Part shown: positions 1 through 64,000 of the stretch, piece by piece
Position numbering within the stretch: position 1 is the first letter of the stretch
How the letters are laid out: every line of letters starts with the position of its first letter
Source of the DNA: Rhodospirillaceae bacterium
GTDB lineage: Bacteria; Pseudomonadota; Alphaproteobacteria; MPNO01; UBA2964
Assembly: GCA_002720855.1 (NCBI GenBank)
Contig: PBIN01000015.1
Location: 434,001 to 498,000, forward strand
Reading direction: 5' to 3'
DNA length: 64,000 nucleotides
The notes under the pieces: generated by a model
The model's input: the letters and a program-made list of their open reading frames with translations, nothing else
Databases searched by the model: none
What the model was told of the DNA's origin: nothing
Translations under genes and position numbers: made by a program

Positions 1-923
1 AGGTCGGGCAATTTACCATTCACCGGTGGCACGTAGGTGACGTGAAAAAACAAGGTGTGGAAGTCATCAACCGGCGTACGTATGATTGCGGAGTAGCGCG
101 GCCAGTTGAATTTTCCGCCCGGCCAAGGCTGGTTCAGAAGAATTATGGTTGGAAAATGCAAATAGTTCGTTCGACCATAATCGCCACGGATTTGAATGGT
201 CTGAATTCCGTCTGCATCTTCATCCCAGTCAACGTCAGGAATTTGACTCCAAACATCTGCACGAGATGATCCTTCTCCATGGAGAATGCCCGTGTGAACC
301 TGATCAACCGAGTTTTCTACGACTTGTAACCAGTGCGCCGGCCAAATGCAGAAATTCTCAACGATGCGAATTCCATCTTCGGCCGCAAATACATCGATGG
401 GCGGGATCTGGGGTGGCTTGCCTTCTCCAAGATATGCCCAAATCAATCCTCCACGTTCTTCTACAGGGTAAGCCAGGTGAGTCATCTTATCCTTGAAACC
501 ACTGGTTGGCGGTTCGCCAGGCATGGCGAGACAGCGGCCTGTCTCGTTGAATGTCCACCCGTGATAGGGACAGGCAAGTCCATGCTCTCGCGGGCGGCCA
601 TATTCGAGTGAAGAGCTCCTATGAGGACAACTTATGCCGACCAATCCGAGCACGCCGGACAGGTCACGATACAAAACCAGGTCTTCGCCCAGAACCCGGA
701 CTTTCAGGGGGTCTCCTTTAAAGGTACCAAACTGCTCACCAAACTCGGTCGGCGTGCCGACCCGGTCGTCATACTTCATCAGATCAGGCAATTGGAGTTG
801 TGCCTGTGGACCATCCCAAAGATCCGAAATCGCAATTGGAAACCAAAAAGAACGCAGCCATGCACCGCATTCCGTACCGGGTCCTACCTTGGTCAATCGA
901 TCATTATCTTGAGTACTGAGCAT
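1..923 (-). CDS. Rieske 2Fe-2S aromatic oxygenase, alpha-type (partial, runs off left edge)
   Basis: The reverse strand stays open from an ATG at 923 to base 1, giving 307 residues without a stop, so the gene is cut only by the window edge. The Rieske cluster ligands are visible as C99-P-H101 and C118-P-Y-H121-G-W. The mononuclear iron site follows as D207-x2-H210-x4-H215 (start of the catalytic domain). In this family the Rieske centre passes electrons to the non-haem iron, which activates O2 on an aromatic or related substrate. The substrate is unknown. The C-terminal part and the third iron ligand lie outside the window. The domain order and the 17-residue spacing between Rieske motifs are normal. 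No ferredoxin partner is visible nearby. Confidence 0.9.
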   Translation of the reverse strand, partial: MLSTQDNDRLTKVGPGTECGAWLRSFWFPIAISDLWDGPQAQLQLPDLMKYDDRVGTPTEFGEQFGTFKGDPLKVRVLGEDLVLYRDLSGVLGLVGISCPHRSSSLEYGRPREHGLACPYHGWTFNETGRCLAMPGEPPTSGFKDKMTHLAYPVEERGGLIWAYLGEGKPPQIPPIDVFAAEDGIRIVENFCIWPAHWLQVVENSVDQVHTGILHGEGSSRADVWSQIPDVDWDEDADGIQTIQIRGDYGRTNYLHFPTIILLNQPWPGGKFNWPRYSAIIRTPVDDFHTLFFHVTYVPPVNGKLPD

Positions 924-1098
924 CAGCTATTTCCCTCTGTCCTGACCATCTGTTTGCTATCTTTGTGCTAGGCACAAATCGCAAACTAAACGATGCGCTC
1001 GGAGCCTCTTTCGTGCCCCTTTGACTGAATATTTCTAGATTTTTGTTAACACGTCCAGCCGCATCGGGCCAAGGCCGGATTATCTGTGGCTAGGATCG

Positions 1099-1136
1099 AA
1101 AACGAATGGCTCCGCAGTTTATCGCCAAGCCATTCG
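1099..1136 (-). terminator. Intrinsic terminator of the tRNA-Ala gene
   Basis: Just downstream of the tRNA 3' end on the reverse strand there is a perfect 9-bp inverted repeat (CGAATGGCT at 1103-1111 against AGCCATTCG at 1128-1136, plus-strand reading). On the reverse strand it is followed by TTTT (1099-1102). The loop is long, 16 nt, which lowers confidence a little. Position right after the tRNA supports the call. Confidence 0.6.
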
Positions 1137-1144
1137 AAAAGAAT

Positions 1145-1220
1145 TGGTGGAGGTAAGCGGAGTCGAACCGCTGACCTTCTGATTGCGAACCAGACGCTCT
1201 CCCAACTGAGCTATACCCCC
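1145..1220 (-). tRNA. tRNA-Ala (anticodon CGC)
   Basis: A 76-nt cloverleaf can be folded on the reverse strand. The acceptor stem is GGGGGTA/TACCTCC, the D-stem GCTC/GAGC, the anticodon stem TCTGG/TCAGA around the loop TTCGCAA, and the T-arm carries GGTTCGA-type sequence; CCA is encoded. Loop positions 34-36 are CGC, reading GCG alanine codons. The acceptor stem has a G3:U70 wobble pair, the classic identity element for alanyl-tRNA synthetase, so codon identity and synthetase identity agree. Confidence 0.95.
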
Positions 1221-1234
1221 ACCGGAACGCCGGG

Positions 1235-1263
1235 AATGTGCTTTTCCGGGTTATGATTGTCAA
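1235..1263 (-). promoter_or_regulatory. Likely promoter of tRNA-Ala
   Basis: On the reverse strand a perfect -35 hexamer TTGACA (1263-1258) is followed after 17 bases by CACATT (1240-1235) as a weak -10. The -35 lies 38 bases ahead of the mature tRNA 5' end, which is the distance expected for transcription starting just upstream of the tRNA. Strong -35 with weak -10 is common for alphaproteobacterial stable-RNA promoters; the -10 assignment is tentative. Confidence 0.45.
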
Positions 1264-1382
1264 GATATTCGCTTGTTCGTTGCCACCGGAATCTTGAACC
1301 GAGTCGTCGGGATGGATAGGATTTGTCAATCGTTGCGGGCTTGGGCTGCGCAACTCCAACCCGTCCGCGGAGTTTCAGAAAT

Positions 1383-1685
1383 ATGATCATTATCGACCCT
1401 CTCATTCGCGTCGCGATCATTGCAGTCGATCTGTATATCTGGGTCGTCATTATCGGAGCGATTTTGAGCTGGCTGATCGCCTTTAACGTCATCAATACGT
1501 CGAACCAACTTGTCTATACGATTACCGATTTCCTGTACCGGATCACAGAACCGGCTTTGCGGCCGATCAGGCGCGTGATACCGAATTTTGGCGGTATCGA
1601 TATTTCACCTATCGTGTTGATTCTGGGCCTTATCTTTCTGCAGATGGTGCTCGGTAATATTCATCGAGCCTTACTTACAGGTTAG
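1383..1685 (+). CDS. YggT family membrane protein
   Basis: A 100-residue protein with two hydrophobic segments (about residues 8-32 and 73-95) separated by a polar loop containing the EPALRPIRR-type motif typical of YggT (PF02325). In bacteria YggT proteins are linked to envelope or osmotic functions and to Ycf19-like assembly; the exact biochemical role is unsettled. The ATG at 1383 starts the family domain. An upstream in-frame TTG at 1323 would add 20 non-family residues and is less likely. It ends 25 bases before folD on the same strand, a common alphaproteobacterial neighbourhood. The small DUF167 gene often found between yggT and folD is absent here. Confidence 0.85.
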
Positions 1686-1710
1686 ACGCAGCCCTTTTGG
1701 GAACCGAAAA

Positions 1711-2598
1711 ATGACCACGGCAAAGTTAATTGACGGTAAGGCTTTCGCCGGCCAAATGCGCGAGAACATAGGGAGGCGCGTCGCCTCGTTGAAGGAAGAG
1801 CATGGTCCTGTCCCGGGTCTCGCTGCCGTGCTGGTGGGTGAAGACCCTGCCAGCCAGGTTTATGTCCGCAATAAGGAAAAACAAACAGCGGAAGCTGGGA
1901 TGGCCTCCGTCGGCCGGAAGTTGCAAGCAGATATTTCGCAAGAAGACCTATTGGCCGTCGTCGCCGAACTCAACGCGGACCCGTCCGTTCATGGCATTCT
2001 GGTACAGCTCCCTTTGCCGGACCATATTTCCGACAAGGCGGTGATTGAAACGATCAATGTCGCAAAAGATGTCGACGGATTTCATCCGGTCAATGTTGGT
2101 GCGCTGTCGAGCGGGGACGAAGGGCTGGTGCCGTGCACGCCGCGCGGATGCATGATGCTTCTTAAAGATACGCTGGGTGATTTAACCGGGAAAAATGCTG
2201 TGGTTGTCGGGCGTTCAAACATTGTCGGCAAGCCGATTGCGCAATTACTTCTTGCAGCCAACTGCACGGTCACCATCGCACATTCCCGAACGCAAGACTT
2301 ACCGGGTCTATGCCGCACCGCAGATATTCTCATTGCCGCCGTTGGGCGTGCTCAAATGATCAAGGGTGATTGGATCAAGCCCGGCGCTACCGTGATCGAT
2401 GTGGGAATCAATCGTATTGATGCCGATGACGGCAAATCACGACTTGTCGGCGATGTCGATTTCAATGAAGCGGCTCAGGTCGCTGGCGCGATCACGCCAG
2501 TGCCCGGCGGCGTCGGTCCTATGACCATCGCCTGTTTACTTGAAAATACGCTGATTGCCTGCTGCCGCCAGAACGGGCTTGAGGTGCCAGGAGCTTAG
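1711..2598 (+). CDS. folD: Bifunctional methylenetetrahydrofolate dehydrogenase / methenyl-THF cyclohydrolase FolD
   Basis: A 295-residue cytosolic enzyme of C1 metabolism that interconverts 5,10-methylene-THF, 5,10-methenyl-THF and 10-formyl-THF using NADP. Family signatures are all present: the YVRNKEK catalytic lysine region (about residue 50-57), the DVDGFHP motif, the nucleotide-binding GRSNIVGKP loop (about 167-175), the VDVGINR stretch and the C-terminal [10 protein letters not shown] signature. Length matches the family. It follows yggT at 25 bases and probably shares its transcript. The next gene is convergent, ending 4 bases away. Confidence 0.97.
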
Positions 2599-2601
2599 GC
2601 T

Positions 2602-3033
2602 TTACTCATCGCCCTCAGGCGGTGGACCTTCCTTCCGCGCGCCACCCCAGCCAGTGTGGGTGATATCGAAGATTGTGCCGTTGGGATCGGAGAACTTCAT
2701 TTCGTAATAAACGTTGTCGCCCGCCATTTCCCCCATAAACCAGTCGCCGCCATTTTCCTTGATTTTCTTTTCACTATCTTCGACGTCATCGACCCAAAAA
2801 CCAAAGTGATGCACTCCGAACCAGTCCTTGGTTTTACCTTCGCCCATCGGGCGATCATCCTTGTAGCGCAGCAAAGCGAGATTGACCGTTCCATCTGTAA
2901 GATAAACGCCATCGGCCATCGGCGCTTTTACCGAAGTGACCTTTTCCATGCCAAAGGCCGACATGTAAAACTCAGCTGATTTTTCCGGATCGGGAACTGA
3001 AATCGCCAGATGGCGGAGTTTACCTTTTGCCAT
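2602..3033 (-). CDS. VOC (glyoxalase/dioxygenase superfamily) protein
   Basis: A 143-residue single-domain VOC protein. It begins with the typical LRHLAISVPDPEKSAEFY beta-alpha motif and repeats the fold at VHHFGFWVDDVEDSEK, ending with SDPNGTIFDI. Likely metal ligands are the two motif histidines and a late acidic residue. Members include glyoxalase I, extradiol dioxygenases and epimerases; single-domain forms dimerise to build the active site. Its ATG overlaps the TAA of the upstream amidohydrolase (shared base 3033), so the two are translationally coupled and probably act in one pathway. Which reaction it catalyses cannot be told from sequence alone. Confidence 0.8.
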   Translation of the reverse strand: MAKGKLRHLAISVPDPEKSAEFYMSAFGMEKVTSVKAPMADGVYLTDGTVNLALLRYKDDRPMGEGKTKDWFGVHHFGFWVDDVEDSEKKIKENGGDWFMGEMAGDNVYYEMKFSDPNGTIFDITHTGWGGARKEGPPPEGDE

Positions 3034-4148
3034 TATTTCGGTCCTTGAATGTTGAACATTTCAGCGGCGTGGTCCCAAACCACCCGTTGCTTGATCGCCG
3101 GATCAACGCCTTCAAACATTTTGTCGATGGGAATTGAAACATCCGGCCAGGTGCCCTGCGGATGAGGATAGTCGGAACCCCAAATCGCAACATCACCAAG
3201 ATTACACCAGTCGAGCTTCATCATTTCACAACCGACGTAATCTTCCTCAAACGTAAAACCGCAATTCCGCTTGGCGTATTCGCTGGGCAGCATTGAAAGC
3301 GGCGCTGACGGATCAGGCGCGCGTTCTTTGGTTTGACGGTCACACCATTCGATCGCGAACGGAACCCAGCCAATACGGCATTCGGAAAACAACACTTTGA
3401 GATTTGGGTGACGCTCGAAAGCACCGCAAAACACGAGTTGTGCAAAAGTATTACAGAGATTGAAGGGTGCGGTAGCAAGGAACGCAATCTGCGCACCGCG
3501 ATGATAAGGCGGCAACGGTGCATCAGCCGCACCACCGATATGAATACAAAGAGGTACGCGCGCTTCCCCCGCCATCGCCCAAAGCGGTTCCCACACTTCA
3601 TCGTATACCGGTTTGGCGACATCGAACGGTGGAAACTCGGCCGCCTTTGCACCGGCCTTGATCATACGCTCCAACTCACGCACGCATTCATCCGGGTACT
3701 TTGTTGGCAGTGCCGGCAAAATGAAGATGCGATCAGGATCGATCTTATTCATTTCCATCGCATAATCATTAAATGCGCGATACACCGCGAACAGTAATTC
3801 AGGATCGCTGACATTCCATTTGCGAACACTGGCGAAGATGACACTTGACCAGACCCTCGACTGGTCCATGTGATCAAGCAGAATCGTTGGATCGGCGGGA
3901 GGTAATGCGCCGTCTGGCAAATCGACACCATGATCGCGAAACGGTTTCAGGAATTGTGTACTGTTTGAACCAGCGGCAGATTTATCCCAGAGTTTGCCTT
4001 CCCAGGTCCATTGCGAGCCGTTCTCACCCTCGATGACCTTGGGGCCGATTTCCTTATATTTCTCGGGCAGGCGGTCCTGCCACAAATCTTTTGGACACCA
4101 ATGCGTATCAAGATGGTTATCCGCCGAAATAAAAAGATATTCAGTCAT
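3033..4148 (-). CDS. Amidohydrolase family protein (COG2159-like, decarboxylase-type)
   Basis: A 371-residue TIM-barrel metalloenzyme of the amidohydrolase_2 family (PF04909). Visible metal-site elements are the N-terminal DNH motif (replacing the classical HxH), CIHIGG near the middle, the SECRIGW acid and the late WGSDYPHPQG aspartate. This pattern occurs in the group that holds ACMSD, resorcylate and carboxyvanillate decarboxylases and their many uncharacterised relatives. The start is placed at the ATG at 4148, which has a GGAG about 10 bases upstream; a TTG at 4163 would add five residues. It is coupled to the VOC gene after it. Ring-cleavage-product or aromatic-acid decarboxylation is a reasonable guess only. 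Confidence 0.82.
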   Translation of the reverse strand: MTEYLFISADNHLDTHWCPKDLWQDRLPEKYKEIGPKVIEGENGSQWTWEGKLWDKSAAGSNSTQFLKPFRDHGVDLPDGALPPADPTILLDHMDQSRVWSSVIFASVRKWNVSDPELLFAVYRAFNDYAMEMNKIDPDRIFILPALPTKYPDECVRELERMIKAGAKAAEFPPFDVAKPVYDEVWEPLWAMAGEARVPLCIHIGGAADAPLPPYHRGAQIAFLATAPFNLCNTFAQLVFCGAFERHPNLKVLFSECRIGWVPFAIEWCDRQTKERAPDPSAPLSMLPSEYAKRNCGFTFEEDYVGCEMMKLDWCNLGDVAIWGSDYPHPQGTWPDVSIPIDKMFEGVDPAIKQRVVWDHAAEMFNIQGPK

Positions 4149-4211
4149 CCGACGCGACTCCAAAGAATTATATGTTTGCTGCAGATACAGTCACCTAAAG
4201 CCCTGATGTCG

Positions 4212-5084
4212 TCAAGCTGACCGCCGCGCTTCGCGCCGGGTTATGATCATAACGGCGACAAATATGAAGGCTGCTCCGACCCAGGTTTCCAGATCGGAAT
4301 ATTCGCTGAACAATATCCAGCCAAACGCAGAAGCAATTGGCAGCCGCATAAAATCGACCGGTGCCAACAGGCTGGCGTCCGCGACTTTCATGCCGCGTGC
4401 CAAAAAGATATGTCCGAGCGTTCCAAAAGTACCTATTGCCAGAATCCAGCCAAGTTGGTCCCAACTCGGCCAGATCCAATCCGGAATCGCGAGTACCAAA
4501 GCAAACGGCACCAAGGCCAAATTCATATAAAAGATAAGTACCGCACCGCTAATGTTGAGCGCGACATGTTTGGTGATCAGCTGCACGGAAGCGTTCGACA
4601 TCGCTGAGACCAGAATGCCAATAATCAGGGGATTAAACGGGACATAGCCGGGACGGATAATGATCAGCGCACCGACAAATCCGATAAAAACCGCACTCCA
4701 GCGCCATATGCCAACCCTTTCCCGCAATACAAGGGCAGCACCGATTACGACAAATATAGGGTGAGTGAACTGGACCGCCGTAACGTCGGAAACCGACATG
4801 CCGGTGAGCGCCAGAAACCAGCATAAGACGCCAACAACCGAAATCAGGCTTCGCCACATCACGAGCTTCCACTCCGCGGGGCGCAGAATCTCGGGTTCGA
4901 CGCGAACGGTATGCAATAGCCACGGCATCAGGACCAGCAACCCCATTACGCCCCGGAAGAAAACCAGCTGTGGTCCAGAGTATCCGTCGAAACTCAGATA
5001 ACGTACCGCCGCCATCATCGCGCACATCGATGTGGTCTGTGCAAGCATCCACAACATGCCACGCACCGGCGGTGAAAGAATCAT
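4212..5084 (-). CDS. EamA/DMT family transporter
   Basis: A 290-residue inner-membrane protein with about ten hydrophobic helices in two EamA repeats (first repeat about 10-140, second about 150-285). Each repeat shows the family pattern, with RxxxG near the end of helix 2 and P-rich turns such as IIIRPGYVPF. DMT/EamA carriers export or import small metabolites (amino acids, nucleotides, organic acids); the substrate is not predictable. It lies upstream of and in the same direction as the amidohydrolase-VOC pair (63 bases), suggesting a role in moving a substrate or product of that pathway. It is one of six EamA genes in this window. Confidence 0.85.
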   Translation of the reverse strand: MILSPPVRGMLWMLAQTTSMCAMMAAVRYLSFDGYSGPQLVFFRGVMGLLVLMPWLLHTVRVEPEILRPAEWKLVMWRSLISVVGVLCWFLALTGMSVSDVTAVQFTHPIFVVIGAALVLRERVGIWRWSAVFIGFVGALIIIRPGYVPFNPLIIGILVSAMSNASVQLITKHVALNISGAVLIFYMNLALVPFALVLAIPDWIWPSWDQLGWILAIGTFGTLGHIFLARGMKVADASLLAPVDFMRLPIASAFGWILFSEYSDLETWVGAAFIFVAVMIITRREARRSA

Positions 5085-5146
5085 TGGGTGCTTTCCAGTT
5101 ATCAGACTATTTGTGAATTACCGTGCTGTGCCGCGAATGGCCAAAA

Positions 5147-6328
5147 TTATGCCTGAGCCGCCATCGGACCCTGCATGGGCAAATCGGCGGCCTCGTCGAG
5201 GCGCTTCCATTGCTTGGTCGGTTTACCGTCACGGAAGGCACACAGCTCACGCCATAAAATCCGCCGCAGGAAAACGACGCCCGCGTCAGAGGTTGCTAGA
5301 TATTCATTTGACCGATCTGCAATTGGACCCTGCCCGACCTGCGCAAGATAATCCTGGGCGCTCAGCAATTGCATAAAAGTGTCGTCGGGAAATTTTTGCT
5401 CCTCGAACAATTCGCGGTGCAGCGCCATTGATGAATAGTCTTCGGCCTTTTCCTTACAATAGGACAGGAACTTTTCATCCTCCTCGGCACTAATCCTGGG
5501 GCGGCTATAAATCATCAGTCTTTTGGTTACGGTATCGCTTACCGGCACCTGCCAAAGCAGCAAGTTCATCCACGGATCCTCCGGCCCCATCGTCGGCTGG
5601 AGAATGTGATTGTTGTTGGGAAAGGTCCAGTCGGTGGCCCGAATATTGTCAGGGCCGCGAATGGCCACAAGACGAATGCCGGCATCGGTTTCGTAACATT
5701 CGAGTTTGGGCATGTCAGTGGTTACGGTTGCCCCAAACGTACCGACGCGTCCTTTTTGGTGGACAAAGCTGACATGGGCAGGGTCGAGCGAGTTCTCCAC
5801 CGACTGCAGCCAATTGCAGGGCCAGTCTTCCTCGGTAACATGGACAATCCGGTCTTCCTCTTCCAACGCGTCCTTGCGCGGCAAATCAAATTCCGGCGCT
5901 TCATCGTCGCCCATATAAGCAAATATCAAACCGCTATAATCACGGGCCGGATATGTCTTGATGCAGATGTCTTCGGGTGGCGCCTCTTCGGGTTCAGCCG
6001 GACGTTCAACACATTTGCCATCCTGATCATATTTCCAGCCATGATAGATGCAGCGAATGGCTTCACCCTCTACCCAACCCGTATGCAAAACTGTTCCGCG
6101 ATGCGGGCACCGCCCGACAGTGAGATAAGGTTGGCCGCTCTCGCCGCGATACAGATTAAATTCCTCACCAAAGAATGTGACGCCATACGACTTGCCTTTT
6201 TCCACGCGATGGGAACGGGCGATCGGATGCCAGAATCCTCTCATAAACGCACCCATATCGGTGCCCTTTTCGATGAGAGGAAGCTGACGCAGCCTGTCGG
6301 CGCGCGATACGTATGCCTCTGTGGCCAT
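5147..6328 (-). CDS. Rieske 2Fe-2S aromatic ring-hydroxylating oxygenase, alpha-type
   Basis: A 393-residue oxygenase. Rieske ligands are C74-P-H76 and C93-I-Y-H96-G-W; the catalytic iron motif is D182-x2-H185-x4-H190. The rest matches the catalytic domain of homo-oligomeric (alpha-only) terminal oxygenases related to the phthalate/carbazole-type group. It needs an external reductase or ferredoxin, which is not encoded in the window. The ATG at 6328 has a good AGAGG ribosome site. It sits between two amidohydrolase/VOC blocks, divergent from the right-hand one with a 143-base gap that should hold promoters for both. This position suggests it supplies the hydroxylated intermediate processed by the neighbours. 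Confidence 0.92.
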   Translation of the reverse strand: MATEAYVSRADRLRQLPLIEKGTDMGAFMRGFWHPIARSHRVEKGKSYGVTFFGEEFNLYRGESGQPYLTVGRCPHRGTVLHTGWVEGEAIRCIYHGWKYDQDGKCVERPAEPEEAPPEDICIKTYPARDYSGLIFAYMGDDEAPEFDLPRKDALEEEDRIVHVTEEDWPCNWLQSVENSLDPAHVSFVHQKGRVGTFGATVTTDMPKLECYETDAGIRLVAIRGPDNIRATDWTFPNNNHILQPTMGPEDPWMNLLLWQVPVSDTVTKRLMIYSRPRISAEEDEKFLSYCKEKAEDYSSMALHRELFEEQKFPDDTFMQLLSAQDYLAQVGQGPIADRSNEYLATSDAGVVFLRRILWRELCAFRDGKPTKQWKRLDEAADLPMQGPMAAQA

Positions 6329-6471
6329 TTTAACCTCTGTACATTCTTTCAGATCGGATTCTAGGCAAATTTAAAGAGCTAAAACAACCGTCGGACTTAT
6401 TCCAGCACGACACTGGTTTACCGGTAGGCGATCTCGTGGAATCCTGAACGGCAAATTAAGAGGATCGTGCC

Positions 6472-7425
6472 ATGTCCGTTTCCCGTATCGATGTGCATCA
6501 CCATGTCCTTCCAGAATTCTATAAAGACGCACAACGCGCGGTCGGAATTTCGGGAACGGCCTATCGCGGCTTTCCAGACTGGACACCGGAAAAATCGCTT
6601 GCGCTGATGTCAGCAGAAAACATTGGGACGGCAATTTTATCTTTTACCTCCCCCGGCATTTACTTCGGCGATATTGCTGTTACCCGCGATCTGGCTAAAC
6701 AGTGTAACGATTATCTCGCGCAACTTGCCACCGATCATCCGGGCCGGTTCGGCGGGTTTGCTTTTCTGCCGCTTCCCGATATCGATGCGTCGCTACGCGA
6801 AATAGAGCGCGTCCTTGACGTTCTGAACCTCGACGGCATCACATTGCTGACCAGCATTGATGAAAAATATATCGGCCACCCCGACTTCGAACCGATTTAT
6901 GAAGAGCTCAATCGACGCCAGGCGGTGACTTTCATTCACCCGTGCTATCCGCCGGGCACGGAAGCGCAAGGCTGGGATATTCCCCGAATGATTATCGATT
7001 ACCCGTTCGAGACAACACGGGTTGCCACTAATCTTATATTTAAGGGTGTGATGGAGCGGATGCCCGATATCCGGTTTATTCTGTCGCACTCCGGCGGCAC
7101 CCTGCCGTTTCTAATGCACCGAATAGCGATTTTCGACAAACAGACGCCGTTTCAGGACAACTATCCCAAGGGTGCGATGGAATATGTAAAGCGGTTCTAC
7201 TTTGATACCGCATTGTCGGGCGACAAAATTATCCTTGATGGTTTGTCCGGCGTCGTTGATCCATCTCGCATTCTGTTTGGCTCTGACTATCCTTATGTGT
7301 CGGAAGATGTCGTTGAGATTGAGACCGGCGGATTCGACTCTTATGATGCGTTTAACAAAGAAGTGCGGAAGGCAATCAACCGCGACAATGCAGAAATTTT
7401 ATTTCCGCGATTTGCAGAGAAGTAA
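6472..7425 (+). CDS. ACMSD-like amidohydrolase (metal-dependent decarboxylase/hydratase type)
   Basis: A 317-residue TIM-barrel metalloenzyme. Ligands match the ACMSD branch: HHH (HxH) at residues about 8-10, FIHPCYPPG in the middle, LSHSGGTLPF and the late FGSDYPY aspartate. Related enzymes decarboxylate aminocarboxymuconate semialdehyde, resorcylates or carboxyvanillate, or hydrate oxalomesaconate. The ATG has GAGG 9 bases upstream. It is followed by a VOC gene after 8 bases and a third amidohydrolase, forming a plus-strand operon. The order hints at ring cleavage followed by decarboxylation, which is inference. The exact substrate is not evident. Confidence 0.87.
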   Translation: MSVSRIDVHHHVLPEFYKDAQRAVGISGTAYRGFPDWTPEKSLALMSAENIGTAILSFTSPGIYFGDIAVTRDLAKQCNDYLAQLATDHPGRFGGFAFLPLPDIDASLREIERVLDVLNLDGITLLTSIDEKYIGHPDFEPIYEELNRRQAVTFIHPCYPPGTEAQGWDIPRMIIDYPFETTRVATNLIFKGVMERMPDIRFILSHSGGTLPFLMHRIAIFDKQTPFQDNYPKGAMEYVKRFYFDTALSGDKIILDGLSGVVDPSRILFGSDYPYVSEDVVEIETGGFDSYDAFNKEVRKAINRDNAEILFPRFAEK

Positions 7426-7433
7426 GAACGCAC

Positions 7434-8015
7434 ATGGCAGCCGAACTAAATCCTATGACCCGTGGGGTCCATCATCTGGCGCTTACCACTGAAGACATGA
7501 AGGCAACGACAGAATTTTTCGTCGATATCGTCGGCATGCCGCTTGTGCATGCAATGAAAGTACCTGCCGGACTAGGTACCGGCCCGCTTAATCGAGGCAA
7601 CCCGCCTTACGAGGAAATTCGCCATTATTTTTTCGATATGGGCAATGACAGTCTTCTTGCTTTTTTCGAAATTCCCAAAGGCGAAGAACCTGTTGCAAAC
7701 CGCAATGCTATCGGCGGCATGCAACATGTCGCCTTTACGGTGACCGAACAGCGTTTCAAAGAGATCGAACGGCGCCTTAAGGATAACGGTATCGACTATA
7801 ACGGCCCGACCCCACAACTCCCCGGTTTGATCGGCATTTATTTTTTTGATCCGAACGGCATCCGGATGGAAATGGCCTGTCAGCCCGCTGATGGCGAAAG
7901 CCCCGATGTCATGAAGTGCAACACACAGACCAGAGCGGTTGCACGCGCCGAGCTTGAAACACTCACCGATGATGGTGAATGGATCGACAGCATGCTAAAA
8001 AATCTCAACGATTAA
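7434..8015 (+). CDS. VOC family protein, extradiol-dioxygenase-like
   Basis: A 193-residue VOC protein with motifs GVHHLALTT at the N-terminus, MQHVAFTV near residue 100 and YFFDPNGIRMEM near residue 140. The two histidines and the glutamate form the 2-His-1-carboxylate set expected of metal-binding VOC enzymes such as type I extradiol dioxygenases. A C-terminal tail of about 45 residues is polar and not part of the fold. It starts 8 bases after the preceding amidohydrolase and lies 23 bases before the next, so one transcript is likely. A ring-cleavage role fits the context; glyoxalase-like isomerisation is the alternative. Confidence 0.8.
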   Translation: MAAELNPMTRGVHHLALTTEDMKATTEFFVDIVGMPLVHAMKVPAGLGTGPLNRGNPPYEEIRHYFFDMGNDSLLAFFEIPKGEEPVANRNAIGGMQHVAFTVTEQRFKEIERRLKDNGIDYNGPTPQLPGLIGIYFFDPNGIRMEMACQPADGESPDVMKCNTQTRAVARAELETLTDDGEWIDSMLKNLND

Positions 8016-8038
8016 AAAATACCGGCCGGGAGGAAAAA

Positions 8039-9064
8039 ATGCGGACAATTGATTCAGACGCCCACGTTATCGAATCAGAAAAAACCTGGAGCTATCTCGC
8101 AGACGACGAAAAGCATTTCGCGCCGATTGTTCTGAATAAAACGGGTGAAGAGCCGACTCCTGATAACACCTATTGGCTTAGTGGCGACAGCATCCAGACC
8201 AAGGATAATGCCGATACGCTGACGATGGATGAAACCTCACGCGAGATGGGCAGCGTCGATGCGCGCCTACACCATATGGATGAGCTCGATATCGATCTTC
8301 AGGTTCTTTATCCGACGATATTTCTGGTGCCGTGTGCCCGCGATCCACAGCAACAGGCGGCGCAATATCGCTCCTATAATCGCTGGCTCGCTGACATATG
8401 GGAGATGGGTGGCGGTCGGCTGCGCTGGGCCGCCTGCGTTCCAACCTGGTCAATGAATCTGGTGCGCGATGAGTTGAAGTTTGCCAAGGAACATGGCGCC
8501 TGTTCGATATTCATCCGCCCTTACGAATGCGACCGCTATGTCGGTGACAATTATTTTGATCCGCTATTCAAAGCAGCTGAGGAAGTAGATCTCGCCATCG
8601 CATTCCATTCGGCCAATGCGAGCTATCAGAACAATTTGTTTCATGATGGACACAATTTCGGCCGTTTTAAAATGGCGATGATCGCGCAGTTCCACTATTT
8701 GCTGGAAAAAGAGCTACCCAAAAAATATCCGAATTTGCGTTGGGCCTTTATCGAAGCTGCGGCCTCCTGGCTGCCTTACGCGCTCCAGGATGTAGGGAGC
8801 CGCCTGTCGCGGAGAGGCAAAAAGCTTAGCGACAATCCACTTAAGGACAACAACATTTGGGTCACGATTGAGATGGCCGATGACATTCCCTATCTCCTAG
8901 ATCGGGTTGGGGACGACAACTTCCTGATCGGTACCGATTACGGTCACACAGATACATCAGCACAGGTTGAAGCGTTGCGGATGCTCAGCGAAGACCCCAA
9001 CATCGCTGATAGCTCGATTGAAAAAATCCTGGGGCCCAACCCAAGTAAGCTATACGGCATTTAA
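8039..9064 (+). CDS. Amidohydrolase family protein (COG2159-like)
   Basis: A 341-residue TIM-barrel protein, third of its kind in 6 kb. It has the N-terminal DSDAHV motif (DxH in place of HxH), AFHSAN in the middle, FIEAAASWLPY with a glutamate at the usual third-histidine place, and GTDYGHTD with the catalytic aspartate. These substitutions are the same as in the 3033-4148 gene, so both belong to one subgroup distinct from the 6472-7425 enzyme. The ATG at 8039 has a near-perfect GGGAGGA site five bases away; an earlier in-frame ATG at 7979 lies inside the VOC gene and is rejected. Function: probably hydrolysis or decarboxylation of an aromatic or ring-cleaved acid. Confidence 0.82.
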   Translation: MRTIDSDAHVIESEKTWSYLADDEKHFAPIVLNKTGEEPTPDNTYWLSGDSIQTKDNADTLTMDETSREMGSVDARLHHMDELDIDLQVLYPTIFLVPCARDPQQQAAQYRSYNRWLADIWEMGGGRLRWAACVPTWSMNLVRDELKFAKEHGACSIFIRPYECDRYVGDNYFDPLFKAAEEVDLAIAFHSANASYQNNLFHDGHNFGRFKMAMIAQFHYLLEKELPKKYPNLRWAFIEAAASWLPYALQDVGSRLSRRGKKLSDNPLKDNNIWVTIEMADDIPYLLDRVGDDNFLIGTDYGHTDTSAQVEALRMLSEDPNIADSSIEKILGPNPSKLYGI

Positions 9065-9071
9065 CTTTACG

Positions 9072-9275
9072 TTATCCGGACCGCGCTGAACCCCGCTGGG
9101 TCCGGGAAAACGAACCATCGACACCATGGGCATTGATGGATTTTCCGCCTTTGCCCGCTGATTTTACCTGACCCGGCCAACTATTTTGATTCATTCCTGA
9201 AGGATTGCTTTGCCGTTTTTTTGCGGGCTTTCCCGCACGGGCTTTTGCCCGTTCACGTGCTCTCGCTTTGCTCAT
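9072..9275 (-). CDS. Small highly basic protein, alphaproteobacterial conserved hypothetical
   Basis: A 67-residue protein with an Ala/Arg/Lys-rich N-terminal helix (MSKARARERAKARAGKPAKK), a central Gln/Pro/Gly part containing WPGQ, and a C-terminal RTQRGSARSG tail. The ATG at 9275 is preceded by AAAGGCAG and begins the basic helix; an upstream in-frame start would add 22 unrelated residues. I recognise similar short proteins from alphaproteobacterial genomes but know no established function. The composition suggests nucleic-acid or ribosome association (inference). It ends 7 bases from the convergent amidohydrolase. Confidence 0.6.
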   Translation of the reverse strand: MSKARARERAKARAGKPAKKRQSNPSGMNQNSWPGQVKSAGKGGKSINAHGVDGSFSRTQRGSARSG

Positions 9276-9442
9276 GGAATGACTGCCTTTCTGGTGCACC
9301 AAAAAACGTCCCTTCACAGCAGAACAGATTGCGGCATCCATATCCAGACAATTCGATTTATTGGAGACTCCACCTCTGTACAGAAGTGTTAGCGATGCAG
9401 TTGTGAATGGGGAAATCGGCTAACGCCGCATCGCGCCTTAAT

Positions 9443-11983
9443 CTACGCCGACACTACTGCCCCGGTGATCAGTAACCCGAGAACGATAAGAACTATTGAG
9501 GTAACGCGGCGGGCCTTTGGCACATAGCTTTTCGATACTGCGCCCTCAGATGTGATTTTATTAATTTCGATGTAAGGCATGGGCGCGCGCCTGTACCAGC
9601 CTTCAATCACCACGTCCTTTCCAGTATAACCACCAGCTTTCAGCAAACCGTACATGGCTTCCCAAATTGCGATTGGCTGACGGTAATCGAGAAACATGAT
9701 GCCGGTATCGTCGCGCATCACAAAATCCTCGGAGAATATATAGCCGGGTACGCCGCGCCCGATCACAGTGCCCCGAACGATACAGGGCACCGGACGCACG
9801 GCTGACGCCTTAACCTTACGCAGCAGTGCAGCGATACTGACTTCTGGGAAAAACTCCTCCGGATAGGAAAACTTGTTTTTCACAAAGAGTGCAATGCCGC
9901 ACGTCGTCATGGTTACCCCTACCATCATCGGGGAAAAACCCGAAAAACCTTCTGCTATGGCCACCATCAGCGGTGTGAGAACAAGCGCGGCGAACGGCGC
10001 AATATAAATCGCAAAATCATGGTAAAATTCATCCCAGTAGGATTCCGGCTGCTGTTCATTAAAAACGACATAGGGTTTACGGCCCATATGGATCGACTGA
10101 TTGGATAGGTGGAGAAGCCGCTCGGCGATCAGAGGGTGCGTTGAGTTTAGTTCAAACCATTTTGCCCAGGGGTTCCAAAGATCCCAGCGCATTGCACTCT
10201 TAAGACTTTCAGGATCAACAGCACCGTCGGTCGAAGGACCGGCATAGCCCGCTATGGCCATAGAAGTCGCCGTTCGTGTGTCAAAGATACCGAGTGCGCC
10301 TATCGCCTCCATTTTTGGGGAACGACCTTCTACCGATCCATCCTCAGCCACCGCTTTGATATCTTTTTCGGATTTTTCCTGACCCGCCAAACCATAGGCT
10401 ATTTTTGCTAGCGCGCTGGCGAGGAGCGAGGGATCGCCGGTGACTTCGCCCGCAAAACGATCAGCATGATATTCCCTGGCTCGGGAAAACCACAACACAA
10501 CATACTGACTTATGAGGTAGAGCAGAAAGGCACCAATTGCGACGACTAGGCTTAATTGATCGCCTTTGTCACTTTTGGGGGTTTTTTGCACTCGTATCGA
10601 TGTTCGATAAAGGTGATAGAAAATAAGAGGCACTGCCTGAACAACCGTCATTAAGAACATATCCCAATGCACCGCATGTCCTATTTCATGAGCGATGACC
10701 GCGTTCGCTTCATCTTCATCGAGCAGTTCGAGCAGGCCGCGGGAAATGACGATACGCGCATTATTTGGCGAATGGCCGTAAGTAAAGGCTTGCGGAGCGC
10801 CGTCATCGATTATCCCAACCCTTGGAAAAGACATGTTCTTTTCCTCGCAGACGCGTGCGATAAAATTATGCATGGCATCGGGAATTTCATTTTTTGGCAA
10901 CCAGTCCATACGGTACATCCAGCCCAGCGTCATATCCATGACGTAGGGACCGCTTGCGAATTGAATCGCGGTCACGAAAATCGCGAGACCAAATGCGACA
11001 CTCGCTGGAAACCCCAGAAACACGCTGACAATCAACAAAACCAGCGTTGCAAACCCATAGAGCCCGATTATCGTCACCAGAGAACGTATAAATAAATCGG
11101 GTAGCGGCAACAACAATGCTCCCGCCGCAACAGCCGGGGACGACATGCGATTTTCAGGCTTTACTGTTTCGATGCGCTCTTCAGGAAAATCCCAAGGGCC
11201 TTTTTGACGGGTCTTTCCTTCTTCAACAGGCTCTTTAGGGGCGCCCCATGGCCCCTCTCGAGAAGGCTCCCGGATGTTTTCCTTCGAACTTTCGGGTGCT
11301 TTTTCTGATGAATCTTCCTGAGACTCTTGCGGGACCTCTTCCTGGGTCTCTTCCGGCGTATCCACTGGACTCTCTTCTTGAAGCTGTCCCTGAGGCTCTT
11401 CTGAAGCGATGTCAGATGTCGCCGCTATTGGCGGATCCGCTGTTTCTTCAACGATAATTTCAGGAGAGGTTTCGGCCGATGACTCCTGTAGTTTCTCCTG
11501 CACATCATCAGTTTGCGGTGGCGGTTCTTCCGGAAGGGGTGGCTCAAGCGGGCGATCGAACTCAATCGTCTTTGGATCGAAATCCAGTTTGAAATATTTA
11601 TCGTGTCGAATGAGATCCGTGTATTCCCGGGCATCGAACCAAAGACCGCCGGTTGTCGGACAGTGTTCAATCTCAAAGCCACCCGGGTAGATAATTGCTT
11701 CCATGGGATCGCCGGTCTTGGGCGATAATCTCTCTGAAGGATTTCGTTCCCCCAGCGCCGTATTCAAATTATGTGTCGTCGCTTCCGGATGGTCGGACAA
11801 TAAAAATATTTCGCCTCGGTCCAGCCAAACGCCCCGGCAGGAGCGGCACAGCTCAATCTCAACCCCTTTGCGGGTAAGCACTGGGTGTAACTCTCTTTCG
11901 CGGTCTCGCGTCTGGCAGCTAGGGCAGAACATGGCTCTCATCACAAATTTACGGTGACAAACCGTACAAATATAGCGTTCCAC
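9443..11983 (-). CDS. Zinc-ribbon (zf-TFIIB) M48 family membrane metalloprotease
   Basis: An 846-residue fusion. Residues 1-60 hold cysteine pairs C6/C9, C20/C23 and C46/C49 with the RGVWLDRGE signature of zf-TFIIB ribbons; residues 85-125 are a second, degenerate ribbon (CPTTGGLWFDARE, one cysteine lost). Residues about 145-280 form a Glu/Pro/Ser-rich disordered linker. Two membrane helices (about 298-345) precede the M48 catalytic core: HEIGH at 432-436 and glutamate ligand E504 in REYHADRF. More helices lie at 440-458, 478-500, 658-700 and 826-845, with a soluble part at 705-815 between the last two. The start is GTG at 11983, needed to include C6/C9. M48 enzymes degrade or process membrane proteins (HtpX/Ste24 type). 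The target is unknown. Confidence 0.85.
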   Translation of the reverse strand: MERYICTVCHRKFVMRAMFCPSCQTRDRERELHPVLTRKGVEIELCRSCRGVWLDRGEIFLLSDHPEATTHNLNTALGERNPSERLSPKTGDPMEAIIYPGGFEIEHCPTTGGLWFDAREYTDLIRHDKYFKLDFDPKTIEFDRPLEPPLPEEPPPQTDDVQEKLQESSAETSPEIIVEETADPPIAATSDIASEEPQGQLQEESPVDTPEETQEEVPQESQEDSSEKAPESSKENIREPSREGPWGAPKEPVEEGKTRQKGPWDFPEERIETVKPENRMSSPAVAAGALLLPLPDLFIRSLVTIIGLYGFATLVLLIVSVFLGFPASVAFGLAIFVTAIQFASGPYVMDMTLGWMYRMDWLPKNEIPDAMHNFIARVCEEKNMSFPRVGIIDDGAPQAFTYGHSPNNARIVISRGLLELLDEDEANAVIAHEIGHAVHWDMFLMTVVQAVPLIFYHLYRTSIRVQKTPKSDKGDQLSLVVAIGAFLLYLISQYVVLWFSRAREYHADRFAGEVTGDPSLLASALAKIAYGLAGQEKSEKDIKAVAEDGSVEGRSPKMEAIGALGIFDTRTATSMAIAGYAGPSTDGAVDPESLKSAMRWDLWNPWAKWFELNSTHPLIAERLLHLSNQSIHMGRKPYVVFNEQQPESYWDEFYHDFAIYIAPFAALVLTPLMVAIAEGFSGFSPMMVGVTMTTCGIALFVKNKFSYPEEFFPEVSIAALLRKVKASAVRPVPCIVRGTVIGRGVPGYIFSEDFVMRDDTGIMFLDYRQPIAIWEAMYGLLKAGGYTGKDVVIEGWYRRAPMPYIEINKITSEGAVSKSYVPKARRVTSIVLIVLGLLITGAVVSA

Positions 11984-12064
11984 GCGCTAGATCATTTTCT
12001 GCTTTTGGTTGTGGATTGTTTGTTTGGGACAGACGGCTGAGAACGAAAACACGCTTTTTCGAGT

Positions 12065-12406
12065 TCAAAATTCCTCTGCACTCTTTGCCGCTTCAACTAA
12101 CTCGGGATGATTTGGATCATGGTGAAACACGAAGAATACGAACTTTCGGAGTTCTTTTTCTGACATACCGGGATCGAGTCTTTTTGCTTCCTTCTTCAAA
12201 TAGTCTGCAATCGGTTCCAACTCCTTCAGTAGAGGGGACGTACCATCCATCAGACCAACCTCATCCGCCCAATATAACTCTTCACCCAATTCTGCACGGC
12301 GCTTTATGAGTTCGGCATCGCCCTTCGAAATAGTGCTCCACAGCGACAGAAACTTCGGAACGAGTTCCGTTGGAGTCTGGCCTTTGAATTCATCCCAGTG
12401 TGGCAT
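12065..12406 (-). CDS. Hypothetical protein, helical, 113 residues
   Basis: A 113-residue soluble protein, rich in Glu, Lys and Leu and probably all helical. No signal peptide, membrane segment or cysteine motif. It starts with MPHWDEFKGQ and has a central WADEVGLMDG stretch. I do not recognise the family. It has an ATG start, stands alone on the reverse strand 81 bases upstream of the protease gene, and codon use looks coding. It could be a small regulatory or partner protein, but nothing in the sequence says so. Confidence 0.5.
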   Translation of the reverse strand: MPHWDEFKGQTPTELVPKFLSLWSTISKGDAELIKRRAELGEELYWADEVGLMDGTSPLLKELEPIADYLKKEAKRLDPGMSEKELRKFVFFVFHHDPNHPELVEAAKSAEEF

Positions 12407-12650
12407 TGATATTCCAAAGCGATCTGAAACCGGTCAGATGAATAATATAATTCGACTTACCTTTCCGCAGATATGTCGTTTCTTCAAACAGACCGCAATC
12501 TCCTACGCGCGGGGACTAATTTGAATTTTCTCTACTGCCAACACCAATTTTTTCATTTCTGTCTTGGTTTGACCAATTGGTCGGGACGCAGCTAGCAGCC
12601 GACCTTATTGTAATGATCGAGCGTTATAAATTTACCTGTGCTAGCCTATA

Positions 12651-12923
12651 TTATTCTCTCTTATCTTTATATGAATCTTCTTTGATAAAAAAATATCTAA
12701 TACTCCTGATCAGTCCATAAGGAGCTAAGATCAATATGATGGCAAGAGTACACACCCCACTTGGAATTATTGGATCCAACAAAATAGGCAACACTCCCAA
12801 AAGCAAGACCATCATTCCAAAGAAAATCAAACCGAAAGAATTGGGCCACCTATGCTCTAGATAATTTTCCAGATTATCTAGCGGACGATAAATTTCACAA
12901 ATCTTTTCAAATAAATAATGCAT
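12651..12923 (-). CDS. Hypothetical small membrane protein in AT-rich DNA
   Basis: A 90-residue protein with two clear hydrophobic segments (about residues 30-50 and 56-73) and charged ends, RSIRYFF and KEDSYKDKRE at the C-terminus. No known motif. It lies in the most AT-rich stretch of the window (roughly 12400-13060), with codon use unlike the flanking genes, which suggests recent acquisition or a decaying locus. An alternative is that the frame is not expressed. Start ATG at 12923. Confidence 0.42.
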   Translation of the reverse strand: MHYLFEKICEIYRPLDNLENYLEHRWPNSFGLIFFGMMVLLLGVLPILLDPIIPSGVCTLAIILILAPYGLIRSIRYFFIKEDSYKDKRE

Positions 12924-13067
12924 TTCATTTGACCTGAAATATAGATCTACAATCTATTCTAGGTTTGCGGGAATGAATCTTATGATCAAGAAACATCTAA
13001 ATTTAGAGTATAAAAAACTCATTATTTTCAACGTTAGAAACGATTTATCCACAGATAATTTGCTGCC

Positions 13068-13538
13068 TCAAACTGGCCGGACAATGGAGTTGGGGATCAT
13101 TGTTGTGTCATAGACGCAAAGGCGTTCGCGGAATTTGAGAGTGCCGTCTTCGCGCACGATTACATCGCGATATTCACCCGCACAGAGGATGTGGGTGTCT
13201 TTTCCGGCCAGCGTTTCGAAAATCACAAAATTGGTTCGGGTGGTAACTGGGTCATCATCGGTAACATGTACCGGGCCAAGCATATGCCGCCAACTGCGCG
13301 GACCAAACACGTTGAGCTCCGAGAACGCCTGGACGCGATCGGCCAGCATGCCTTGGGAATCGCAGAGTAATAACGCGAGCGGCAGATCGGACTCGAAATT
13401 TTCCTTGGAAACAATTTTGTAAAGGCAATCCGAGGCAAAAAAACTCGGCCAGCGCTCCAGCTCGCCATCATCGATTGCGAGCGCATAATCCTGGATCAGC
13501 CCCTCGACCTCGCCACGCAGTTCCGGGGAAATTGTCAT
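13068..13538 (-). CDS. Aromatic ring-hydroxylating dioxygenase, beta (small) subunit
   Basis: A 156-residue member of the ring-hydroxylating dioxygenase beta family (SnoaL/NTF2-like cone fold). It has the ALAIDDGELERWPSFF start typical of the family, a central GPRSWRHMLGPVHV, and the terminal strands LCAGEYRDVIV and RERLCVYDTTM. It forms the structural part of an alpha3beta3 oxygenase. Its ATG overlaps the alpha-subunit stop by 4 bases, so the two are made together. Closest class by eye is anthranilate/salicylate-type small subunits. It ends the three-gene operon that begins at 15453. Confidence 0.87.
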   Translation of the reverse strand: MTISPELRGEVEGLIQDYALAIDDGELERWPSFFASDCLYKIVSKENFESDLPLALLLCDSQGMLADRVQAFSELNVFGPRSWRHMLGPVHVTDDDPVTTRTNFVIFETLAGKDTHILCAGEYRDVIVREDGTLKFRERLCVYDTTMIPNSIVRPV

Positions 13539-14758
13539 ATCCCCATCACGTTGCGATAGCCTTTGTAAAAGGCGCGAAGCGCGACCTCGGTCACCATATG
13601 ATCGCTATCCTCAGTGTCCCTCCCGCCGAGCTCAACCACGCCTTCGGCATTGGGATGCGCCAGAATGCCTTCCTGCGTACGTTCCAGAATTTGCCCGTCA
13701 TCAATCGAGACCAGTCCTGACGGTCCCATCAAATTCGCCTGCCGCAGGCGGCGGGCGGTCATTTCCTCGTCATCGTCTTCATAACCAAAAAACGTCCAAT
13801 GCAGCTCGAAGGCATTTGGGCCCATGGGGACGATCTGCCGCGTTGCCAGCGTATTAGACTGCTGCTGTAAAATCACGTTGGGCCATATGGTCTGCATGAC
13901 GACCGTACGGTCGCCCGGAAACTCGCGGACAACATCGAGTAGATTGGGGTCTTTCAGCTCAAGACCGGAGTGAAAAGACCGCATCTGTTTAGTGCCGTCA
14001 TTCAGTTCCTGCTTGCCGCGGATCGAGCTCAATGCCGTGTGCAGTCCTGTTCCATCCATCTCCACCTTGGAATCGTTATCGACGCGGAACAGCCCGAAGG
14101 TGACAAAGAAGACATGCAACAGGCTGGCATGATGTGTGTCCTTGATATTCTCCAGCATTAATTTCCAGTTGGCTCCGATGCGCTGACGCGAATGGCCGAG
14201 CAACTTCAGCGTGCGGCCATCGAACTCACGGTCGTAATAGCCGAGAATGCGCTCGCCCATATAGTCCTCAAACGAGGGGGTCTCATCGGACATCGTCGCC
14301 CAGATGCCACCGTTGCGGACATGGACCTTGACCTTGTCCAACCCATTTTCGCCCATCGAGAAATCCTTGGGCATCCCGCCTTTTCCTTTGACACCGCGAT
14401 AAAACGGCACACCGAGCAAATTGCCTTTAAGGTCATAGGTCCATTGATGATAGGGACACATGATCTCGTTGAATGACCCCTTGTCCTGCTCGCAGATCTT
14501 TACGCCGCGATGGGCACAACGATTGACCAGAACGTTGACACCGTCTTCCTGATCGCGCACGACGATAATCGACTGGTCGCCGATCTGAGTGCGTTTGAAA
14601 TCACCCGGGTTTGGAATTTCACATTCAAGCCCGACATAGTTCCACACCGGCCCGTAGAATATTTTCTCCAGCTCGCGCTCGTAATTCCCCTGGTCGGTGT
14701 AGATCCAGTAGGGAACCCGGTCGTTGCCCGCCGGCCAGGTGAGAGACGCCTCGGCCAT
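13535..14758 (-). CDS. Aromatic ring-hydroxylating dioxygenase, alpha (large) subunit
   Basis: A 407-residue oxygenase subunit. Rieske ligands C81-A-H83 and C101-P-Y-H104; catalytic iron motif D207-x2-H210-x4-H215. Length and sequence fit the hetero-oligomeric anthranilate/salicylate/benzoate-like class that hydroxylates substituted benzoates using NADH electrons delivered through a separate ferredoxin and reductase, neither of which is present here. Start ATG at 14758 lies in a TAATG overlap with the enoyl-CoA hydratase gene, and its own stop overlaps the beta-subunit start. Substrate is unknown; a benzoate-type acid is a guess from the family. Confidence 0.92.
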   Translation of the reverse strand: MAEASLTWPAGNDRVPYWIYTDQGNYERELEKIFYGPVWNYVGLECEIPNPGDFKRTQIGDQSIIVVRDQEDGVNVLVNRCAHRGVKICEQDKGSFNEIMCPYHQWTYDLKGNLLGVPFYRGVKGKGGMPKDFSMGENGLDKVKVHVRNGGIWATMSDETPSFEDYMGERILGYYDREFDGRTLKLLGHSRQRIGANWKLMLENIKDTHHASLLHVFFVTFGLFRVDNDSKVEMDGTGLHTALSSIRGKQELNDGTKQMRSFHSGLELKDPNLLDVVREFPGDRTVVMQTIWPNVILQQQSNTLATRQIVPMGPNAFELHWTFFGYEDDDEEMTARRLRQANLMGPSGLVSIDDGQILERTQEGILAHPNAEGVVELGGRDTEDSDHMVTEVALRAFYKGYRNVMGI

Positions 14759-15453
14759 TAATGGTGATCCAGTGCAAAGCGCGCCTGCTCAACCAGCGCG
14801 TAGTTGGGCCGCGCACTCGCGGGCATTTGGTTGACTGCCTTCAGATAAGCTTTGCAGCTTTTGAGGACATCCGGATCACGCCCGATCAGTGTTTCGACGA
14901 ATTCGTCAACTTCCGCTTCCAGCTTGTCCGCCGATACCAGGCGCGAGACCAGCCCTATATCGAGTGCTTCGGCGGCACCAAACTCGCGGCTTGATAGGAT
15001 CAAATCGAGCGCGCGCTTTGGCGGCAGATGCTCCAGGATCACCTCCATTAAAAACATTGGCGGAAATCCGAGGCTGACCTCGTCCAACATAAACCGGGCA
15101 TCATCGGCGGCGATGGCAATATCGGAACGCATGGCAACGCCGAGACCAAACCCGAAGGCGCGACCTTTGATCGCTGTTACCACAATTCCCGGAAAAGCGG
15201 CAAAAGCGGCATTTACCCGGCTGATTTCGCTAAATGCGGCGTACGGACCACCCGGATTCTTTGGTTCCTCGCGATCGCGCCCAAGAGAAAAATCATCGCC
15301 CACGGCGTGAATTACGATGACATCGCTTTCGCCTGGAGCCAACTCCATGATTTCCGCCGTACGCCCAAGCATTTCAGACGTAAAGGCATTGGCGTGCGAT
15401 GCCCGTTGCAAAAACAAACGCCCTATTCTTCCGTCCTGTTCGAATCCGATCAT
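14758..15453 (-). CDS. Enoyl-CoA hydratase/isomerase family protein
   Basis: A 231-residue crotonase-fold protein, slightly shorter than the usual 255-270. It has the oxyanion-hole region DDFSLGRDREEPK in place of the common A-GAD-L-E pattern and the second region IKGRAFGFGLGVAMRSDIAIAADDARF-type strand. The usual catalytic glutamates are not obvious, so hydratase activity is uncertain; other crotonase chemistry is possible. It heads the three-gene operon with the dioxygenase subunits and shares the TAATG junction with the alpha subunit. This placement suggests degradation of an aromatic acid through a CoA ester, or beta-oxidation of a side chain. Confidence 0.8.
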   Translation of the reverse strand: MIGFEQDGRIGRLFLQRASHANAFTSEMLGRTAEIMELAPGESDVIVIHAVGDDFSLGRDREEPKNPGGPYAAFSEISRVNAAFAAFPGIVVTAIKGRAFGFGLGVAMRSDIAIAADDARFMLDEVSLGFPPMFLMEVILEHLPPKRALDLILSSREFGAAEALDIGLVSRLVSADKLEAEVDEFVETLIGRDPDVLKSCKAYLKAVNQMPASARPNYALVEQARFALDHH

Positions 15454-15511
15454 GGTCTTTCCGTCGCCGCCCCAATGTTTTTTGAATTGTCCGGCACGAA
15501 AGCTGGATGCG

Positions 15512-16744
15512 TCAACCGCCGAAACGTTTTTGTGCGGCCTGCAGAAGTTTTAGTCGTAATGCGTTGAGCTTGATGAAACCCTGCGCATCCCTTTGATCGT
15601 AAACCGTGTCAGCTTCAAACGTGACATGTGATTCCGAATAAAGGCTGTTTGGTGACTTCCGACCAACCACAGAGACAGAGCCCTTATACAGTTTGAGCCT
15701 GACTGTTCCCGAGACATGCTTCTGGCTTTCATCGACGGCACTCTGGATCATCTCGCGCTCTGGCGAGAACCAGAAACCGTTATAAACCAGCTCGGCATAA
15801 CGCGGCATGAGCTCATCTTTTAAGTGCGCCGCGCCCCGGTCCAGCGTGATGCTTTCAATTCCGCGATGCGCGGTCAGCAAAACCGTGCCGCCGGGTGTCT
15901 CATAGACGCCGCGCGACTTCATACCGACATAGCGGTTCTCCACGAGATCGAGTCGGCCAATACCATTGGCCCCACCAAACTCGTTCAGCTTGGTGAGCAG
16001 TGCGGCGGGCGAATGCTTTTCGCCGTCAATCGCCACGGGGTCGCCTTCATCGAATTCAATCTCGATGTAGGTCGGTTTATCCGGTGCATTTTCAGGCGAA
16101 ACGCTCCGCGTAAACATCGCATCGTCAGGTTCAACCCAGGGATCTTCCAGCGCCCGCCCTTCATAGGAAATATGAAGCAGGTTTGCGTCGGTCGAATAGG
16201 GGGGCTCGTCTTCCTTGTCACGGGGAATATCGATCTGATGAGACCGGGCGTATTCCAGCAGTCGTTGTCGACCATCGAGATCCCACTCACGCCAAGGCGC
16301 GATCACCCGGATTTCGGGATTGAGAGCATAGTAACCAAGTTCGAACCGGACCTGATCGTTGCCCTTGCCTGTTGCGCCATGGCTCACGGCATCGGCGCCG
16401 GTCTCGGCGGCAATCTCGATCTGACGTTTGGCGATGAGTGGCCTGGCGATTGAGGTGCCAAGCAAATAAACGCCCTCATAGACCGCGTTGGCACGGAACA
16501 TCGGAAAAACGAAATCGCGGACGAATTCCTCCCGCAAATCCTCAATAAAGATTTCTTTGACGCCAGCCGCTTCTGCTTTTGCCCGCGCCGGTTCAACTTC
16601 TTCGCCCTGCCCGAGGTCAGCCGTAAAGGTGACGACTTCGCACTCATATTCTTCTTGCAGCCAGCGCAAGATGACAGACGTGTCTAATCCGCCGGAGTAA
16701 GCCAGCACTACCTTGTTGACGTCGTGTTTATCTGTCGCAGCCAT
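15512..16744 (-). CDS. argG: Argininosuccinate synthase
   Basis: A 410-residue cytosolic enzyme that joins citrulline and aspartate with ATP in arginine synthesis. The PP-loop AYSGGLDTS is at residues about 14-22, followed by the family motifs [17 protein letters not shown] (about 125-135), APWREW and DAN near the dimerisation part. Length is normal. Start ATG at 16744. A plausible promoter lies immediately upstream at 16787-16814. It is a single-gene unit, with the enoyl-CoA hydratase operon starting 58 bases downstream in the same direction. Confidence 0.97.
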
Positions 16745-16786
16745 TGTCTGGCCCTCTACTCACAAATTCATTGGAAAAGCGCGCGC

Positions 16787-16814
16787 AGTATAGGGATTAG
16801 CAGGGCTATCACAA
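16787..16814 (-). promoter_or_regulatory. Likely sigma-70 promoter of argG
   Basis: On the reverse strand TTGTGA (16814-16809) is followed after 16 bases by TATACT (16792-16787), matching the -35 consensus in 4 of 6 positions and the -10 in 5 of 6. It lies 43 bases ahead of the argG start codon. No arginine-repressor site was recognised with confidence. Confidence 0.5.
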
Positions 16815-16909
16815 GAGGAACCCGCACCAACTACCGCCGATTGCAAATCCCGTTAATTTAAATCAGAATTAATGAAATAAAGACACAGTGGGCCTTTGGG
16901 AATAATTAA

Positions 16910-18070
16910 ATGAGCGATGAAGAAAATTCGGAGATGGTCGCCACAAGCGATAGCTCAGCGCCACCTACGCAACACCTTCTCGAATATTCCGGTGAAGCTA
17001 AGGCGTTCGGTTGGCTAGTCTTTAAGAATACGCTCCTGACGATTATCACGCTCGGGTTCTATCGCTTCTGGGCCAAAACCCGCCTGCGCAAATATATTTG
17101 GGGCAACCAGTCTGTATTTGGCGAAAAGCTCGAATATACCGGCACTGGGAAAGAATTATTTTTAGGGTTTTTAGTTGTTTTAGCTGTGTTGGTGCCCTTA
17201 GCAATTATTTTCAACGTTGTTAGTTTTTACATACAAACAAAAGGCGGCGTCGCAGCGATTCTTATTTTCCAGTTGGCCTATGTAATTTTGTTCGTTTTTC
17301 TATATGGATACGCTGTATTGCGCGCTCGACGCTATTAACTTTCCAGAACTCAGTGGCGCGGCATCAGGTTCGCACAAGCCGGAGATCCAAAAAGGTACGG
17401 GTTTCAATTTTTAGGACTTGGTTTTCTAGCCATTATTACTTTTGGAATGGCTATTCCTTTTATGATGATTCGGCTCCATAAGTATCGCGTTGACAATACA
17501 TACCTTGGCCAAGAACGGTTCACTTTCGATGGAAAAGCAATAGATATATTTTGGCAATGGTTTCTATGCGGGGTGCTCGCTTATATTACTCTCGGATTAT
17601 CAGTCCTGTGGTTTATGGCATTTTTGATCCGCTATACAGTTTCCAAGACGAGATTTGGTCCTCTAACATTTTCACTACCGGTAAAATTCAGTGACTACGC
17701 AAAGATTTATGTCCCTTTCGCACTAGTTGCGATTGTTGCTTATTTGCTGTTTGCCATTTTGATATTTGCCACCGCATCTGGGCCTGTGTTTCAGGCGGCC
17801 GGCATAGATGTCGGAGATCTACCAGTTCCGAAAATTGATCCAATTATCGCTTACGTTACGTTTTTCCTTATCGGTATTCTCACTCCTACGATTACTGCAA
17901 TGATGATCACTCACCGTATTTTCAGCCTATTTGCAGACAAGTTGGAAACCGAAGGCGAAATCGATTTAGATGCTTTCGTGCAAAATGCGCAGGAGGTTTC
18001 GAAAAGAGGAGAAGGACTCGCAGATGCGCTCGATGTCGGAGGCGGCGCTGGTATAGAGGTCGGGTTGTAA
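16910..18070 (+). pseudogene. DUF898 (YjgN-type) membrane protein gene split by one in-frame TAA
   Basis: Residues 1-142 (16910-17335) and the stretch after 17338 are in the same reading frame and together form one complete DUF898 protein of about 385 residues; only a TAA at 17336-17338 interrupts it. Translation after the stop continues the family sequence at once (LSRTQWRGIRFAQAG), joining the RARRY end of the first half. The protein has several membrane helices and two GFYRFWAKTRLRKY-like repeats (second: RLHKYRVDNTYLG). A restart at ATG 17447 could give a 207-residue second half. No frameshift is needed. Either a young nonsense mutation, a sequencing error or recoding. The M48 peptidase follows 2 bases later. 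Confidence 0.8.
17336..17338 (+). other. In-frame TAA inside the DUF898 coding sequence
   Basis: The triplet TAA follows the codons for RARRY and precedes those for LSRTQWRGIRF, where family members carry a sense codon, often basic or aromatic. A single base change from AAA (Lys), CAA (Gln), TAT or TAC (Tyr) would restore the frame. There are no other stops over 385 codons. I see no nearby stem-loop or selenocysteine-type element that would argue for programmed readthrough. Confidence 0.85.
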
Positions 18071-18072
18071 TC

Positions 18073-19146
18073 TTGTCCGCGAACGGTTGGTATTACGATG
18101 GACAATCATCTGCTCGGAATGCAGTAACGGTTTCGCTCTTTCCGGACCGTATGGAAATTCGAGACATCGACGATTCTCAAATAATCCAGCGCTGGTCACT
18201 CGAACAGCTGTGGTGGGCACACCCGCCAGAACTAGGTGGCGCAGGACGCATAGCATTACAGGGCGATAATGCCGCTCGGTTGGAACTGGACGACCAAGAA
18301 ATCATCGCGGCAATTCGGCAAGCCTATCCTGCAATCGATAAAGCAGGAAAAGACAAAGGCGGGCGCCGCAGACTGGCCCTCGTTATTGCGGCCTCAGTCA
18401 CTTCAATCGGGGTTGCTGTTTTCCTCGCCGCAGCCATTTTACCCGGCCTGCTGGCTCCCTTCATTCCAGCGTCCGTTGAAAAATCAATGGGTGAAGCAGC
18501 GCTTAAACAGGTTATCGACTACGTTGACGCTAAACACTGTACGAAGGGAAACGCTCTTGATGCTTTGGAAAAGTTCCGCCTCAAATTGATATCTGCCACC
18601 GACCAGAATGAACCAATTCAAATAACCGTTCTAAACTCGAAGATGATCAACGCGCTTGCGGCACCAGGTGGTCAAATCGTCGTTTTTAAGGGGTTTATCG
18701 ACTTCGCCAAAAATTCCGAGGAGTTTGCAGCAGTTGTGGCACACGAGTTGGGCCATATCGTTCATCGTCACCCCACAAAGGGATTGATACGCCATATTGG
18801 CTTAACCGGAACACTAGATTTATTGTTGGCCGGCAGCAGCCAAGGCATTCTTGGTACGGCGTCTGGCCTGCTATTACGAACAGCCTATTCTCGCGACGCG
18901 GAACGCGAAGCTGACGACGCAGCGCTTGACATTCTGAAACAGGCTGGGATCAGGTCAACCGGGTTGGTTTCCACATTCAAAAGGTTCGATAAAGAGCTCC
19001 CGAAGATGCCGGAGGCCCTGAAACATTTCTCAACGCATCCGCTGAGCAAGGAACGGGCGGCGCGACTTTCGGCGCTCGTTTCCGATAAGGGCTCTCCCGC
19101 TATGTCAGCAGAGGACTGGCAGGCCATCAAAGAAATGGGCGATTAA
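18073..19146 (+). CDS. M48 family metallopeptidase with N-terminal membrane region
   Basis: A 357-residue protease. Residues 1-95 form a small globular domain (a strand-rich WYYDGQSS start common in M48 partners of DUF898), a membrane helix lies at about 98-123, and the peptidase domain follows with HELGH at about 224-228 and the glutamate ligand in SRDAEREADDAAL (about 275). It resembles BepA/YcaL/Oma1-type M48 proteases that act on envelope proteins. The start is TTG at 18073, two bases after the DUF898 stop, so the two genes are coupled and a premature stop upstream may lower its expression. No earlier ATG makes sense. Confidence 0.85.
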   Translation: MSANGWYYDGQSSARNAVTVSLFPDRMEIRDIDDSQIIQRWSLEQLWWAHPPELGGAGRIALQGDNAARLELDDQEIIAAIRQAYPAIDKAGKDKGGRRRLALVIAASVTSIGVAVFLAAAILPGLLAPFIPASVEKSMGEAALKQVIDYVDAKHCTKGNALDALEKFRLKLISATDQNEPIQITVLNSKMINALAAPGGQIVVFKGFIDFAKNSEEFAAVVAHELGHIVHRHPTKGLIRHIGLTGTLDLLLAGSSQGILGTASGLLLRTAYSRDAEREADDAALDILKQAGIRSTGLVSTFKRFDKELPKMPEALKHFSTHPLSKERAARLSALVSDKGSPAMSAEDWQAIKEMGD

Positions 19147-19178
19147 ACTAACGAAGGAAAACACAATCGGACGCCAAA

Positions 19179-19451
19179 CTAGGTTTCAGTGCCATTTGGG
19201 TTTTCATTCCCGGCTCTGTTTGGAATATTCGGCCAATCGACAAAGGCAAATACCCAGACTGCGACAAGGCTCACAATAGGCAAAGCGTTTAACAATCCCC
19301 ACCATGGTGAAAACCCTGCCCTTGGTAAAATGATCATCGCTGTCCAGATGGGAAGTATTATAGCTACGACAAGTCCGAAAATTATCCAGGTTAGGGGATC
19401 GGAAATCAGAAACAGTAGAAACCCGTAAATATACTGTTCGACTTCCGTCAT
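19179..19451 (-). CDS. Small two-to-three helix membrane protein
   Basis: A 90-residue hydrophobic protein with segments at about 8-20, 20-42 and 50-70, ending in a polar tail. It holds the pattern RAGFSPWWGLLNALP then FVDWPNIP. The same pattern, RTGKSPAWSILVFIP then FSNWPALP, is found in the gene just upstream, so the two are paralogues. Short bacterial proteins with this Gly-x-Ser-x-Trp-W...WP layout are known as hypothetical membrane proteins; function unknown. Its start overlaps the upstream stop by 4 bases. Confidence 0.6.
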   Translation of the reverse strand: MTEVEQYIYGFLLFLISDPLTWIIFGLVVAIILPIWTAMIILPRAGFSPWWGLLNALPIVSLVAVWVFAFVDWPNIPNRAGNENPNGTET

Positions 19452-19663
19452 GTTTCGGCGTTCCCGGCTGTTTCAGTCGGCAGAGCGGGCCAATTCGAAA
19501 ATGCGAGAATCAGGTAAATTATCGGAAACCCAAGTACCGGTATAAACACCAGGATTGACCAAGCTGGTGATTTGCCAGTGCGTGCAAAAACCCGCCAGGT
19601 AGGCAGCAGCATTACCAAACTGACCAAGGAGGAAAACAATAGTCGATATTCGACTTCGCCCAC
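19448..19663 (-). CDS. Small membrane protein, paralogue of the next gene
   Basis: A 71-residue protein with two hydrophobic segments (about 7-23 and 35-56) and the shared SPAWSILVFIP...SNWPALP pattern. Overlapping 4-base junction with its paralogue downstream shows they are co-translated, perhaps as two subunits of one small membrane complex. It begins 10 bases after the rlmN stop on the same strand. No function is known to me. Confidence 0.58.
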   Translation of the reverse strand: MGEVEYRLLFSSLVSLVMLLPTWRVFARTGKSPAWSILVFIPVLGFPIIYLILAFSNWPALPTETAGNAET

Positions 19664-19673
19664 TGTCGGGAAC

Positions 19674-20810
19674 CTACGCTGTCGTCCGTCGCTTTGCGCG
19701 TTCGCTGGCGGACTTCAACTGACCGCAAGCGGCCAGAATATCGCGACCCCGTGGTGTCCGGACCGGTGAAGAGTATCCGGCGTCATTTACAATTCTGGCA
19801 AACTTCTCAATGGCGGCATCGTCGGAGCATTCAAAGGGTGCACCGGGCCATGCATTAAAGGGAATTAAATTCACCTTAGCGGGAATTCCAGCGATTAATC
19901 TCACCAGCTCTCTGGCATCTAATTCTGAATCATTGACGCCTCTCAGCATCACATATTCAAATGTTATCCGGCGCGAATTACCGGCGGTGGGATATCTCCT
20001 ACAGGCATCCAGGAGATCCTTTATCGGAAATTTCTGATTGATGGGTACGATTTCATCACGCAAATCGTCTCGTACCGCGTGAAGCGATACCGCAAGGTTG
20101 ACACCGAGCTCTTCGCCACAACGTTCTATATTAGGAACGTAGCCCGCCGTTGAAAGCGTGATCCGCCGTTTGGAGATCGAAATCCCCTCTTGATCCATAA
20201 TTATCGTGATCGCTTTAGAGACATTGTCAAAATTGAGCAGGGGTTCGCCCATTCCCATCATGACTATGTTCGACAGTTGCCGACTGCCGCGAGGGCTCGG
20301 CCATTCGCCGTAGGTATCACGCGCTACCAGCATTTGCCCAACGATGTCCGCTGCGCTTAAATTTCGAACCAGCGGCTGCGTACCGGTATGACAGAACTTA
20401 CAGCTTAAAGCGCAGCCAACCTGCGATGAGATACACAGCGCACCACGATCTGTTTCGGGAATGTAAACAGTTTCGACTTCGCCGCCACCTGCCACACCGA
20501 GCAGCCACTTACGGGTTTTGTCCTGAGATAGCTGTTCTTCGACAATATCCGGCCTGCCAATCACACAAATTTTCGCCAGCTCCGCCCGCACGGATTTGGA
20601 AAGAGTGGTCATCTCATCAAAAGATTTGGCGCCACGATGATAGATCCAGTGCCAGATCTGACCGGCACGAAACTTGGGCAACCCAAAACCCGTAACGGTT
20701 TCGATAAGCTCTTCACGGCTAAGACCGACAAGATTTACCATTTCTGACGGCTTCTTGCCTTCTGTCTGAAGAGGTCTTTCCTGAACTATGGTGTCCTGAG
20801 TGTCCGACAT
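19674..20810 (-). CDS. rlmN: Dual-specificity 23S rRNA (A2503)/tRNA (A37) C2-methyltransferase RlmN
   Basis: A 378-residue radical-SAM enzyme that methylates C2 of A2503 in 23S rRNA and A37 in some tRNAs. The radical-SAM cluster motif is CALSCKFC (about residues 130-137), followed by the SAM-binding [11 protein letters not shown] and the late GVNDS-PFN region. The methylatable second cysteine lies near the C-terminus (AACGQLKS). N-terminal helical domain includes [14 protein letters not shown]. Normal length. It is followed by the two small membrane genes and may share their transcript. Confidence 0.95.
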
Positions 20811-20853
20811 TAGGCCACTTTATAGAGCGCCAACGTGTCTGCGTGAATAATCT

Positions 20854-22200
20854 TTATTCGGCAGCAGCGGGTTTTGGGTCCGTACCTTCTCCGGGCGGTG
20901 CTGCACCGGGCATGAATTTGAGATACAGAACCGCGATAAAAACAATACCCACACATGGCAGAAGCAAGGCACATACCGTCGTCCACCCGACAGTGTTTTG
21001 TAGCAATCCCGCTGAAAACGAGAAAGCGGCCACTGATTGGAAGACAAGAAAATCATTCATACCCTGCGCCTTAGCTTTTTCTTCGGGCCGGTACATTTGC
21101 GTTAACAAATGTGTTCCACCGACAAATAGAAAATTCCAGCCACAGCCGACACACACATTGGCAAACCAGAAATGTTCGATTGTCCCGCCAGAAAACCCGA
21201 TCAAAGCTGCACTACTAGAGAGTACGAGGCCGGCCAGCAAAACATTCAAAACACCATACCGGCGGATTAATGAGCCGGTGAAAAAGGACGGCGCAAACAT
21301 GCCAAACATGTGCCACTGCGCGATAAAAGCTGAGTCTTCAAATGTGTGGCCAAACTCCTTGACCATCGCAAGCGGCGTCGCCGCCATCATCAGCACCATC
21401 ACGCCCCAGCCAATAACCGCACAAAGCACAGCGACGATATAGCCGGGTTGTCGAACGATCTCGCCCATTGGACGGCCCGAATTCTCGAATTTTTGTTCCG
21501 ATTGCTGCGGAAACCCAACCAGTGAAACAACAAAAATCAGAATGATCGGAATAAAGGCGAGGACAATAAAGGTGCTGGCAAATTGATAGGGCGGTTCTTG
21601 TCCGGGTACCGTCGTTGCAGCTGCTGCAATTCCCGGTCCACAAATTAGTTCTATGGCTTTTGCGAATGTCTCATTGCCAAGCCACGGGCCGGCAACGTCA
21701 TGCGTCCATTTGGAAATCTCCGGCCCTACAAACGCAGCAAGCACACCGCCCCCGACGACCAATGAAATTGCGACACTGCGCCATTTATCGTCGGCCACAT
21801 CCGCCGCTGCAAAACGATAGGTCTGACCGGAAATCGTAAAGGCACCAAAAAATATAATGGCCACCAGATAAAGCTCAAACGAGCCCTGAAAAATAGCAAT
21901 TGCGGCGACAAGGGCGCCAACTGACCCCATCAAGGCACCAAAGATAAAGCCGGTCCGACGCCCGAACCGGCGCATCATCATTGCCAACGGAATTGCAAAT
22001 GCTGCCGTCGCCTCCCATTGCAGTGCCTGCGGCAACGTTGCCAACGATTTGTTAGATGCCAATGCAAGACCAACAAGCGCTGACACCGACAAAACAACAC
22101 CCGTCGAGCTATTAAACAACGCCTGGCACATAGCCAGCAGCGCAACATTTTTTTTCATTCCGGGTTTTTCCGAACCGGCGCTTTCGGGAGAATCGGGCAT
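20854..22200 (-). CDS. MFS transporter
   Basis: A 448-residue membrane protein with about twelve helices and the MFS loop RRFGRRTGFIFG between helices 2 and 3 (about residue 78-90). The central cytoplasmic loop is moderate (about 225-250) and both ends are polar. The substrate cannot be inferred. It starts 43 bases after... and reads toward rlmN on the same strand, separated by 43 bases; the SDR gene ends 51 bases upstream, so these may be one transcript. Start ATG at 22200. Confidence 0.85.
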   Translation of the reverse strand: MPDSPESAGSEKPGMKKNVALLAMCQALFNSSTGVVLSVSALVGLALASNKSLATLPQALQWEATAAFAIPLAMMMRRFGRRTGFIFGALMGSVGALVAAIAIFQGSFELYLVAIIFFGAFTISGQTYRFAAADVADDKWRSVAISLVVGGGVLAAFVGPEISKWTHDVAGPWLGNETFAKAIELICGPGIAAAATTVPGQEPPYQFASTFIVLAFIPIILIFVVSLVGFPQQSEQKFENSGRPMGEIVRQPGYIVAVLCAVIGWGVMVLMMAATPLAMVKEFGHTFEDSAFIAQWHMFGMFAPSFFTGSLIRRYGVLNVLLAGLVLSSSAALIGFSGGTIEHFWFANVCVGCGWNFLFVGGTHLLTQMYRPEEKAKAQGMNDFLVFQSVAAFSFSAGLLQNTVGWTTVCALLLPCVGIVFIAVLYLKFMPGAAPPGEGTDPKPAAAE

Positions 22201-22251
22201 CAGGGCTCCAAAGAGACGATACGCAGAAAGAACCGTATCCGTTCAGCTATT

Positions 22252-23037
22252 TTAGTGCATATACATCCCGCCATCTACGTTGACGGTTTGCCCCGTGATG
22301 AACCCCGCAGCACCACTTAGCAAAAAGATTACTGCGCCCACGAGATCATCAGGTGTCTGAGGCCGTTTGAAACATTTTCCGTCGTCTTTCCCGCCCATAT
22401 AGTTGGACGAGGAAGATGCAAGCTGCGTTTCACTCAACGTAAAGCCCGGCGTGATGGCATTTACACTAATTTTATCATCGCCGACTTCACGGGCCAGCGC
22501 ACGAGTAAGACCAACTACGCCCGCCTTCGAAGTTGTATAATCCAACCGGTTCGGATTGCCCTCCCAAATGCGCCCAGAAGAAATATTGATGATGCTGCCA
22601 CCGCCTCGTTTTTGCATGGCAGGGTAGACCGCTCGGCAACACAGAAATATTCCCTTCAGATTAACCGCCATGACCGAGTCCCAACGTTCTGCGGAAATGT
22701 CAAACCAATCCCCACGCGGCAAAACACTCATCAAAGATGCATTATTGACCAGACCATCTATGCCACCGAATTCGGCAGAAGCTGCATCCGCCATCGCCTG
22801 GGTGGCGGCTTCATCGGAAACATCCGTTGGCACCGAAATCGCCTGACCACCAGAATCGCGAATCTCGGCGGCAACCTCGTTTGACTCATCTGCCGCAATA
22901 TCGGCCAAGACGACTTTCGCCCCGCCCTCCGCCAAACGCTGGCTATAAACTTTACCAATACCGGTGCCGCCACCCGTAACGATGACGACCTTATCTTTCA
23001 CGCTATACGCGTTGTTGACGTCGAACGATCCGTCCAT
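22252..23037 (-). CDS. SDR family NAD(P)-dependent oxidoreductase
   Basis: A 261-residue classical short-chain dehydrogenase. Cofactor motif TGGGTGIGK (about 21-29), NNAS (about 99-102), catalytic serine in NISSG (about 152) and YTTSK (about 166-170, with catalytic Tyr and Lys). C-terminal GQTVNVDGG is the usual SDR end. It oxidises a secondary alcohol or reduces a ketone on an unknown substrate. The ATG has an excellent GGGAGAAG site. The gene reads into the MFS transporter, which may carry its substrate or product. Confidence 0.9.
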   Translation of the reverse strand: MDGSFDVNNAYSVKDKVVIVTGGGTGIGKVYSQRLAEGGAKVVLADIAADESNEVAAEIRDSGGQAISVPTDVSDEAATQAMADAASAEFGGIDGLVNNASLMSVLPRGDWFDISAERWDSVMAVNLKGIFLCCRAVYPAMQKRGGGSIINISSGRIWEGNPNRLDYTTSKAGVVGLTRALAREVGDDKISVNAITPGFTLSETQLASSSSNYMGGKDDGKCFKRPQTPDDLVGAVIFLLSGAAGFITGQTVNVDGGMYMH

Positions 23038-23125
23038 CTTCTTCTCCCTATCTTTGGGTGTATCGATTATGTCCCGACCTAGCGCGTTCGGCGCATTCGC
23101 GCAATGGAAGTGGATAAGAAATTCG

Positions 23126-23674
23126 CTATTTATTGCCGCAGGCGCGGGTTATCGCCTTGTGCGCGGCTGTAAATCCGGAAAGCGAATAGCGGTCGCTGGT
23201 CAATGTGCCCCGGCCAGAGGTTCCTGAGACTATCATCGTTTTTCCTGCACGCATTGCCGCCACGAGCGCCTTGTCGCCGGCAGCGTCTCGGGCCCAAGCT
23301 GTTCCGCCGTCAGTAAACATCGAAAAATTCTTGCCATCGATTTTGACAGTGACCTCACTACCCTTTTTGTAACTATAGCCAGCCGTTATCGAAACTTCAT
23401 TGCGCGCGCGGTCAGCGACACGATGAGTGACCTGTAAATAGGTTGCACCACGGCGCTTGTATTTGCCGGAGGACTTTTTTGGTTCACCGTGAAGGTAGCA
23501 AATTCTCTTTTTCTTCTTACCGGTCACGTGGACAGACCATTCCTTGAAAACCTCGTCAGACTTCACACCGGCTGCATGAGCTGGACCTAAGAGAAGGTCG
23601 CTGGTGGTTGCCACCGCGGTGAGACCGCAAAGAAGTGAAGAAAACGTCACACGCATTTTACCCAGTCTCCGCAT
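23126..23674 (-). CDS. Invasion-associated locus B (IalB) family protein
   Basis: A 182-residue predicted secreted protein with a signal peptide (hydrophobic about 9-30, ending GPAHAAG, cleavage after AHA). The mature part has the IalB (PF06776) layout: FKEWSVHVTGKKKKRICYLHGEPKK, then the beta strands ending GTLTSDRYSLSGFTAAHKAI and a final cysteine (RACGNK), so the two cysteines may form a disulphide. The family is widespread in Alphaproteobacteria, including non-pathogens; the molecular role is unclear. Start ATG at 23674 has GAGGG about 10 bases upstream. Gene overlaps nothing; 15 bases separate it from the methyltransferase upstream. Confidence 0.83.
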   Translation of the reverse strand: MRRLGKMRVTFSSLLCGLTAVATTSDLLLGPAHAAGVKSDEVFKEWSVHVTGKKKKRICYLHGEPKKSSGKYKRRGATYLQVTHRVADRARNEVSITAGYSYKKGSEVTVKIDGKNFSMFTDGGTAWARDAAGDKALVAAMRAGKTMIVSGTSGRGTLTSDRYSLSGFTAAHKAITRACGNK

Positions 23675-23689
23675 ATTTCGATAATTCCC

Positions 23690-24253
23690 TCATGTTTCAT
23701 TTCGGTTCGCTTGTTTTTGACGCCGCCGTTCCTTCTTCTTCCAAATCGGTTCACCGAATTCATTTTCAGGTACAGGTTCAATGGGCCCGCCGGGTACAAT
23801 CGGCCGGCCGCCAAAACGACCCAATGTCGTGAGACGGTCATACATAACAATAGCGCCAGCGGTTGCAAGATTCAGCGAAAATTGCGTCGGAATTTTGACA
23901 ACGTGATCACAACATTCAATAAGTTTTGGTGACAGGCTGCCGCGTTCCATGCCGAGTACATAAGCAGCCGTTCGGGGATGGCGAAAACTTGGAAGCTCAA
24001 CGGCATCTTCGGTCAACTCGATACCAACCAGCGAGCACTGATCCGGCAGCCTCATCGACTCAACATTCTCAAACCTGTAAAACGGTACCTGTCCTGTCAT
24101 GTCCGAGGTATCGGATTTGAGAAGGTTTGGATTGAAATTTGCATCGATAGTGAAAACAAACCCAGCACCAAATCCATGTGCCGTCCGGAACAAATTTCCC
24201 GCATTCATCGGTTTCGAGACACCTTCGACACCGATACCGAAATATCCACGCAT
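23690..24253 (-). CDS. SpoU/TrmH family RNA methyltransferase
   Basis: A 187-residue SPOUT-fold enzyme of the SpoU class that methylates a ribose 2'-OH in rRNA or tRNA. Motif 1 PMNAGNLFRTAHGFGAG (about 16-32), motif 2 YVLGMERGSLSP (about 107-118) and motif 3 FSLNLATAGAIVMYDRL (about 137-153) are all visible, including the knot-forming residues. The target nucleotide is uncertain. The C-terminal 25 residues are Lys/Arg-rich. It probably shares a transcript with the IalB gene, and it is divergent from the SAM methyltransferase. Confidence 0.87.
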   Translation of the reverse strand: MRGYFGIGVEGVSKPMNAGNLFRTAHGFGAGFVFTIDANFNPNLLKSDTSDMTGQVPFYRFENVESMRLPDQCSLVGIELTEDAVELPSFRHPRTAAYVLGMERGSLSPKLIECCDHVVKIPTQFSLNLATAGAIVMYDRLTTLGRFGGRPIVPGGPIEPVPENEFGEPIWKKKERRRQKQANRNET

Positions 24254-24326
24254 TTTGAAACAACCTTTCAGTTTATAACTATCGGAAGCCCGACCAGTCA
24301 GCGCAACCCCTCTCTCAGGAATTCAC

Positions 24327-25580
24327 ATGGCAGATACCGACGGCGTTGAGACGCTAAACCAACAATACGAGACTTATCCCTATCCGCCCCGTGATCCTGC
24401 GGACGAAGCAAATCGCCTAGTAACCGGATCGCCGAGCCAACTTGCTGAACTAAACCATTATGTCTTTGCGGGCCGGCGCGACTTCTCGAAACCTTTTCGG
24501 GCACTTGTTGCAGGTGGTGGCACTGGGGATGCTGCGATCATGCTGGCGCAGCAGCTCGCGGACACAGGCGGACCCGGAAACGTAGTTTATCTTGATCTTT
24601 CCAGCGCATCGCGGGCAATAGCTGAAGCGCGCGCTGAAGCGCGCGGATTATCGAATATTTCTTTCTACTCAGGTTCACTCCTGGATATCTCTTCGATCGC
24701 CCCTGGGCCATATGACTACATTGATTGTTGCGGAGTTCTCCATCATCTGTCTAATCCGTCCGCAGGGCTAAAGTCGCTATGCGACGTGTTGTCAGACGAT
24801 GGCGGTATGGGCGTAATGGTCTATGCTCCGCTCGGAAGAAACGGCGTTTATCACGTTCAGGAAATGCTCCGTTCGTTCGATCTTTCCGACAGTAATCCCG
24901 TCGATCAGGTCGCGTTCGCGCGCAAACTTCTTGAAAACCTTCCATCAACAAACTGGCTCAAACGAAACTCGCTAGTCGGTGATCATCTCAATGAAGGCGA
25001 CGCTGGATTGTATGATCTATTATTACATAGTCAGGATCGTGCCTATTCAGTATCGGAGCTCAATACCTTTATCGGTGAGGCAGATATGCGGATCACGACA
25101 TTTATTGCGCCATTTGCTTACGACCCCTCTCACCATGTCGAAGACGAAGAATTGGCGTCGAAGTTTGAGACGATGTCATGGATTGAGCGTTGCGCTTTTA
25201 CGGAATTGCTGACGGGCAGTCTCAAAACACATATTGCCTACCTTGTTAAATCAAAACGCGGCGACAAATCGGTTGCTACTGTTGACGACACCGACCTCGC
25301 TCCAATACTTGTTGGACTGGAACCAAAAAGCGCTGCCAACGCGCTTCGAGATAAGGGCCAGTTAAATGCTGAGTTGGAAGGTCTTCGATACAGCTTTCCG
25401 ATAACGCACGATGAATGCGCAGTTCTCGAATTGTTTGATGGTCACAGGACACAGAAAGATATCTGCGCGGCGCTCTCGGTGTTGCGAACGGACTTCTCGG
25501 AGAAATCAGCAACCCAATCCTTCCGAAAGCTGTTTAAAGTTCTAAACGGCCTTAATCTGTCGTTCCTTCGGAAACCTTAG
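24327..25580 (+). CDS. Class I SAM-dependent methyltransferase with extra C-terminal domain
   Basis: A 417-residue protein. The Rossmann methyltransferase domain covers about residues 55-215, with motif I LVAGGGTGDAA and a CCGVLHHL post-motif typical of family members. The start has YETYPYPPRDP. The second half (about 250-417) is helical and ends in a winged-helix/PqqD-like stretch (ITHDECAVLELFDGHRTQKDICAALS), probably for substrate or regulatory binding. Related genes are known as regulatory-domain methyltransferases with untested substrates. Start ATG at 24327 has a CAGGAA site. It stands alone on the plus strand, ending 4 bases from the convergent kinase. Confidence 0.8.
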   Translation: MADTDGVETLNQQYETYPYPPRDPADEANRLVTGSPSQLAELNHYVFAGRRDFSKPFRALVAGGGTGDAAIMLAQQLADTGGPGNVVYLDLSSASRAIAEARAEARGLSNISFYSGSLLDISSIAPGPYDYIDCCGVLHHLSNPSAGLKSLCDVLSDDGGMGVMVYAPLGRNGVYHVQEMLRSFDLSDSNPVDQVAFARKLLENLPSTNWLKRNSLVGDHLNEGDAGLYDLLLHSQDRAYSVSELNTFIGEADMRITTFIAPFAYDPSHHVEDEELASKFETMSWIERCAFTELLTGSLKTHIAYLVKSKRGDKSVATVDDTDLAPILVGLEPKSAANALRDKGQLNAELEGLRYSFPITHDECAVLELFDGHRTQKDICAALSVLRTDFSEKSATQSFRKLFKVLNGLNLSFLRKP

Positions 25581-25584
25581 CCAA

Positions 25585-28383
25585 CTATTCAGCGGCAGAA
25601 AGGCGGTCAACCGCACGCCATGCGGGGAAACGAATTGAGACCGATGTGCCTTGTCCGACGGTACTGTCTACCGACAGCGTTCCGCCATGTAATTCAACAA
25701 GAGATTTGGTTAGTGGTAGCCCCAAACCTGTTCCTTCGTGACGCCGGCTAAGGGTGCTATCCACCTGACCAAACGGTATTAAAGCCTGGGCGAGGTCCTC
25801 CTGGGCCATCCCAATACCGGTATCGCGAACGATCAGTTCAATACTGTCAGATTTATTGTAACTCGCATCCACCGATATCGAACCGCCCCGCTCCGTAAAT
25901 TTTACAGCGTTGCTGAGTAAATTAATGAGAATTTGTTTGATTTTTCTCTCGTCGCCCCGAAAGCGGGGGAGCGTCTCAACTATTGTAGATTGTAGTTCCA
26001 ATCCATTTTCTTCAGCGCGTGGCGCTACGACGCGCAAACATCGTTCCACACAGGACCCAAGGTCAAATTCCTCTTCCGAAAGATCCAGCTTGCCAGCTTC
26101 GATTTTTGATAGGTCCAGAATATCGTTGATCACGTCGTGGAGATGGCTGCCGCTCTGATAGATATCCCGAGCATAATCTTTGTACTGTTCGTTCCCCAAC
26201 GAGCCAAACATTTCACGCTGCATAAGATCGGAAAATCCAATAATTGCATTCAACGGTGTTCGCAGCTCGTGGCTAATGTTAGCCAGAAATTCTGTCTTTG
26301 TGCGGTTTGCTATATCGGCTTGTTCCTTGCTTTTTATGAGCGTTTCTTCGGCTTCAATTTGTTGGGTTACGTCCCGCATAACGACGATACCGCCTCGCTC
26401 ACCCTCCCAGTCAATTGCCGCCGCCCCGACCTCCGCCCAGAACCAGCTACCATCCAGACGCAACCGTTTTTGACGCATAAAGACCGTACGGTTGCCTTGC
26501 TCAATGACTAAAATCTGCCGTTCCGAAACAGTTTCATGAAATTCAGGATGCGTCAGATCGAGCGTCTCTTTACCCATGAGTTCGTCTGGTGTGTTGGCTC
26601 CGAAGAGATTTAAAGCCGCTTCATTGGCCAGGACGATATAACCACCCTTATGAACATAGATTGCATCTGGAAGTAGATTGACCAGCGCCCGATATCGTTC
26701 GTCGCTCTCGCGAAGCCTTGTTTCGCTCTCCCGCCGATCGGTTATATCGGCTGTCAGTGTCAGCGTGAATCCCTCGGATGTACGATGTTCGGTTATAGTG
26801 AACCAACGATCACCCATCGCGCGAGATTCGTAGGAACCGCTGGCCTCAAGATGATTTCTGCGCCGCTCGGCTTTCCACTTCTCAGCAATTTCACTGCCGT
26901 GTTGATTGCTGATTTCGTCCGCAATACCGCCGATGACTTTTTCAAATGACACGCCCTCTGTAATAACCGCTGGGTCGGGGTGATAGGTCAATACGCGGTG
27001 GTTCCAGAGGACCAGCTTGTCATCTTTATCCCAAAGCATGAAGCCGTTGGGCATTGTGTCAATTGCCTGTAACAACCAATGGTGGGCGCGTCGGGCTCGC
27101 AGTTCGGTTTCCCGCTGCTCGGTCACGTCCATCAAAACGCCATCCCAAATGATAGCGCCATCGCTGCGTTTATGCGGACGCCCTGTAGAACGAAGCCACC
27201 TTGTGTTGCCATCATATCTCACGAATGGCAAATCCATTGTATAAGGGGTCAAAGATTCCGCAGACTCTTGCATGCGCCGATAGTACTCATCGCGATGATC
27301 AGGCCGAATACAGTCAATAAACGGGGCAAGATCTTTTTCCAGATCCTCTGGAGAAAATCCGGTGATCTCCTCAATGCCGGCGCTGGCATAGCTATAGAGA
27401 AGTTTGCCATCTGGCTCCATTACTCGTTGAAAAACAGCGCCAGGCATATTGTCTGTAACAGCACTAAAACGTCTCTGTGCCTCGGCATATGCCTCTTCAG
27501 CGTGTTTGCGTGATGTAATGTCCCGAAGGACCCCCAAAAATGCAGGCGCGCCTTCCCACTCGATATAAGTTGCGACGGTTTCCACATCGACAATCGATCC
27601 ATCGAGCCGAATGCGCCGCTGTTCAACCGGGTCAAGCTGGTTTTGCTTATTGAGAACGGTTCGCCGTCTTTCAAGCTGTAAAGCCCGATCTTCCTCAGGA
27701 ATAAAACTCAGGGATTCTTTACCGATCAGCTGATCGTCAGTTTCAGCACCGAACAATCGAAGAGCGGCCGGATTTACAAAAACAATTCGTTCATCAATGT
27801 GAATAATGACGGCGTCCGGCAGGTCCTCCAATAACTCGCGATGGAGATTCTGGCCCTTCAAGAAATGCGGCTCCAAATCTCCATTCTTGATTCTCGGAAT
27901 TTCCTGGCTCTCATTTATATCCGCACGACCCGACACGTCACGGATGTTGGACATGACAGCGGGCTTGTCGTCCCACACAATTGCTGAAGCGGAAACATCC
28001 GCAATGTAAGTGCTACCATCAATGCGAGTTCTTGGCTGTTCGGCGATTTCCAGCGGAACAACTGACTTCAGAATTTCATCAATTTGCCTGTCTGCCTCCT
28101 GCCGCACGTCCGGTCTGATATATTGTGTTATCAATGTACCCAGGATTTCATCGGCCGAATTGGCGCCAAACAATTCAACGCCACTCGAATTGATATAAAC
28201 AATGCGCCGATTGTCATCATGAACGACCAAGGCGTCTTTGGTCAGGCTGGCAAATTGATCGAAGATTTCATTGTATGGAATACAAGGTCCAGCCGCTTCG
28301 CGAAGGCAGGCGATTTCATCCTCTAGTGCCGCTATTTTCGCCTTGAGTTCTGCCTTTTCAATTTGAAACTCTTGACTACTCAT
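25585..28383 (-). CDS. Soluble PAS-domain sensor histidine kinase (five PAS domains)
   Basis: A 932-residue kinase without membrane helices or signal peptide. A short N-terminal coiled coil (about 7-30) precedes five PAS units at about 40-150, 180-292, 305-425, 432-552 and 560-675. The dimerisation/phosphotransfer region is at 694-760 with the conserved FLANISHELRTPLN (H705). The ATPase domain has the N box NLLSNAVKF (821-829), DTGIGMA (854-860) and GTGLGLP (884-890). It lacks a receiver domain, and no response-regulator gene lies in the window, so its partner is remote. The ligand or redox signal read by the PAS domains is unknown. Confidence 0.93.
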   Translation of the reverse strand: MSSQEFQIEKAELKAKIAALEDEIACLREAAGPCIPYNEIFDQFASLTKDALVVHDDNRRIVYINSSGVELFGANSADEILGTLITQYIRPDVRQEADRQIDEILKSVVPLEIAEQPRTRIDGSTYIADVSASAIVWDDKPAVMSNIRDVSGRADINESQEIPRIKNGDLEPHFLKGQNLHRELLEDLPDAVIIHIDERIVFVNPAALRLFGAETDDQLIGKESLSFIPEEDRALQLERRRTVLNKQNQLDPVEQRRIRLDGSIVDVETVATYIEWEGAPAFLGVLRDITSRKHAEEAYAEAQRRFSAVTDNMPGAVFQRVMEPDGKLLYSYASAGIEEITGFSPEDLEKDLAPFIDCIRPDHRDEYYRRMQESAESLTPYTMDLPFVRYDGNTRWLRSTGRPHKRSDGAIIWDGVLMDVTEQRETELRARRAHHWLLQAIDTMPNGFMLWDKDDKLVLWNHRVLTYHPDPAVITEGVSFEKVIGGIADEISNQHGSEIAEKWKAERRRNHLEASGSYESRAMGDRWFTITEHRTSEGFTLTLTADITDRRESETRLRESDERYRALVNLLPDAIYVHKGGYIVLANEAALNLFGANTPDELMGKETLDLTHPEFHETVSERQILVIEQGNRTVFMRQKRLRLDGSWFWAEVGAAAIDWEGERGGIVVMRDVTQQIEAEETLIKSKEQADIANRTKTEFLANISHELRTPLNAIIGFSDLMQREMFGSLGNEQYKDYARDIYQSGSHLHDVINDILDLSKIEAGKLDLSEEEFDLGSCVERCLRVVAPRAEENGLELQSTIVETLPRFRGDERKIKQILINLLSNAVKFTERGGSISVDASYNKSDSIELIVRDTGIGMAQEDLAQALIPFGQVDSTLSRRHEGTGLGLPLTKSLVELHGGTLSVDSTVGQGTSVSIRFPAWRAVDRLSAAE

Positions 28384-28470
28384 GGGTTAAACGCATCCCT
28401 GCTTTCAGCGATATTCTTTTAGTCGATTCATTAAAATTCCGAGTTCGTTAACAACTCGTTAACCAGTTCG

Positions 28471-29229
28471 TCAATTTACGCCAACGGCATCCCCCAGAGT
28501 GTGTCCGATTTCCATGTTTAGGACCAAATCAGCATAGCCGTCGAGATCAGTGGGCTCGCGGTTGAGAATTACCAATGCAGCACCGTTTTGCGCGGCGGTC
28601 TGAGGAAATCCTGCGGCCGGATAAACTTGCAGCGAGGACCCGATGGCAAGGAATAGATCGCAGGCCATGGTTTCCTCTTGTGCTCGGCGCATCGGTCCAT
28701 CAGGCATGGGTTGACCAAACGAAATTGTCGCTGCCTTGAGCAACCCGCCACAGGCGTCGCAATCAAGAATTGTCCCATCGGCAAGAAAAGCCTGCCGTAT
28801 GGGCTCAAATTCATGGCGTAGCCCGCACGCCAGACAGGTCGCATAGGTGCTATTGCCATGGAGTTCGACGACCTTTTCCTCAGGAACGCCAGACTCTAGA
28901 TGCAAGCCGTCCGTATTCTGCGTAATAACGACGGATACTTTTCCGTCACGCACCAACTTCTCCACCGCCCGATGTCCCCGATTTGGTTCTGCGCCGTCAA
29001 AACCGTAGGAATCGTCAAATTTGCGGCGCCAGGACTCCCTACGGGCATCCTCTGAAGAAATATAATCGTTGTATTGAATGGGGCTGTATTTGGTCCAAAC
29101 GCCGCCCGGGCTACGAAAATCGGGAATACCTGACTCGGTACTGATTCCTGCTCCGGTAAAAACAACGGCCCGCTCGCTAACTTCCAGTAATCTTCGTAAT
29201 TCGTCGAGCCGCCAGTTATCATCCGTCAT
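28471..29229 (-). CDS. cobB: NAD-dependent protein deacylase, sirtuin
   Basis: A 252-residue Sir2-family enzyme that removes acetyl or other acyl groups from lysine using NAD. Present are GAGISTESGIPDFRS (about residues 26-40), TQNTDGLHLESG (about 105-116), the catalytic histidine in VELHGN, and the structural zinc site of two CxxC pairs (CLACG and CDACG). Start ATG at 29229 has AAAAGGA 8 bases upstream; a TTG at 29256 is less likely. It is 71 bases downstream of acetoacetyl-CoA synthetase on the same strand, the type of enzyme sirtuins are known to reactivate, so co-regulation is plausible. The symbol cobB is by family; specificity is not tested. Confidence 0.92.
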   Translation of the reverse strand: MTDDNWRLDELRRLLEVSERAVVFTGAGISTESGIPDFRSPGGVWTKYSPIQYNDYISSEDARRESWRRKFDDSYGFDGAEPNRGHRAVEKLVRDGKVSVVITQNTDGLHLESGVPEEKVVELHGNSTYATCLACGLRHEFEPIRQAFLADGTILDCDACGGLLKAATISFGQPMPDGPMRRAQEETMACDLFLAIGSSLQVYPAAGFPQTAAQNGAALVILNREPTDLDGYADLVLNMEIGHTLGDAVGVN

Positions 29230-29300
29230 AGCCGTTATCCTTTTTAGGCTCCACAACCCTCAATGGCCCCAAGTCTACGGACACGACTTTTTGCACGCAA

Positions 29301-31253
29301 CTAGCTGCGGAGCTGTTGCAAATCCTTGAACTGTTCCAAGGCTTCGGGGTTGGCCAGTGCTTCCGTGTTGCGAACCGCTCTGCCATGAATAACGTCTCTC
29401 ACTGCAAGTTCTGTAATCTTTCCAGACTTTGTTCGCGGGATATCCTCTACAGGAATAATCTTTGCCGGAACGTGCCGCGGCGACAAATTCGCTCGAATGC
29501 ACTGCTTAATTTTTTCGATAAGTGTCTCGTCTAAAATTGCTTCGTCGCGCAATCGGACGAATAACACGATCCTCGTGTCACCCTGCCAGTCCTGTCCAAC
29601 AGTGATGGCCTCTTCCACGTCATCAAGCTGTTCGACCTGGCTATAAATTTCGGCCGTGCCAATTCGAACACCGCCCGGATTAAGTGTCGCATCCGACCGG
29701 CCCTGAATAATCATCCCGCCATTCTCGGTCAGCGCCACCCAGTCGCCATGGCACCATATGTTGGGAAATCGATTAAAATAGGCCGATCGATACCGTTCAC
29801 CGGTATTGTCATTCCAAAAACCGACGGGCATGGATGGAAAGGGTTTACGACAAACAAGTTCGCCCATTTCTCCGACAACAGCTTCGCCTTCGTCGTTATA
29901 CACGGCGACATCCATCCCGAGACAAATGGCCTGAATTTCGCCACGCCACACCGGACCAATTGGATTGCCGCCAACAAAACAGCCGACAATGTCGGTGCCG
30001 CCCGAAATTGATGATACGCAAAGATCGGATTTGATATTGTCGTAAATGAAATCAAAACTCTCCGGGACCAGAGGCGATCCTGTGGACATAAGGGTACGCA
30101 GCTCGGAAAGACCGTGCGTATATTTTGGCTGGAGTTTTGCATTCTTCACCGCATCAATGAATTTTGCCGATGTTCCAAAATGGGTCATTTTGGAATCTTG
30201 GGCAAAATCAAAGAGGCTGTTTCCATCTGGATAAAACGGTGAACCATCATAAAGTAGAATGGTCGCACGCGCCGCCAGCCCGGAAACCAGCCAGTTCCAC
30301 ATCATCCACCCCAGCGTCGTGAAATAAAACACACGGTCTTCCGGTTTTACATCGCATTGCAGAATATGGTCTTTCAGGTGCTGGATCAGCGTGCCTCCGG
30401 CACCATGTACAATGCATTTTGGAACACCCGTCGTTCCTGATGAAAACAAAATGTAAAGCGGGTGATTGAATTCAAATCGTTGAAACGAAATTTCCCCTGC
30501 CGCAAATGGCTCAATGAATTCATCAAGCGTCTCGGTCTTTCCACCAATGCCAGAACCCGGAGACGCATGGTCGTAGGCAATAACAACGACTTTTTGCAAT
30601 GTCGGCAGATGGGCACAAATTTCTTCAACGCGCTCGCCACAATCGATAGCCTGACCGTTGTAGAAATACTGATCCGCCGTGAAGAGTAGCTTGGGTTCAA
30701 TTTGACCAAACCGATCAAGAACACCTTGTGTGCCAAAATCGGGCGAGCAGGAAGACCACACCGCACCGAGGCTGGCCGTTGCCAGCATCGCGGCGATAGA
30801 TTCAGGCAGATTCGGCAAATAACCAGCGACGCGATCACCCGGCCCGACGCCGACACCCTGCATCGCCTGCGTCAAACGCGAAACCAGATCGTATAGCTCG
30901 CCTCCGCTAAGCGTCCGTTCAACACCCGTTTCGCCCCTGAATATTAAGGCGGCACTCTCATCCCGATTACGTAAAAGATTTTCCGCGAAATTCAGTCTTG
31001 CCCGAGGGAAAAAACTTGCTCCCGGCATTCGGTCGGCGTCCTGCAACGCAACCTCGCCCGGACCATCACCTATAACATCGGTGAAATCCCATAGTGCCAG
31101 CCAAAACTTTTCGACCTCGTCAACCGACCATTGGTGCAGTGAAGCATAATCCGTGCAATCTGCGCCCCATCGATCCTTAACGAGATCGATAAACGCCGAT
31201 AAATTGCTGGCCGCTATTCTTTCAGGATCCGGCTGCCAAAGCTTTTTATTCAA
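29301..31253 (-). CDS. aacS: Acetoacetate-CoA ligase (acetoacetyl-CoA synthetase)
   Basis: A 650-residue AMP-forming acyl-CoA synthetase that activates acetoacetate, so it feeds ketone bodies or PHB breakdown products into acetyl-CoA metabolism. N-terminal AACS-type cap [18 protein letters not shown], then the ATP-binding [11 protein letters not shown] (about 280-290), TTLGWMMWN, and the late IPRTKSGKI containing the catalytic, acetylatable lysine. The start is placed at TTG 31253 ([10 protein letters not shown]), which matches the family N-terminus and has GAAGGAG 8 bases upstream; a TTG at 31304 would add 17 residues. Divergent from the EamA gene 100 bases away; followed by the sirtuin. Confidence 0.93.
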
Positions 31254-31353
31254 GACGCGTGCTCCTTCGCGAGCTACTAGGCCAAGTCGTTCGTCGCGCG
31301 TCAAGCCGGGCTTGCGCTAGCCCGAATCTCCTCTTGGGCATAGGGTGGCCGTC

Positions 31354-32265
31354 ATGCGCGATCCCGTCCGAGCCAAATTTGGCGTTACCCGTTTTTCACC
31401 TCCGGTCCAGGGCGCAATCTGGACAATTCTCGCGTCGCTTTGCGTGGTCGCTTTCACGTCGATCGGAAAGTATCTGATGGCTGAAATGTCGGTGCCTATA
31501 ATTACATTTTTCAGATGTGTTTTTGGCGTTCTGTTTATTTTGCCATGGATTGTAAGTGTCGGATTGGCAGGTCTCGCCACCAAGCGGCCGGTCCTTATGA
31601 TTGCCCGCGGGTTTAATACGCTGGTGGGGCTCTACTGCGTCTTTGGCGCAGTTGCCCTGATCCCCCTCGCGGATGTCATCGCAATCCAGTACAGCAAGCC
31701 GATCTTCGCCTCCATTGCCGCTGTCCTTATTTTGCGTGAAGTCATGTATGGCGCACGCTGGAACGCAATTTTAATCGGGTTCATTGGTATGTTGTTGATT
31801 ATCCGACCGGGCTTCACCGATTGGAACGTTGGCGTGTTGTACGCCCTCGGAGCAATGGCGGCCGGAGCGTTTACGACGATTTCAGTGAAATTGATGACCC
31901 GTACGGAACCACCTGACAGGATCGTCGCCTATACTTTAATGGTTATGACAGTCGGCTCACTCATTCCAGCCATCATTTATTGGCAGACCCCAACTTTTGT
32001 ACAGATTCTGTGGCTTATATTGCTGGGCGGGCTGGCGACCGCCTTTCAGCGCTGCGTGGCCCGCGCGCTCGCTGCCGCGGACGCAACGATCATCCTTCCA
32101 TTTGATTTTATGCGATTACTGATCGCAGTAGCGTTCGGTTTTTTCATCTTTGGTGAGGCGCTGGATGGATGGACCTGGGCCGGCGGCACGGTCATATTCA
32201 TTGCCAGCATTTACGTCGTCCGCGCAGAATCGGGACGCAATGCCGAAGCGCGATCCACAGTTTGA
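31354..32265 (+). CDS. EamA/DMT family transporter
   Basis: A 303-residue, about ten-helix inner-membrane carrier with two EamA repeats. Conserved details include KPIFASIAAVLILRE and LLIIRPGFTDWNVG in the first repeat and the ATIILPFDFMRLLIAVAFGFF stretch in the second. ATG at 31354 is chosen; a GTG at 31345 would add three residues. It heads a plus-strand run with the next EamA, an FkbM-type methyltransferase and a GMC oxidoreductase. Substrate unknown. Confidence 0.83.
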   Translation: MRDPVRAKFGVTRFSPPVQGAIWTILASLCVVAFTSIGKYLMAEMSVPIITFFRCVFGVLFILPWIVSVGLAGLATKRPVLMIARGFNTLVGLYCVFGAVALIPLADVIAIQYSKPIFASIAAVLILREVMYGARWNAILIGFIGMLLIIRPGFTDWNVGVLYALGAMAAGAFTTISVKLMTRTEPPDRIVAYTLMVMTVGSLIPAIIYWQTPTFVQILWLILLGGLATAFQRCVARALAAADATIILPFDFMRLLIAVAFGFFIFGEALDGWTWAGGTVIFIASIYVVRAESGRNAEARSTV

Positions 32266-32310
32266 AATTATGCTCTATTCCTTCAAGCCTATTACGTGCA
32301 ACGGAATACC

Positions 32311-33213
32311 ATGATCCGCGCATATATCAGCCGGCTGCGAAACAAGTATCCCAGCGCTGTTGAGGGCGCAGCCTGGATGATGGCCAGCGCTACAACCTGG
32401 TCAGTCATGGTCGCCATTGCGCGCGGGTTGAAAGATGATATTCATCTTTTCGAAGTCGTCTTTTTCCGCAGTTTTTTTGGCCTCCTGGTTCTCGTGCCGT
32501 TATTCTGGAGCAAGAATTTTACCGGCCTGAGAACAAATCGATTTGGCATGCATATGGTGCGCGGCCTTTCGGGCGTTGCATCGCTTTATCTCTTGTTTGG
32601 TGCACTATTTTTTATCCCCATGGGTGATGTTGCAGCCATTACCTTTACCAGACCGCTTCTTGCTTCCGTCTGCGCCATTATTTTCCTTGGAGAGGCTTCG
32701 CGCGGCCATAGATGGACGGCCGTGATATTCGGTTTGATTGGCGCATACATCATCGTCCGGCCCGGGGTAAGCCCGGTTTCCTGGGGGCAGATCCTCGCTA
32801 TCATCTGTGTTGCGACGATGGTTGTGAATTCGATGGCGATCAAATCGCTTACCCGAACTGACGCCGCAGATACGATTGTGGTATGGCAAATGATTGTCTT
32901 TACTACTGTCTCACTCGGTCCGGCGCTATTTTATTGGGTAACCCCCACCTGGGAGCAATTGGGTCTCCTTATGTTGATGGGATTTGCCGGTACCTTGACA
33001 CAACGAGCAATGACCCGTGCCTACCGGGCAGCTGATGCCACTATTGTCCTGCCGTTCGAATATACCCGTCTTCCCTTTGCGGCCTTTATGGGACTCGTCC
33101 TATTCTCTGAGTTTCCAGATATCTGGGTATGGATCGGCGGCACCATCATTTTTGCAGCGACCGTTTATATGGCGCACAAAGAACGGCAAGACGGAAATAG
33201 TGAGCTAAAGTAA
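32311..33213 (+). CDS. EamA/DMT family transporter
   Basis: A 300-residue paralogue of the preceding gene, 45 bases downstream. Ten hydrophobic helices, first repeat with GRP-type turn VRPGVSPVSW, second with ATIVLPFEYTRLPFAAFMG. The N-terminus (MIRAYISRLRNK) is basic and stays in the cytoplasm. ATG at 32311 is preferred over the GTG at 32296. The tandem pair could form a heteromeric or sequentially diverged transporter; DMT proteins often act as dimers (family knowledge). Confidence 0.83.
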   Translation: MIRAYISRLRNKYPSAVEGAAWMMASATTWSVMVAIARGLKDDIHLFEVVFFRSFFGLLVLVPLFWSKNFTGLRTNRFGMHMVRGLSGVASLYLLFGALFFIPMGDVAAITFTRPLLASVCAIIFLGEASRGHRWTAVIFGLIGAYIIVRPGVSPVSWGQILAIICVATMVVNSMAIKSLTRTDAADTIVVWQMIVFTTVSLGPALFYWVTPTWEQLGLLMLMGFAGTLTQRAMTRAYRAADATIVLPFEYTRLPFAAFMGLVLFSEFPDIWVWIGGTIIFAATVYMAHKERQDGNSELK

Positions 33214-33260
33214 ATTTTTCCGCACGAAAAAATCCACATGGTTCTGCAACAATCCTATGA

Positions 33261-33989
33261 ATGGGCTATAAGACTTCAATGTTAGAACACACCAATTCCG
33301 ACCTGTGGTCCGCCTATGGACACACATTTTATGCCCCTGCGATCGATGAGAATTCCATAGCTCTGGATCTCGGTTCGTCTAGCGCACTGTTTGCGCATGA
33401 GGTTGCCGAGGAAAAGGGTTGCCAATTCCACGTCGTTGAAGCTTTACCCGAAATCTTTGAACGAATCGAAGAAACATCGTTGGTAAAGAAACATCACTTC
33501 GCCATTTGCGGTGAAGACAAACCACAAACGTTTTCCGTTGTGAACGATGAAGAACGTTGGGGGCTATTGCGATCAGATGGAAAAGCCGGCCCGGGAGAAA
33601 CCGTCGAAGTTCCCGGCACAACGTTGAAAAATTTTATTGAACACATCGGCGCGGAATTAGTAGATCTGGCGAAAGTAGACATCGAAGGTGCAGAAATTGC
33701 GATGTTCGGTGCCACTGACGACGACACATTGAAATCCATAAAACAGATATCTATCGAATTTCATGATTTTATGGACCCGAGATTAAACGATCCGGTCCAA
33801 CATATTCTCGCTCGAATGGACAATCTGGGTTTCCAGACATTTATATTTACGCGCCGCTTTCACGGCGATGTCCTATTTATCAATCCCGATCACATTAAAC
33901 TTCCGGCCCTCAAGTCATTTTCATTCAGATATCTGACGAAATATTTTCGCGGTATTAAACGGATTGCCGCACGGGGAAGCCTTACGTAA
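33261..33989 (+). CDS. FkbM family methyltransferase
   Basis: A 242-residue SAM-dependent methyltransferase. It has the IALDLGSSSALFAHE SAM-binding motif (about 33-47), an acidic strand end in FHVVEALPE, and the family signature VDIEGAEIAMFGA (about 139-151). FkbM-type enzymes O-methylate sugars or other small molecules. It starts 47 bases after the second EamA gene; ATG at 33261 is used, with an alternative ATG at 33279. Role in the surrounding catabolic region is unclear. Confidence 0.8.
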   Translation: MGYKTSMLEHTNSDLWSAYGHTFYAPAIDENSIALDLGSSSALFAHEVAEEKGCQFHVVEALPEIFERIEETSLVKKHHFAICGEDKPQTFSVVNDEERWGLLRSDGKAGPGETVEVPGTTLKNFIEHIGAELVDLAKVDIEGAEIAMFGATDDDTLKSIKQISIEFHDFMDPRLNDPVQHILARMDNLGFQTFIFTRRFHGDVLFINPDHIKLPALKSFSFRYLTKYFRGIKRIAARGSLT

Positions 33990-34054
33990 ATTTGCCGTCA
34001 GGTGACTCACCCTAATGAACGCGCGATACTGGAACGTTTTCACAGGGGTAGATC

Positions 34055-35689
34055 ATGGCAAACAATCAGAATGAATTTGACTATATTGTTGTCGGTGCGG
34101 GATCGGCGGGATGCGTCCTCGCCAATCGTTTAAGTACCGACCCGAAAAATCGCGTTCTGCTTTTGGAAGCCGGTCCATCGGATCGAAATCCCCTGATACA
34201 TATTCCGATCGGTCCGGCGCGCGTTATCAATGATCCGAGATATGACTGGTGCTATGAGACCGAACCCCAACCTAATCTCGATGGCCGCCGTCTTCCTTGG
34301 CCGCGTGGCAAGACGCTTGGCGGGTCCTCGTCCCTCAACGGGATGGTCTATATCCGCGGGCATGCGCGCGATTATGATTTATGGGCTCAGCGTGGACTAA
34401 CCGGATGGTCATATAAAGACGTTCTGCCGTATTTTAAACGTGCCGAAAGTAACGAACGTGGCGCTGATGAATTTCATGGCGATAGCGGGCCACTGAATGT
34501 CACAGAAGGTGGACAAAACCACAATCTATATGATGCCTTTGTTTCAGCGGGGATTGAGGCCGGCTACACCCCCAATAACGACTTTAATGGCGCCGATCAG
34601 GAAGGGGTCGGTCGTTTTCAATTTACGATCAAGAATGCGCGGCGTTGGAGCACGGCGGCCGCCTATCTTCGCCCGGCCAAATCACGGCGCAACCTTGTCA
34701 TTGCAACCAATGCCAAAACCCAAAACATCATATTCGACGGAAAAAAGGCGACCGGAATCGCTTATCGCCAAAACGGCAAAGACATCGTCGCAACGGCCCA
34801 CCGTGAAACTATCCTTGCCAGCGGCGCAATAAATTCTCCGCAACTTCTCATGCTGTCCGGTATCGGTGACGCAGCATCTCTAAAGGATTTAGATATCGCG
34901 CCCGTTATTAACCGGCCGGAAGTTGGCAAAAATATGCAGGATCACTTATCGATAAGGGTCATGCATCAATCGAAGATTAGGACGATTACCGATGAGTTGA
35001 GCAAATTCGAGCGCGGGATTGCTGCGGTTATCCGGGCCGTTCTTTTTCGTAGCGGACCGGCCGCGGGCTTTCCGCTGGCGGGCGGTGCTTTCCTCAAGAC
35101 CACGCCTGATCTCGAAATGCCCGATATCCAAATCCATTTCAGCCCGGGAAACCTTCTATCAATACACCGAAAACCTTTCGCGAAACCCGCAACAGACCAC
35201 ACACGGCCCGATGCCTTTATGTGTCACGCATGCCAGCTTCGTCCCGAAAGCCGGGGGGAAATTCGTTTGCGCAGCGCAGACCCGGAAATGCCGCCGGTGA
35301 TGGAGCCAAACTATCTTTCCGCGGAACACGACAGACAGACCATGCGTGCCGGATTCAAAGTTGCCCGAAATATAATGGCCCAGCCCGCATTCTCGCCATT
35401 TAGTCATGGTGAAATTTGGCCGGGACCAGACATTCAGACCGATGATGAAATAGATGATTTCATCGCCCGTGCCGCTGGTACGGTTTATCACCCCGTCGGG
35501 ACCTGCCGCATGGGAACCGATGATGAAGCGGTTCTCGATGGCGGACTTAAGGTTCGTGGCGTGGAGGGACTACGCGTCGTCGATGCTTCTGTTATGCCCA
35601 CGCTTGTTGGCGGGAATACAAATGCGCCTACGATCATGATCGCTGAAAAAGCATCCGATATGATTTTAGCAGATCAACAGCCGGTCTAA
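34055..35689 (+). CDS. GMC family FAD-dependent oxidoreductase (choline dehydrogenase-like)
   Basis: A 544-residue flavoprotein that oxidises an alcohol to an aldehyde. The FAD dinucleotide motif VVGAGSAGCVLANRL is at about residues 10-24, followed by WPRGKTLGGSSSLNGMVYIRGH (GMC signature 1, about 84-105) and LASGAINSPQLLMLSGIG (signature 2, about 255-272). The catalytic histidine region is VYHPVGTCRMG near residue 480, then NPTIM-type end. ATG at 34055 has CAGGGG about 9 bases upstream. Substrate is unknown; choline or another small alcohol is possible. Confidence 0.93.
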   Translation: MANNQNEFDYIVVGAGSAGCVLANRLSTDPKNRVLLLEAGPSDRNPLIHIPIGPARVINDPRYDWCYETEPQPNLDGRRLPWPRGKTLGGSSSLNGMVYIRGHARDYDLWAQRGLTGWSYKDVLPYFKRAESNERGADEFHGDSGPLNVTEGGQNHNLYDAFVSAGIEAGYTPNNDFNGADQEGVGRFQFTIKNARRWSTAAAYLRPAKSRRNLVIATNAKTQNIIFDGKKATGIAYRQNGKDIVATAHRETILASGAINSPQLLMLSGIGDAASLKDLDIAPVINRPEVGKNMQDHLSIRVMHQSKIRTITDELSKFERGIAAVIRAVLFRSGPAAGFPLAGGAFLKTTPDLEMPDIQIHFSPGNLLSIHRKPFAKPATDHTRPDAFMCHACQLRPESRGEIRLRSADPEMPPVMEPNYLSAEHDRQTMRAGFKVARNIMAQPAFSPFSHGEIWPGPDIQTDDEIDDFIARAAGTVYHPVGTCRMGTDDEAVLDGGLKVRGVEGLRVVDASVMPTLVGGNTNAPTIMIAEKASDMILADQQPV

Positions 35690-35708
35690 GACGAACAGAA
35701 ACCTTCAA

Positions 35709-36116
35709 TTATTCATCGTCAGCGCATTGAACCGTTTCGTACTTTGCAGGGATTGTCATTTCCAACAAAAGATAATCATCGGAATAGTTCAGAACATTGT
35801 GCTTTATTCCCGGCGGCTGGACCCAACAATCACCCTCTTCGAAATGCTGCTCGCCGTGTCCTTCAAACCACACTGTCGAGTTGCCCTTTAGGCAGTAGAC
35901 CATTTGGAATTCGAGATCATGATAGTGGATGCCACTGCCACCCTCCGGGCATGGTGCCGTCGTCTTGATCATATGGACATGCACTTTTCCCTCTGTGATA
36001 TCCGCGATACCAAAGTCACGATATTCCCGGTAGGTCCTGAGGCCACCGCTAACAAAGGGATTTTCTTTCGCCTTATTGACGAGAAACTTTGATTTTATTT
36101 TATCTGATCCCAACAT
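35709..36116 (-). CDS. Cupin domain-containing protein
   Basis: A 135-residue single cupin barrel. Motif 1 is GSGIHYHDLEFQMVYCLKG with the expected H-x-H...E pattern, motif 2 is FEEGDCWVQPPGIKHNVLNYS, so a divalent metal can bind. Function may be enzymatic (dioxygenase or isomerase) or sensory. It is downstream of the TauD gene at 36190-37044 but a terminator sits between them, so it may be expressed from its own promoter. ATG at 36116. Confidence 0.78.
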   Translation of the reverse strand: MLGSDKIKSKFLVNKAKENPFVSGGLRTYREYRDFGIADITEGKVHVHMIKTTAPCPEGGSGIHYHDLEFQMVYCLKGNSTVWFEGHGEQHFEEGDCWVQPPGIKHNVLNYSDDYLLLEMTIPAKYETVQCADDE

Positions 36117-36135
36117 ACTGATTACCTGCTTTGGT

Positions 36136-36164
36136 ATAAAAATAGGGCGGCCCTAAGACCGCCC
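36136..36164 (-). terminator. Intrinsic terminator after the TauD-like gene
   Basis: On the reverse strand a perfect 6-bp G/C hairpin GGGCGG...CCGCCC (36164-36159 and 36150-36145) with an 8-base loop is followed by TATTTTTATA. It lies 26 bases after the TauD-like gene ending at 36190, and 29 bases ahead of the cupin start. It is a good rho-independent terminator. Confidence 0.65.
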
Positions 36165-36189
36165 GTCTAATTTACAAAATTTGCCTCAA

Positions 36190-37044
36190 TTAATTTAAAG
36201 ACCCGTATCCCTTGAGAGTCAGACGTCGCATGAGACGCGGTTCATCGCGGGGGAAGTCCTTGCGCATATGAATAGAGGCATAGTTGTCCCACATGACCAT
36301 ATCGCCAAGTTTCCACTCGTGTTCAAACACCACCGACGGGTCTTCTGAAAGATCGAAAAGCTGCTCGAGAATTTCTTCATTTTCATCCGGTGCCAAGCCC
36401 TCAATCCGAGCCGACATTAGACGGCTGATATAGAGGGCTTTGCGTCCCGTTATCGGGTGTGTCACAAAAATTGGCTGTTCATATTTCAACATGCCGGAGA
36501 TATCGGTGTTGTAGATATCGATCCGTTCGCGCCGCTTGTAATCGTGAATTTGGAGAACCTTGCGGCCATCGAGCTTTGCCTTCAGGTCATCGGGCACATT
36601 GTCATAGGCTTTATACATGTTGGAAAAACAGGTATTGCCGCCCCAACTTGGCAACGTGATCGAATACAATAATGTCGCCTTGTGAGGATTCTCGTAATAG
36701 CTGGTGTCGTGATGAAACCACATTTCGCCATCGCCAAATGCGCCGATGGGCTCGCCTGTCTTTTCATCCTTAATATTTGTCACAAACATAAACGGCGTAT
36801 CATAGCTGCCGCCTGGCGTCGAACCGTTCGGTGACCGTTGACGTTCGCCGAGACCGCCAAACGTATTGGCAAATGCCATCTGTTCTTCTTCGGTTATGTC
36901 CTGCCCACGAAATACGACAACCACATGCTCATGAAAGGCGTCTTCGATTTCTTTCATCGTCGATTCAGGGATTGGCTCGCGAAGATCAATGCCCTTGATC
37001 TCGGCACCACAAGCATCTGAAAGCGGTTCAACCGTTATAGCCAT
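36190..37044 (-). CDS. TauD/TfdA family 2-oxoglutarate/Fe(II) dioxygenase
   Basis: A 284-residue oxygenase. The iron site is H-H-D in MWFHHDTSYY (about residues 107-116) and the distal histidine in DNYASIHMRKDF, with the 2-oxoglutarate-binding arginine near the C-terminus (LMRRLTLKG). The family hydroxylates taurine, 2,4-D, carnitine precursors, alkylsulfates and others. It shares the MWDNxASIHMRxDFPRD end with the 38005-38883 gene; the two are close paralogues. It has a GAGG start site and a terminator after it, so it is a single-gene unit. Substrate unknown. Confidence 0.9.
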   Translation of the reverse strand: MAITVEPLSDACGAEIKGIDLREPIPESTMKEIEDAFHEHVVVVFRGQDITEEEQMAFANTFGGLGERQRSPNGSTPGGSYDTPFMFVTNIKDEKTGEPIGAFGDGEMWFHHDTSYYENPHKATLLYSITLPSWGGNTCFSNMYKAYDNVPDDLKAKLDGRKVLQIHDYKRRERIDIYNTDISGMLKYEQPIFVTHPITGRKALYISRLMSARIEGLAPDENEEILEQLFDLSEDPSVVFEHEWKLGDMVMWDNYASIHMRKDFPRDEPRLMRRLTLKGYGSLN

Positions 37045-37143
37045 GACGAAATTCCTCTGTATCGGTATTTTGTGGCGGAGAAAATATCACGGTTGTGGCA
37101 AGATGTGAAATAATCCGTGACGAAGAAAACCGGGTTTAAAGAT

Positions 37144-37992
37144 ATGAAAATCAGGAAGCTGTCAGGAACATTCGGAGCGGAGGTCTCAGAAATCGACCTA
37201 AGAGAGCCGCTCAGCGAAGGTGACCTTAAGGCGTTGAAAAAGGCTTTCGTAGATCACCAGGTTCTAATTTTTCACAAGCAACAAATCGAGCCCCAGCACC
37301 AGCTGGCATTTAGCAGGCATTTTGGACCGGTCCAAAAACTTTATGCCGAAGAGCATAGAATCGCTGATTGTCCCGAAGTAGTCGTTCTTACGAATGAAAT
37401 GAATGACGGAAAGCCAGTCGGCGTGGTTGCAGCTGGCGATTACTGGCATTCGGATTTATCACCGAACAAAACGCCCGGACTCGCAACATTTTTATATGCC
37501 CGCAAATTACCGAGCCAGGGTGGCGATACCGAATTTGCCGATATGCATGCTGTTTATGAGAGCCTGCCTGATACAACAAAAGAGCGTATCGCCAGCCTCC
37601 GTGGTCTTCACGCTGTCAGCAAGCTCAAGAATCCCCGTGTCGAGGTTACCCGGCCGGGCGGCGCGGAATATTACAAAAAGCAAAATAGTATCCCCGACCA
37701 ATCGCATCCGATGGTCAGAACCCATCCGGTAACGGGGCGCAAGTCTCTTTACGTTTCGCTGCGATTTACAATCGGGATCGAGAATTTGGATGATGCCGAA
37801 GCGCAGCCGTTGCTCGACGAGTTGTTCGAGCATCAAGAGAAATCAGACTTCATCTACCGCCACAAATGGCAAATCGATGATCTCGTCATGTGGGACAATC
37901 GAAGCGTCAATCACCGAGCCAGCGGCGGTTACGACATGGGAGATATTCGCCGTATTCATCGAACCTCGACGCTTGGCGACGTACCTTTTTGA
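37144..37992 (+). CDS. TauD/TfdA family 2-oxoglutarate/Fe(II) dioxygenase
   Basis: A 282-residue (ATG start) TauD-type enzyme with iron motif HSD in DYWHSDLSPNKTPG, distal histidine in DNRSVNHRASGGYD and the terminal arginine in RRIHRTSTL. It is on the opposite strand between two TauD paralogues but is more distant from them. Start: ATG at 37144 gives a family-like N-terminus (MKIRKLSGTFGAEV); a GTG at 37117 would add nine polar residues and has no clear ribosome site. It is divergent from the 36190 gene, sharing about 70-100 bases of promoter region. Confidence 0.88.
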   Translation: MKIRKLSGTFGAEVSEIDLREPLSEGDLKALKKAFVDHQVLIFHKQQIEPQHQLAFSRHFGPVQKLYAEEHRIADCPEVVVLTNEMNDGKPVGVVAAGDYWHSDLSPNKTPGLATFLYARKLPSQGGDTEFADMHAVYESLPDTTKERIASLRGLHAVSKLKNPRVEVTRPGGAEYYKKQNSIPDQSHPMVRTHPVTGRKSLYVSLRFTIGIENLDDAEAQPLLDELFEHQEKSDFIYRHKWQIDDLVMWDNRSVNHRASGGYDMGDIRRIHRTSTLGDVPF

Positions 37993-38004
37993 TTTGAAAG
38001 TGTC

Positions 38005-38883
38005 TTAAAACGACATCGGTCCATCACCGCCGATGGTGCAGCGGCGCAGCAACCGGCGCTGATCACGCGGAAAATCCGTACGCATATGGATGGAGGCATG
38101 ATTATCCCACATCAACAAATCACCAAGCCGCCATTCATGCTCGTAAAATATTTTTTCCTGTTCGGTGATCTCGAATAACTGATCGAGAATGTCGTCACTC
38201 TCTGCCCGCTCCAAACCTTCTATTTGTGCTGACATTAGCCGGTTGACGTAAAGCGCTCTTTTTCCCGTCTTTGAATGGGTAACAATTATTGGCTGCCAAC
38301 AATGGCGAAGGTCTTCGACGACAATGTTGTCGAGATCAAGGCGTTCGCGACGTTTATGATCGTGAACTTGCAAAACCCGGCGGCCTTCGATTCTATCCAA
38401 AATCGCCGAAGGCACATTCTGCAACGCGGCGTACATGCTATTCATCCGCGTATTGCCGCCTTCCGTGGGAAGCTCAACGGAATAAAGAAATGTCGCTCGG
38501 TTGGGTATTTCATAGTAGCAGCTATCGGCGTGGAACCACATCTCACCATCGCCGTAGGAGCCTTCCTTTCCACCAATTTTCTCAGCGATATTTGTGACAA
38601 GCATGACATGGCCGTTGGTCGCGTCCTTGCCGGCACGAATATCTTTTGGCGCATTGCGGCGAACCCCAAGCGGGCCGAAGTGACCCGCAAAATCGAGCTG
38701 CTGTTGTTTTGTCAGATCCTGATCGCGGAAAACGAGCGCCACGTACTGATTGAACGCTTCGTTGAGGACTTCAACGGTGGTTGCATCCTGCGGCCGGCTA
38801 ATGTCGATGCCCGAAATTTCTGCACCGACGTGATCGGTCAGAGGTGTAATCGTTAATGCACCGGTGGCGGATATAGTATCCAT
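38005..38883 (-). CDS. TauD/TfdA family 2-oxoglutarate/Fe(II) dioxygenase
   Basis: A 292-residue paralogue of the 36190 gene. Iron motif H-A-D in MWFHADSCYY (about residues 118-127), distal histidine in DNHASIHMRTDF, arginine in RLLRRCTIG. N-terminal GALTITPLTDHVGAEISGIDIS is the usual start. Together the three TauD genes span 2.7 kb with orientations minus, plus, minus. It is divergent from the SDR at 39021. A role in oxidising a carboxylated or sulfonated compound is likely; the identity is open. Confidence 0.9.
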   Translation of the reverse strand: MDTISATGALTITPLTDHVGAEISGIDISRPQDATTVEVLNEAFNQYVALVFRDQDLTKQQQLDFAGHFGPLGVRRNAPKDIRAGKDATNGHVMLVTNIAEKIGGKEGSYGDGEMWFHADSCYYEIPNRATFLYSVELPTEGGNTRMNSMYAALQNVPSAILDRIEGRRVLQVHDHKRRERLDLDNIVVEDLRHCWQPIIVTHSKTGKRALYVNRLMSAQIEGLERAESDDILDQLFEITEQEKIFYEHEWRLGDLLMWDNHASIHMRTDFPRDQRRLLRRCTIGGDGPMSF

Positions 38884-39020
38884 AGATTAAGTCATACCTA
38901 TCTTTCGTCAGAATATCTTTAATATCATGCGGCGAAATTATCCGCAAAATTTTGCGTCTGTGATCTAAATCAGGGATGCTTGATCCGAGAATTCCGAAAA
39001 GCAAATGTTGGGGTGGCCAA

Positions 39021-39809
39021 ATGACTATCGATGTAACAGTAACTGCGAGATACGAAAGCCTGAAAGATCGTGTCGTTATTATCACTGGCGGCGGTCAGGG
39101 CATCGGTCGAGGATATGCCCATCATTTTGCAGCGCAGGGTGCCATACCCGTCATCGCCGAACTTAATGGCGAGAACGGCGAAGCGGTGCAGCGTGAAGTG
39201 GAAGCCAAAGGCGGAACGGCTCTGGCCATTCAAACCGATGTCGCTTCCTTGGATTCCGTAAACGCGATGGCCGAACAAGTCCTAAGCACACTCGGCCGGA
39301 TTGATGTTTTGATTAACAACGCCGCGGTGTTTTCCCGCATTACAATGGCCCCCTTCTGGGAGTTGCCAATCGACGAGTGGCAGAGCGCCATGGATGTTAA
39401 CATCAATGGTAGTTTCTTCTGCGCGCGAGCTGTTGTTCCGGCAATGCAGGAAAGCAAATGGGGTCGGATTGTCAATGTAACTTCCGGAACGGTGCAGCTT
39501 GGCTCGGCCAATTACCTGCATTACATCACATCAAAATCCGCAATGATCGGCATGACGCGTTCGATGTCCCGCGAACTCGGGCCCTGGAATGTTACGGTCA
39601 ATACGTTTTGGCCGGGCATAACCAAAACCGAGGTCGAGCGTCCCTCCGCAACAGATGAAGTCTTTAAGATGTTCGCAGAGCGACAATGCCTGCCGCGCAT
39701 GACGACAATTGAAGATCTTGCAAAGCCAATGCTGTTTCTGTGTTCCGAAGAAGCTGCCTATATAACAGGCCAGATTTTTGAACCTGACGGTGGGTTGAGC
39801 TTTAACTGA
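39021..39809 (+). CDS. SDR family NAD(P)-dependent oxidoreductase
   Basis: A 262-residue classical SDR. Motif TGGGQGIGRGY (about 22-32), NNAAV (about 100), serine in NVTSG (about 154) and catalytic YITSK (about 168-172). C-terminal GQIFEPDGG. ATG at 39021 has GGGGTGGCC upstream; an earlier ATG at 38976 would add 15 residues. It is divergent from the third TauD gene and convergent with the molybdenum hydroxylase (8-base overlap). It could oxidise the alcohol formed by the neighbouring oxygenases. Confidence 0.9.
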   Translation: MTIDVTVTARYESLKDRVVIITGGGQGIGRGYAHHFAAQGAIPVIAELNGENGEAVQREVEAKGGTALAIQTDVASLDSVNAMAEQVLSTLGRIDVLINNAAVFSRITMAPFWELPIDEWQSAMDVNINGSFFCARAVVPAMQESKWGRIVNVTSGTVQLGSANYLHYITSKSAMIGMTRSMSRELGPWNVTVNTFWPGITKTEVERPSATDEVFKMFAERQCLPRMTTIEDLAKPMLFLCSEEAAYITGQIFEPDGGLSFN

Positions 39810-42174
39810 CAGCGGCTGCACCGCCTTCGATGATGTCCAGAATCTCTTCCGCGCGAACCGGGGTGCTATTAATTTCTGCGCCGAAAGGTTTAAGCGCGTC
39901 ACACACAGCATTGGCGATCACTACTGGCGGCGCGATGGCGCCTCCTTCACCGAGTCCTTTGAAACCAAACGCATTGCGTGGCGACGGCGTTTCGCTGTGG
40001 ATGACATTGATAGGCGGCACATCTGACGCTGTCGGCAATAGATAATCCATAAAACTACCGGTCATCAGCTGCCCGTGCTCGTCGTAGGAAAGCTCCTCGA
40101 AAAGACCGCCGCCGATGCCCTGCACCAAACCACCTTTAACCTGCCCATCTGCAATGCCCGGATTGATCAGCGTCCCGGCGTCGTGAACCTCGACATAGTT
40201 CTCAATCTTAATTTCGCCTGTCGCTGTATCGATCTCGACGACTGCGGCGTTGGCTGCATAGGCCCACGTCACCGTCGGCGGTTCATAATATGCAGTACCT
40301 TCAAGTCCGGCTTCGATGCCTTCCGGGCGCTGATGTATCCAGCCCGGCAAAGCCGCGCGCGCGACTTCTTTCAACGTCATCGACATTTCGGGAACGCCTT
40401 TGACTCCGATCGATCCGTCGCGCAATTCTAAATCTGACTCTGAGGCTTCCAAAACATTGGCAGCAATCGCGAAAACTTTTTCCTTCACCTTGTCACTGGA
40501 ATCCTGAATTGCGCCTGACGCGGTTACCGCGCTGCGGCTAGCGATGGTGCCGTAACCCATCGTGACATGCGATGTGTCCGCCAGCGTCACAACAACATCC
40601 TCAATCGGCACTTTCCAGATATCTGCGGCCACCTGCGCAAAGGCCGTTTCATGACCCTGGCCCTGGGGACAGGCACCTGTAGCCACCATTACCTTGCCGG
40701 ACGGATCGATCTTTACCGTAGCACCCTCAAAAGGTCCGATTCCTGTGCCTTCAACGTAGCAGCCAAGACCGAGGCCAAGATACCGTCCGTCAGCCAATGC
40801 CTCTTTCTGACGCTTGCGAAATGCGTCGAGTCCTCCGACGCCATTAAGTGCTTTACGTAACGCCTCGGGATAATCACCGCTGTCATATTCAATCATCACG
40901 CCGTCGCGATACGGCAGACCAACCGCAAAAGGCATCTGATCGGGCTGGATCATATTACGAAACCGCACTTCGGCAGGATCATGTCCCAGTTCGTTTGCAA
41001 CGAGATCAATCGAGCGCTCCATCGCGAAGGCAACTTCAGGCCGCCCGGCGCCTCGATAGGGTGCGTTGGGCGTTCGGTTCGTCATCATGATTTTGCAGTC
41101 GGCTTCATAATGCGGAATGTCGTAGGGACCCATGAAATGCGCGATCGAGTTACCCGCGATCGCTGCACCAACAGGTGAATAGGCACCGGAATCCACTAAA
41201 AAATTATTTTTGATGACGCTTATTCGTCCGTCATCGTCATAGCCAACCTCGATTTCAAACAAATTGTCACGGGAGTGAGCCGCGTTCAGTAGATGCTCGT
41301 GCCGATCTTCGAGCCATTTGACGGGGCGGCCTAATCGCTTCGCAAGATAGGCAATCAATATGTCCTCTGGATAAACGTGGCCCTTGCCCCCGAAGCCACC
41401 ACCCACATCAGGTGCTACGACCCGAACGCGCTCTTCCGGCATATCAAGTGCATTAGCCACCTCGCGTCGCACCCAGTGAACAATCTGTGTTGACGACCAG
41501 ACCGTGACGCTATCGGTACGTGAATCGTACTCCGCAACCACGCCACGGCACTCCATCGGCATGGCTGCATATCGGTGATGAAAAAATCGCTTTTTCAAAC
41601 GGTGTGGCGCAGAATCAAGTGCAGCTTCGCCGTCACCTGTTTTCGCGTGAAGCGACGCCGCGATATTTCCCGGAAGATGGTCATGGACCAGCGCCGCGCC
41701 GTCTTTAGCCGCGGCCTCTGCATTTGCGATTGACGGCAAAATCTCAAAATCGCCTTCGACGAGTTCCGCAGCGTCCTCCGCAATATAACGATCCTTTGCA
41801 ACAACCAGGGCATAGGGTTCTCCGACATAGCGAAGCTTGTCGTGCGGTACCAGGGTCTGATCCGGTATTTCGATGCGAGGATCCATTCCGTCACGCCAGG
41901 TCTTTGGAGCCGCCACCTGCATACCGCTGATCGGCGGCAATTCTTCCTTTAAATCAGCACCGCAAAGAGCTAGTTCGACACCTTCCACATTGCGTGCCGC
42001 TCGCATGTCCATCGCATTGATTTTTGCGTGCGGTAACTGACTTCGCACGATCGCGACATGCAGCATACCCTCAAGCTTCATATCGCCGACAAAGGTTCCT
42101 GCCCCCTGTATGAGACGATCGTCTTCGCGGCGAACCACCGACCGACCGATATAGGTTGGCATGGTATCAGACAT
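39802..42174 (-). CDS. Molybdopterin-binding large subunit of a xanthine-dehydrogenase/Cox-family hydroxylase
   Basis: A 790-residue Mo-cofactor subunit. It has the two-domain layout of aldehyde oxidase/xanthine dehydrogenase large subunits, with DVGGGFGGKG (about 256-265), the active-site loop PYRGAGR (about 372-378) and the C-terminal GLGEGGAIAPP carrying the catalytic glutamate. The YRGAGR loop is that of form II Cox-type enzymes; true CO dehydrogenase has a cysteine loop (AYRCSFR), so CO oxidation is unlikely. Probable reaction: hydroxylation of an aldehyde or N-heterocycle with water oxygen. ATG at 42174 overlaps the small-subunit stop by 8 bases (an upstream ATG would be inside it). Confidence 0.9.
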   Translation of the reverse strand: MSDTMPTYIGRSVVRREDDRLIQGAGTFVGDMKLEGMLHVAIVRSQLPHAKINAMDMRAARNVEGVELALCGADLKEELPPISGMQVAAPKTWRDGMDPRIEIPDQTLVPHDKLRYVGEPYALVVAKDRYIAEDAAELVEGDFEILPSIANAEAAAKDGAALVHDHLPGNIAASLHAKTGDGEAALDSAPHRLKKRFFHHRYAAMPMECRGVVAEYDSRTDSVTVWSSTQIVHWVRREVANALDMPEERVRVVAPDVGGGFGGKGHVYPEDILIAYLAKRLGRPVKWLEDRHEHLLNAAHSRDNLFEIEVGYDDDGRISVIKNNFLVDSGAYSPVGAAIAGNSIAHFMGPYDIPHYEADCKIMMTNRTPNAPYRGAGRPEVAFAMERSIDLVANELGHDPAEVRFRNMIQPDQMPFAVGLPYRDGVMIEYDSGDYPEALRKALNGVGGLDAFRKRQKEALADGRYLGLGLGCYVEGTGIGPFEGATVKIDPSGKVMVATGACPQGQGHETAFAQVAADIWKVPIEDVVVTLADTSHVTMGYGTIASRSAVTASGAIQDSSDKVKEKVFAIAANVLEASESDLELRDGSIGVKGVPEMSMTLKEVARAALPGWIHQRPEGIEAGLEGTAYYEPPTVTWAYAANAAVVEIDTATGEIKIENYVEVHDAGTLINPGIADGQVKGGLVQGIGGGLFEELSYDEHGQLMTGSFMDYLLPTASDVPPINVIHSETPSPRNAFGFKGLGEGGAIAPPVVIANAVCDALKPFGAEINSTPVRAEEILDIIEGGAAAVS

Positions 42175-42673
42175 TGCCGCCTCGATTCTCAGGAGGTTTG
42201 CCATGAACCTGTTCGGCATAGGCTTTTACGGCGTTGATAATCCCCTCATAGCCAGTGCAACGACACAGCGCCGCCGACATCCCTACCCGAATTTCCTCTT
42301 CGTTGAGTGACTCGCTGCTTTCAACTAGGTCGATTGCAGTCATTAGCATTCCCGGCGTGCAAAATCCGCACTGCAGGGCACGGTGTTCGGAGAAGAGCTT
42401 TTGCAACGGGTGCAACCCGTCTTGATCAGCAAGACCTTCAACCGTTCTGACCTCGGCGCCATCGGCCTGCGCGGCAAACATTAAACAGGATCGTGCGGCG
42501 AACCCATCGACGATTACAGTACATGCGCCGCAGACTCCGTGCTCACAACCAACATGCGTTCCTGTCTTGTCGAGGACGTCGCGCAAATAATCAACCAGCA
42601 ACATTCGCGCCGGCGCCTCCCCGCTTACGCTCTCGCCGTTAAGTGTTAGCGTAATCTTTCGGGAAGCGGTCAT
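42167..42673 (-). CDS. 2Fe-2S small subunit of the molybdenum hydroxylase
   Basis: A 168-residue subunit with two 2Fe-2S clusters. N-terminal plant-type ferredoxin motif CEHGVCGACTVIVDG (about 43-57) and the C-terminal helical cluster CGFCTPGM...CRCTGYEGI (about 102-148). It passes electrons from the Mo centre to the FAD subunit. Its ATG overlaps the upstream FAD-subunit stop (ATGA), and the stop overlaps the large-subunit start. Order FAD, FeS, Mo on one strand is the usual coxM-S-L arrangement. Confidence 0.92.
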   Translation of the reverse strand: MTASRKITLTLNGESVSGEAPARMLLVDYLRDVLDKTGTHVGCEHGVCGACTVIVDGFAARSCLMFAAQADGAEVRTVEGLADQDGLHPLQKLFSEHRALQCGFCTPGMLMTAIDLVESSESLNEEEIRVGMSAALCRCTGYEGIINAVKAYAEQVHGKPPENRGGNV

Positions 42674-43542
42674 GCGAGGCTCCCAATGCGTGCGGCAGCC
42701 TTCTTTAATGCCCGCGATGTCATAACACCGGTAAGGCGCTGGCGATGCGCTGCGCTTGCATGTAGATCAGACATCGGGTCAACCGCCGCGGCAGCTGCAG
42801 CTGCGGCAGCATTGATTGCGTCATCGCCAATTCCATCTCTTAGTATGATTTCTTCAGCGTCCGTCAGTCTTATTGCGGTTGAACCGGCACCACAGACCGC
42901 GAGTTTTGCGTCCTTTAGAGAACTTTTCTCAAGAGTGATTTGTGCCGCCACCCCAGCCAATGCAAAATCTCCATGCCGCCGGGCGATCTCGACAAAAGCC
43001 CAGCCACTATTGGAGGGAATTTTTGGCACATGGATTTCGATCAATAATTCATCTGGTTGGAGGGCTGTTGTCAGTACGTCTTCAAAAAAATCCGCTGCCT
43101 TGATACGGCGCTCACCCCGCACGCTTTGCACCACCATTTCAAACTCCAGCGCAAGGGCCACTGCCGGATATTCTGCAGCAGGATCAGCATTTGCGAGACT
43201 GCCGCCTATCGTGCCGCGACTCCGAATAGGTAAGTGTGCAATATGCGTCGTCGCTTCGTGGAGCAGTGGCGCTTTTGATCTAACAAGGTCGCTATTCTCA
43301 ATTGAGCGTTCACGTGTCATCGCGCCAATCGCAATGTGATCGCCCCTATCGACGATATCAGAGAGCTCAGGAAGCCCGTTTAAATCGATCAGAAATTCAG
43401 GGCGGCTAAGACGAAAATTCAATAACGGGACGAGGCTTTGTCCACCAGCCAAGGGCCGCGCACTATCTTCGAATTCGGCGAGCATTTTTAGCGCCTCTGG
43501 CAAGGATGAGGGGCTAAGTATGTCCAAGGGCGGTGGCTTCAC
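42670..43542 (-). CDS. FAD-binding medium subunit of the molybdenum hydroxylase
   Basis: A 290-residue FAD domain protein of the CoxM/XdhB type, with ARPLAGGQSLVPLLNFRLSRP (about 32-52) and TIGGSLANADPAAEYP (about 111-126), the two flavin-binding loops. It hands electrons to an acceptor such as quinone or NAD. An alanine-only run of about ten residues (about 238-247) near the C-terminal linker is encoded by GCN codons in a short repeat. The start is GTG at 43542 (MKPPPLDILSP), matching the family N-terminus. Divergent from the EamA gene. Confidence 0.9.
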   Translation of the reverse strand: MKPPPLDILSPSSLPEALKMLAEFEDSARPLAGGQSLVPLLNFRLSRPEFLIDLNGLPELSDIVDRGDHIAIGAMTRERSIENSDLVRSKAPLLHEATTHIAHLPIRSRGTIGGSLANADPAAEYPAVALALEFEMVVQSVRGERRIKAADFFEDVLTTALQPDELLIEIHVPKIPSNSGWAFVEIARRHGDFALAGVAAQITLEKSSLKDAKLAVCGAGSTAIRLTDAEEIILRDGIGDDAINAAAAAAAAAVDPMSDLHASAAHRQRLTGVMTSRALKKAAARIGSLA

Positions 43543-43595
43543 GATACACGTCCAGAAATTTTACAACTCTTATAGTATCAAAGGCAGATCGCACT

Positions 43596-44660
43596 ATGGG
43601 AGTCAAACGATCAAGTCAGACAAACCGCACCGGGAAAACTGCGATTAAGGGACACGATGGAATTTTATCTGCAGTTGTATCTAAAAACATAATCAGGCAT
43701 TACCAAGACCCCTCTTCTTCCTTGCCGCTGTCAGGAGCGCTTCCCATCGAAACCCGTACTACAAAAACAAGTCGCCTGACAGGCGCCTGGCTACGCCTGC
43801 CGGGCAATATACGCGGCATAATATGGCTGAGCATCGGCTCAATTTTATTCTCCGCCACGGATGTCGTTGTCAAATTCCTTGGACAAAAGTTTGATCCGCT
43901 TCAGCTTGCCCTGTTCAGGTACGGAATCGGGATGATTATCCTGATGCCGGTTTTTCTTCGAATGGGTGTTGAAGAGCTTAAGACCGACCGTATCGGATTG
44001 CATATTATACGAATGTCACTCGCCATGGTTGCGCAGGTGGGAATTTTTGTTACGGTCATTCACCTGCCCCTCGCCGATGCAACAGCATTGTTCTTTTCGA
44101 AACCGATTTTTACGACGGTCATTGCTGTCGTCGCCATTTCGGAGGTTGTCAGTGGTCGTCGATGGACGGCGACAATCATCGGGTTTTTCGGCGTTGTCAT
44201 TATGTTGCGTCCAGGTGCCGACTCTATAAACCCGATTGCCCTTATTGGTGTTGGATCAGCATTTGCATTCGCTGCAGCGAATGTCTTGATCCGTGTCCTG
44301 GCCCGAACAGAGCCGCCAAATCGCATCCTGTTTTACTATCACGTTGGCGGAATTCTAGTGTTTACGGGACCCGCAATCTGGCTATGGCAAATGCCGGTTG
44401 GAATTGAATGGGTTCTGTTGATTGCTATTGCCGTCCTGACGACCGCCGGTATGACCTGCTTTGTACGGGCGTTCTCCGTTGGAGAAGCTAATGCCGTCGG
44501 CCCAATTGAATATGTACGCTTGATCTATGCCGCTTTGTTTGGTTACTTTTTATTTGGGGAAATACCGTCAGTTTGGACGGGTGTCGGAGCAGCGCTTATT
44601 GTCGCCAGCGCCATCTATATTGCGCGCGAGGAGGCAAAAAAGGGAGCTAAGCCTGCATGA
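43596..44660 (+). CDS. EamA/DMT family transporter with long N-terminal extension
   Basis: A carrier of 354 residues from the ATG at 43596. The ten-helix EamA part begins near residue 60 (LRLPGNIRGIIWLS) and is very like the next gene. The first 60 residues are polar and unmatched in the paralogue, so the true start may be further downstream; no ATG is available there, only possible TTG codons. Second repeat contains AFSVGEANAVGPIEYVRL, nearly identical in both. Divergent from the molybdenum hydroxylase operon. Substrate unknown. Confidence 0.8.
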   Translation: MGVKRSSQTNRTGKTAIKGHDGILSAVVSKNIIRHYQDPSSSLPLSGALPIETRTTKTSRLTGAWLRLPGNIRGIIWLSIGSILFSATDVVVKFLGQKFDPLQLALFRYGIGMIILMPVFLRMGVEELKTDRIGLHIIRMSLAMVAQVGIFVTVIHLPLADATALFFSKPIFTTVIAVVAISEVVSGRRWTATIIGFFGVVIMLRPGADSINPIALIGVGSAFAFAAANVLIRVLARTEPPNRILFYYHVGGILVFTGPAIWLWQMPVGIEWVLLIAIAVLTTAGMTCFVRAFSVGEANAVGPIEYVRLIYAALFGYFLFGEIPSVWTGVGAALIVASAIYIAREEAKKGAKPA

Positions 44661-45568
44661 CGGAGACCCCTTCATTCTTCAAGAAGGCGCAAAATAGATG
44701 GATTGAGTTGCCGGGAAACCTGCGCGGTATTCTATGGCTCACGCTAGGAACCATCGCCTTTGCGCTAAATGACGTTCTCGTCAAACTATTGGGCAAAAAA
44801 TTCGGTCCGATGGAGCTGGCATTTTGCCGATACTCTATTGGTCTGCTTATCCTTTCACCAATCTTTTTCCGCATGGGTGCGTCAGGTCTAAAGACAACCA
44901 GGCTCGGCATTCATATGACCCGACTGGTGATCGCCTGTATTGCACAGGTTGGTGTTTTTTATTCCGTTATCCACCTATACCTCGCGGACGCCACCGCGAT
45001 TGCCTTTTCAAGACCTCTTTTTACGACGATAGTTGCGGTTATTTTATTGTCTGAACTCGTTTCAGCACGGCGCTGGGTCGCGACAGCTGTTGGATTTGTC
45101 GGCGTCCTGATCATGGTGCGCCCTGGCCATGCCGGGTTCGATCCCGTGGCGCTAATCGCCGTTATAAGCGCCTGCACCTTCGCGATCGCCAATATCATGA
45201 TAAGAATGATGGCTTCGACAGAGCCACCAAATCGTATCCTGTTTTATTATCACGTCGGAGGCGCCATTATTTTTTTGGTCCCAACAATCATTCTCTGGCA
45301 GACTCCGGTTGGAATTGAATGGCTTTTGCTCGCGGGAATCGGGGTAATGACGACAATAGGTATGACCGGGTTCATCCGCGCTTTTTCCGTTGGCGAAGCC
45401 AATGCCGTCGGGCCAATGGAATATATCAGACTCATCTATGCGGGTATTCTGGGATATTACATCTTTAACGAAGTACCCGACTATTGGACGGTTGCGGGCG
45501 CATTGATCATTATCATTTCAACCGTCTACATCGCCCGCGAGGAAGCCAGACGGCAACCCGGTCAGTAA
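44657..45568 (+). CDS. EamA/DMT family transporter
   Basis: A 303-residue ten-helix carrier. Its ATG overlaps the stop of the preceding EamA gene (ATGA), so the pair is translated together. Both share ELPGNLRGILWLTLG/RLPGNIRGIIWLSIG, RTEPPNRILFYYHVGG-type loop, and AFSVGEANAVGP in the second repeat. This degree of likeness and the coupled layout suggest a recent tandem duplication and perhaps a heterodimer. Confidence 0.85.
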   Translation: MTETPSFFKKAQNRWIELPGNLRGILWLTLGTIAFALNDVLVKLLGKKFGPMELAFCRYSIGLLILSPIFFRMGASGLKTTRLGIHMTRLVIACIAQVGVFYSVIHLYLADATAIAFSRPLFTTIVAVILLSELVSARRWVATAVGFVGVLIMVRPGHAGFDPVALIAVISACTFAIANIMIRMMASTEPPNRILFYYHVGGAIIFLVPTIILWQTPVGIEWLLLAGIGVMTTIGMTGFIRAFSVGEANAVGPMEYIRLIYAGILGYYIFNEVPDYWTVAGALIIIISTVYIAREEARRQPGQ

Positions 45569-45574
45569 TAGGCG

Positions 45575-46501
45575 TTACACGTTGGGCGGTGGAGGTTTAT
45601 CGGATTCTCTGGCTTTCAACGCTGCTTCACGGCGCGCAATATAATAGCTGCTACCGAAAATCACTGCCGCGCCGATACCAGTGAGAAGATCGGGGTTCTC
45701 GGCAAAAAACACAAAACCGAGGCAAACTGTAAAAGGTAATTTTAGAAAGTTAAACGGCATGACAACCGAGGCCTCACCGACGGCGAGAGCGCGGATGATG
45801 CCCTGGCGCGCCAGCGCACTGACCACGCCCATGGCCAGGATCCAGACGATGTGTTCAAGACGGACCTCATTCCAGAACCAAATCGCCGGGAGAACACCAA
45901 GTGCCGTCATAAGTAAAAAATCGTAATATACGATTTTGTTCGAGCTATCTGTTTTAGCCAGTTTTTTTGTCGATACATTGATCAGTGCGTAGGCGCAACT
46001 TGTCCCGATAACGCCGATAGCACCCAAGCTCAACTCTTGAAATCCGGGCCGGATAATAATCATTGCGCCCATAAACCCGATTATGAGTGCAGCCCAGCGG
46101 CGCGGTCCGGCACCTTCTCCCAAAATCAGTACGACAAAAAGGACGGTAAATAGCGGCGACGTAAACATCAGGCCCGTAACGTCTTGCAGCGGCAAGGTCG
46201 CAAGGGCAAATACCAGAAGAAGCATCCCGCCATAATTCAACGTCGAGCGCACGGCGTAAGAACCGAAATGATTTGTCTTTAAAACGCCGGCCCCGTTTCT
46301 GATGAGCCATGGCGCCATAAAGACAACACCACAAAGGGAGCGGAAAAACACAAGCTGAAACACGGTAAAATCAGACGACAAATGGCGCACGATTGCGTAG
46401 GTTGCCGCGTAATTGCAGGTCGCAAATATCATCCACAGAATGCCCCGAGTTGATCCAGGGAGAGCCTCGAATACTGAAATTGCGCGGGTCAGCCGAGTCA
46501 T
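45575..46501 (-). CDS. EamA/DMT family transporter
   Basis: A 308-residue ten-helix carrier on the opposite strand, convergent with the preceding EamA pair (6-base gap). Two EamA repeats, with MIIIRPGFQELSLG in the first and ASVVMPFNFLKLPF in the second. ATG at 46501, two bases after the stop of the uracil-DNA glycosylase gene, so it is coupled to it. An upstream ATG would lie inside that gene. Its sequence is closer to the other EamA genes of the window than to the neighbours' functions. Confidence 0.82.
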   Translation of the reverse strand: MTRLTRAISVFEALPGSTRGILWMIFATCNYAATYAIVRHLSSDFTVFQLVFFRSLCGVVFMAPWLIRNGAGVLKTNHFGSYAVRSTLNYGGMLLLVFALATLPLQDVTGLMFTSPLFTVLFVVLILGEGAGPRRWAALIIGFMGAMIIIRPGFQELSLGAIGVIGTSCAYALINVSTKKLAKTDSSNKIVYYDFLLMTALGVLPAIWFWNEVRLEHIVWILAMGVVSALARQGIIRALAVGEASVVMPFNFLKLPFTVCLGFVFFAENPDLLTGIGAAVIFGSSYYIARREAALKARESDKPPPPNV

Positions 46502-46502
46502 T

Positions 46503-47099
46503 TCACGCCTGCCCCAATAGACCATGGACGCGGCGACGGAGTTCGGGAATGACTTCGGTTTCAAACCACGGATTCTTCTTTTGCCAGATTCCAGTACGCC
46601 AACTGGGATGGGGCGTCGGCAAATATTCGGGCAGATAATCGGTAAAGGAACGAACTGTCTCGGTCATGGTCTTTTTCCCGAGTTTTCCCAAATAGTATTT
46701 TTGCGCATATTGTCCGACCAATAGAGTGAGCTCCACGTCAGGGAGACTATCGCGCAATTGGTCGTGCCAAAGCGGAGCGCATTCCGGCCGAGGTGGAAAA
46801 TCGCCCCCCTTGGGGTTCGTGCCAGGGAAACAAAACCCCATTGGCACAATCGCTATTTGTCCCTCGTCGTAAAATGACTCTGAGTCAATATTGAGCCAAT
46901 CGCGGAGCCGTTTGCCGCTTGCGTCATCCCAGGGCACGCCGGAGGCATGCACCTTCGTTCCCGGCGCCTGGCCAATTATCATAATTCGTGCCCTTTGTTT
47001 TGCGCGCACAACAGGGCGCGGACCTTCAGGTAAATGCTCTTTGCAATGTGTGCAGTCTCTTATATTGGACAGGAGTTTTGAAAAGGCGCGTTTGTTCAT
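46503..47099 (-). CDS. Uracil-DNA glycosylase family protein
   Basis: A 198-residue protein of the uracil-DNA glycosylase superfamily (PF03167 type). The motif IIGQAPGTKVHASGVPWDD (about 43-61) is the family catalytic loop and PTPHPSWRTG (about 162-171) the second, with the histidine of the HPS motif. A CTHC pair (about 15-18) lies near the N-terminus; some family members bind an Fe-S cluster, but four ligand cysteines are not clear here. ATG at 47099 is chosen; the frame is open upstream but that sequence looks non-coding and overlaps the divergent gene. Base-excision repair or an alternative nucleotide-hydrolase role. Confidence 0.82.
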   Translation of the reverse strand: MNKRAFSKLLSNIRDCTHCKEHLPEGPRPVVRAKQRARIMIIGQAPGTKVHASGVPWDDASGKRLRDWLNIDSESFYDEGQIAIVPMGFCFPGTNPKGGDFPPRPECAPLWHDQLRDSLPDVELTLLVGQYAQKYYLGKLGKKTMTETVRSFTDYLPEYLPTPHPSWRTGIWQKKNPWFETEVIPELRRRVHGLLGQA

Positions 47100-47179
47100 G
47101 CAGCTAATATATACCGGATGCAGGGCTCGATAGATTTGCGAGGCAACAGTATGATCGCCAAAGAAGGGAGCTGTCGAGT

Positions 47180-47680
47180 ATGACCGCGAATAAAGATCGT
47201 ATCGGCGTGCTATTTGTTTGCACGGGTAATATATGCCGTTCGCCAACAGCGGAGGGTGTTTTCCGGGACTTGGTGCGACAATCAGATCTTGAGGAAAAAA
47301 TATTCGTCGATTCAGCTGGAACGATTGCGTTTCATACCGGTGAAACTCCGGACCCGCGTTCTCAACAGGCAGCAAAGCGCAGAAACATTGATCTTAGCGA
47401 TATTCGCGCGCGGCAGGTTAGAGCGGAAGATTTCGGGTCGTTTGACTTTGTAGTCGCCCTCGACCGATCGCACTATGAAGAATTAAATGAACAAGCGCCC
47501 AAACCCTGCAAATCGGCGATCAAGCTACTCATGGATTATTCGCCGCAAGTGGGCCCACAAGACGTCCCTGATCCTTACTATGGCGGTCCTGATGGTTTTG
47601 AAGAAGTGCTCGACTTGATTGAGGCAGCCAGTGCGGGCTTGTTACATGAAATTATTCGAATACTAAACGCCAAGGGATGA
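47180..47680 (+). CDS. Low-molecular-weight protein-tyrosine phosphatase
   Basis: A 166-residue cytosolic phosphatase. The active-site loop VCTGNICRSPTAEG (C-x5-R-S, about residues 13-26) and the general acid in VPDPYYGG (about 131-138) are both intact. Such enzymes dephosphorylate tyrosines on bacterial kinases or act on small substrates. ATG has a GAAGGGAG site. The next gene starts inside its stop codon (ATGA overlap), so it is coupled to a fructosamine-kinase-like protein. Divergent from the glycosylase. Confidence 0.9.
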   Translation: MTANKDRIGVLFVCTGNICRSPTAEGVFRDLVRQSDLEEKIFVDSAGTIAFHTGETPDPRSQQAAKRRNIDLSDIRARQVRAEDFGSFDFVVALDRSHYEELNEQAPKPCKSAIKLLMDYSPQVGPQDVPDPYYGGPDGFEEVLDLIEAASAGLLHEIIRILNAKG

Positions 47681-48531
47681 CCGAGGCCCTTAAGGAACAA
47701 ATCGCGACCGCCGTCGGTCGGCAGCCAGCATCTTTGCAGGCGCTGCATGGTGGGAATGTCGCACGGGTATATCTCGCTGAAATGGCAGAAGGACCTCCGC
47801 TCGTTATCAAAACAGCGGGCACGGGCAGTGATTATGTCCTCGAAGGTTTTATGCTCAATTTTCTTACAGAGAATTCCTCCTTGCCGGTACCATTGGTACA
47901 CTATGCGGACCAGAATCTTCTAGTTCTCGACTGGATCGAGAGCGGCGATCCAATCGACGAAAATGCGGAACGTGACGCCGCAATTCATCTTCTTAAGCTG
48001 CATAGCAATTTTGCGCCCGAATACGGTTTTGAGTGCGATACCCTTATCGGCCCATTGGCTCAACCGAATCCCTGGACATCACAATGGATCGAATTTTATC
48101 GCGACCATCGCCTTCTCTATATGGCACGCGCGGCGATGGAAGATGGCAGATTAAGCCCGCAGTTGATGGCCCGCATCGATCGCCTCGCGGAGCAGCTGGA
48201 TAGATGGATCGTGGAACCCAGCCAACCTGCACTCCTTCACGGCGATATTTGGGGCGGCAATCTGCTTGTCAAAAGCGGGGTCGTTACGGGTTTCATTGAT
48301 CCTGCGATTTATTATGGCGATCCGGAAATGGATCTGGCATTCGCAACATTGTTCGGCACATTCCGCGAAGCTTTTTTTGAATCATATGAAGATGCCTCGC
48401 CTCTGCGACCGGGTTTTTGGGAAGGGCGGCGGGATATCTATAATCTGTATCCCCTCCTCGTTCACGTCCGTCTATTCGGCGGTGATTACCAACGTTCGGT
48501 AGAGTCTATCCTCAATAGACTGTGTGTCTAA
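47677..48531 (+). CDS. Fructosamine kinase family protein
   Basis: A 284-residue protein-kinase-fold enzyme (fructosamine-3-kinase/ketosamine kinase family, PF03881). Catalytic-loop motif LLHGDIWGGNLL (about 187-198) and metal-binding FIDPAIYYGDPEMDLA (about 207-222) are present, with a lysine in LVIKTAG for ATP binding. It phosphorylates ketosamines (sugar adducts on amino groups), leading to deglycation. Coupled by 4-base overlap to the LMW phosphatase; a shared role in protein repair or in removing phosphorylated adducts is possible (inference). Confidence 0.88.
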   Translation: MTEALKEQIATAVGRQPASLQALHGGNVARVYLAEMAEGPPLVIKTAGTGSDYVLEGFMLNFLTENSSLPVPLVHYADQNLLVLDWIESGDPIDENAERDAAIHLLKLHSNFAPEYGFECDTLIGPLAQPNPWTSQWIEFYRDHRLLYMARAAMEDGRLSPQLMARIDRLAEQLDRWIVEPSQPALLHGDIWGGNLLVKSGVVTGFIDPAIYYGDPEMDLAFATLFGTFREAFFESYEDASPLRPGFWEGRRDIYNLYPLLVHVRLFGGDYQRSVESILNRLCV

Positions 48532-48995
48532 GAGGCTGCGTACTCGAGTGGCAATGCAGTCGTGTATTTTATTTCTTCCATCGCAAAGCTGGAGCTGACA
48601 TCTGTTAGGTCGACATGTTCGATGAGCCGTTTATAGAATTCATCATAGGAAGCGATATCGGGCACCACAACGCGCAGCAAATAATCGACATCGCCGCTCA
48701 TTCGATAAAACTCGACAACTTCGGGAAATGACGAAACAGCCTTGGAGAATTTCTCGAACCACGCAGCGCTATGCTGATTGGTTCGGATCGAGACAAAGGC
48801 CGTGACCCTGACATTCAACGATTCCGCATCGAGCAAAGCGACCCGGCCTCGAATAATGCCCGCTTGCTCAAGACGCTGAATTCGGTTCCAACAAGGCGAT
48901 GTCGATAACCCAACCTGCTTCGCGACATCACTCACCGAAAGAGTGGCGTCAACCTGCAGGCAATCGAGAATTTTAATATCAATGGCGTCCATCAT
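48528..48995 (-). CDS. Lrp/AsnC family transcriptional regulator
   Basis: A 155-residue regulator with an N-terminal helix-turn-helix (about 3-60; LSVSDVAKQVGLSTSPCWNRIQRLEQAG) and a C-terminal RAM ligand domain. Such proteins respond to amino acids. Start ATG at 48995 (or 48992). Upstream of it, 49056-49110 holds a short AT-rich gap. It may control the neighbouring hydrolase run, but no operator was identified. Its stop overlaps the convergent fructosamine-kinase gene by 4 bases. Confidence 0.9.
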   Translation of the reverse strand: MMDAIDIKILDCLQVDATLSVSDVAKQVGLSTSPCWNRIQRLEQAGIIRGRVALLDAESLNVRVTAFVSIRTNQHSAAWFEKFSKAVSSFPEVVEFYRMSGDVDYLLRVVVPDIASYDEFYKRLIEHVDLTDVSSSFAMEEIKYTTALPLEYAAS

Positions 48996-49110
48996 GATAT
49001 TCCAAGAGAAAAATATTTTTTGCGATTGAGATATTCTGAGGAATTTTATATTCAACTGAAGAGATATCAGTCAAGAATTAGAATTTATTTTTTAAAATTC
49101 TATTTGAGTT

Positions 49111-49971
49111 TCAACTCTCAGAAATCAAATTCAAGACCGCCTGACCAAGCCGTGTATCGGGATTATCTAGGTCGAAAATGACATCGAAATGACTGCGACC
49201 TACTGATTCAAACAAATTGCATTCCCCACTTGATGCCCGCCATGCGGCAGCATAGTCTGCACTCTGACGCTTGAACTCGGCAGTTTCGGTTTCACCGTAA
49301 GAAACAATCAGTGGGCATCCTTTTTCGGGCAGATGTTGCATTGGGCTGTTTCGCTTCACCGACTCAGGGTCAAGTTGCATCCACTCATTCACTAAGGAAA
49401 GTCTGATTGGCTCAAGGTCAAATAACCCGCTCAACGGGACTGCCCCTTTTACGATATCGGCCGGGACACCGAACTCATTGTGCCACCCCCCGGAAACCAG
49501 CATGCCTGTGAGATGCCCGCCTGCCGATGAGCCGCCAACGAAGATTTTGTTCGGATCACCGCCAAATGACGCGGCATTTTCATAGACCCAAACCAACGCG
49601 CGGCGGCACTGATCAACTATTAGATCCAGCCTTGCGACAGGTGCGAGTGAATAGTTCACTGTCACGAGAGTGACCCCGTTGGCTGCAAATCCCGGTGCCA
49701 TAGACGCCGATTCTTTTTGGCTCAATAACCTCCAATAACCGCCGTGAATAAAAATAAAGATCGGCGAATTGGCGCCCGCCGGAAAAACATCGACAACTTC
49801 ATCGACGTGATTTCCGTATGGCACATCTTCACGGCAATCCAGGTTGTTGCGGGCCGCTTTGCTGCGTGCGACATAGGCCTCCATAAGCCCATCGAAATCA
49901 TCAACGGTCGCGCGCGCGTTGTAACCGATATCGAGAGCTTCCTGATCCATATCGCGATAGACTTTGCTCAT
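49111..49971 (-). CDS. Alpha/beta hydrolase (HGGYW/GSSAG esterase, arylformamidase-like)
   Basis: A 286-residue alpha/beta-hydrolase. The oxyanion motif is FIHGGYWRLL (about 73-82) and the nucleophile elbow GGSSAGGHLTG (about 144-154), typical of the hormone-sensitive-lipase-like and kynurenine-formamidase groups. The C-terminal histidine is in GRSHFDVIF. Likely an esterase or formamidase on a small substrate. The ATG has a GAGG site and overlaps the upstream ThpR stop (ATGA), so it is part of the tesA-like coupled run. Confidence 0.85.
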   Translation of the reverse strand: MSKVYRDMDQEALDIGYNARATVDDFDGLMEAYVARSKAARNNLDCREDVPYGNHVDEVVDVFPAGANSPIFIFIHGGYWRLLSQKESASMAPGFAANGVTLVTVNYSLAPVARLDLIVDQCRRALVWVYENAASFGGDPNKIFVGGSSAGGHLTGMLVSGGWHNEFGVPADIVKGAVPLSGLFDLEPIRLSLVNEWMQLDPESVKRNSPMQHLPEKGCPLIVSYGETETAEFKRQSADYAAAWRASSGECNLFESVGRSHFDVIFDLDNPDTRLGQAVLNLISES

Positions 49972-50531
49972 AAAATTTCCTCGTTCACTTTCTGAGGCAC
50001 CAGAGGAATTTCATTCAATGGTGTGTATATCGCCGAAGTTTGGGCACGGTAACTTTCGAACAATGTAAAGCTTTCGACAACAAACGGAGGTGCCCGAAAA
50101 ACACCGTTTCCCTCAAGCCAATCCCGCACATATTCCGGCGATCCTTGTTTCATGCGTCCGAGGGTAATATGCGGTGAGAATTTGCGACCATCCGGGGGCA
50201 AGCCATTCCGGGACAAAACCGATTCGATGCGCTCCTGCAAAACGGTAAGCGGCAAACAGGGCATGACACCTGCCCATAGAGATCGAACTCTCTTACGGGA
50301 TTCGAAATGTCCGACCCCGGATAATGTCATCTCAAACGGTTCAGATCGCACCATGGATAAAGCAGCACTAACATTGTCGAGCTCAGGCTCCTCAACTTCG
50401 CCAATGAATCGCAAGGTCAGATGAAAATTTTCTTCATTGGTCCAGCGCGCTTCTCGAACGCCATTACACAACGATTTAAGGCGTTGCCGCTGCTCATGAG
50501 GAATGGGAATAGCAACAAAAAGGCGGATCAC
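49968..50531 (-). CDS. thpR: RNA 2',3'-cyclic phosphodiesterase ThpR
   Basis: A 187-residue 2H phosphoesterase. Both catalytic motifs are present: HLTLRFIGE (about 41-49) and HITLGRMK (about 123-130). It opens 2',3'-cyclic phosphates to 2'-phosphates in RNA; the in vivo role in bacteria is not settled. Start GTG at 50531 overlaps the FIST-gene stop by 4 bases, and its stop overlaps the next start. No other start gives the normal family N-terminus (IRLFVAIPIP). Confidence 0.9.
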   Translation of the reverse strand: MIRLFVAIPIPHEQRQRLKSLCNGVREARWTNEENFHLTLRFIGEVEEPELDNVSAALSMVRSEPFEMTLSGVGHFESRKRVRSLWAGVMPCLPLTVLQERIESVLSRNGLPPDGRKFSPHITLGRMKQGSPEYVRDWLEGNGVFRAPPFVVESFTLFESYRAQTSAIYTPLNEIPLVPQKVNEEIL

Positions 50532-51667
50532 AGAATTAACGACAGAACGCCTGTATAACCATAAAGCCGATTATGAGAAATTTCGCCGTTGGCAAAAAAC
50601 CCGATGAGCGGCACGTCCTCTCCCAGAATTTTCGCGATGGTACCCAGTTCTACCGACCCGGCACCAAACAGGTTTGGACCCCGCGCAACGCAGGTGAAGT
50701 AGAAAGCGGCGCGCGGCTGCGCTCCCGCCCGCCTTTTGATATCCGCAACCATACGCTTGAGATCGGCGTTTGCTGTCGCACCATCGCGCCGAACGAACAT
50801 TACCTGGTCTCCTACCCCAACGCGTTCACCGATCGAAACCCATCCCTTTTCGGGATAAACACCGAGCAGATTACGAACAAGATAGTCGCCGGTATCTGAA
50901 CCGCTAATCGGAATCGCCGCGTGGACATACCCGTTGATTTTGTTGAGATCACGCGCCAGTAATTCTCCGATATCCTCTTCAAATACGTCAAAGGCGGGTC
51001 GGCTATCCAGGGTGAGAATTATATTGTCGCGGCCCCGGGTGACATTGTGGACCGGGCCTATAGGTGAACACCCTTGAGTCAATCCTGTAACGACCTCAAG
51101 CTCACTGCCGAGCAATATTCCCGACACACCGCCATCTGTGACCTCGCCCGCAATCTGGTCGTGAGCGCCCCGCGATGCTGTCATTCCCCCAACAAGAAAA
51201 CAGTGGGTTTGTCCTTCGATCCGCATAAAGATCTTCTCCAACCCGGGAACCCGAGGATCGGCATGTACTATTCCCAACGTTGGGTTGTGCTTGCGGGACC
51301 AATCGAGAACCTCCTTGGGAAGGTCCCGGTCCTCAGGTCCAATCGTCGGTAGAATGCAAAAACTGTCCTGCGGTACGGACCCGACCATGACCGCCATAGC
51401 CGGCATATCAAAAAACTCAGCTCCGGAAACGCAAACTCCAAATCCAATCGTCCCAACCCAATCATGGATGCGGGTTGCTTCTTTCAGCCGCTTGAGAATC
51501 AGGTGCAAATCCTCGTCGAGCGAGTCGGAGACATAGACAAATCCCAAATTGCCACCCTTGGCCGACTTGCCAAGACTCAATAAACAGGCCTCGGTTAATT
51601 CCTGCCAGTCGCCACCGCTTGCATGGGCAATTGAGAATGCCTCAGACTGAATTTCGGGCGCGTTCAC
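50528..51667 (-). CDS. FIST domain sensory protein
   Basis: A 379-residue protein with FIST_N (about 20-215) and FIST_C (about 225-370) domains. The FIST_C end LIGFFANGEISHNRLYGYTGVLSLIL is typical. FIST proteins are predicted sensors for amino acids and are often part of signal-transduction systems; this one is stand-alone. Start GTG at 51667 overlaps the esterase stop. Its linkage to an esterase and ThpR is translationally coupled but the functional logic is unknown. Confidence 0.85.
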   Translation of the reverse strand: MNAPEIQSEAFSIAHASGGDWQELTEACLLSLGKSAKGGNLGFVYVSDSLDEDLHLILKRLKEATRIHDWVGTIGFGVCVSGAEFFDMPAMAVMVGSVPQDSFCILPTIGPEDRDLPKEVLDWSRKHNPTLGIVHADPRVPGLEKIFMRIEGQTHCFLVGGMTASRGAHDQIAGEVTDGGVSGILLGSELEVVTGLTQGCSPIGPVHNVTRGRDNIILTLDSRPAFDVFEEDIGELLARDLNKINGYVHAAIPISGSDTGDYLVRNLLGVYPEKGWVSIGERVGVGDQVMFVRRDGATANADLKRMVADIKRRAGAQPRAAFYFTCVARGPNLFGAGSVELGTIAKILGEDVPLIGFFANGEISHNRLYGYTGVLSLIL

Positions 51668-52383
51668 TTGCGCGGTACTCCTGATTTATTGCTTTGTCCC
51701 AACAAACGGACCACGAAGGGCATGATGCAGTCAACTATCACAGCAACACCGCGTTTATTAGGGTGAATGCCATCCCGCTGATTCAAAGCCTGAACCGCTG
51801 CAACACCCTCGAGAAAAAATGGATACAGGAGGACATCGTGCTTTTTTGCGAGCCAGGGAAAAACTGCGTTGAATACTTTCTCATAGGCCGGGCCGATATT
51901 TGGCGGTGCCCGCATTCCGGTTAGAAGCACGCCTATGCCCGCTGCTCTGAGCCGGCGTATGATGTCGTCGATGTTATCGCGCATCGCATTGGGATCGAGA
52001 CCCCGTAACCCATCATTCGCACCAAGCTCAATGATGGCGTAGTCAGGGCGGTCCGAAAGTGCCCAGGAAAGCCGCGCACGTCCGCCTGCGCTGGTATCGC
52101 CCGATACACCGCCATTTAGGACCTTAATGTCATATCCCATCTCTCTTAGTTTTGCTTCCAGCTTTGCCGGAAACGCTTCATCAGCGGGCAAGCCATACCC
52201 CGCGGTCAGGCTGTCACCGAGCACCAGAATTTTCTTTGTACCCTGCGCAGATACAACATCGATGCTAACCAGCGACAATATCAGTAACGCGATAAAAGTC
52301 GCCGACCCCTTGATAAATGGTGCCCGCACGGCATATCTCTTTGAGATCAATCGATACAAACTGCGCATGACAAAACTCGACAT
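51664..52383 (-). CDS. tesA: SGNH/GDSL esterase, arylesterase/TesA-like, secreted
   Basis: A 239-residue SGNH hydrolase. A hydrophobic stretch at about 24-45 ending VVSAQG suggests a signal peptide. Block I is ILVLGDSLTAGYG (catalytic Ser about 56), block III LGANDGLRG, and the terminal Asp/His pair is in QRDGIHPNKRG. It hydrolyses thioesters or esters in the periplasm. It is divergent from a YbbA/YbbP-like ABC system 65 bases away, the same neighbour relation seen for tesA in many proteobacteria. Its stop overlaps the FIST start. The symbol is by homology. Confidence 0.88.
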   Translation of the reverse strand: MSSFVMRSLYRLISKRYAVRAPFIKGSATFIALLILSLVSIDVVSAQGTKKILVLGDSLTAGYGLPADEAFPAKLEAKLREMGYDIKVLNGGVSGDTSAGGRARLSWALSDRPDYAIIELGANDGLRGLDPNAMRDNIDDIIRRLRAAGIGVLLTGMRAPPNIGPAYEKVFNAVFPWLAKKHDVLLYPFFLEGVAAVQALNQRDGIHPNKRGVAVIVDCIMPFVVRLLGQSNKSGVPRK

Positions 52384-52448
52384 AATATTACAGCGGCTTG
52401 TTTCCGCATCATTCTACCACCAATCCCGCAACAACCGTTTGGCCGCTA

Positions 52449-53120
52449 ATGATCCAACTTGAGAACATACATCTTAAGCTGGAGGGTCCAGCGGGCGCGG
52501 TCAATATCCTGCGTGGAATTGATTTATCCGTAGCCGATGGTGAAACCGTCAGCATCGTTGGTCCTTCCGGATCGGGAAAAACAACAATGTTGATGGTTAT
52601 CGCCGGATTGGAACGTGCCAGCTCGGGTACCGTTAGCATCAATAACACTGATCTCGGCACGCTCGACGAAGATGCGCTCGCGGTATTCCGACGCGATACA
52701 ATGGGTATCGTCTTCCAGAATTTTCATCTGGTGCCAACCATGTCGGCGCTGGAAAATGTTGCCATTCCATTTGAGTTTGCAGGCCGAGACGACGCCTTCG
52801 ATCAGGCGCGGGAAGGTCTTGAAGCCGTGGGACTCGGTCATCGTGTTGATCATTATCCCGGTCAACTATCCGGCGGCGAGCAACAACGGGTTGCCTTGGC
52901 ACGGGCATTTGCTGCGAAACCCCGTTTGCTTTTGGCAGACGAACCCACCGGCAATCTTGACCAGGAAACCAGTGACACGGTTATGGACTTGTTGTTTTCC
53001 CTAACAGAGAAACATAACACCACGCTCTTGCTCATTACGCATGATGCAACGATTGGACAACGGTGTGAGCGAGAAGTCCGTATTGCAGATGGCAAAGTCC
53101 TCAACGGTGTAACCAAGTGA
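52449..53120 (+). CDS. ABC transporter ATP-binding protein, YbbA/LolD type
   Basis: A 223-residue ATPase. Walker A GPSGSGKTT (about 37-45), Q-loop in FQNFHLVPTMS, signature LSGGEQQRVALARA (about 138-151), Walker B LLLADEP and the H-loop histidine in LITHDA. The type is that of MacB/LolD/YbbA lipid- or lipoprotein-handling systems. ATG at 52449 begins the domain; the frame is open upstream but that would add 17 residues. It overlaps the permease start (GTGA), forming a two-gene unit divergent from the esterase. Confidence 0.92.
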   Translation: MIQLENIHLKLEGPAGAVNILRGIDLSVADGETVSIVGPSGSGKTTMLMVIAGLERASSGTVSINNTDLGTLDEDALAVFRRDTMGIVFQNFHLVPTMSALENVAIPFEFAGRDDAFDQAREGLEAVGLGHRVDHYPGQLSGGEQQRVALARAFAAKPRLLLADEPTGNLDQETSDTVMDLLFSLTEKHNTTLLLITHDATIGQRCEREVRIADGKVLNGVTK

Positions 53121-55642
53121 ATGTTCCGCTACCTGTCCGCCTCGCTCTGCGGGATCTGCGCGGTGGGCTTAGCAGTTTCAAAATCTTCCTGGCCTGTCTG
53201 GTACTTGGCGTCGCTGCCATCGCGGGCATCGGGTCGATATCTTCGTCGGTCATCGCCGGTCTTGCTGCGGATGGTCGTATCTTGCTTGGTGGCGATGTCG
53301 CACTGCGCCTCGCCCATCGCCCGGCATCACGGGAACAGCGGGTCTGGTTGAACACGCAAGCGGACGTGACGCGCGTAACATCGATGCGGTCTATGGCCAA
53401 CCGTCTCGATCAAAAAGCCAGGATGCTTGTAAATCTCAAATCTGTAGACGGGCTCTATCCCTTATTTGGCACTCTTAAACTGGACCGTCCGCTAGAGCTG
53501 GAAAAAGCTCTTTCATTTAAAAATGGCGCCTGGGGCACTGTCGTCGAGCCCCGTATTTTGGAGAGATTGAGCCTGAAAGTTGGCGACAACGTGACCATCG
53601 GTGCAGCGAAATTTGAGATCAAGGCCGTGATTATTTCCGAACCCGATCGTGTCGGTGGTATCCGGTCGATCACCCGCGGACCCCGTTTCACTGTATCGGC
53701 CGAAAGTTTGGCGGCGACCGGATTAATTCGGCCGGGCGCTCAGATCTCCTACGAGTATCGGTTGCGGCTGCCCGAAGACACCACACTCGACTCATTTAGA
53801 ACCGCTCTTTCCGAAAAGTTTCCTGAAGCGGGCTGGCGAATTCGCGATAGAAAAACGGCGGCCCCAAGTGCGGAGCGCTTCATTAACCGCACCGCGCAAT
53901 TTCTGACCCTGGTTGGATTGACCGCGTTGTTGATTGGTGGGGTCGGCGCAGGCAACGCCGTCCGGGGTTATCTCAGTGGCAAAACCGAGATCATCGCAAC
54001 ACTAAAATGCATAGGTGCGGAGCGCCGGTTAATATTTTTGACATGGCTTACTGAAATAGCGGCTATGACATTAGCGGCGATTTTACTCGGCCTGCTGATC
54101 GGAGCAGCACTGCCCGGCGCTCTTTCAGCTGCTTTATCCGAGATACTGCCGGTACCACTGCGAATTGGATTGTATGCGGAACCGTTATTCCTGGCATCAG
54201 CATATGGCGTATTGGTAGCGGCTGCCTTTTCACTTTGGCCATTGGCGCGCGCCTGTTCAGTTTCTCCGGGAAGTCTGTTTCGCGATTTGATTGTGCCCGC
54301 GACGAGCCGCGTTGGTTGGCAAGTTTTGCTTGGTGTCGTCGCCTGTATCGCAGCATTAGCCGCACTCGCAATAACCACTGCACATGATGACCGGATAGCA
54401 GTGGGGTTTGTCACGGGTTCCGCGGTCGCGTTCGCATTGTTTTATGGCGCTGGAAAACTCGTCATGAAGTTGGCGGCTTTATGCGGAGCCATTAAGTCGA
54501 CGCGTCTTCGCATGGCGCTCGCCAATCTGCACCGGCCGGGCGCGCAAACGGCGAATGTTGTCCTTTCGATGGGGTTGGGCCTAACGGTCCTGGTCGCAGT
54601 GGTCGTCGTCCAGAGCAATATTGCCCGTCAAATAACGGAAACCATGCCCAGTAAAGCACCGGGTTTTTACTTTGTTGATATTCAACCAGATCAAGTTGCG
54701 GATTTTGAAAGTACTGTCCTGCGAACCAGTCCAATCAAAAATATCAACCGTGTCCCCATGCTTCGCGGTCGCATCACTCATGTGAAAGGCATTCCGGCTT
54801 CCCAGGTCAAGGCTCCACCGAATGCCGCCTGGGTGCTTCGCAATGATCGCGGTTTAACCTGGGGCCGAACGCCACCTGAAGGTGCCATCATAACAGACGG
54901 CATTTGGTGGCCATCAGACTATAAGGGACCACCACTCGTTTCTTTTGATGCAAACGCTGGCGCGGGTATGGGACTTCGTCTTGGCGATAGTATTACTGTC
55001 AATGTATTGGGACGCCCTATTACGGCAAAAATAGCCAACTTTCGCGCCATTGATTGGCGAACCCTGCGCGTGAATTTTGTGATGGTGTTTTCACCCGGTG
55101 TTATCGAACATGCGCCGCAGACACACATCGCGGCGATAAGACTCGACCCCAAATACGAAAATGCCGTTGAGAATGCGGTGGCAGCAAAATTTGCCAATAT
55201 CAGCGCCGTGCGTGTGCGCGATGTTCTGAAAGCGGTAAGCGATTTGATGAGCCGGATTGCAGGTGCCGTACAGCTTACCGCGGCCGTTACAATCCTGGCT
55301 GGAACGCTGGTTTTGGCCGGTGCCGTCGCGGCGGGCCATCAGCGCCGGATTTACGATTCCGTCGTCCTGAAAGTGCTTGGCGCGCGTCGCCGTGACGTCT
55401 TGGCAACGCTCCTTATGGAATACGGGTTGCTGGCAATCTCAACGGCGTTGCTCGCAACAGGTCTTGGGACGGTGGCCGGCTGGGCAGTACTAAAACACGT
55501 CATGCGGGCAGAATGGTTACCGGTCACCGGTGTGGTAGGCATGACAGCCGCCGCAGCGACTCTCTTTATGATTTGTATCGCCCTGATCGGAACCTGGCGT
55601 GTTTTAGGCCAAAAGCCAGCGCCACTTTTGCGAAATGAATAG
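53117..55642 (+). CDS. ABC transporter permease, FtsX-like, YbbP type
   Basis: An 841-residue permease with the large YbbP-type topology: one N-terminal helix (about 23-45), a long periplasmic domain, a first FtsX helical bundle (about 255-440 with extra helices), a second periplasmic domain (about 500-690) and a second FtsX bundle near the C-terminus (about 715-835). Start GTG at 53117 overlaps the ATPase stop. With the ATPase it probably moves or releases a lipid or lipoprotein, perhaps in relation to the neighbouring esterase. No terminator seen within 100 bases downstream. Confidence 0.9.
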   Translation: MNVPLPVRLALRDLRGGLSSFKIFLACLVLGVAAIAGIGSISSSVIAGLAADGRILLGGDVALRLAHRPASREQRVWLNTQADVTRVTSMRSMANRLDQKARMLVNLKSVDGLYPLFGTLKLDRPLELEKALSFKNGAWGTVVEPRILERLSLKVGDNVTIGAAKFEIKAVIISEPDRVGGIRSITRGPRFTVSAESLAATGLIRPGAQISYEYRLRLPEDTTLDSFRTALSEKFPEAGWRIRDRKTAAPSAERFINRTAQFLTLVGLTALLIGGVGAGNAVRGYLSGKTEIIATLKCIGAERRLIFLTWLTEIAAMTLAAILLGLLIGAALPGALSAALSEILPVPLRIGLYAEPLFLASAYGVLVAAAFSLWPLARACSVSPGSLFRDLIVPATSRVGWQVLLGVVACIAALAALAITTAHDDRIAVGFVTGSAVAFALFYGAGKLVMKLAALCGAIKSTRLRMALANLHRPGAQTANVVLSMGLGLTVLVAVVVVQSNIARQITETMPSKAPGFYFVDIQPDQVADFESTVLRTSPIKNINRVPMLRGRITHVKGIPASQVKAPPNAAWVLRNDRGLTWGRTPPEGAIITDGIWWPSDYKGPPLVSFDANAGAGMGLRLGDSITVNVLGRPITAKIANFRAIDWRTLRVNFVMVFSPGVIEHAPQTHIAAIRLDPKYENAVENAVAAKFANISAVRVRDVLKAVSDLMSRIAGAVQLTAAVTILAGTLVLAGAVAAGHQRRIYDSVVLKVLGARRRDVLATLLMEYGLLAISTALLATGLGTVAGWAVLKHVMRAEWLPVTGVVGMTAAAATLFMICIALIGTWRVLGQKPAPLLRNE

Positions 55643-55749
55643 AGTTAACAGTACGTTAATATTAAGTGACGGCGTATCCTAACTCTTGATTTTTGCGCTC
55701 CAATCACCATACTTAGGCTGACAATTTCCGCCATATAGAGAGGAATAAC

Positions 55750-56469
55750 ATGGCATTCGGAACTGAACGCAAAGCAGTATTTACTGGCACCACCGTTGAC
55801 CAGGCCGTTTTTGATGAGGGCCTACGCGCTCACATGCTGCGGGTCTACAACTATATGGCTTCTGGCATCGCCCTGACCGGCATCATCGCCCTCTTGGCGG
55901 TGAGTTCCCCGGCATTGATGAACGCCATATATTCTACGCCATTGCAATGGGTCGTGATGCTCGCACCACTTGCCTTTGTTTTGTTCTTGAGCTTTGGCCT
56001 GCATCGCATGAGTTTCTTCAGTGCTCAAGCAGTGTTCTGGATGTTTAGCGCTGCAATGGGTCTATCTCTCTCGTACATATTCCTGCTCTATACCGGCGGA
56101 AGTATCGCACGAGTATTCTTTATCACGGCTGGCGCTTTCGCGGGGATGAGCCTCTTTGGCTATACCACCAAAAAGGACATTTCTGGTTGGGGATCCTTCC
56201 TGATTATGGGACTCATCGGCATCATTATCGCAATGGTGGTAAATATTTGGCTTGCGAGCCCGGCTATACATTTTGCCATTTCCGTCATCGGCGTTTTGGT
56301 ATTTGCCGGTTTAACGGCATATGACACTCAGAACATCAAAAACGAGTATGCCGAACATTATGACGAAGAAACCAGCGGTAAACTCGCAATCTCAGGCGCA
56401 TTGCGGCTTTATCTCGATTTCATCAATCTCTTCATCATGCTGCTTCATCTATTCGGCAATCGCGACTAG
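55750..56469 (+). CDS. Bax inhibitor-1/YccA family membrane protein
   Basis: A 239-residue protein with seven hydrophobic helices (UPF0005/BI-1). Conserved parts include LTAYDTQNIKNEYAEHYDEE near the end of helix 6 and the re-entrant C-terminal LYLDFINLFIMLLHLFG with aspartates of the pH-sensing pair. Such proteins act as calcium-leak channels or modulators of FtsH. ATG at 55750 has AGAGGAA 6 bases upstream. A strong terminator follows. Confidence 0.92.
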   Translation: MAFGTERKAVFTGTTVDQAVFDEGLRAHMLRVYNYMASGIALTGIIALLAVSSPALMNAIYSTPLQWVVMLAPLAFVLFLSFGLHRMSFFSAQAVFWMFSAAMGLSLSYIFLLYTGGSIARVFFITAGAFAGMSLFGYTTKKDISGWGSFLIMGLIGIIIAMVVNIWLASPAIHFAISVIGVLVFAGLTAYDTQNIKNEYAEHYDEETSGKLAISGALRLYLDFINLFIMLLHLFGNRD

Positions 56470-56490
56470 ATACAGCAACAATCCAAAATC

Positions 56491-56522
56491 AAACCGGGTG
56501 CCTACGGGCATCCGGTTTTTTT
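56491..56522 (+). terminator. Strong intrinsic terminator after the BI-1 gene
   Basis: Stem AACCGGGTGCC against GGCATCCGGTT (one G-T pair) with a TACG tetraloop, followed by a run of seven T residues. It ends the plus-strand BI-1 gene. The reverse strand also has a T-rich stretch after the hairpin, so it may stop the convergent phnN transcript as well. Confidence 0.85.
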
Positions 56523-56539
56523 AATTGTCGAAACCTGCA

Positions 56540-57085
56540 CTAGGTCTTCGCTAGATTTTTCAGCATATCCACCAGGCGGGCTACGCCGGTTTCAATATCA
56601 GCCATATTGAGTAGGTGGTTTACGGAAATTCCATCGGGCAGTATCACGGTCCGCGCCATCCGTTCTTCAAACCTGCCGACATCACGCACCTTGAGGCGAT
56701 TTTCCAAAACAGCTTCCGGTGCAGTAATCTGAATAACGCAGGCTGGCCGAAAATGCGCGACTGCATCGCCTACGATACTGCGTGATACATTCGCGACGAC
56801 ATGTCGGCCTGCTTCCAAATCATCGTTGTAACTTGCAGGGATTCCGTAGTCCGTTTCATAAACATTCCAGGCGAGCATAAACTTGCCCGCCCGTTTAAGT
56901 GCCGCAAACTCCGATTCTGCGACACCCTCATGAGATTCACGGGCCCGGGCCGCTTCACGCGTAATGGTTCGTCTCGCAAAAACATAGCTGCTTTCTCTGG
57001 AAAGAGCCGATGCAGCACCGCGGATCAAACTATCCTTACCGGCACCACTCGGACCTACGATCAAAAAGAAAGTGCCGCGCGCCAC
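56540..57085 (-). CDS. phnN: Ribose 1,5-bisphosphokinase PhnN
   Basis: A 181-residue P-loop kinase, guanylate-kinase-like, with Walker A IVGPSGAGKDS (about 8-18). In phosphonate catabolism it makes PRPP from ribose 1,5-bisphosphate. Start GTG at 57085. No C-P lyase gene is nearby, so a role in general PRPP recycling, or a solitary remnant, should be considered. It begins 9 bases after the Rieske oxygenase stop on the same strand. Confidence 0.82.
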   Translation of the reverse strand: MARGTFFLIVGPSGAGKDSLIRGAASALSRESSYVFARRTITREAARARESHEGVAESEFAALKRAGKFMLAWNVYETDYGIPASYNDDLEAGRHVVANVSRSIVGDAVAHFRPACVIQITAPEAVLENRLKVRDVGRFEERMARTVILPDGISVNHLLNMADIETGVARLVDMLKNLAKT

Positions 57086-57094
57086 GGCACAACG

Positions 57095-58150
57095 CTAGCC
57101 AGTTGCGCGCAAGTGCGATCCGTTAGCTTCTTCATTTAGGATACGATCGACAATCCGGCGGGCTTGTATTCCCCCAGCGTCCTGATTGAAATCGACCTGA
57201 TCCGGCAACGCATCGCCAAATGCTTCCAGATTGTTTTGCTGCGCTCCGATAACCGCTAGATCTTCCAGAAATGCCGTATGTACCTGGCGGAAGACGAGCT
57301 CTGTTACTGTCGGGTCGTCAATCTGGAAGTTGTGGGCCTGCGCCCAAAAATAATGCGTCGTGGTATCTGTCTCAGGTGTTATGGCATTGAGATTGCGCAT
57401 CGAAACACCGTGCGACCGGTCACCCTCAAATGCACCGGTACCGGCACGCGCACCACCAACATCCAACCGAACAAAAGCGGGAGGCGTGAATTCAATAATT
57501 TGCCAGCGATCTATGTGCTCCTCCGGAGTAAAACCGCCCGCTTTTTGCAAAAACGGTGGGGCCGGACTATCAGGGATGAAACGCGTAACCCTGATCAAAT
57601 TGCCTTCGCGATCGGTTTTCATCGGGTTGGACGCAATAGCATCCGTACCCAGGGTCGTTGGATGCACAAACTGTAAATGTGTCAGATCGAGCAAATTGTC
57701 GGTAAGCAGTTGATAGTTTCCGGGTAAATCGAGCTTTTCGCCTTTTGCCCGCCAGTCGGGGTCATCCAGCCAGTGAAAATCCTCAATCTGATCGGGGTCC
57801 GCCAATGCAGGGTCTCCCATCCAAATCCATATCCAGTGATATTTCTCAAACACCGGATAGCTGCGTACTTTCGCTTCCGGTGGAATTAAGGACTGGCTGG
57901 GAATATGAATACAGTTTCCTGAAGGGTCGTATATTAGCCCGTGATACAGGCATTCAACATTGTCACCTTTCAGGACGCCTTCGGACAGGGGCATGTGACG
58001 ATGGCAACACCGGTCCTCAAGCGCCACCGGTGTCCCGTCGGTGCGACGATAAAAGACAATGGGTTCGTTACAGATTGTGCGGCGAAGTAGTTCTTGCCGA
58101 CGAATTTCTGTATCCCATGCGGCGACATACCAAAAGTTGCGCGGAAACAT
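57095..58150 (-). CDS. Rieske oxygenase of the VanA (vanillate O-demethylase) type
   Basis: A 351-residue Rieske non-haem iron oxygenase. Cluster ligands C48-C-H50 and C67-L-Y-H70-G; catalytic iron motif D-x2-H-x4-H in LLDLTHLQFVH (about residues 152-162). The N-terminal FPRNFWYVAAWD and the short length are characteristic of VanA and related demethylases, which remove a methyl group as formaldehyde. Electron transfer needs a VanB-type reductase that is not in this window. ATG at 58150 has a GAGAGG site. Substrate unknown. Confidence 0.88.
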   Translation of the reverse strand: MFPRNFWYVAAWDTEIRRQELLRRTICNEPIVFYRRTDGTPVALEDRCCHRHMPLSEGVLKGDNVECLYHGLIYDPSGNCIHIPSQSLIPPEAKVRSYPVFEKYHWIWIWMGDPALADPDQIEDFHWLDDPDWRAKGEKLDLPGNYQLLTDNLLDLTHLQFVHPTTLGTDAIASNPMKTDREGNLIRVTRFIPDSPAPPFLQKAGGFTPEEHIDRWQIIEFTPPAFVRLDVGGARAGTGAFEGDRSHGVSMRNLNAITPETDTTTHYFWAQAHNFQIDDPTVTELVFRQVHTAFLEDLAVIGAQQNNLEAFGDALPDQVDFNQDAGGIQARRIVDRILNEEANGSHLRATG

Positions 58151-58257
58151 GCCTCTCTCCTTTACCTCTGTTCTTATGCAGGCAATTAGATTGTCAGGAA
58201 TTGTAGACCTGCCTCAGGCAAAATCAACCATCTCGACAACCAGACATTAATTGCGCA

Positions 58258-59334
58258 TCAGGAAATATCCATTACCTCAACCGTAACCCGATGGGCGACC
58301 GAGTCCCGTTCAATCGTTAGATCAACTCTTCTGCCAATGCCGACCTTGCGTAACTCCGTGGCAAATTCGGCAAGAGTCTTAACGGGAACGCTGTTTACAT
58401 GGGTTACAATATCCCCAATCCGGCGGCCATCAATTACACCCATCAATCCGGATTTTGCTGCTGAGGTGCCTGGTAATACATCTGCGATTATCAAGCCTGT
58501 GACACCGAGACGCGCAGCAACTTCCTCGGGCAAAACTGTGATCCCGATGCCGGGTCGCGGTACACGCCCGTTCTTTATCAGCTGCGGAACAACGCGGTTT
58601 ACGACGTCAACCGGAACCGCGAATCCGATACCCGCGGACGAACCTGAGCCGGAAATGATCGCTGTATTAACGCCTATTAACCGTCCCGCTGAGTCCACAA
58701 GCGGGCCGCCTGAATTCCCCGGATTGATCGCCGCATCGGTCTGAATCACGCCGTCGACTTCGCGATTATCTGAAGTCGGTAATCGCCGATTTAACGCGCT
58801 GATAATCCCTGAAGTCAGTGTGCGGCTAAGCCCAAAAGGATTGCCAATGGCAAATACCGACTGACCAACTTTCAGTGTTGCTGATTCACCTAATGGAATA
58901 GGGTCGCGACCGGATCGAGTTCCGGTAAGTCGGACAACCGCCAAATCATAATCAGGCGTAGAGCCAACAAACTTGGCCGCTACAATCTCACCGTTTTCGA
59001 GGCGGACGGCAATTTCATTGGCACCATCAATGACGTGATGATTGGTAACCACGTGTCCGGCGCGATCCCAGATAAATCCCGATCCCGCACCGCCGTTATC
59101 ATTTTGACCTCGCCGCGCACGGCCGCCCTGAGTAAAGATATAAACCACAGATGGTGCGGTCGCCTCGAAAAGCTCAATCGTACTTTTTTCAAGATTTGTT
59201 AGCGATCCGCGGGGCGTAATTGCCCTTGGTTCATCGCCCGTCAGAAACACATTTCTGATAAATTCATCGGCGACAAAAACTGAAGCGATGAGCAGGAACC
59301 ATATAACTGCATAACGCGTAAATTTATTTTTCAT
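58258..59334 (-). CDS. HtrA/DegP-type serine protease with one PDZ domain
   Basis: A 358-residue periplasmic protease with one N-terminal membrane anchor (about 8-25). Catalytic triad H100 (TNHHVIDG), D130 (DYDLAVVRL) and S208 (NPGNSGGPL) are intact. A single PDZ domain follows (about 255-345). Such enzymes degrade misfolded envelope proteins under stress. ATG at 59334 is used; a TTG at 59340 would add two residues. It is divergent from the SDR at 59459, with about 120 bases of promoter region. Confidence 0.92.
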   Translation of the reverse strand: MKNKFTRYAVIWFLLIASVFVADEFIRNVFLTGDEPRAITPRGSLTNLEKSTIELFEATAPSVVYIFTQGGRARRGQNDNGGAGSGFIWDRAGHVVTNHHVIDGANEIAVRLENGEIVAAKFVGSTPDYDLAVVRLTGTRSGRDPIPLGESATLKVGQSVFAIGNPFGLSRTLTSGIISALNRRLPTSDNREVDGVIQTDAAINPGNSGGPLVDSAGRLIGVNTAIISGSGSSAGIGFAVPVDVVNRVVPQLIKNGRVPRPGIGITVLPEEVAARLGVTGLIIADVLPGTSAAKSGLMGVIDGRRIGDIVTHVNSVPVKTLAEFATELRKVGIGRRVDLTIERDSVAHRVTVEVMDIS

Positions 59335-59458
59335 CAACAAAACTCGAAGTCACACAACCGTTATGAAAATAGCGCACCAATCAAACGCGGCCAATGGTTG
59401 ACGGGATGGCGTTCGATTTAAACAATGCAGGATAACAAGATAATCAGGGAGAAATCGT

Positions 59459-60217
59459 ATGGGAATGCTAGACGAAACAACTGTCATTGTTACCGGCGCC
59501 GCGCAGGGGATCGGTGCCGCCTATGCGCGGGGCCTCGCAAACGAAGGTGCGAATGTTGTTGTAAACGATGTTCTGGATCCTGCACCGCTGGTAGATGAGA
59601 TAAAATCGGCGGGTGGAAAAGCAATGGGCATTGTCGCAGATGTCACCGACGACACCCAGATTGCCGACATGGTCTCACAAACTGTTCAAGAATATGGCCG
59701 CATTGACGGACTTATTAACAACGCCGCGCTTTTTGGAAAACTGGCGCGACGGCGATTTGAAGAAATCGATATGGAAGAGTTTGACGCGGTTTTGCGGGTG
59801 AATATTCGAGGTGTCTGGCAGGTTTCCCGTGCCGTCGTACCGGTCATGCGTAAACAGGAATACGGCAAGATCGTCAATATTGCTTCTGGAACGGTGTTTA
59901 AAGGAACGCCCATGCAATTGCATTACGTCACATCGAAAGGGGCAATCGTCGCTCTGAGCCGCGCAATGGCACGCGAGGTAGGAGAAGACAATATATGCAT
60001 CAATGCAATCGCACCGGGTCTGACAAAGAGCGAGGCCGTTGTGACCGAAGGGGAATTCACCGACGATTTGCTGGATGCCAATATTGCGACGCGCTGTATC
60101 AAACGCGCTGAAGAACCTGAAGACCTCGTCGGTACTGCGGTATTCCTACTATCCAAGGATTCCGACTTTATTACCGGACAGGTTCTCTGCGTCGATGGCG
60201 GGTCCGTTACCCACTAA
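59459..60217 (+). CDS. SDR family NAD(P)-dependent oxidoreductase
   Basis: A 252-residue classical SDR: TGAAQGIGAAY (about 12-22), NNAAL (about 89), serine in NIASG (about 143) and catalytic YVTSK (about 157-161). GQVLCVDGG end. It resembles the SDR at 39021 in the SGTVxKG/SGTVQLG region. ATG has an AGGGAGAAA site. It overlaps the convergent AEC gene by 11 bases. Substrate unknown. Confidence 0.9.
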   Translation: MGMLDETTVIVTGAAQGIGAAYARGLANEGANVVVNDVLDPAPLVDEIKSAGGKAMGIVADVTDDTQIADMVSQTVQEYGRIDGLINNAALFGKLARRRFEEIDMEEFDAVLRVNIRGVWQVSRAVVPVMRKQEYGKIVNIASGTVFKGTPMQLHYVTSKGAIVALSRAMAREVGEDNICINAIAPGLTKSEAVVTEGEFTDDLLDANIATRCIKRAEEPEDLVGTAVFLLSKDSDFITGQVLCVDGGSVTH

Positions 60218-61103
60218 CGGTTGGCAGCAAATAAAGCAGTAGCAGTGGGAGGGTAACCACTGAAATAGCTGTCGAGAGCAGGATCATGCTGGCAACTTCT
60301 TCCGGTTCGCGCTTGTAGATCACCGCAAAGAGGTAATTTGAGACCGCGACCGGCATGCTGCTTTGCAAGATAACGATAGCGCGCGCCAAACCTTCAAGCG
60401 CAAAAAATTCTGCGACACCCAAACCAACTGCAAATCCGATTGCAAGCCGAAAAAGCCCCAGACCAATGCCACGGGGCAACGATGACACCTGAAACCGGCC
60501 CAGCGAACAGCCAAGCGCAATGAGCTGAAGCGGAAAAGCCATACCGCCCAGCAGCATTGTGGAGTCGTGCGCCCATTTGGGAAGGGAAATATCAAAATAA
60601 ATCATGGCGAGAGCAATGAGCGCCGCCCAAAGTGCAGGTTCTCTAACTAGTTTATTGAGATCCGCACGACCCGACGCAATCGCAGCCCCGATTGTGAATG
60701 TTCCGACCGCACCAAGGGTGAAATAAACGAGTGCAAGCGCCAAACCCTTTTCACCAAACGCAAACAGACAGACGGGAAGACCCATACTGCCAACGAGCGG
60801 GAAGATCATTGATGGCAAATAGGATGGAAACGACAGCCGGAAAATTCTCAAAACGACGGCAGCGATTGCGGCGGTAACAAGAAAAACACTTATCGCCGCC
60901 AAGGCGATCTCCGAAATCGCGGAAAGGTCGAGCCGTACTTTGCTAAAGGTCGCAATAATCAAACAGGGTACGGCGATCTTGTAGACGAGCGTTGAAACAA
61001 GTTCCGAATCAAAGGGGCGCCCGGAGCGAGTCCACAATAGACCGAGACCTGCACAGAAAAAGACCGGCAGGACAATTGCGGCAAGCTCTGCAACGATTGC
61101 CAT
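60207..61103 (-). CDS. AEC family transporter
   Basis: A 298-residue, about ten-helix auxin-efflux-carrier family permease. Signature parts are the GLLWTRSGRPFDSELV start, the break regions around PxxxGSMGLPV (about 106-112) and the second-half SSMPVAVSNYLFAVIY. Family members move malate, malonate or other organic anions. Its stop overlaps the convergent SDR by 11 bases. It is three bases after the stop of its paralogue upstream. Confidence 0.85.
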   Translation of the reverse strand: MAIVAELAAIVLPVFFCAGLGLLWTRSGRPFDSELVSTLVYKIAVPCLIIATFSKVRLDLSAISEIALAAISVFLVTAAIAAVVLRIFRLSFPSYLPSMIFPLVGSMGLPVCLFAFGEKGLALALVYFTLGAVGTFTIGAAIASGRADLNKLVREPALWAALIALAMIYFDISLPKWAHDSTMLLGGMAFPLQLIALGCSLGRFQVSSLPRGIGLGLFRLAIGFAVGLGVAEFFALEGLARAIVILQSSMPVAVSNYLFAVIYKREPEEVASMILLSTAISVVTLPLLLLYLLPTVSG

Positions 61104-61106
61104 CCC

Positions 61107-61994
61107 CTACCCCGCCAACACAAAAAGCATAAGTAAGGGTAGCGTTGCTAGAGACATAAAAGTCGATACGACCACGATACCGGCGACGCCGCTGGGTTCG
61201 CGATCAAAACGCGCGGCGAGAATATAATTCATGACAGCAGGTGGCATGGTGCATTGCAAAATCAAGATGCCGCGGGCCGCACCCTCAAGTCCAAACAACC
61301 ATGCCAGCAAAACGCCAAGGCCAAATCCGACCAATAAACGGACAAGGCCTAGCCAAAAGCTTACTTTAAAATCTCTGACCTCCAGCCGAGACAGAGAAAC
61401 ACCAAGCGCGATCAACATTAACGGAATTGACATCCCGCCAATGATCTGCGCCGTGTTGGCAACCCATCTTGGTGGCGGAACATTCATCACCATAAAAATG
61501 ATGGCTGCTGCGATGACCCAAACAAGTGGCGTTTTGAGAGTCGTCGAAAGCGACCACTTTCCCGAGGCAAAAGCAAATCCAATTGTCGCGTTGGCCGTCG
61601 ACATGATGACAAAAATGCTAATTCCGAGGGCCAACCCGGTATCCCCAAAGGCAAATAAACAAAGCGGTAAACCCATATTGCCGTTATTTGGAAAGGAAAT
61701 TGCCGGCAGAAATGCGGCAATCTCCAATTTACAGGCGCGCAATATCACAGCGCCAATTGCCAAATTAGCAAGCATAAACAGGCTAAAGATTCCGATCATT
61801 TCGCCAAACTCTCCCAACGATATTTCGAGTTTGGTCAATGTTGAGAAGATAAGCGCTGGCACCCCAAAATTCAGCGTCAGCATGCCTACAATGGTGGTGT
61901 CGAAAGGCCTACCGGAACGCCCCCAGATATAGCCAATGCCGGCTATTACAAAGAGGGGTGCAATAATGCTGGCGATTTGGAGAGTAAGGGCCAC
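61107..61994 (-). CDS. AEC family transporter
   Basis: A 295-residue paralogue of the downstream gene with the matching YIWGRSGRPFDTTIVG start, ISFPNNGNMGLPL in the middle and CTMPPAVMNYILAARFDREP in the second half. The two genes are 3 bases apart, so they are co-transcribed and may act as a pair. Both lie next to an SDR, but the substrate is not evident. Confidence 0.87.
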   Translation of the reverse strand: MALTLQIASIIAPLFVIAGIGYIWGRSGRPFDTTIVGMLTLNFGVPALIFSTLTKLEISLGEFGEMIGIFSLFMLANLAIGAVILRACKLEIAAFLPAISFPNNGNMGLPLCLFAFGDTGLALGISIFVIMSTANATIGFAFASGKWSLSTTLKTPLVWVIAAAIIFMVMNVPPPRWVANTAQIIGGMSIPLMLIALGVSLSRLEVRDFKVSFWLGLVRLLVGFGLGVLLAWLFGLEGAARGILILQCTMPPAVMNYILAARFDREPSGVAGIVVVSTFMSLATLPLLMLFVLAG

Positions 61995-62130
61995 TTAATA
62001 GATACGAATTTGGTAATAGATAAACGCCGATTTGTCGCAGACGCGGCGCTAACATAGCAGAGTAGAACACCTACGAACACCAACGCCGATCATGTGGCGT
62101 TCGGCTAATTGTAAAAGGAGAAGCGGCGTA

Positions 62131-62829
62131 ATGGAAAAACGCAGCTGGATCATATTGGGATTATGCGCATTAGGTTTAACCGCCTTGGTACTATGGCTTA
62201 TAGGTGAACGGCCGGAAGCGCTAGACAATCGAGACGAGCAAATTCGACTGGTCGCACTGCTGATAATGCTGGTTTGGGTAGCTTCGGGATTTTCCTATTA
62301 TGTAGGAAAAAAGTCAGGGCTGGTTTGGCTTAAATACGCCGCAGTTTGGCTTGGCCTGGGAATTTTACTGGTCGCCGGCTACAGCTTACGAGACGATTTC
62401 AGCGACTTCGGATCCCGAATTGCAGCTGAGTTAATGCCGGGCCGCGCTATCGAAACCGATCCCGGAACCGTTGTAATTCGGGCGCAGTCAGATGGTCACT
62501 TCCATGTGCGGGCCTTGGTGGACGGCACAAAAATACCCTTTCTCGTTGATACTGGTGCGACATCCATTGTCTTGAGTCCAGCAGCAGCCCAACGGATTGG
62601 TATTGATTTGTCAAAACTCTCATTCTCTCTTCGAACCCGAACCGCAAACGGTATCGGTAGCGCGGCTCCAATTCGACTCAAGGAGATTAGGGTCGGAACA
62701 ATATCTGTCCGCAACATCCAGGCACTGGTCAATCGCGCCCCAATGAACGAATCTCTTCTCGGCATCAGTTTTCTCAACCGGTTAAAACGATATGCTGTAT
62801 CGGGCGCGACGTTGACACTCGTTCGGTAA
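62131..62829 (+). CDS. Retropepsin-like clan AA aspartic protease, membrane-anchored
   Basis: A 232-residue protein with two to three N-terminal membrane helices (about 6-24, 37-55, 66-82) and a soluble C-terminal retropepsin domain. The active site is FLVDTGATSIVLS (about 145-157). This matches the TIGR02281 group of bacterial retropepsin-like proteases, which work as homodimers. ATG at 62131 has AAAAGGAG 11 bases upstream; an earlier in-frame start adds 13 residues. It precedes the adenosyltransferase by 21 bases on the same strand. Confidence 0.88.
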   Translation: MEKRSWIILGLCALGLTALVLWLIGERPEALDNRDEQIRLVALLIMLVWVASGFSYYVGKKSGLVWLKYAAVWLGLGILLVAGYSLRDDFSDFGSRIAAELMPGRAIETDPGTVVIRAQSDGHFHVRALVDGTKIPFLVDTGATSIVLSPAAAQRIGIDLSKLSFSLRTRTANGIGSAAPIRLKEIRVGTISVRNIQALVNRAPMNESLLGISFLNRLKRYAVSGATLTLVR

Positions 62830-62850
62830 AATCACCTTCAGGGGCAAACA

Positions 62851-63420
62851 ATGGTCAAACTCGACAAAATCTACACGCGCGGCGGCGACAAAGGTGAAAC
62901 TTCGCTAGGCGACGGTACGCGTTTGTCAAAAACCTCGCAGCGGATTGCGGCGATCGGCGATGTTGACGAAGCTAATAGCGCGATTGGTTTTGCACGCGCT
63001 GTGATTCCCAGCGATCATAGCTTGTCCGAAATTTTATCACGCGTCCAAAATGACTTGTTTGACCTTGGCGCCGATCTTGCAACCCCTGGAGTGGATACAG
63101 AAGAAGGAAAGCTGCGTATCAGCAAAAACCAGGTTACGCGACTGGAAACAGAAATTGACATGCTCAACGCCACACTGTCGCCACTGACTTCCTTTATTCT
63201 CCCCGGTGGATCGGAAGCAGCAGCGCGTATCCATCTCGCACGAGCCGTTGCCCGCCGAGCCGAACGCGCAACGATTGCCTTGGCAACCGCGGAACAGATA
63301 AATCACTTCGCTCTCCAGTATCTAAACAGGTTATCCGATCTGCTTTTTGTGGCCGCACGCACCGAGAACGAAAACGGCAAAGCCGACATTTTGTGGGTTC
63401 CAGGACTCACATCCGATTAA
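62851..63420 (+). CDS. Cob(I)alamin adenosyltransferase, PduO type
   Basis: A 189-residue enzyme that adenosylates cob(I)alamin with ATP, supplying coenzyme B12. The N-terminal ATP-binding motif KIYTRGGDKGETSLGDG (about 5-21), the DVDEANS pair (about 44-50) and the helical core with RRAERATIAL and YLNRLSDLLFVAAR are all present. Length is typical. It is probably co-transcribed with the protease upstream (21 bases), though they are not functionally linked in any known way. No B12 riboswitch was seen upstream. Confidence 0.93.
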   Translation: MVKLDKIYTRGGDKGETSLGDGTRLSKTSQRIAAIGDVDEANSAIGFARAVIPSDHSLSEILSRVQNDLFDLGADLATPGVDTEEGKLRISKNQVTRLETEIDMLNATLSPLTSFILPGGSEAAARIHLARAVARRAERATIALATAEQINHFALQYLNRLSDLLFVAARTENENGKADILWVPGLTSD

Positions 63421-63553
63421 ACCAAGCGTAAGCTGCGATTGCGAAATATTATTGAATTGGCCCCCCGAATTATCCTAAATCTCAGAATGTGATCGGACCG
63501 AATCATACATTTCGGTTTTGGGGTATCGAAGATTTTCAGTCAGGACAGCAAAA

Positions 63554-63955
63554 ATGATGAAAATTTTCACGACTTTGCTTTTTGCTTTCTGTGTCACCAA
63601 CCTGTCACACGCAGGTACCGCCGAAGGCAAGAGAGCATTAAAGAACCAAAATTTCGCGGTCGCACTGAAGGAGTTAAGACCGGCAGCAGCGAAGGGCGAT
63701 CCAGAAGCTACATATTTATTAGGCGGGATGTATGGCGCTGGCTTCGGCGTTAAAAAAGACGCTAAGAAAGCTGTGGAACTTTATGGCGAAGCCGCCAATA
63801 GCGGTCATGTTGGTGCGCAGAAAGAATACGGCGCCGCGCTAGCGCTCGGAGAAGGGATAGAGAAGAACACCGATGAGGGCCTAAAGTGGCTGATGATCGC
63901 TGTGCAACAAGGTCACCAGGGTGCTCGGGACTTTGCCAAAAATTTCACCAAATAA
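63554..63955 (+). CDS. SEL1-repeat protein, secreted
   Basis: A 133-residue protein with a signal peptide (MMKIFTTLLFAFCVTNLSHAG, cleavage near SHA). The mature part has SEL1-like tetratricopeptide repeats, ATYLLGGMYGAGFGVKKDAKKA and AQKEYGAALALGEGIEKNTDEG, with a third partial unit at the end. Such repeats mediate protein contacts in the envelope. ATG at 63554 is chosen because the upstream frame lacks a good start and the signal peptide begins there. The window ends 45 bases after the stop. Confidence 0.85.
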   Translation: MMKIFTTLLFAFCVTNLSHAGTAEGKRALKNQNFAVALKELRPAAAKGDPEATYLLGGMYGAGFGVKKDAKKAVELYGEAANSGHVGAQKEYGAALALGEGIEKNTDEGLKWLMIAVQQGHQGARDFAKNFTK

Positions 63956-64000
63956 TTTCCGCGCAACGTTATTTCCGCCGCTCGGCGTGCAGCCTTCAAA

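Follow-up and report, generated by a model that had tools for sequence, protein, structure and literature searches.

The window, the whole analysed stretch of 64,000 nucleotides from a Rhodospirillaceae bacterium (genome G000), carries a DUF898 gene that is interrupted by one premature in-frame stop codon. The best reading of this locus is a nonsense pseudogene of recent origin, or else a sequence error, within an operon that the genus is shedding; it is an ordinary case and no new way of reading genes. A recent nonsense mutation, representing the first lesion of an unneeded DUF898-M48 operon, was given a probability of roughly three in four. The features of the locus are as follows:

16910-18070, + strand: whole DUF898 gene, from ATG 16910 to the stop TAA 18068-18070
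16910-17338, + strand: 5' portion of the gene, with 142 codons ahead of the premature TAA; PF05987 match with E 5.1e-28
17336-17338, + strand: premature in-frame TAA, replacing a Gln codon of relatives
17339-18070, + strand: 3' portion of the gene, conserved and with an open frame of 243 codons; PF05987 match with E 3.4e-29
17447-17449, + strand: first in-frame ATG past the stop; Met not conserved, no Shine-Dalgarno sequence
18073-19146, + strand: M48 peptidase gene with N-terminal DUF7092, intact; TTG start two bases after the DUF898 stop

Each part of the interrupted gene matched the DUF898 family (PF05987), also named the YjgN family, in a profile search on its own. The 5' part covered profile positions 2-109 and the best stretch of the 3' part covered positions 111-185, with scores of 98.6 and 102.5 bits on the two sides of the stop (cut-off 28), and no further stop was present among the 243 codons 3' of the TAA. 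A chance continuation of the reading frame past the TAA was excluded because both pieces match PF05987 independently. Coordinates and family matches thus agree with the initial annotation, which had described a single TAA with an intact frame on either side and an M48 start (TTG 18073) two bases past the DUF898 stop. The locus should be annotated as one disrupted DUF898 gene and not as two genes. No second DUF898 copy was found in G000 (3.58 Mb, 15 contigs, 98.2% complete), the two matches in this genome both deriving from the 16910-18070 locus.

Alignment with DUF898 homologues, which the initial annotation had proposed, revealed Gln or Arg but never a stop at the position of the TAA. Among 82 aligned matches from 80 named homologues, Arg occurred 71 times and Gln 11 times; the absence of the lesion from all 80 homologues is what is expected of a nonsense-type pseudogene. 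Two conserved peptides, one of which adjoins the stop column, had retrieved 223 homologues, and these 80 are the best of them; badly decayed genes are therefore under-sampled in the set. At the codon level, CAA was found at this column in four genomes of the same genus (G001, G002, G003, and G004) and CAG in the genus member G007 as well as in the family relative G009. The TAA can be reached from the genus codon CAA by one C-to-T transition.

The part of the gene after the stop shows no decay. Comparison of G000 with G002 gave pN/pS values (NG86) of 0.147 for the part preceding the stop and 0.276 for the part following it, and the corresponding values were 0.247 and 0.335 for G000-G007, 0.220 and 0.374 for G000-G003, and 0.497 and 0.514 for G000-G009. 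The pairs of intact genes behaved in the same way on the two sides of the stop position (G002-G007, 0.196 and 0.355; G002-G003, 0.191 and 0.384; G007-G003, 0.186 and 0.319). Profiles were also built from 36 further homologues; against them, the downstream part of G000 scored 172.0 bits (170.7 in G002, 162.5 in G007, and 177.4 in G003) and its upstream part 150.5 bits (160.5, 152.4, and 160.9, respectively). Relaxed constraint past the stop, a feature of older pseudogenes, is thus not visible in G000, and a very young lesion would look alike. In simulated neutral drift a further stop arose at a median of about 0.03 substitutions per site (95th percentile 0.11-0.14), and synonymous divergence between G000 and G002 is saturated (pS 0.84-0.88). 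Since drift adds stops this fast while the synonymous sites are saturated, a dead gene must be recent; the same saturation hides any change that took place late on the G000 branch. The undecayed downstream part therefore leaves three readings: the stop arose recently compared with the divergence from G002, it is not real, or the downstream part is still translated. The constraint data alone cannot choose among these three.

The fate of the operon in related genomes argues for the first of them. An M48 gene follows DUF898 in the flank at 76 of the 80 named loci, which makes the pair an old one. Nine genomes of the genus were searched, and the pair was found broken in four of the six that carry DUF898. 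In G000 the stop lies in DUF898 and M48 is intact; in G001 (72% complete) DUF898 has a TAG and a frameshift, and the orthologous M48 gene was not found; in G003 (86% complete) DUF898 is intact and M48 disrupted; in G004 (67% complete) DUF898 carries a frameshift and M48 contains a TAG and a TAA. G002 and G007 possess intact pairs. Neither gene was found in G005 and G006, which says little at their completeness (71 and 69%), and in G008 (96% complete, 8% contaminated) no DUF898 was found and the sole M48 found was a distant one (32% identity over 65 residues). The initial annotation had stated that several further disruptions in sibling genomes would make the locus a plain pseudogene; at the level of the genus, this was borne out by the operons of G004 and G001 and by M48 of G003, but not by G002 and G007. 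Some of the sibling lesions, in part those of G003 and G004, may be assembly errors, although the nonsense codons there are not of the indel kind. A Fisher test of broken operons (4/6 in the genus versus 2/76 at the other named loci, p 1e-4) is a hint at most, the two sets having been sampled differently (G000 was chosen for being broken, and retrieval of the 80 loci required intact conserved peptides) and the M48 stop in L076 sitting in a poor alignment. Across all 61 genomes, 21 had DUF898 matches, and at least six of these showed a stop or frameshift by eye (G000, G001, G004, G010, G019, and G053). No relative was confirmed on viral contigs. The repeated loss of the pair within one genus suggests that it works as a unit which some lineages no longer need.

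In the favoured course of events, a recent C-to-T change in the single-copy DUF898 gene would have produced the TAA from a Gln codon, most probably CAA, provided that the strain truly carries this base and that it is fixed there. Translation would then end after 142 residues, and the fragment, lacking about 60% of the predicted fold, would probably be inactive. The coupled M48 gene would probably be translated less. If the pair is little needed in the genus and has been lost repeatedly, the locus would be a nascent pseudogene at its first lesion. Such a course resembles the nascent bacterial pseudogenes treated in PMC13345370 in its one point lesion, the frame conserved on both sides and the gene broken or missing in relatives; the comparison is one of sequence. 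According to that paper, small changes are assumed to be usually the first to break a gene, and few pseudogene products were detected in two endosymbionts. The same paper cites Salmonella "pseudo-pseudogenes" (Feng et al., 2022), where peptides from about two-thirds of roughly 160 pseudogenes were found in a survey; the DUF898 gene is likewise formally broken and could still yield some protein. Several points speak against a recent nonsense mutation: the lack of relaxed constraint, which functional readthrough or a wrong base explains equally well, the intact M48 gene, and the fact that general decay in G000 is not advanced.

How common such lesions are was assessed by comparing 280 kb of G000 with 300 kb of G002 (204 G002 genes matched, 170 at ≥60% identity). 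Of the full-length conserved genes in these 280 kb of G000, DUF898 alone had a clean in-frame stop, and this rarity indicates that general decay is not advanced. In G000 a frame change breaks up one 834-residue ORF of G002, and the reverse comparison flagged seven frame changes against G002. Each of the two genomes thus has isolated young lesions in the order of one or a few per 200 genes. Stops in seeming non-coding extensions or antisense ORFs were also flagged, judged by eye and left uncounted; an example is positions 27696-28454 of the G000 stretch, whose G002 counterpart was flagged in G004, G003, and G007 too. Outside the window, a remnant of 45+45 residues around a TAG was seen on the minus strand of G000 (contig C15, about 603585) where G002 has a 782-residue ORF; it appeared Lon-like, a label taken from the sequence and not from a search. 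In G002 itself, a clean in-frame TAG lies in a conserved gene some 146 residues long (contig C1, about 2639522), similar to the DUF898 case. Moreover, a large conserved gene in G004 (L142, 4330-6594, + strand), sensor-kinase-like by eye only, has three in-frame stops (TAA, TGA, and TAA) and highly conserved flanks.

Four options had been offered for the stop, namely a sequencing error, a recent nonsense mutation, readthrough and two-part expression; the second fits best, and the last two have no signal beyond the undecayed downstream part. An error of sequencing, assembly or strain consensus, by which the organism would have a sense codon and an intact DUF898 gene, is the rival that survives best and seems a minor possibility. 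It would account for the undecayed downstream part, for a stop one base off the genus codon CAA and for the rarity of clean in-frame stops in the sampled 280 kb, but there is nothing unusual in a mutation by transition at a CAA codon, and nonsense codons occur in the same operon of sibling genomes.

Gln is a plausible near-cognate residue at UAA. It is conceivable, but improbable, that the nonsense codon is tolerated, low-level misreading of UAA yielding enough full-length protein for the gene to stay functional. The constraint apparent downstream, the Gln of relatives and the presence of Gln tRNAs (TTG and CTG) in G000 are consistent with this, but the stop is absent from every homologue, no tta, cta or tca anticodon was found among the 42 ARAGORN tRNAs of G000, and the RNA past the stop is not unusual. 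Rfam gave 43 tRNA matches. ARAGORN confirmed 42 of them, each of which has a sense anticodon, but not the remaining one, a weak match on contig C8. A suppressor tRNA or recoded stop was rejected, there being no stop anticodon and DUF898 itself terminating with TAA. A stimulatory stem-loop was likewise rejected, since folding of the first 120 bases from the stop onwards is ordinary (-31.1 kcal/mol, z -1.79), with 10 of 200 shuffled sequences doing equally well. Programmed readthrough would call for a stop and context conserved in orthologues, but none of the 80 homologues has the stop, and for a suppressor tRNA or a stimulatory RNA structure, neither of which was seen among the confirmed tRNAs of G000 or in the RNA past the stop; nothing supports programmed readthrough. 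Quite improbable is also a TAA stably kept as a translational dimmer, with UAA misread mostly as Gln, enough DUF898 and coupled M48 protein made and the downstream half under selection.

The read-through protein was modelled from 40 sequences (mean pLDDT 88, pTM 0.84). The predicted fold (16910-18067 read through) shows a helix-plus-beta-hairpin unit repeated about four times, with residue 143, the position of the stop, near the end of helix 114-145; no fold relative was found in the PDB at E ≤ 0.001. The restart position named by the initial annotation, 17447, is indeed the first in-frame ATG, GTG or TTG after the premature stop and corresponds to residue 180, in the loop that separates predicted helices 160-176 and 182-195. 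A restart there is unlikely, and two-part expression, in which the C-terminal part would work with the N-terminal part and M48 coupling would be kept, is the least probable reading: the ATG falls in a predicted loop and the relative G053 has a split DUF898, but no Shine-Dalgarno sequence precedes the ATG, Leu aligns with its Met in all five relatives aligned (G002, G007, G003, G009, and G027), and the two parts combined would lack residues 143-179, that is, the predicted hairpin 147-156 and helix 160-176. A sigma-70 consensus scan of the + strand between 16700 and 19300 gave no internal promoter. In G053 (L009, reverse complement), DUF898 is divided between two reading frames whose stop and start overlap as ATGA; a Shine-Dalgarno-like GGGAAGG precedes the overlap, and this is possibly a true two-gene DUF898.
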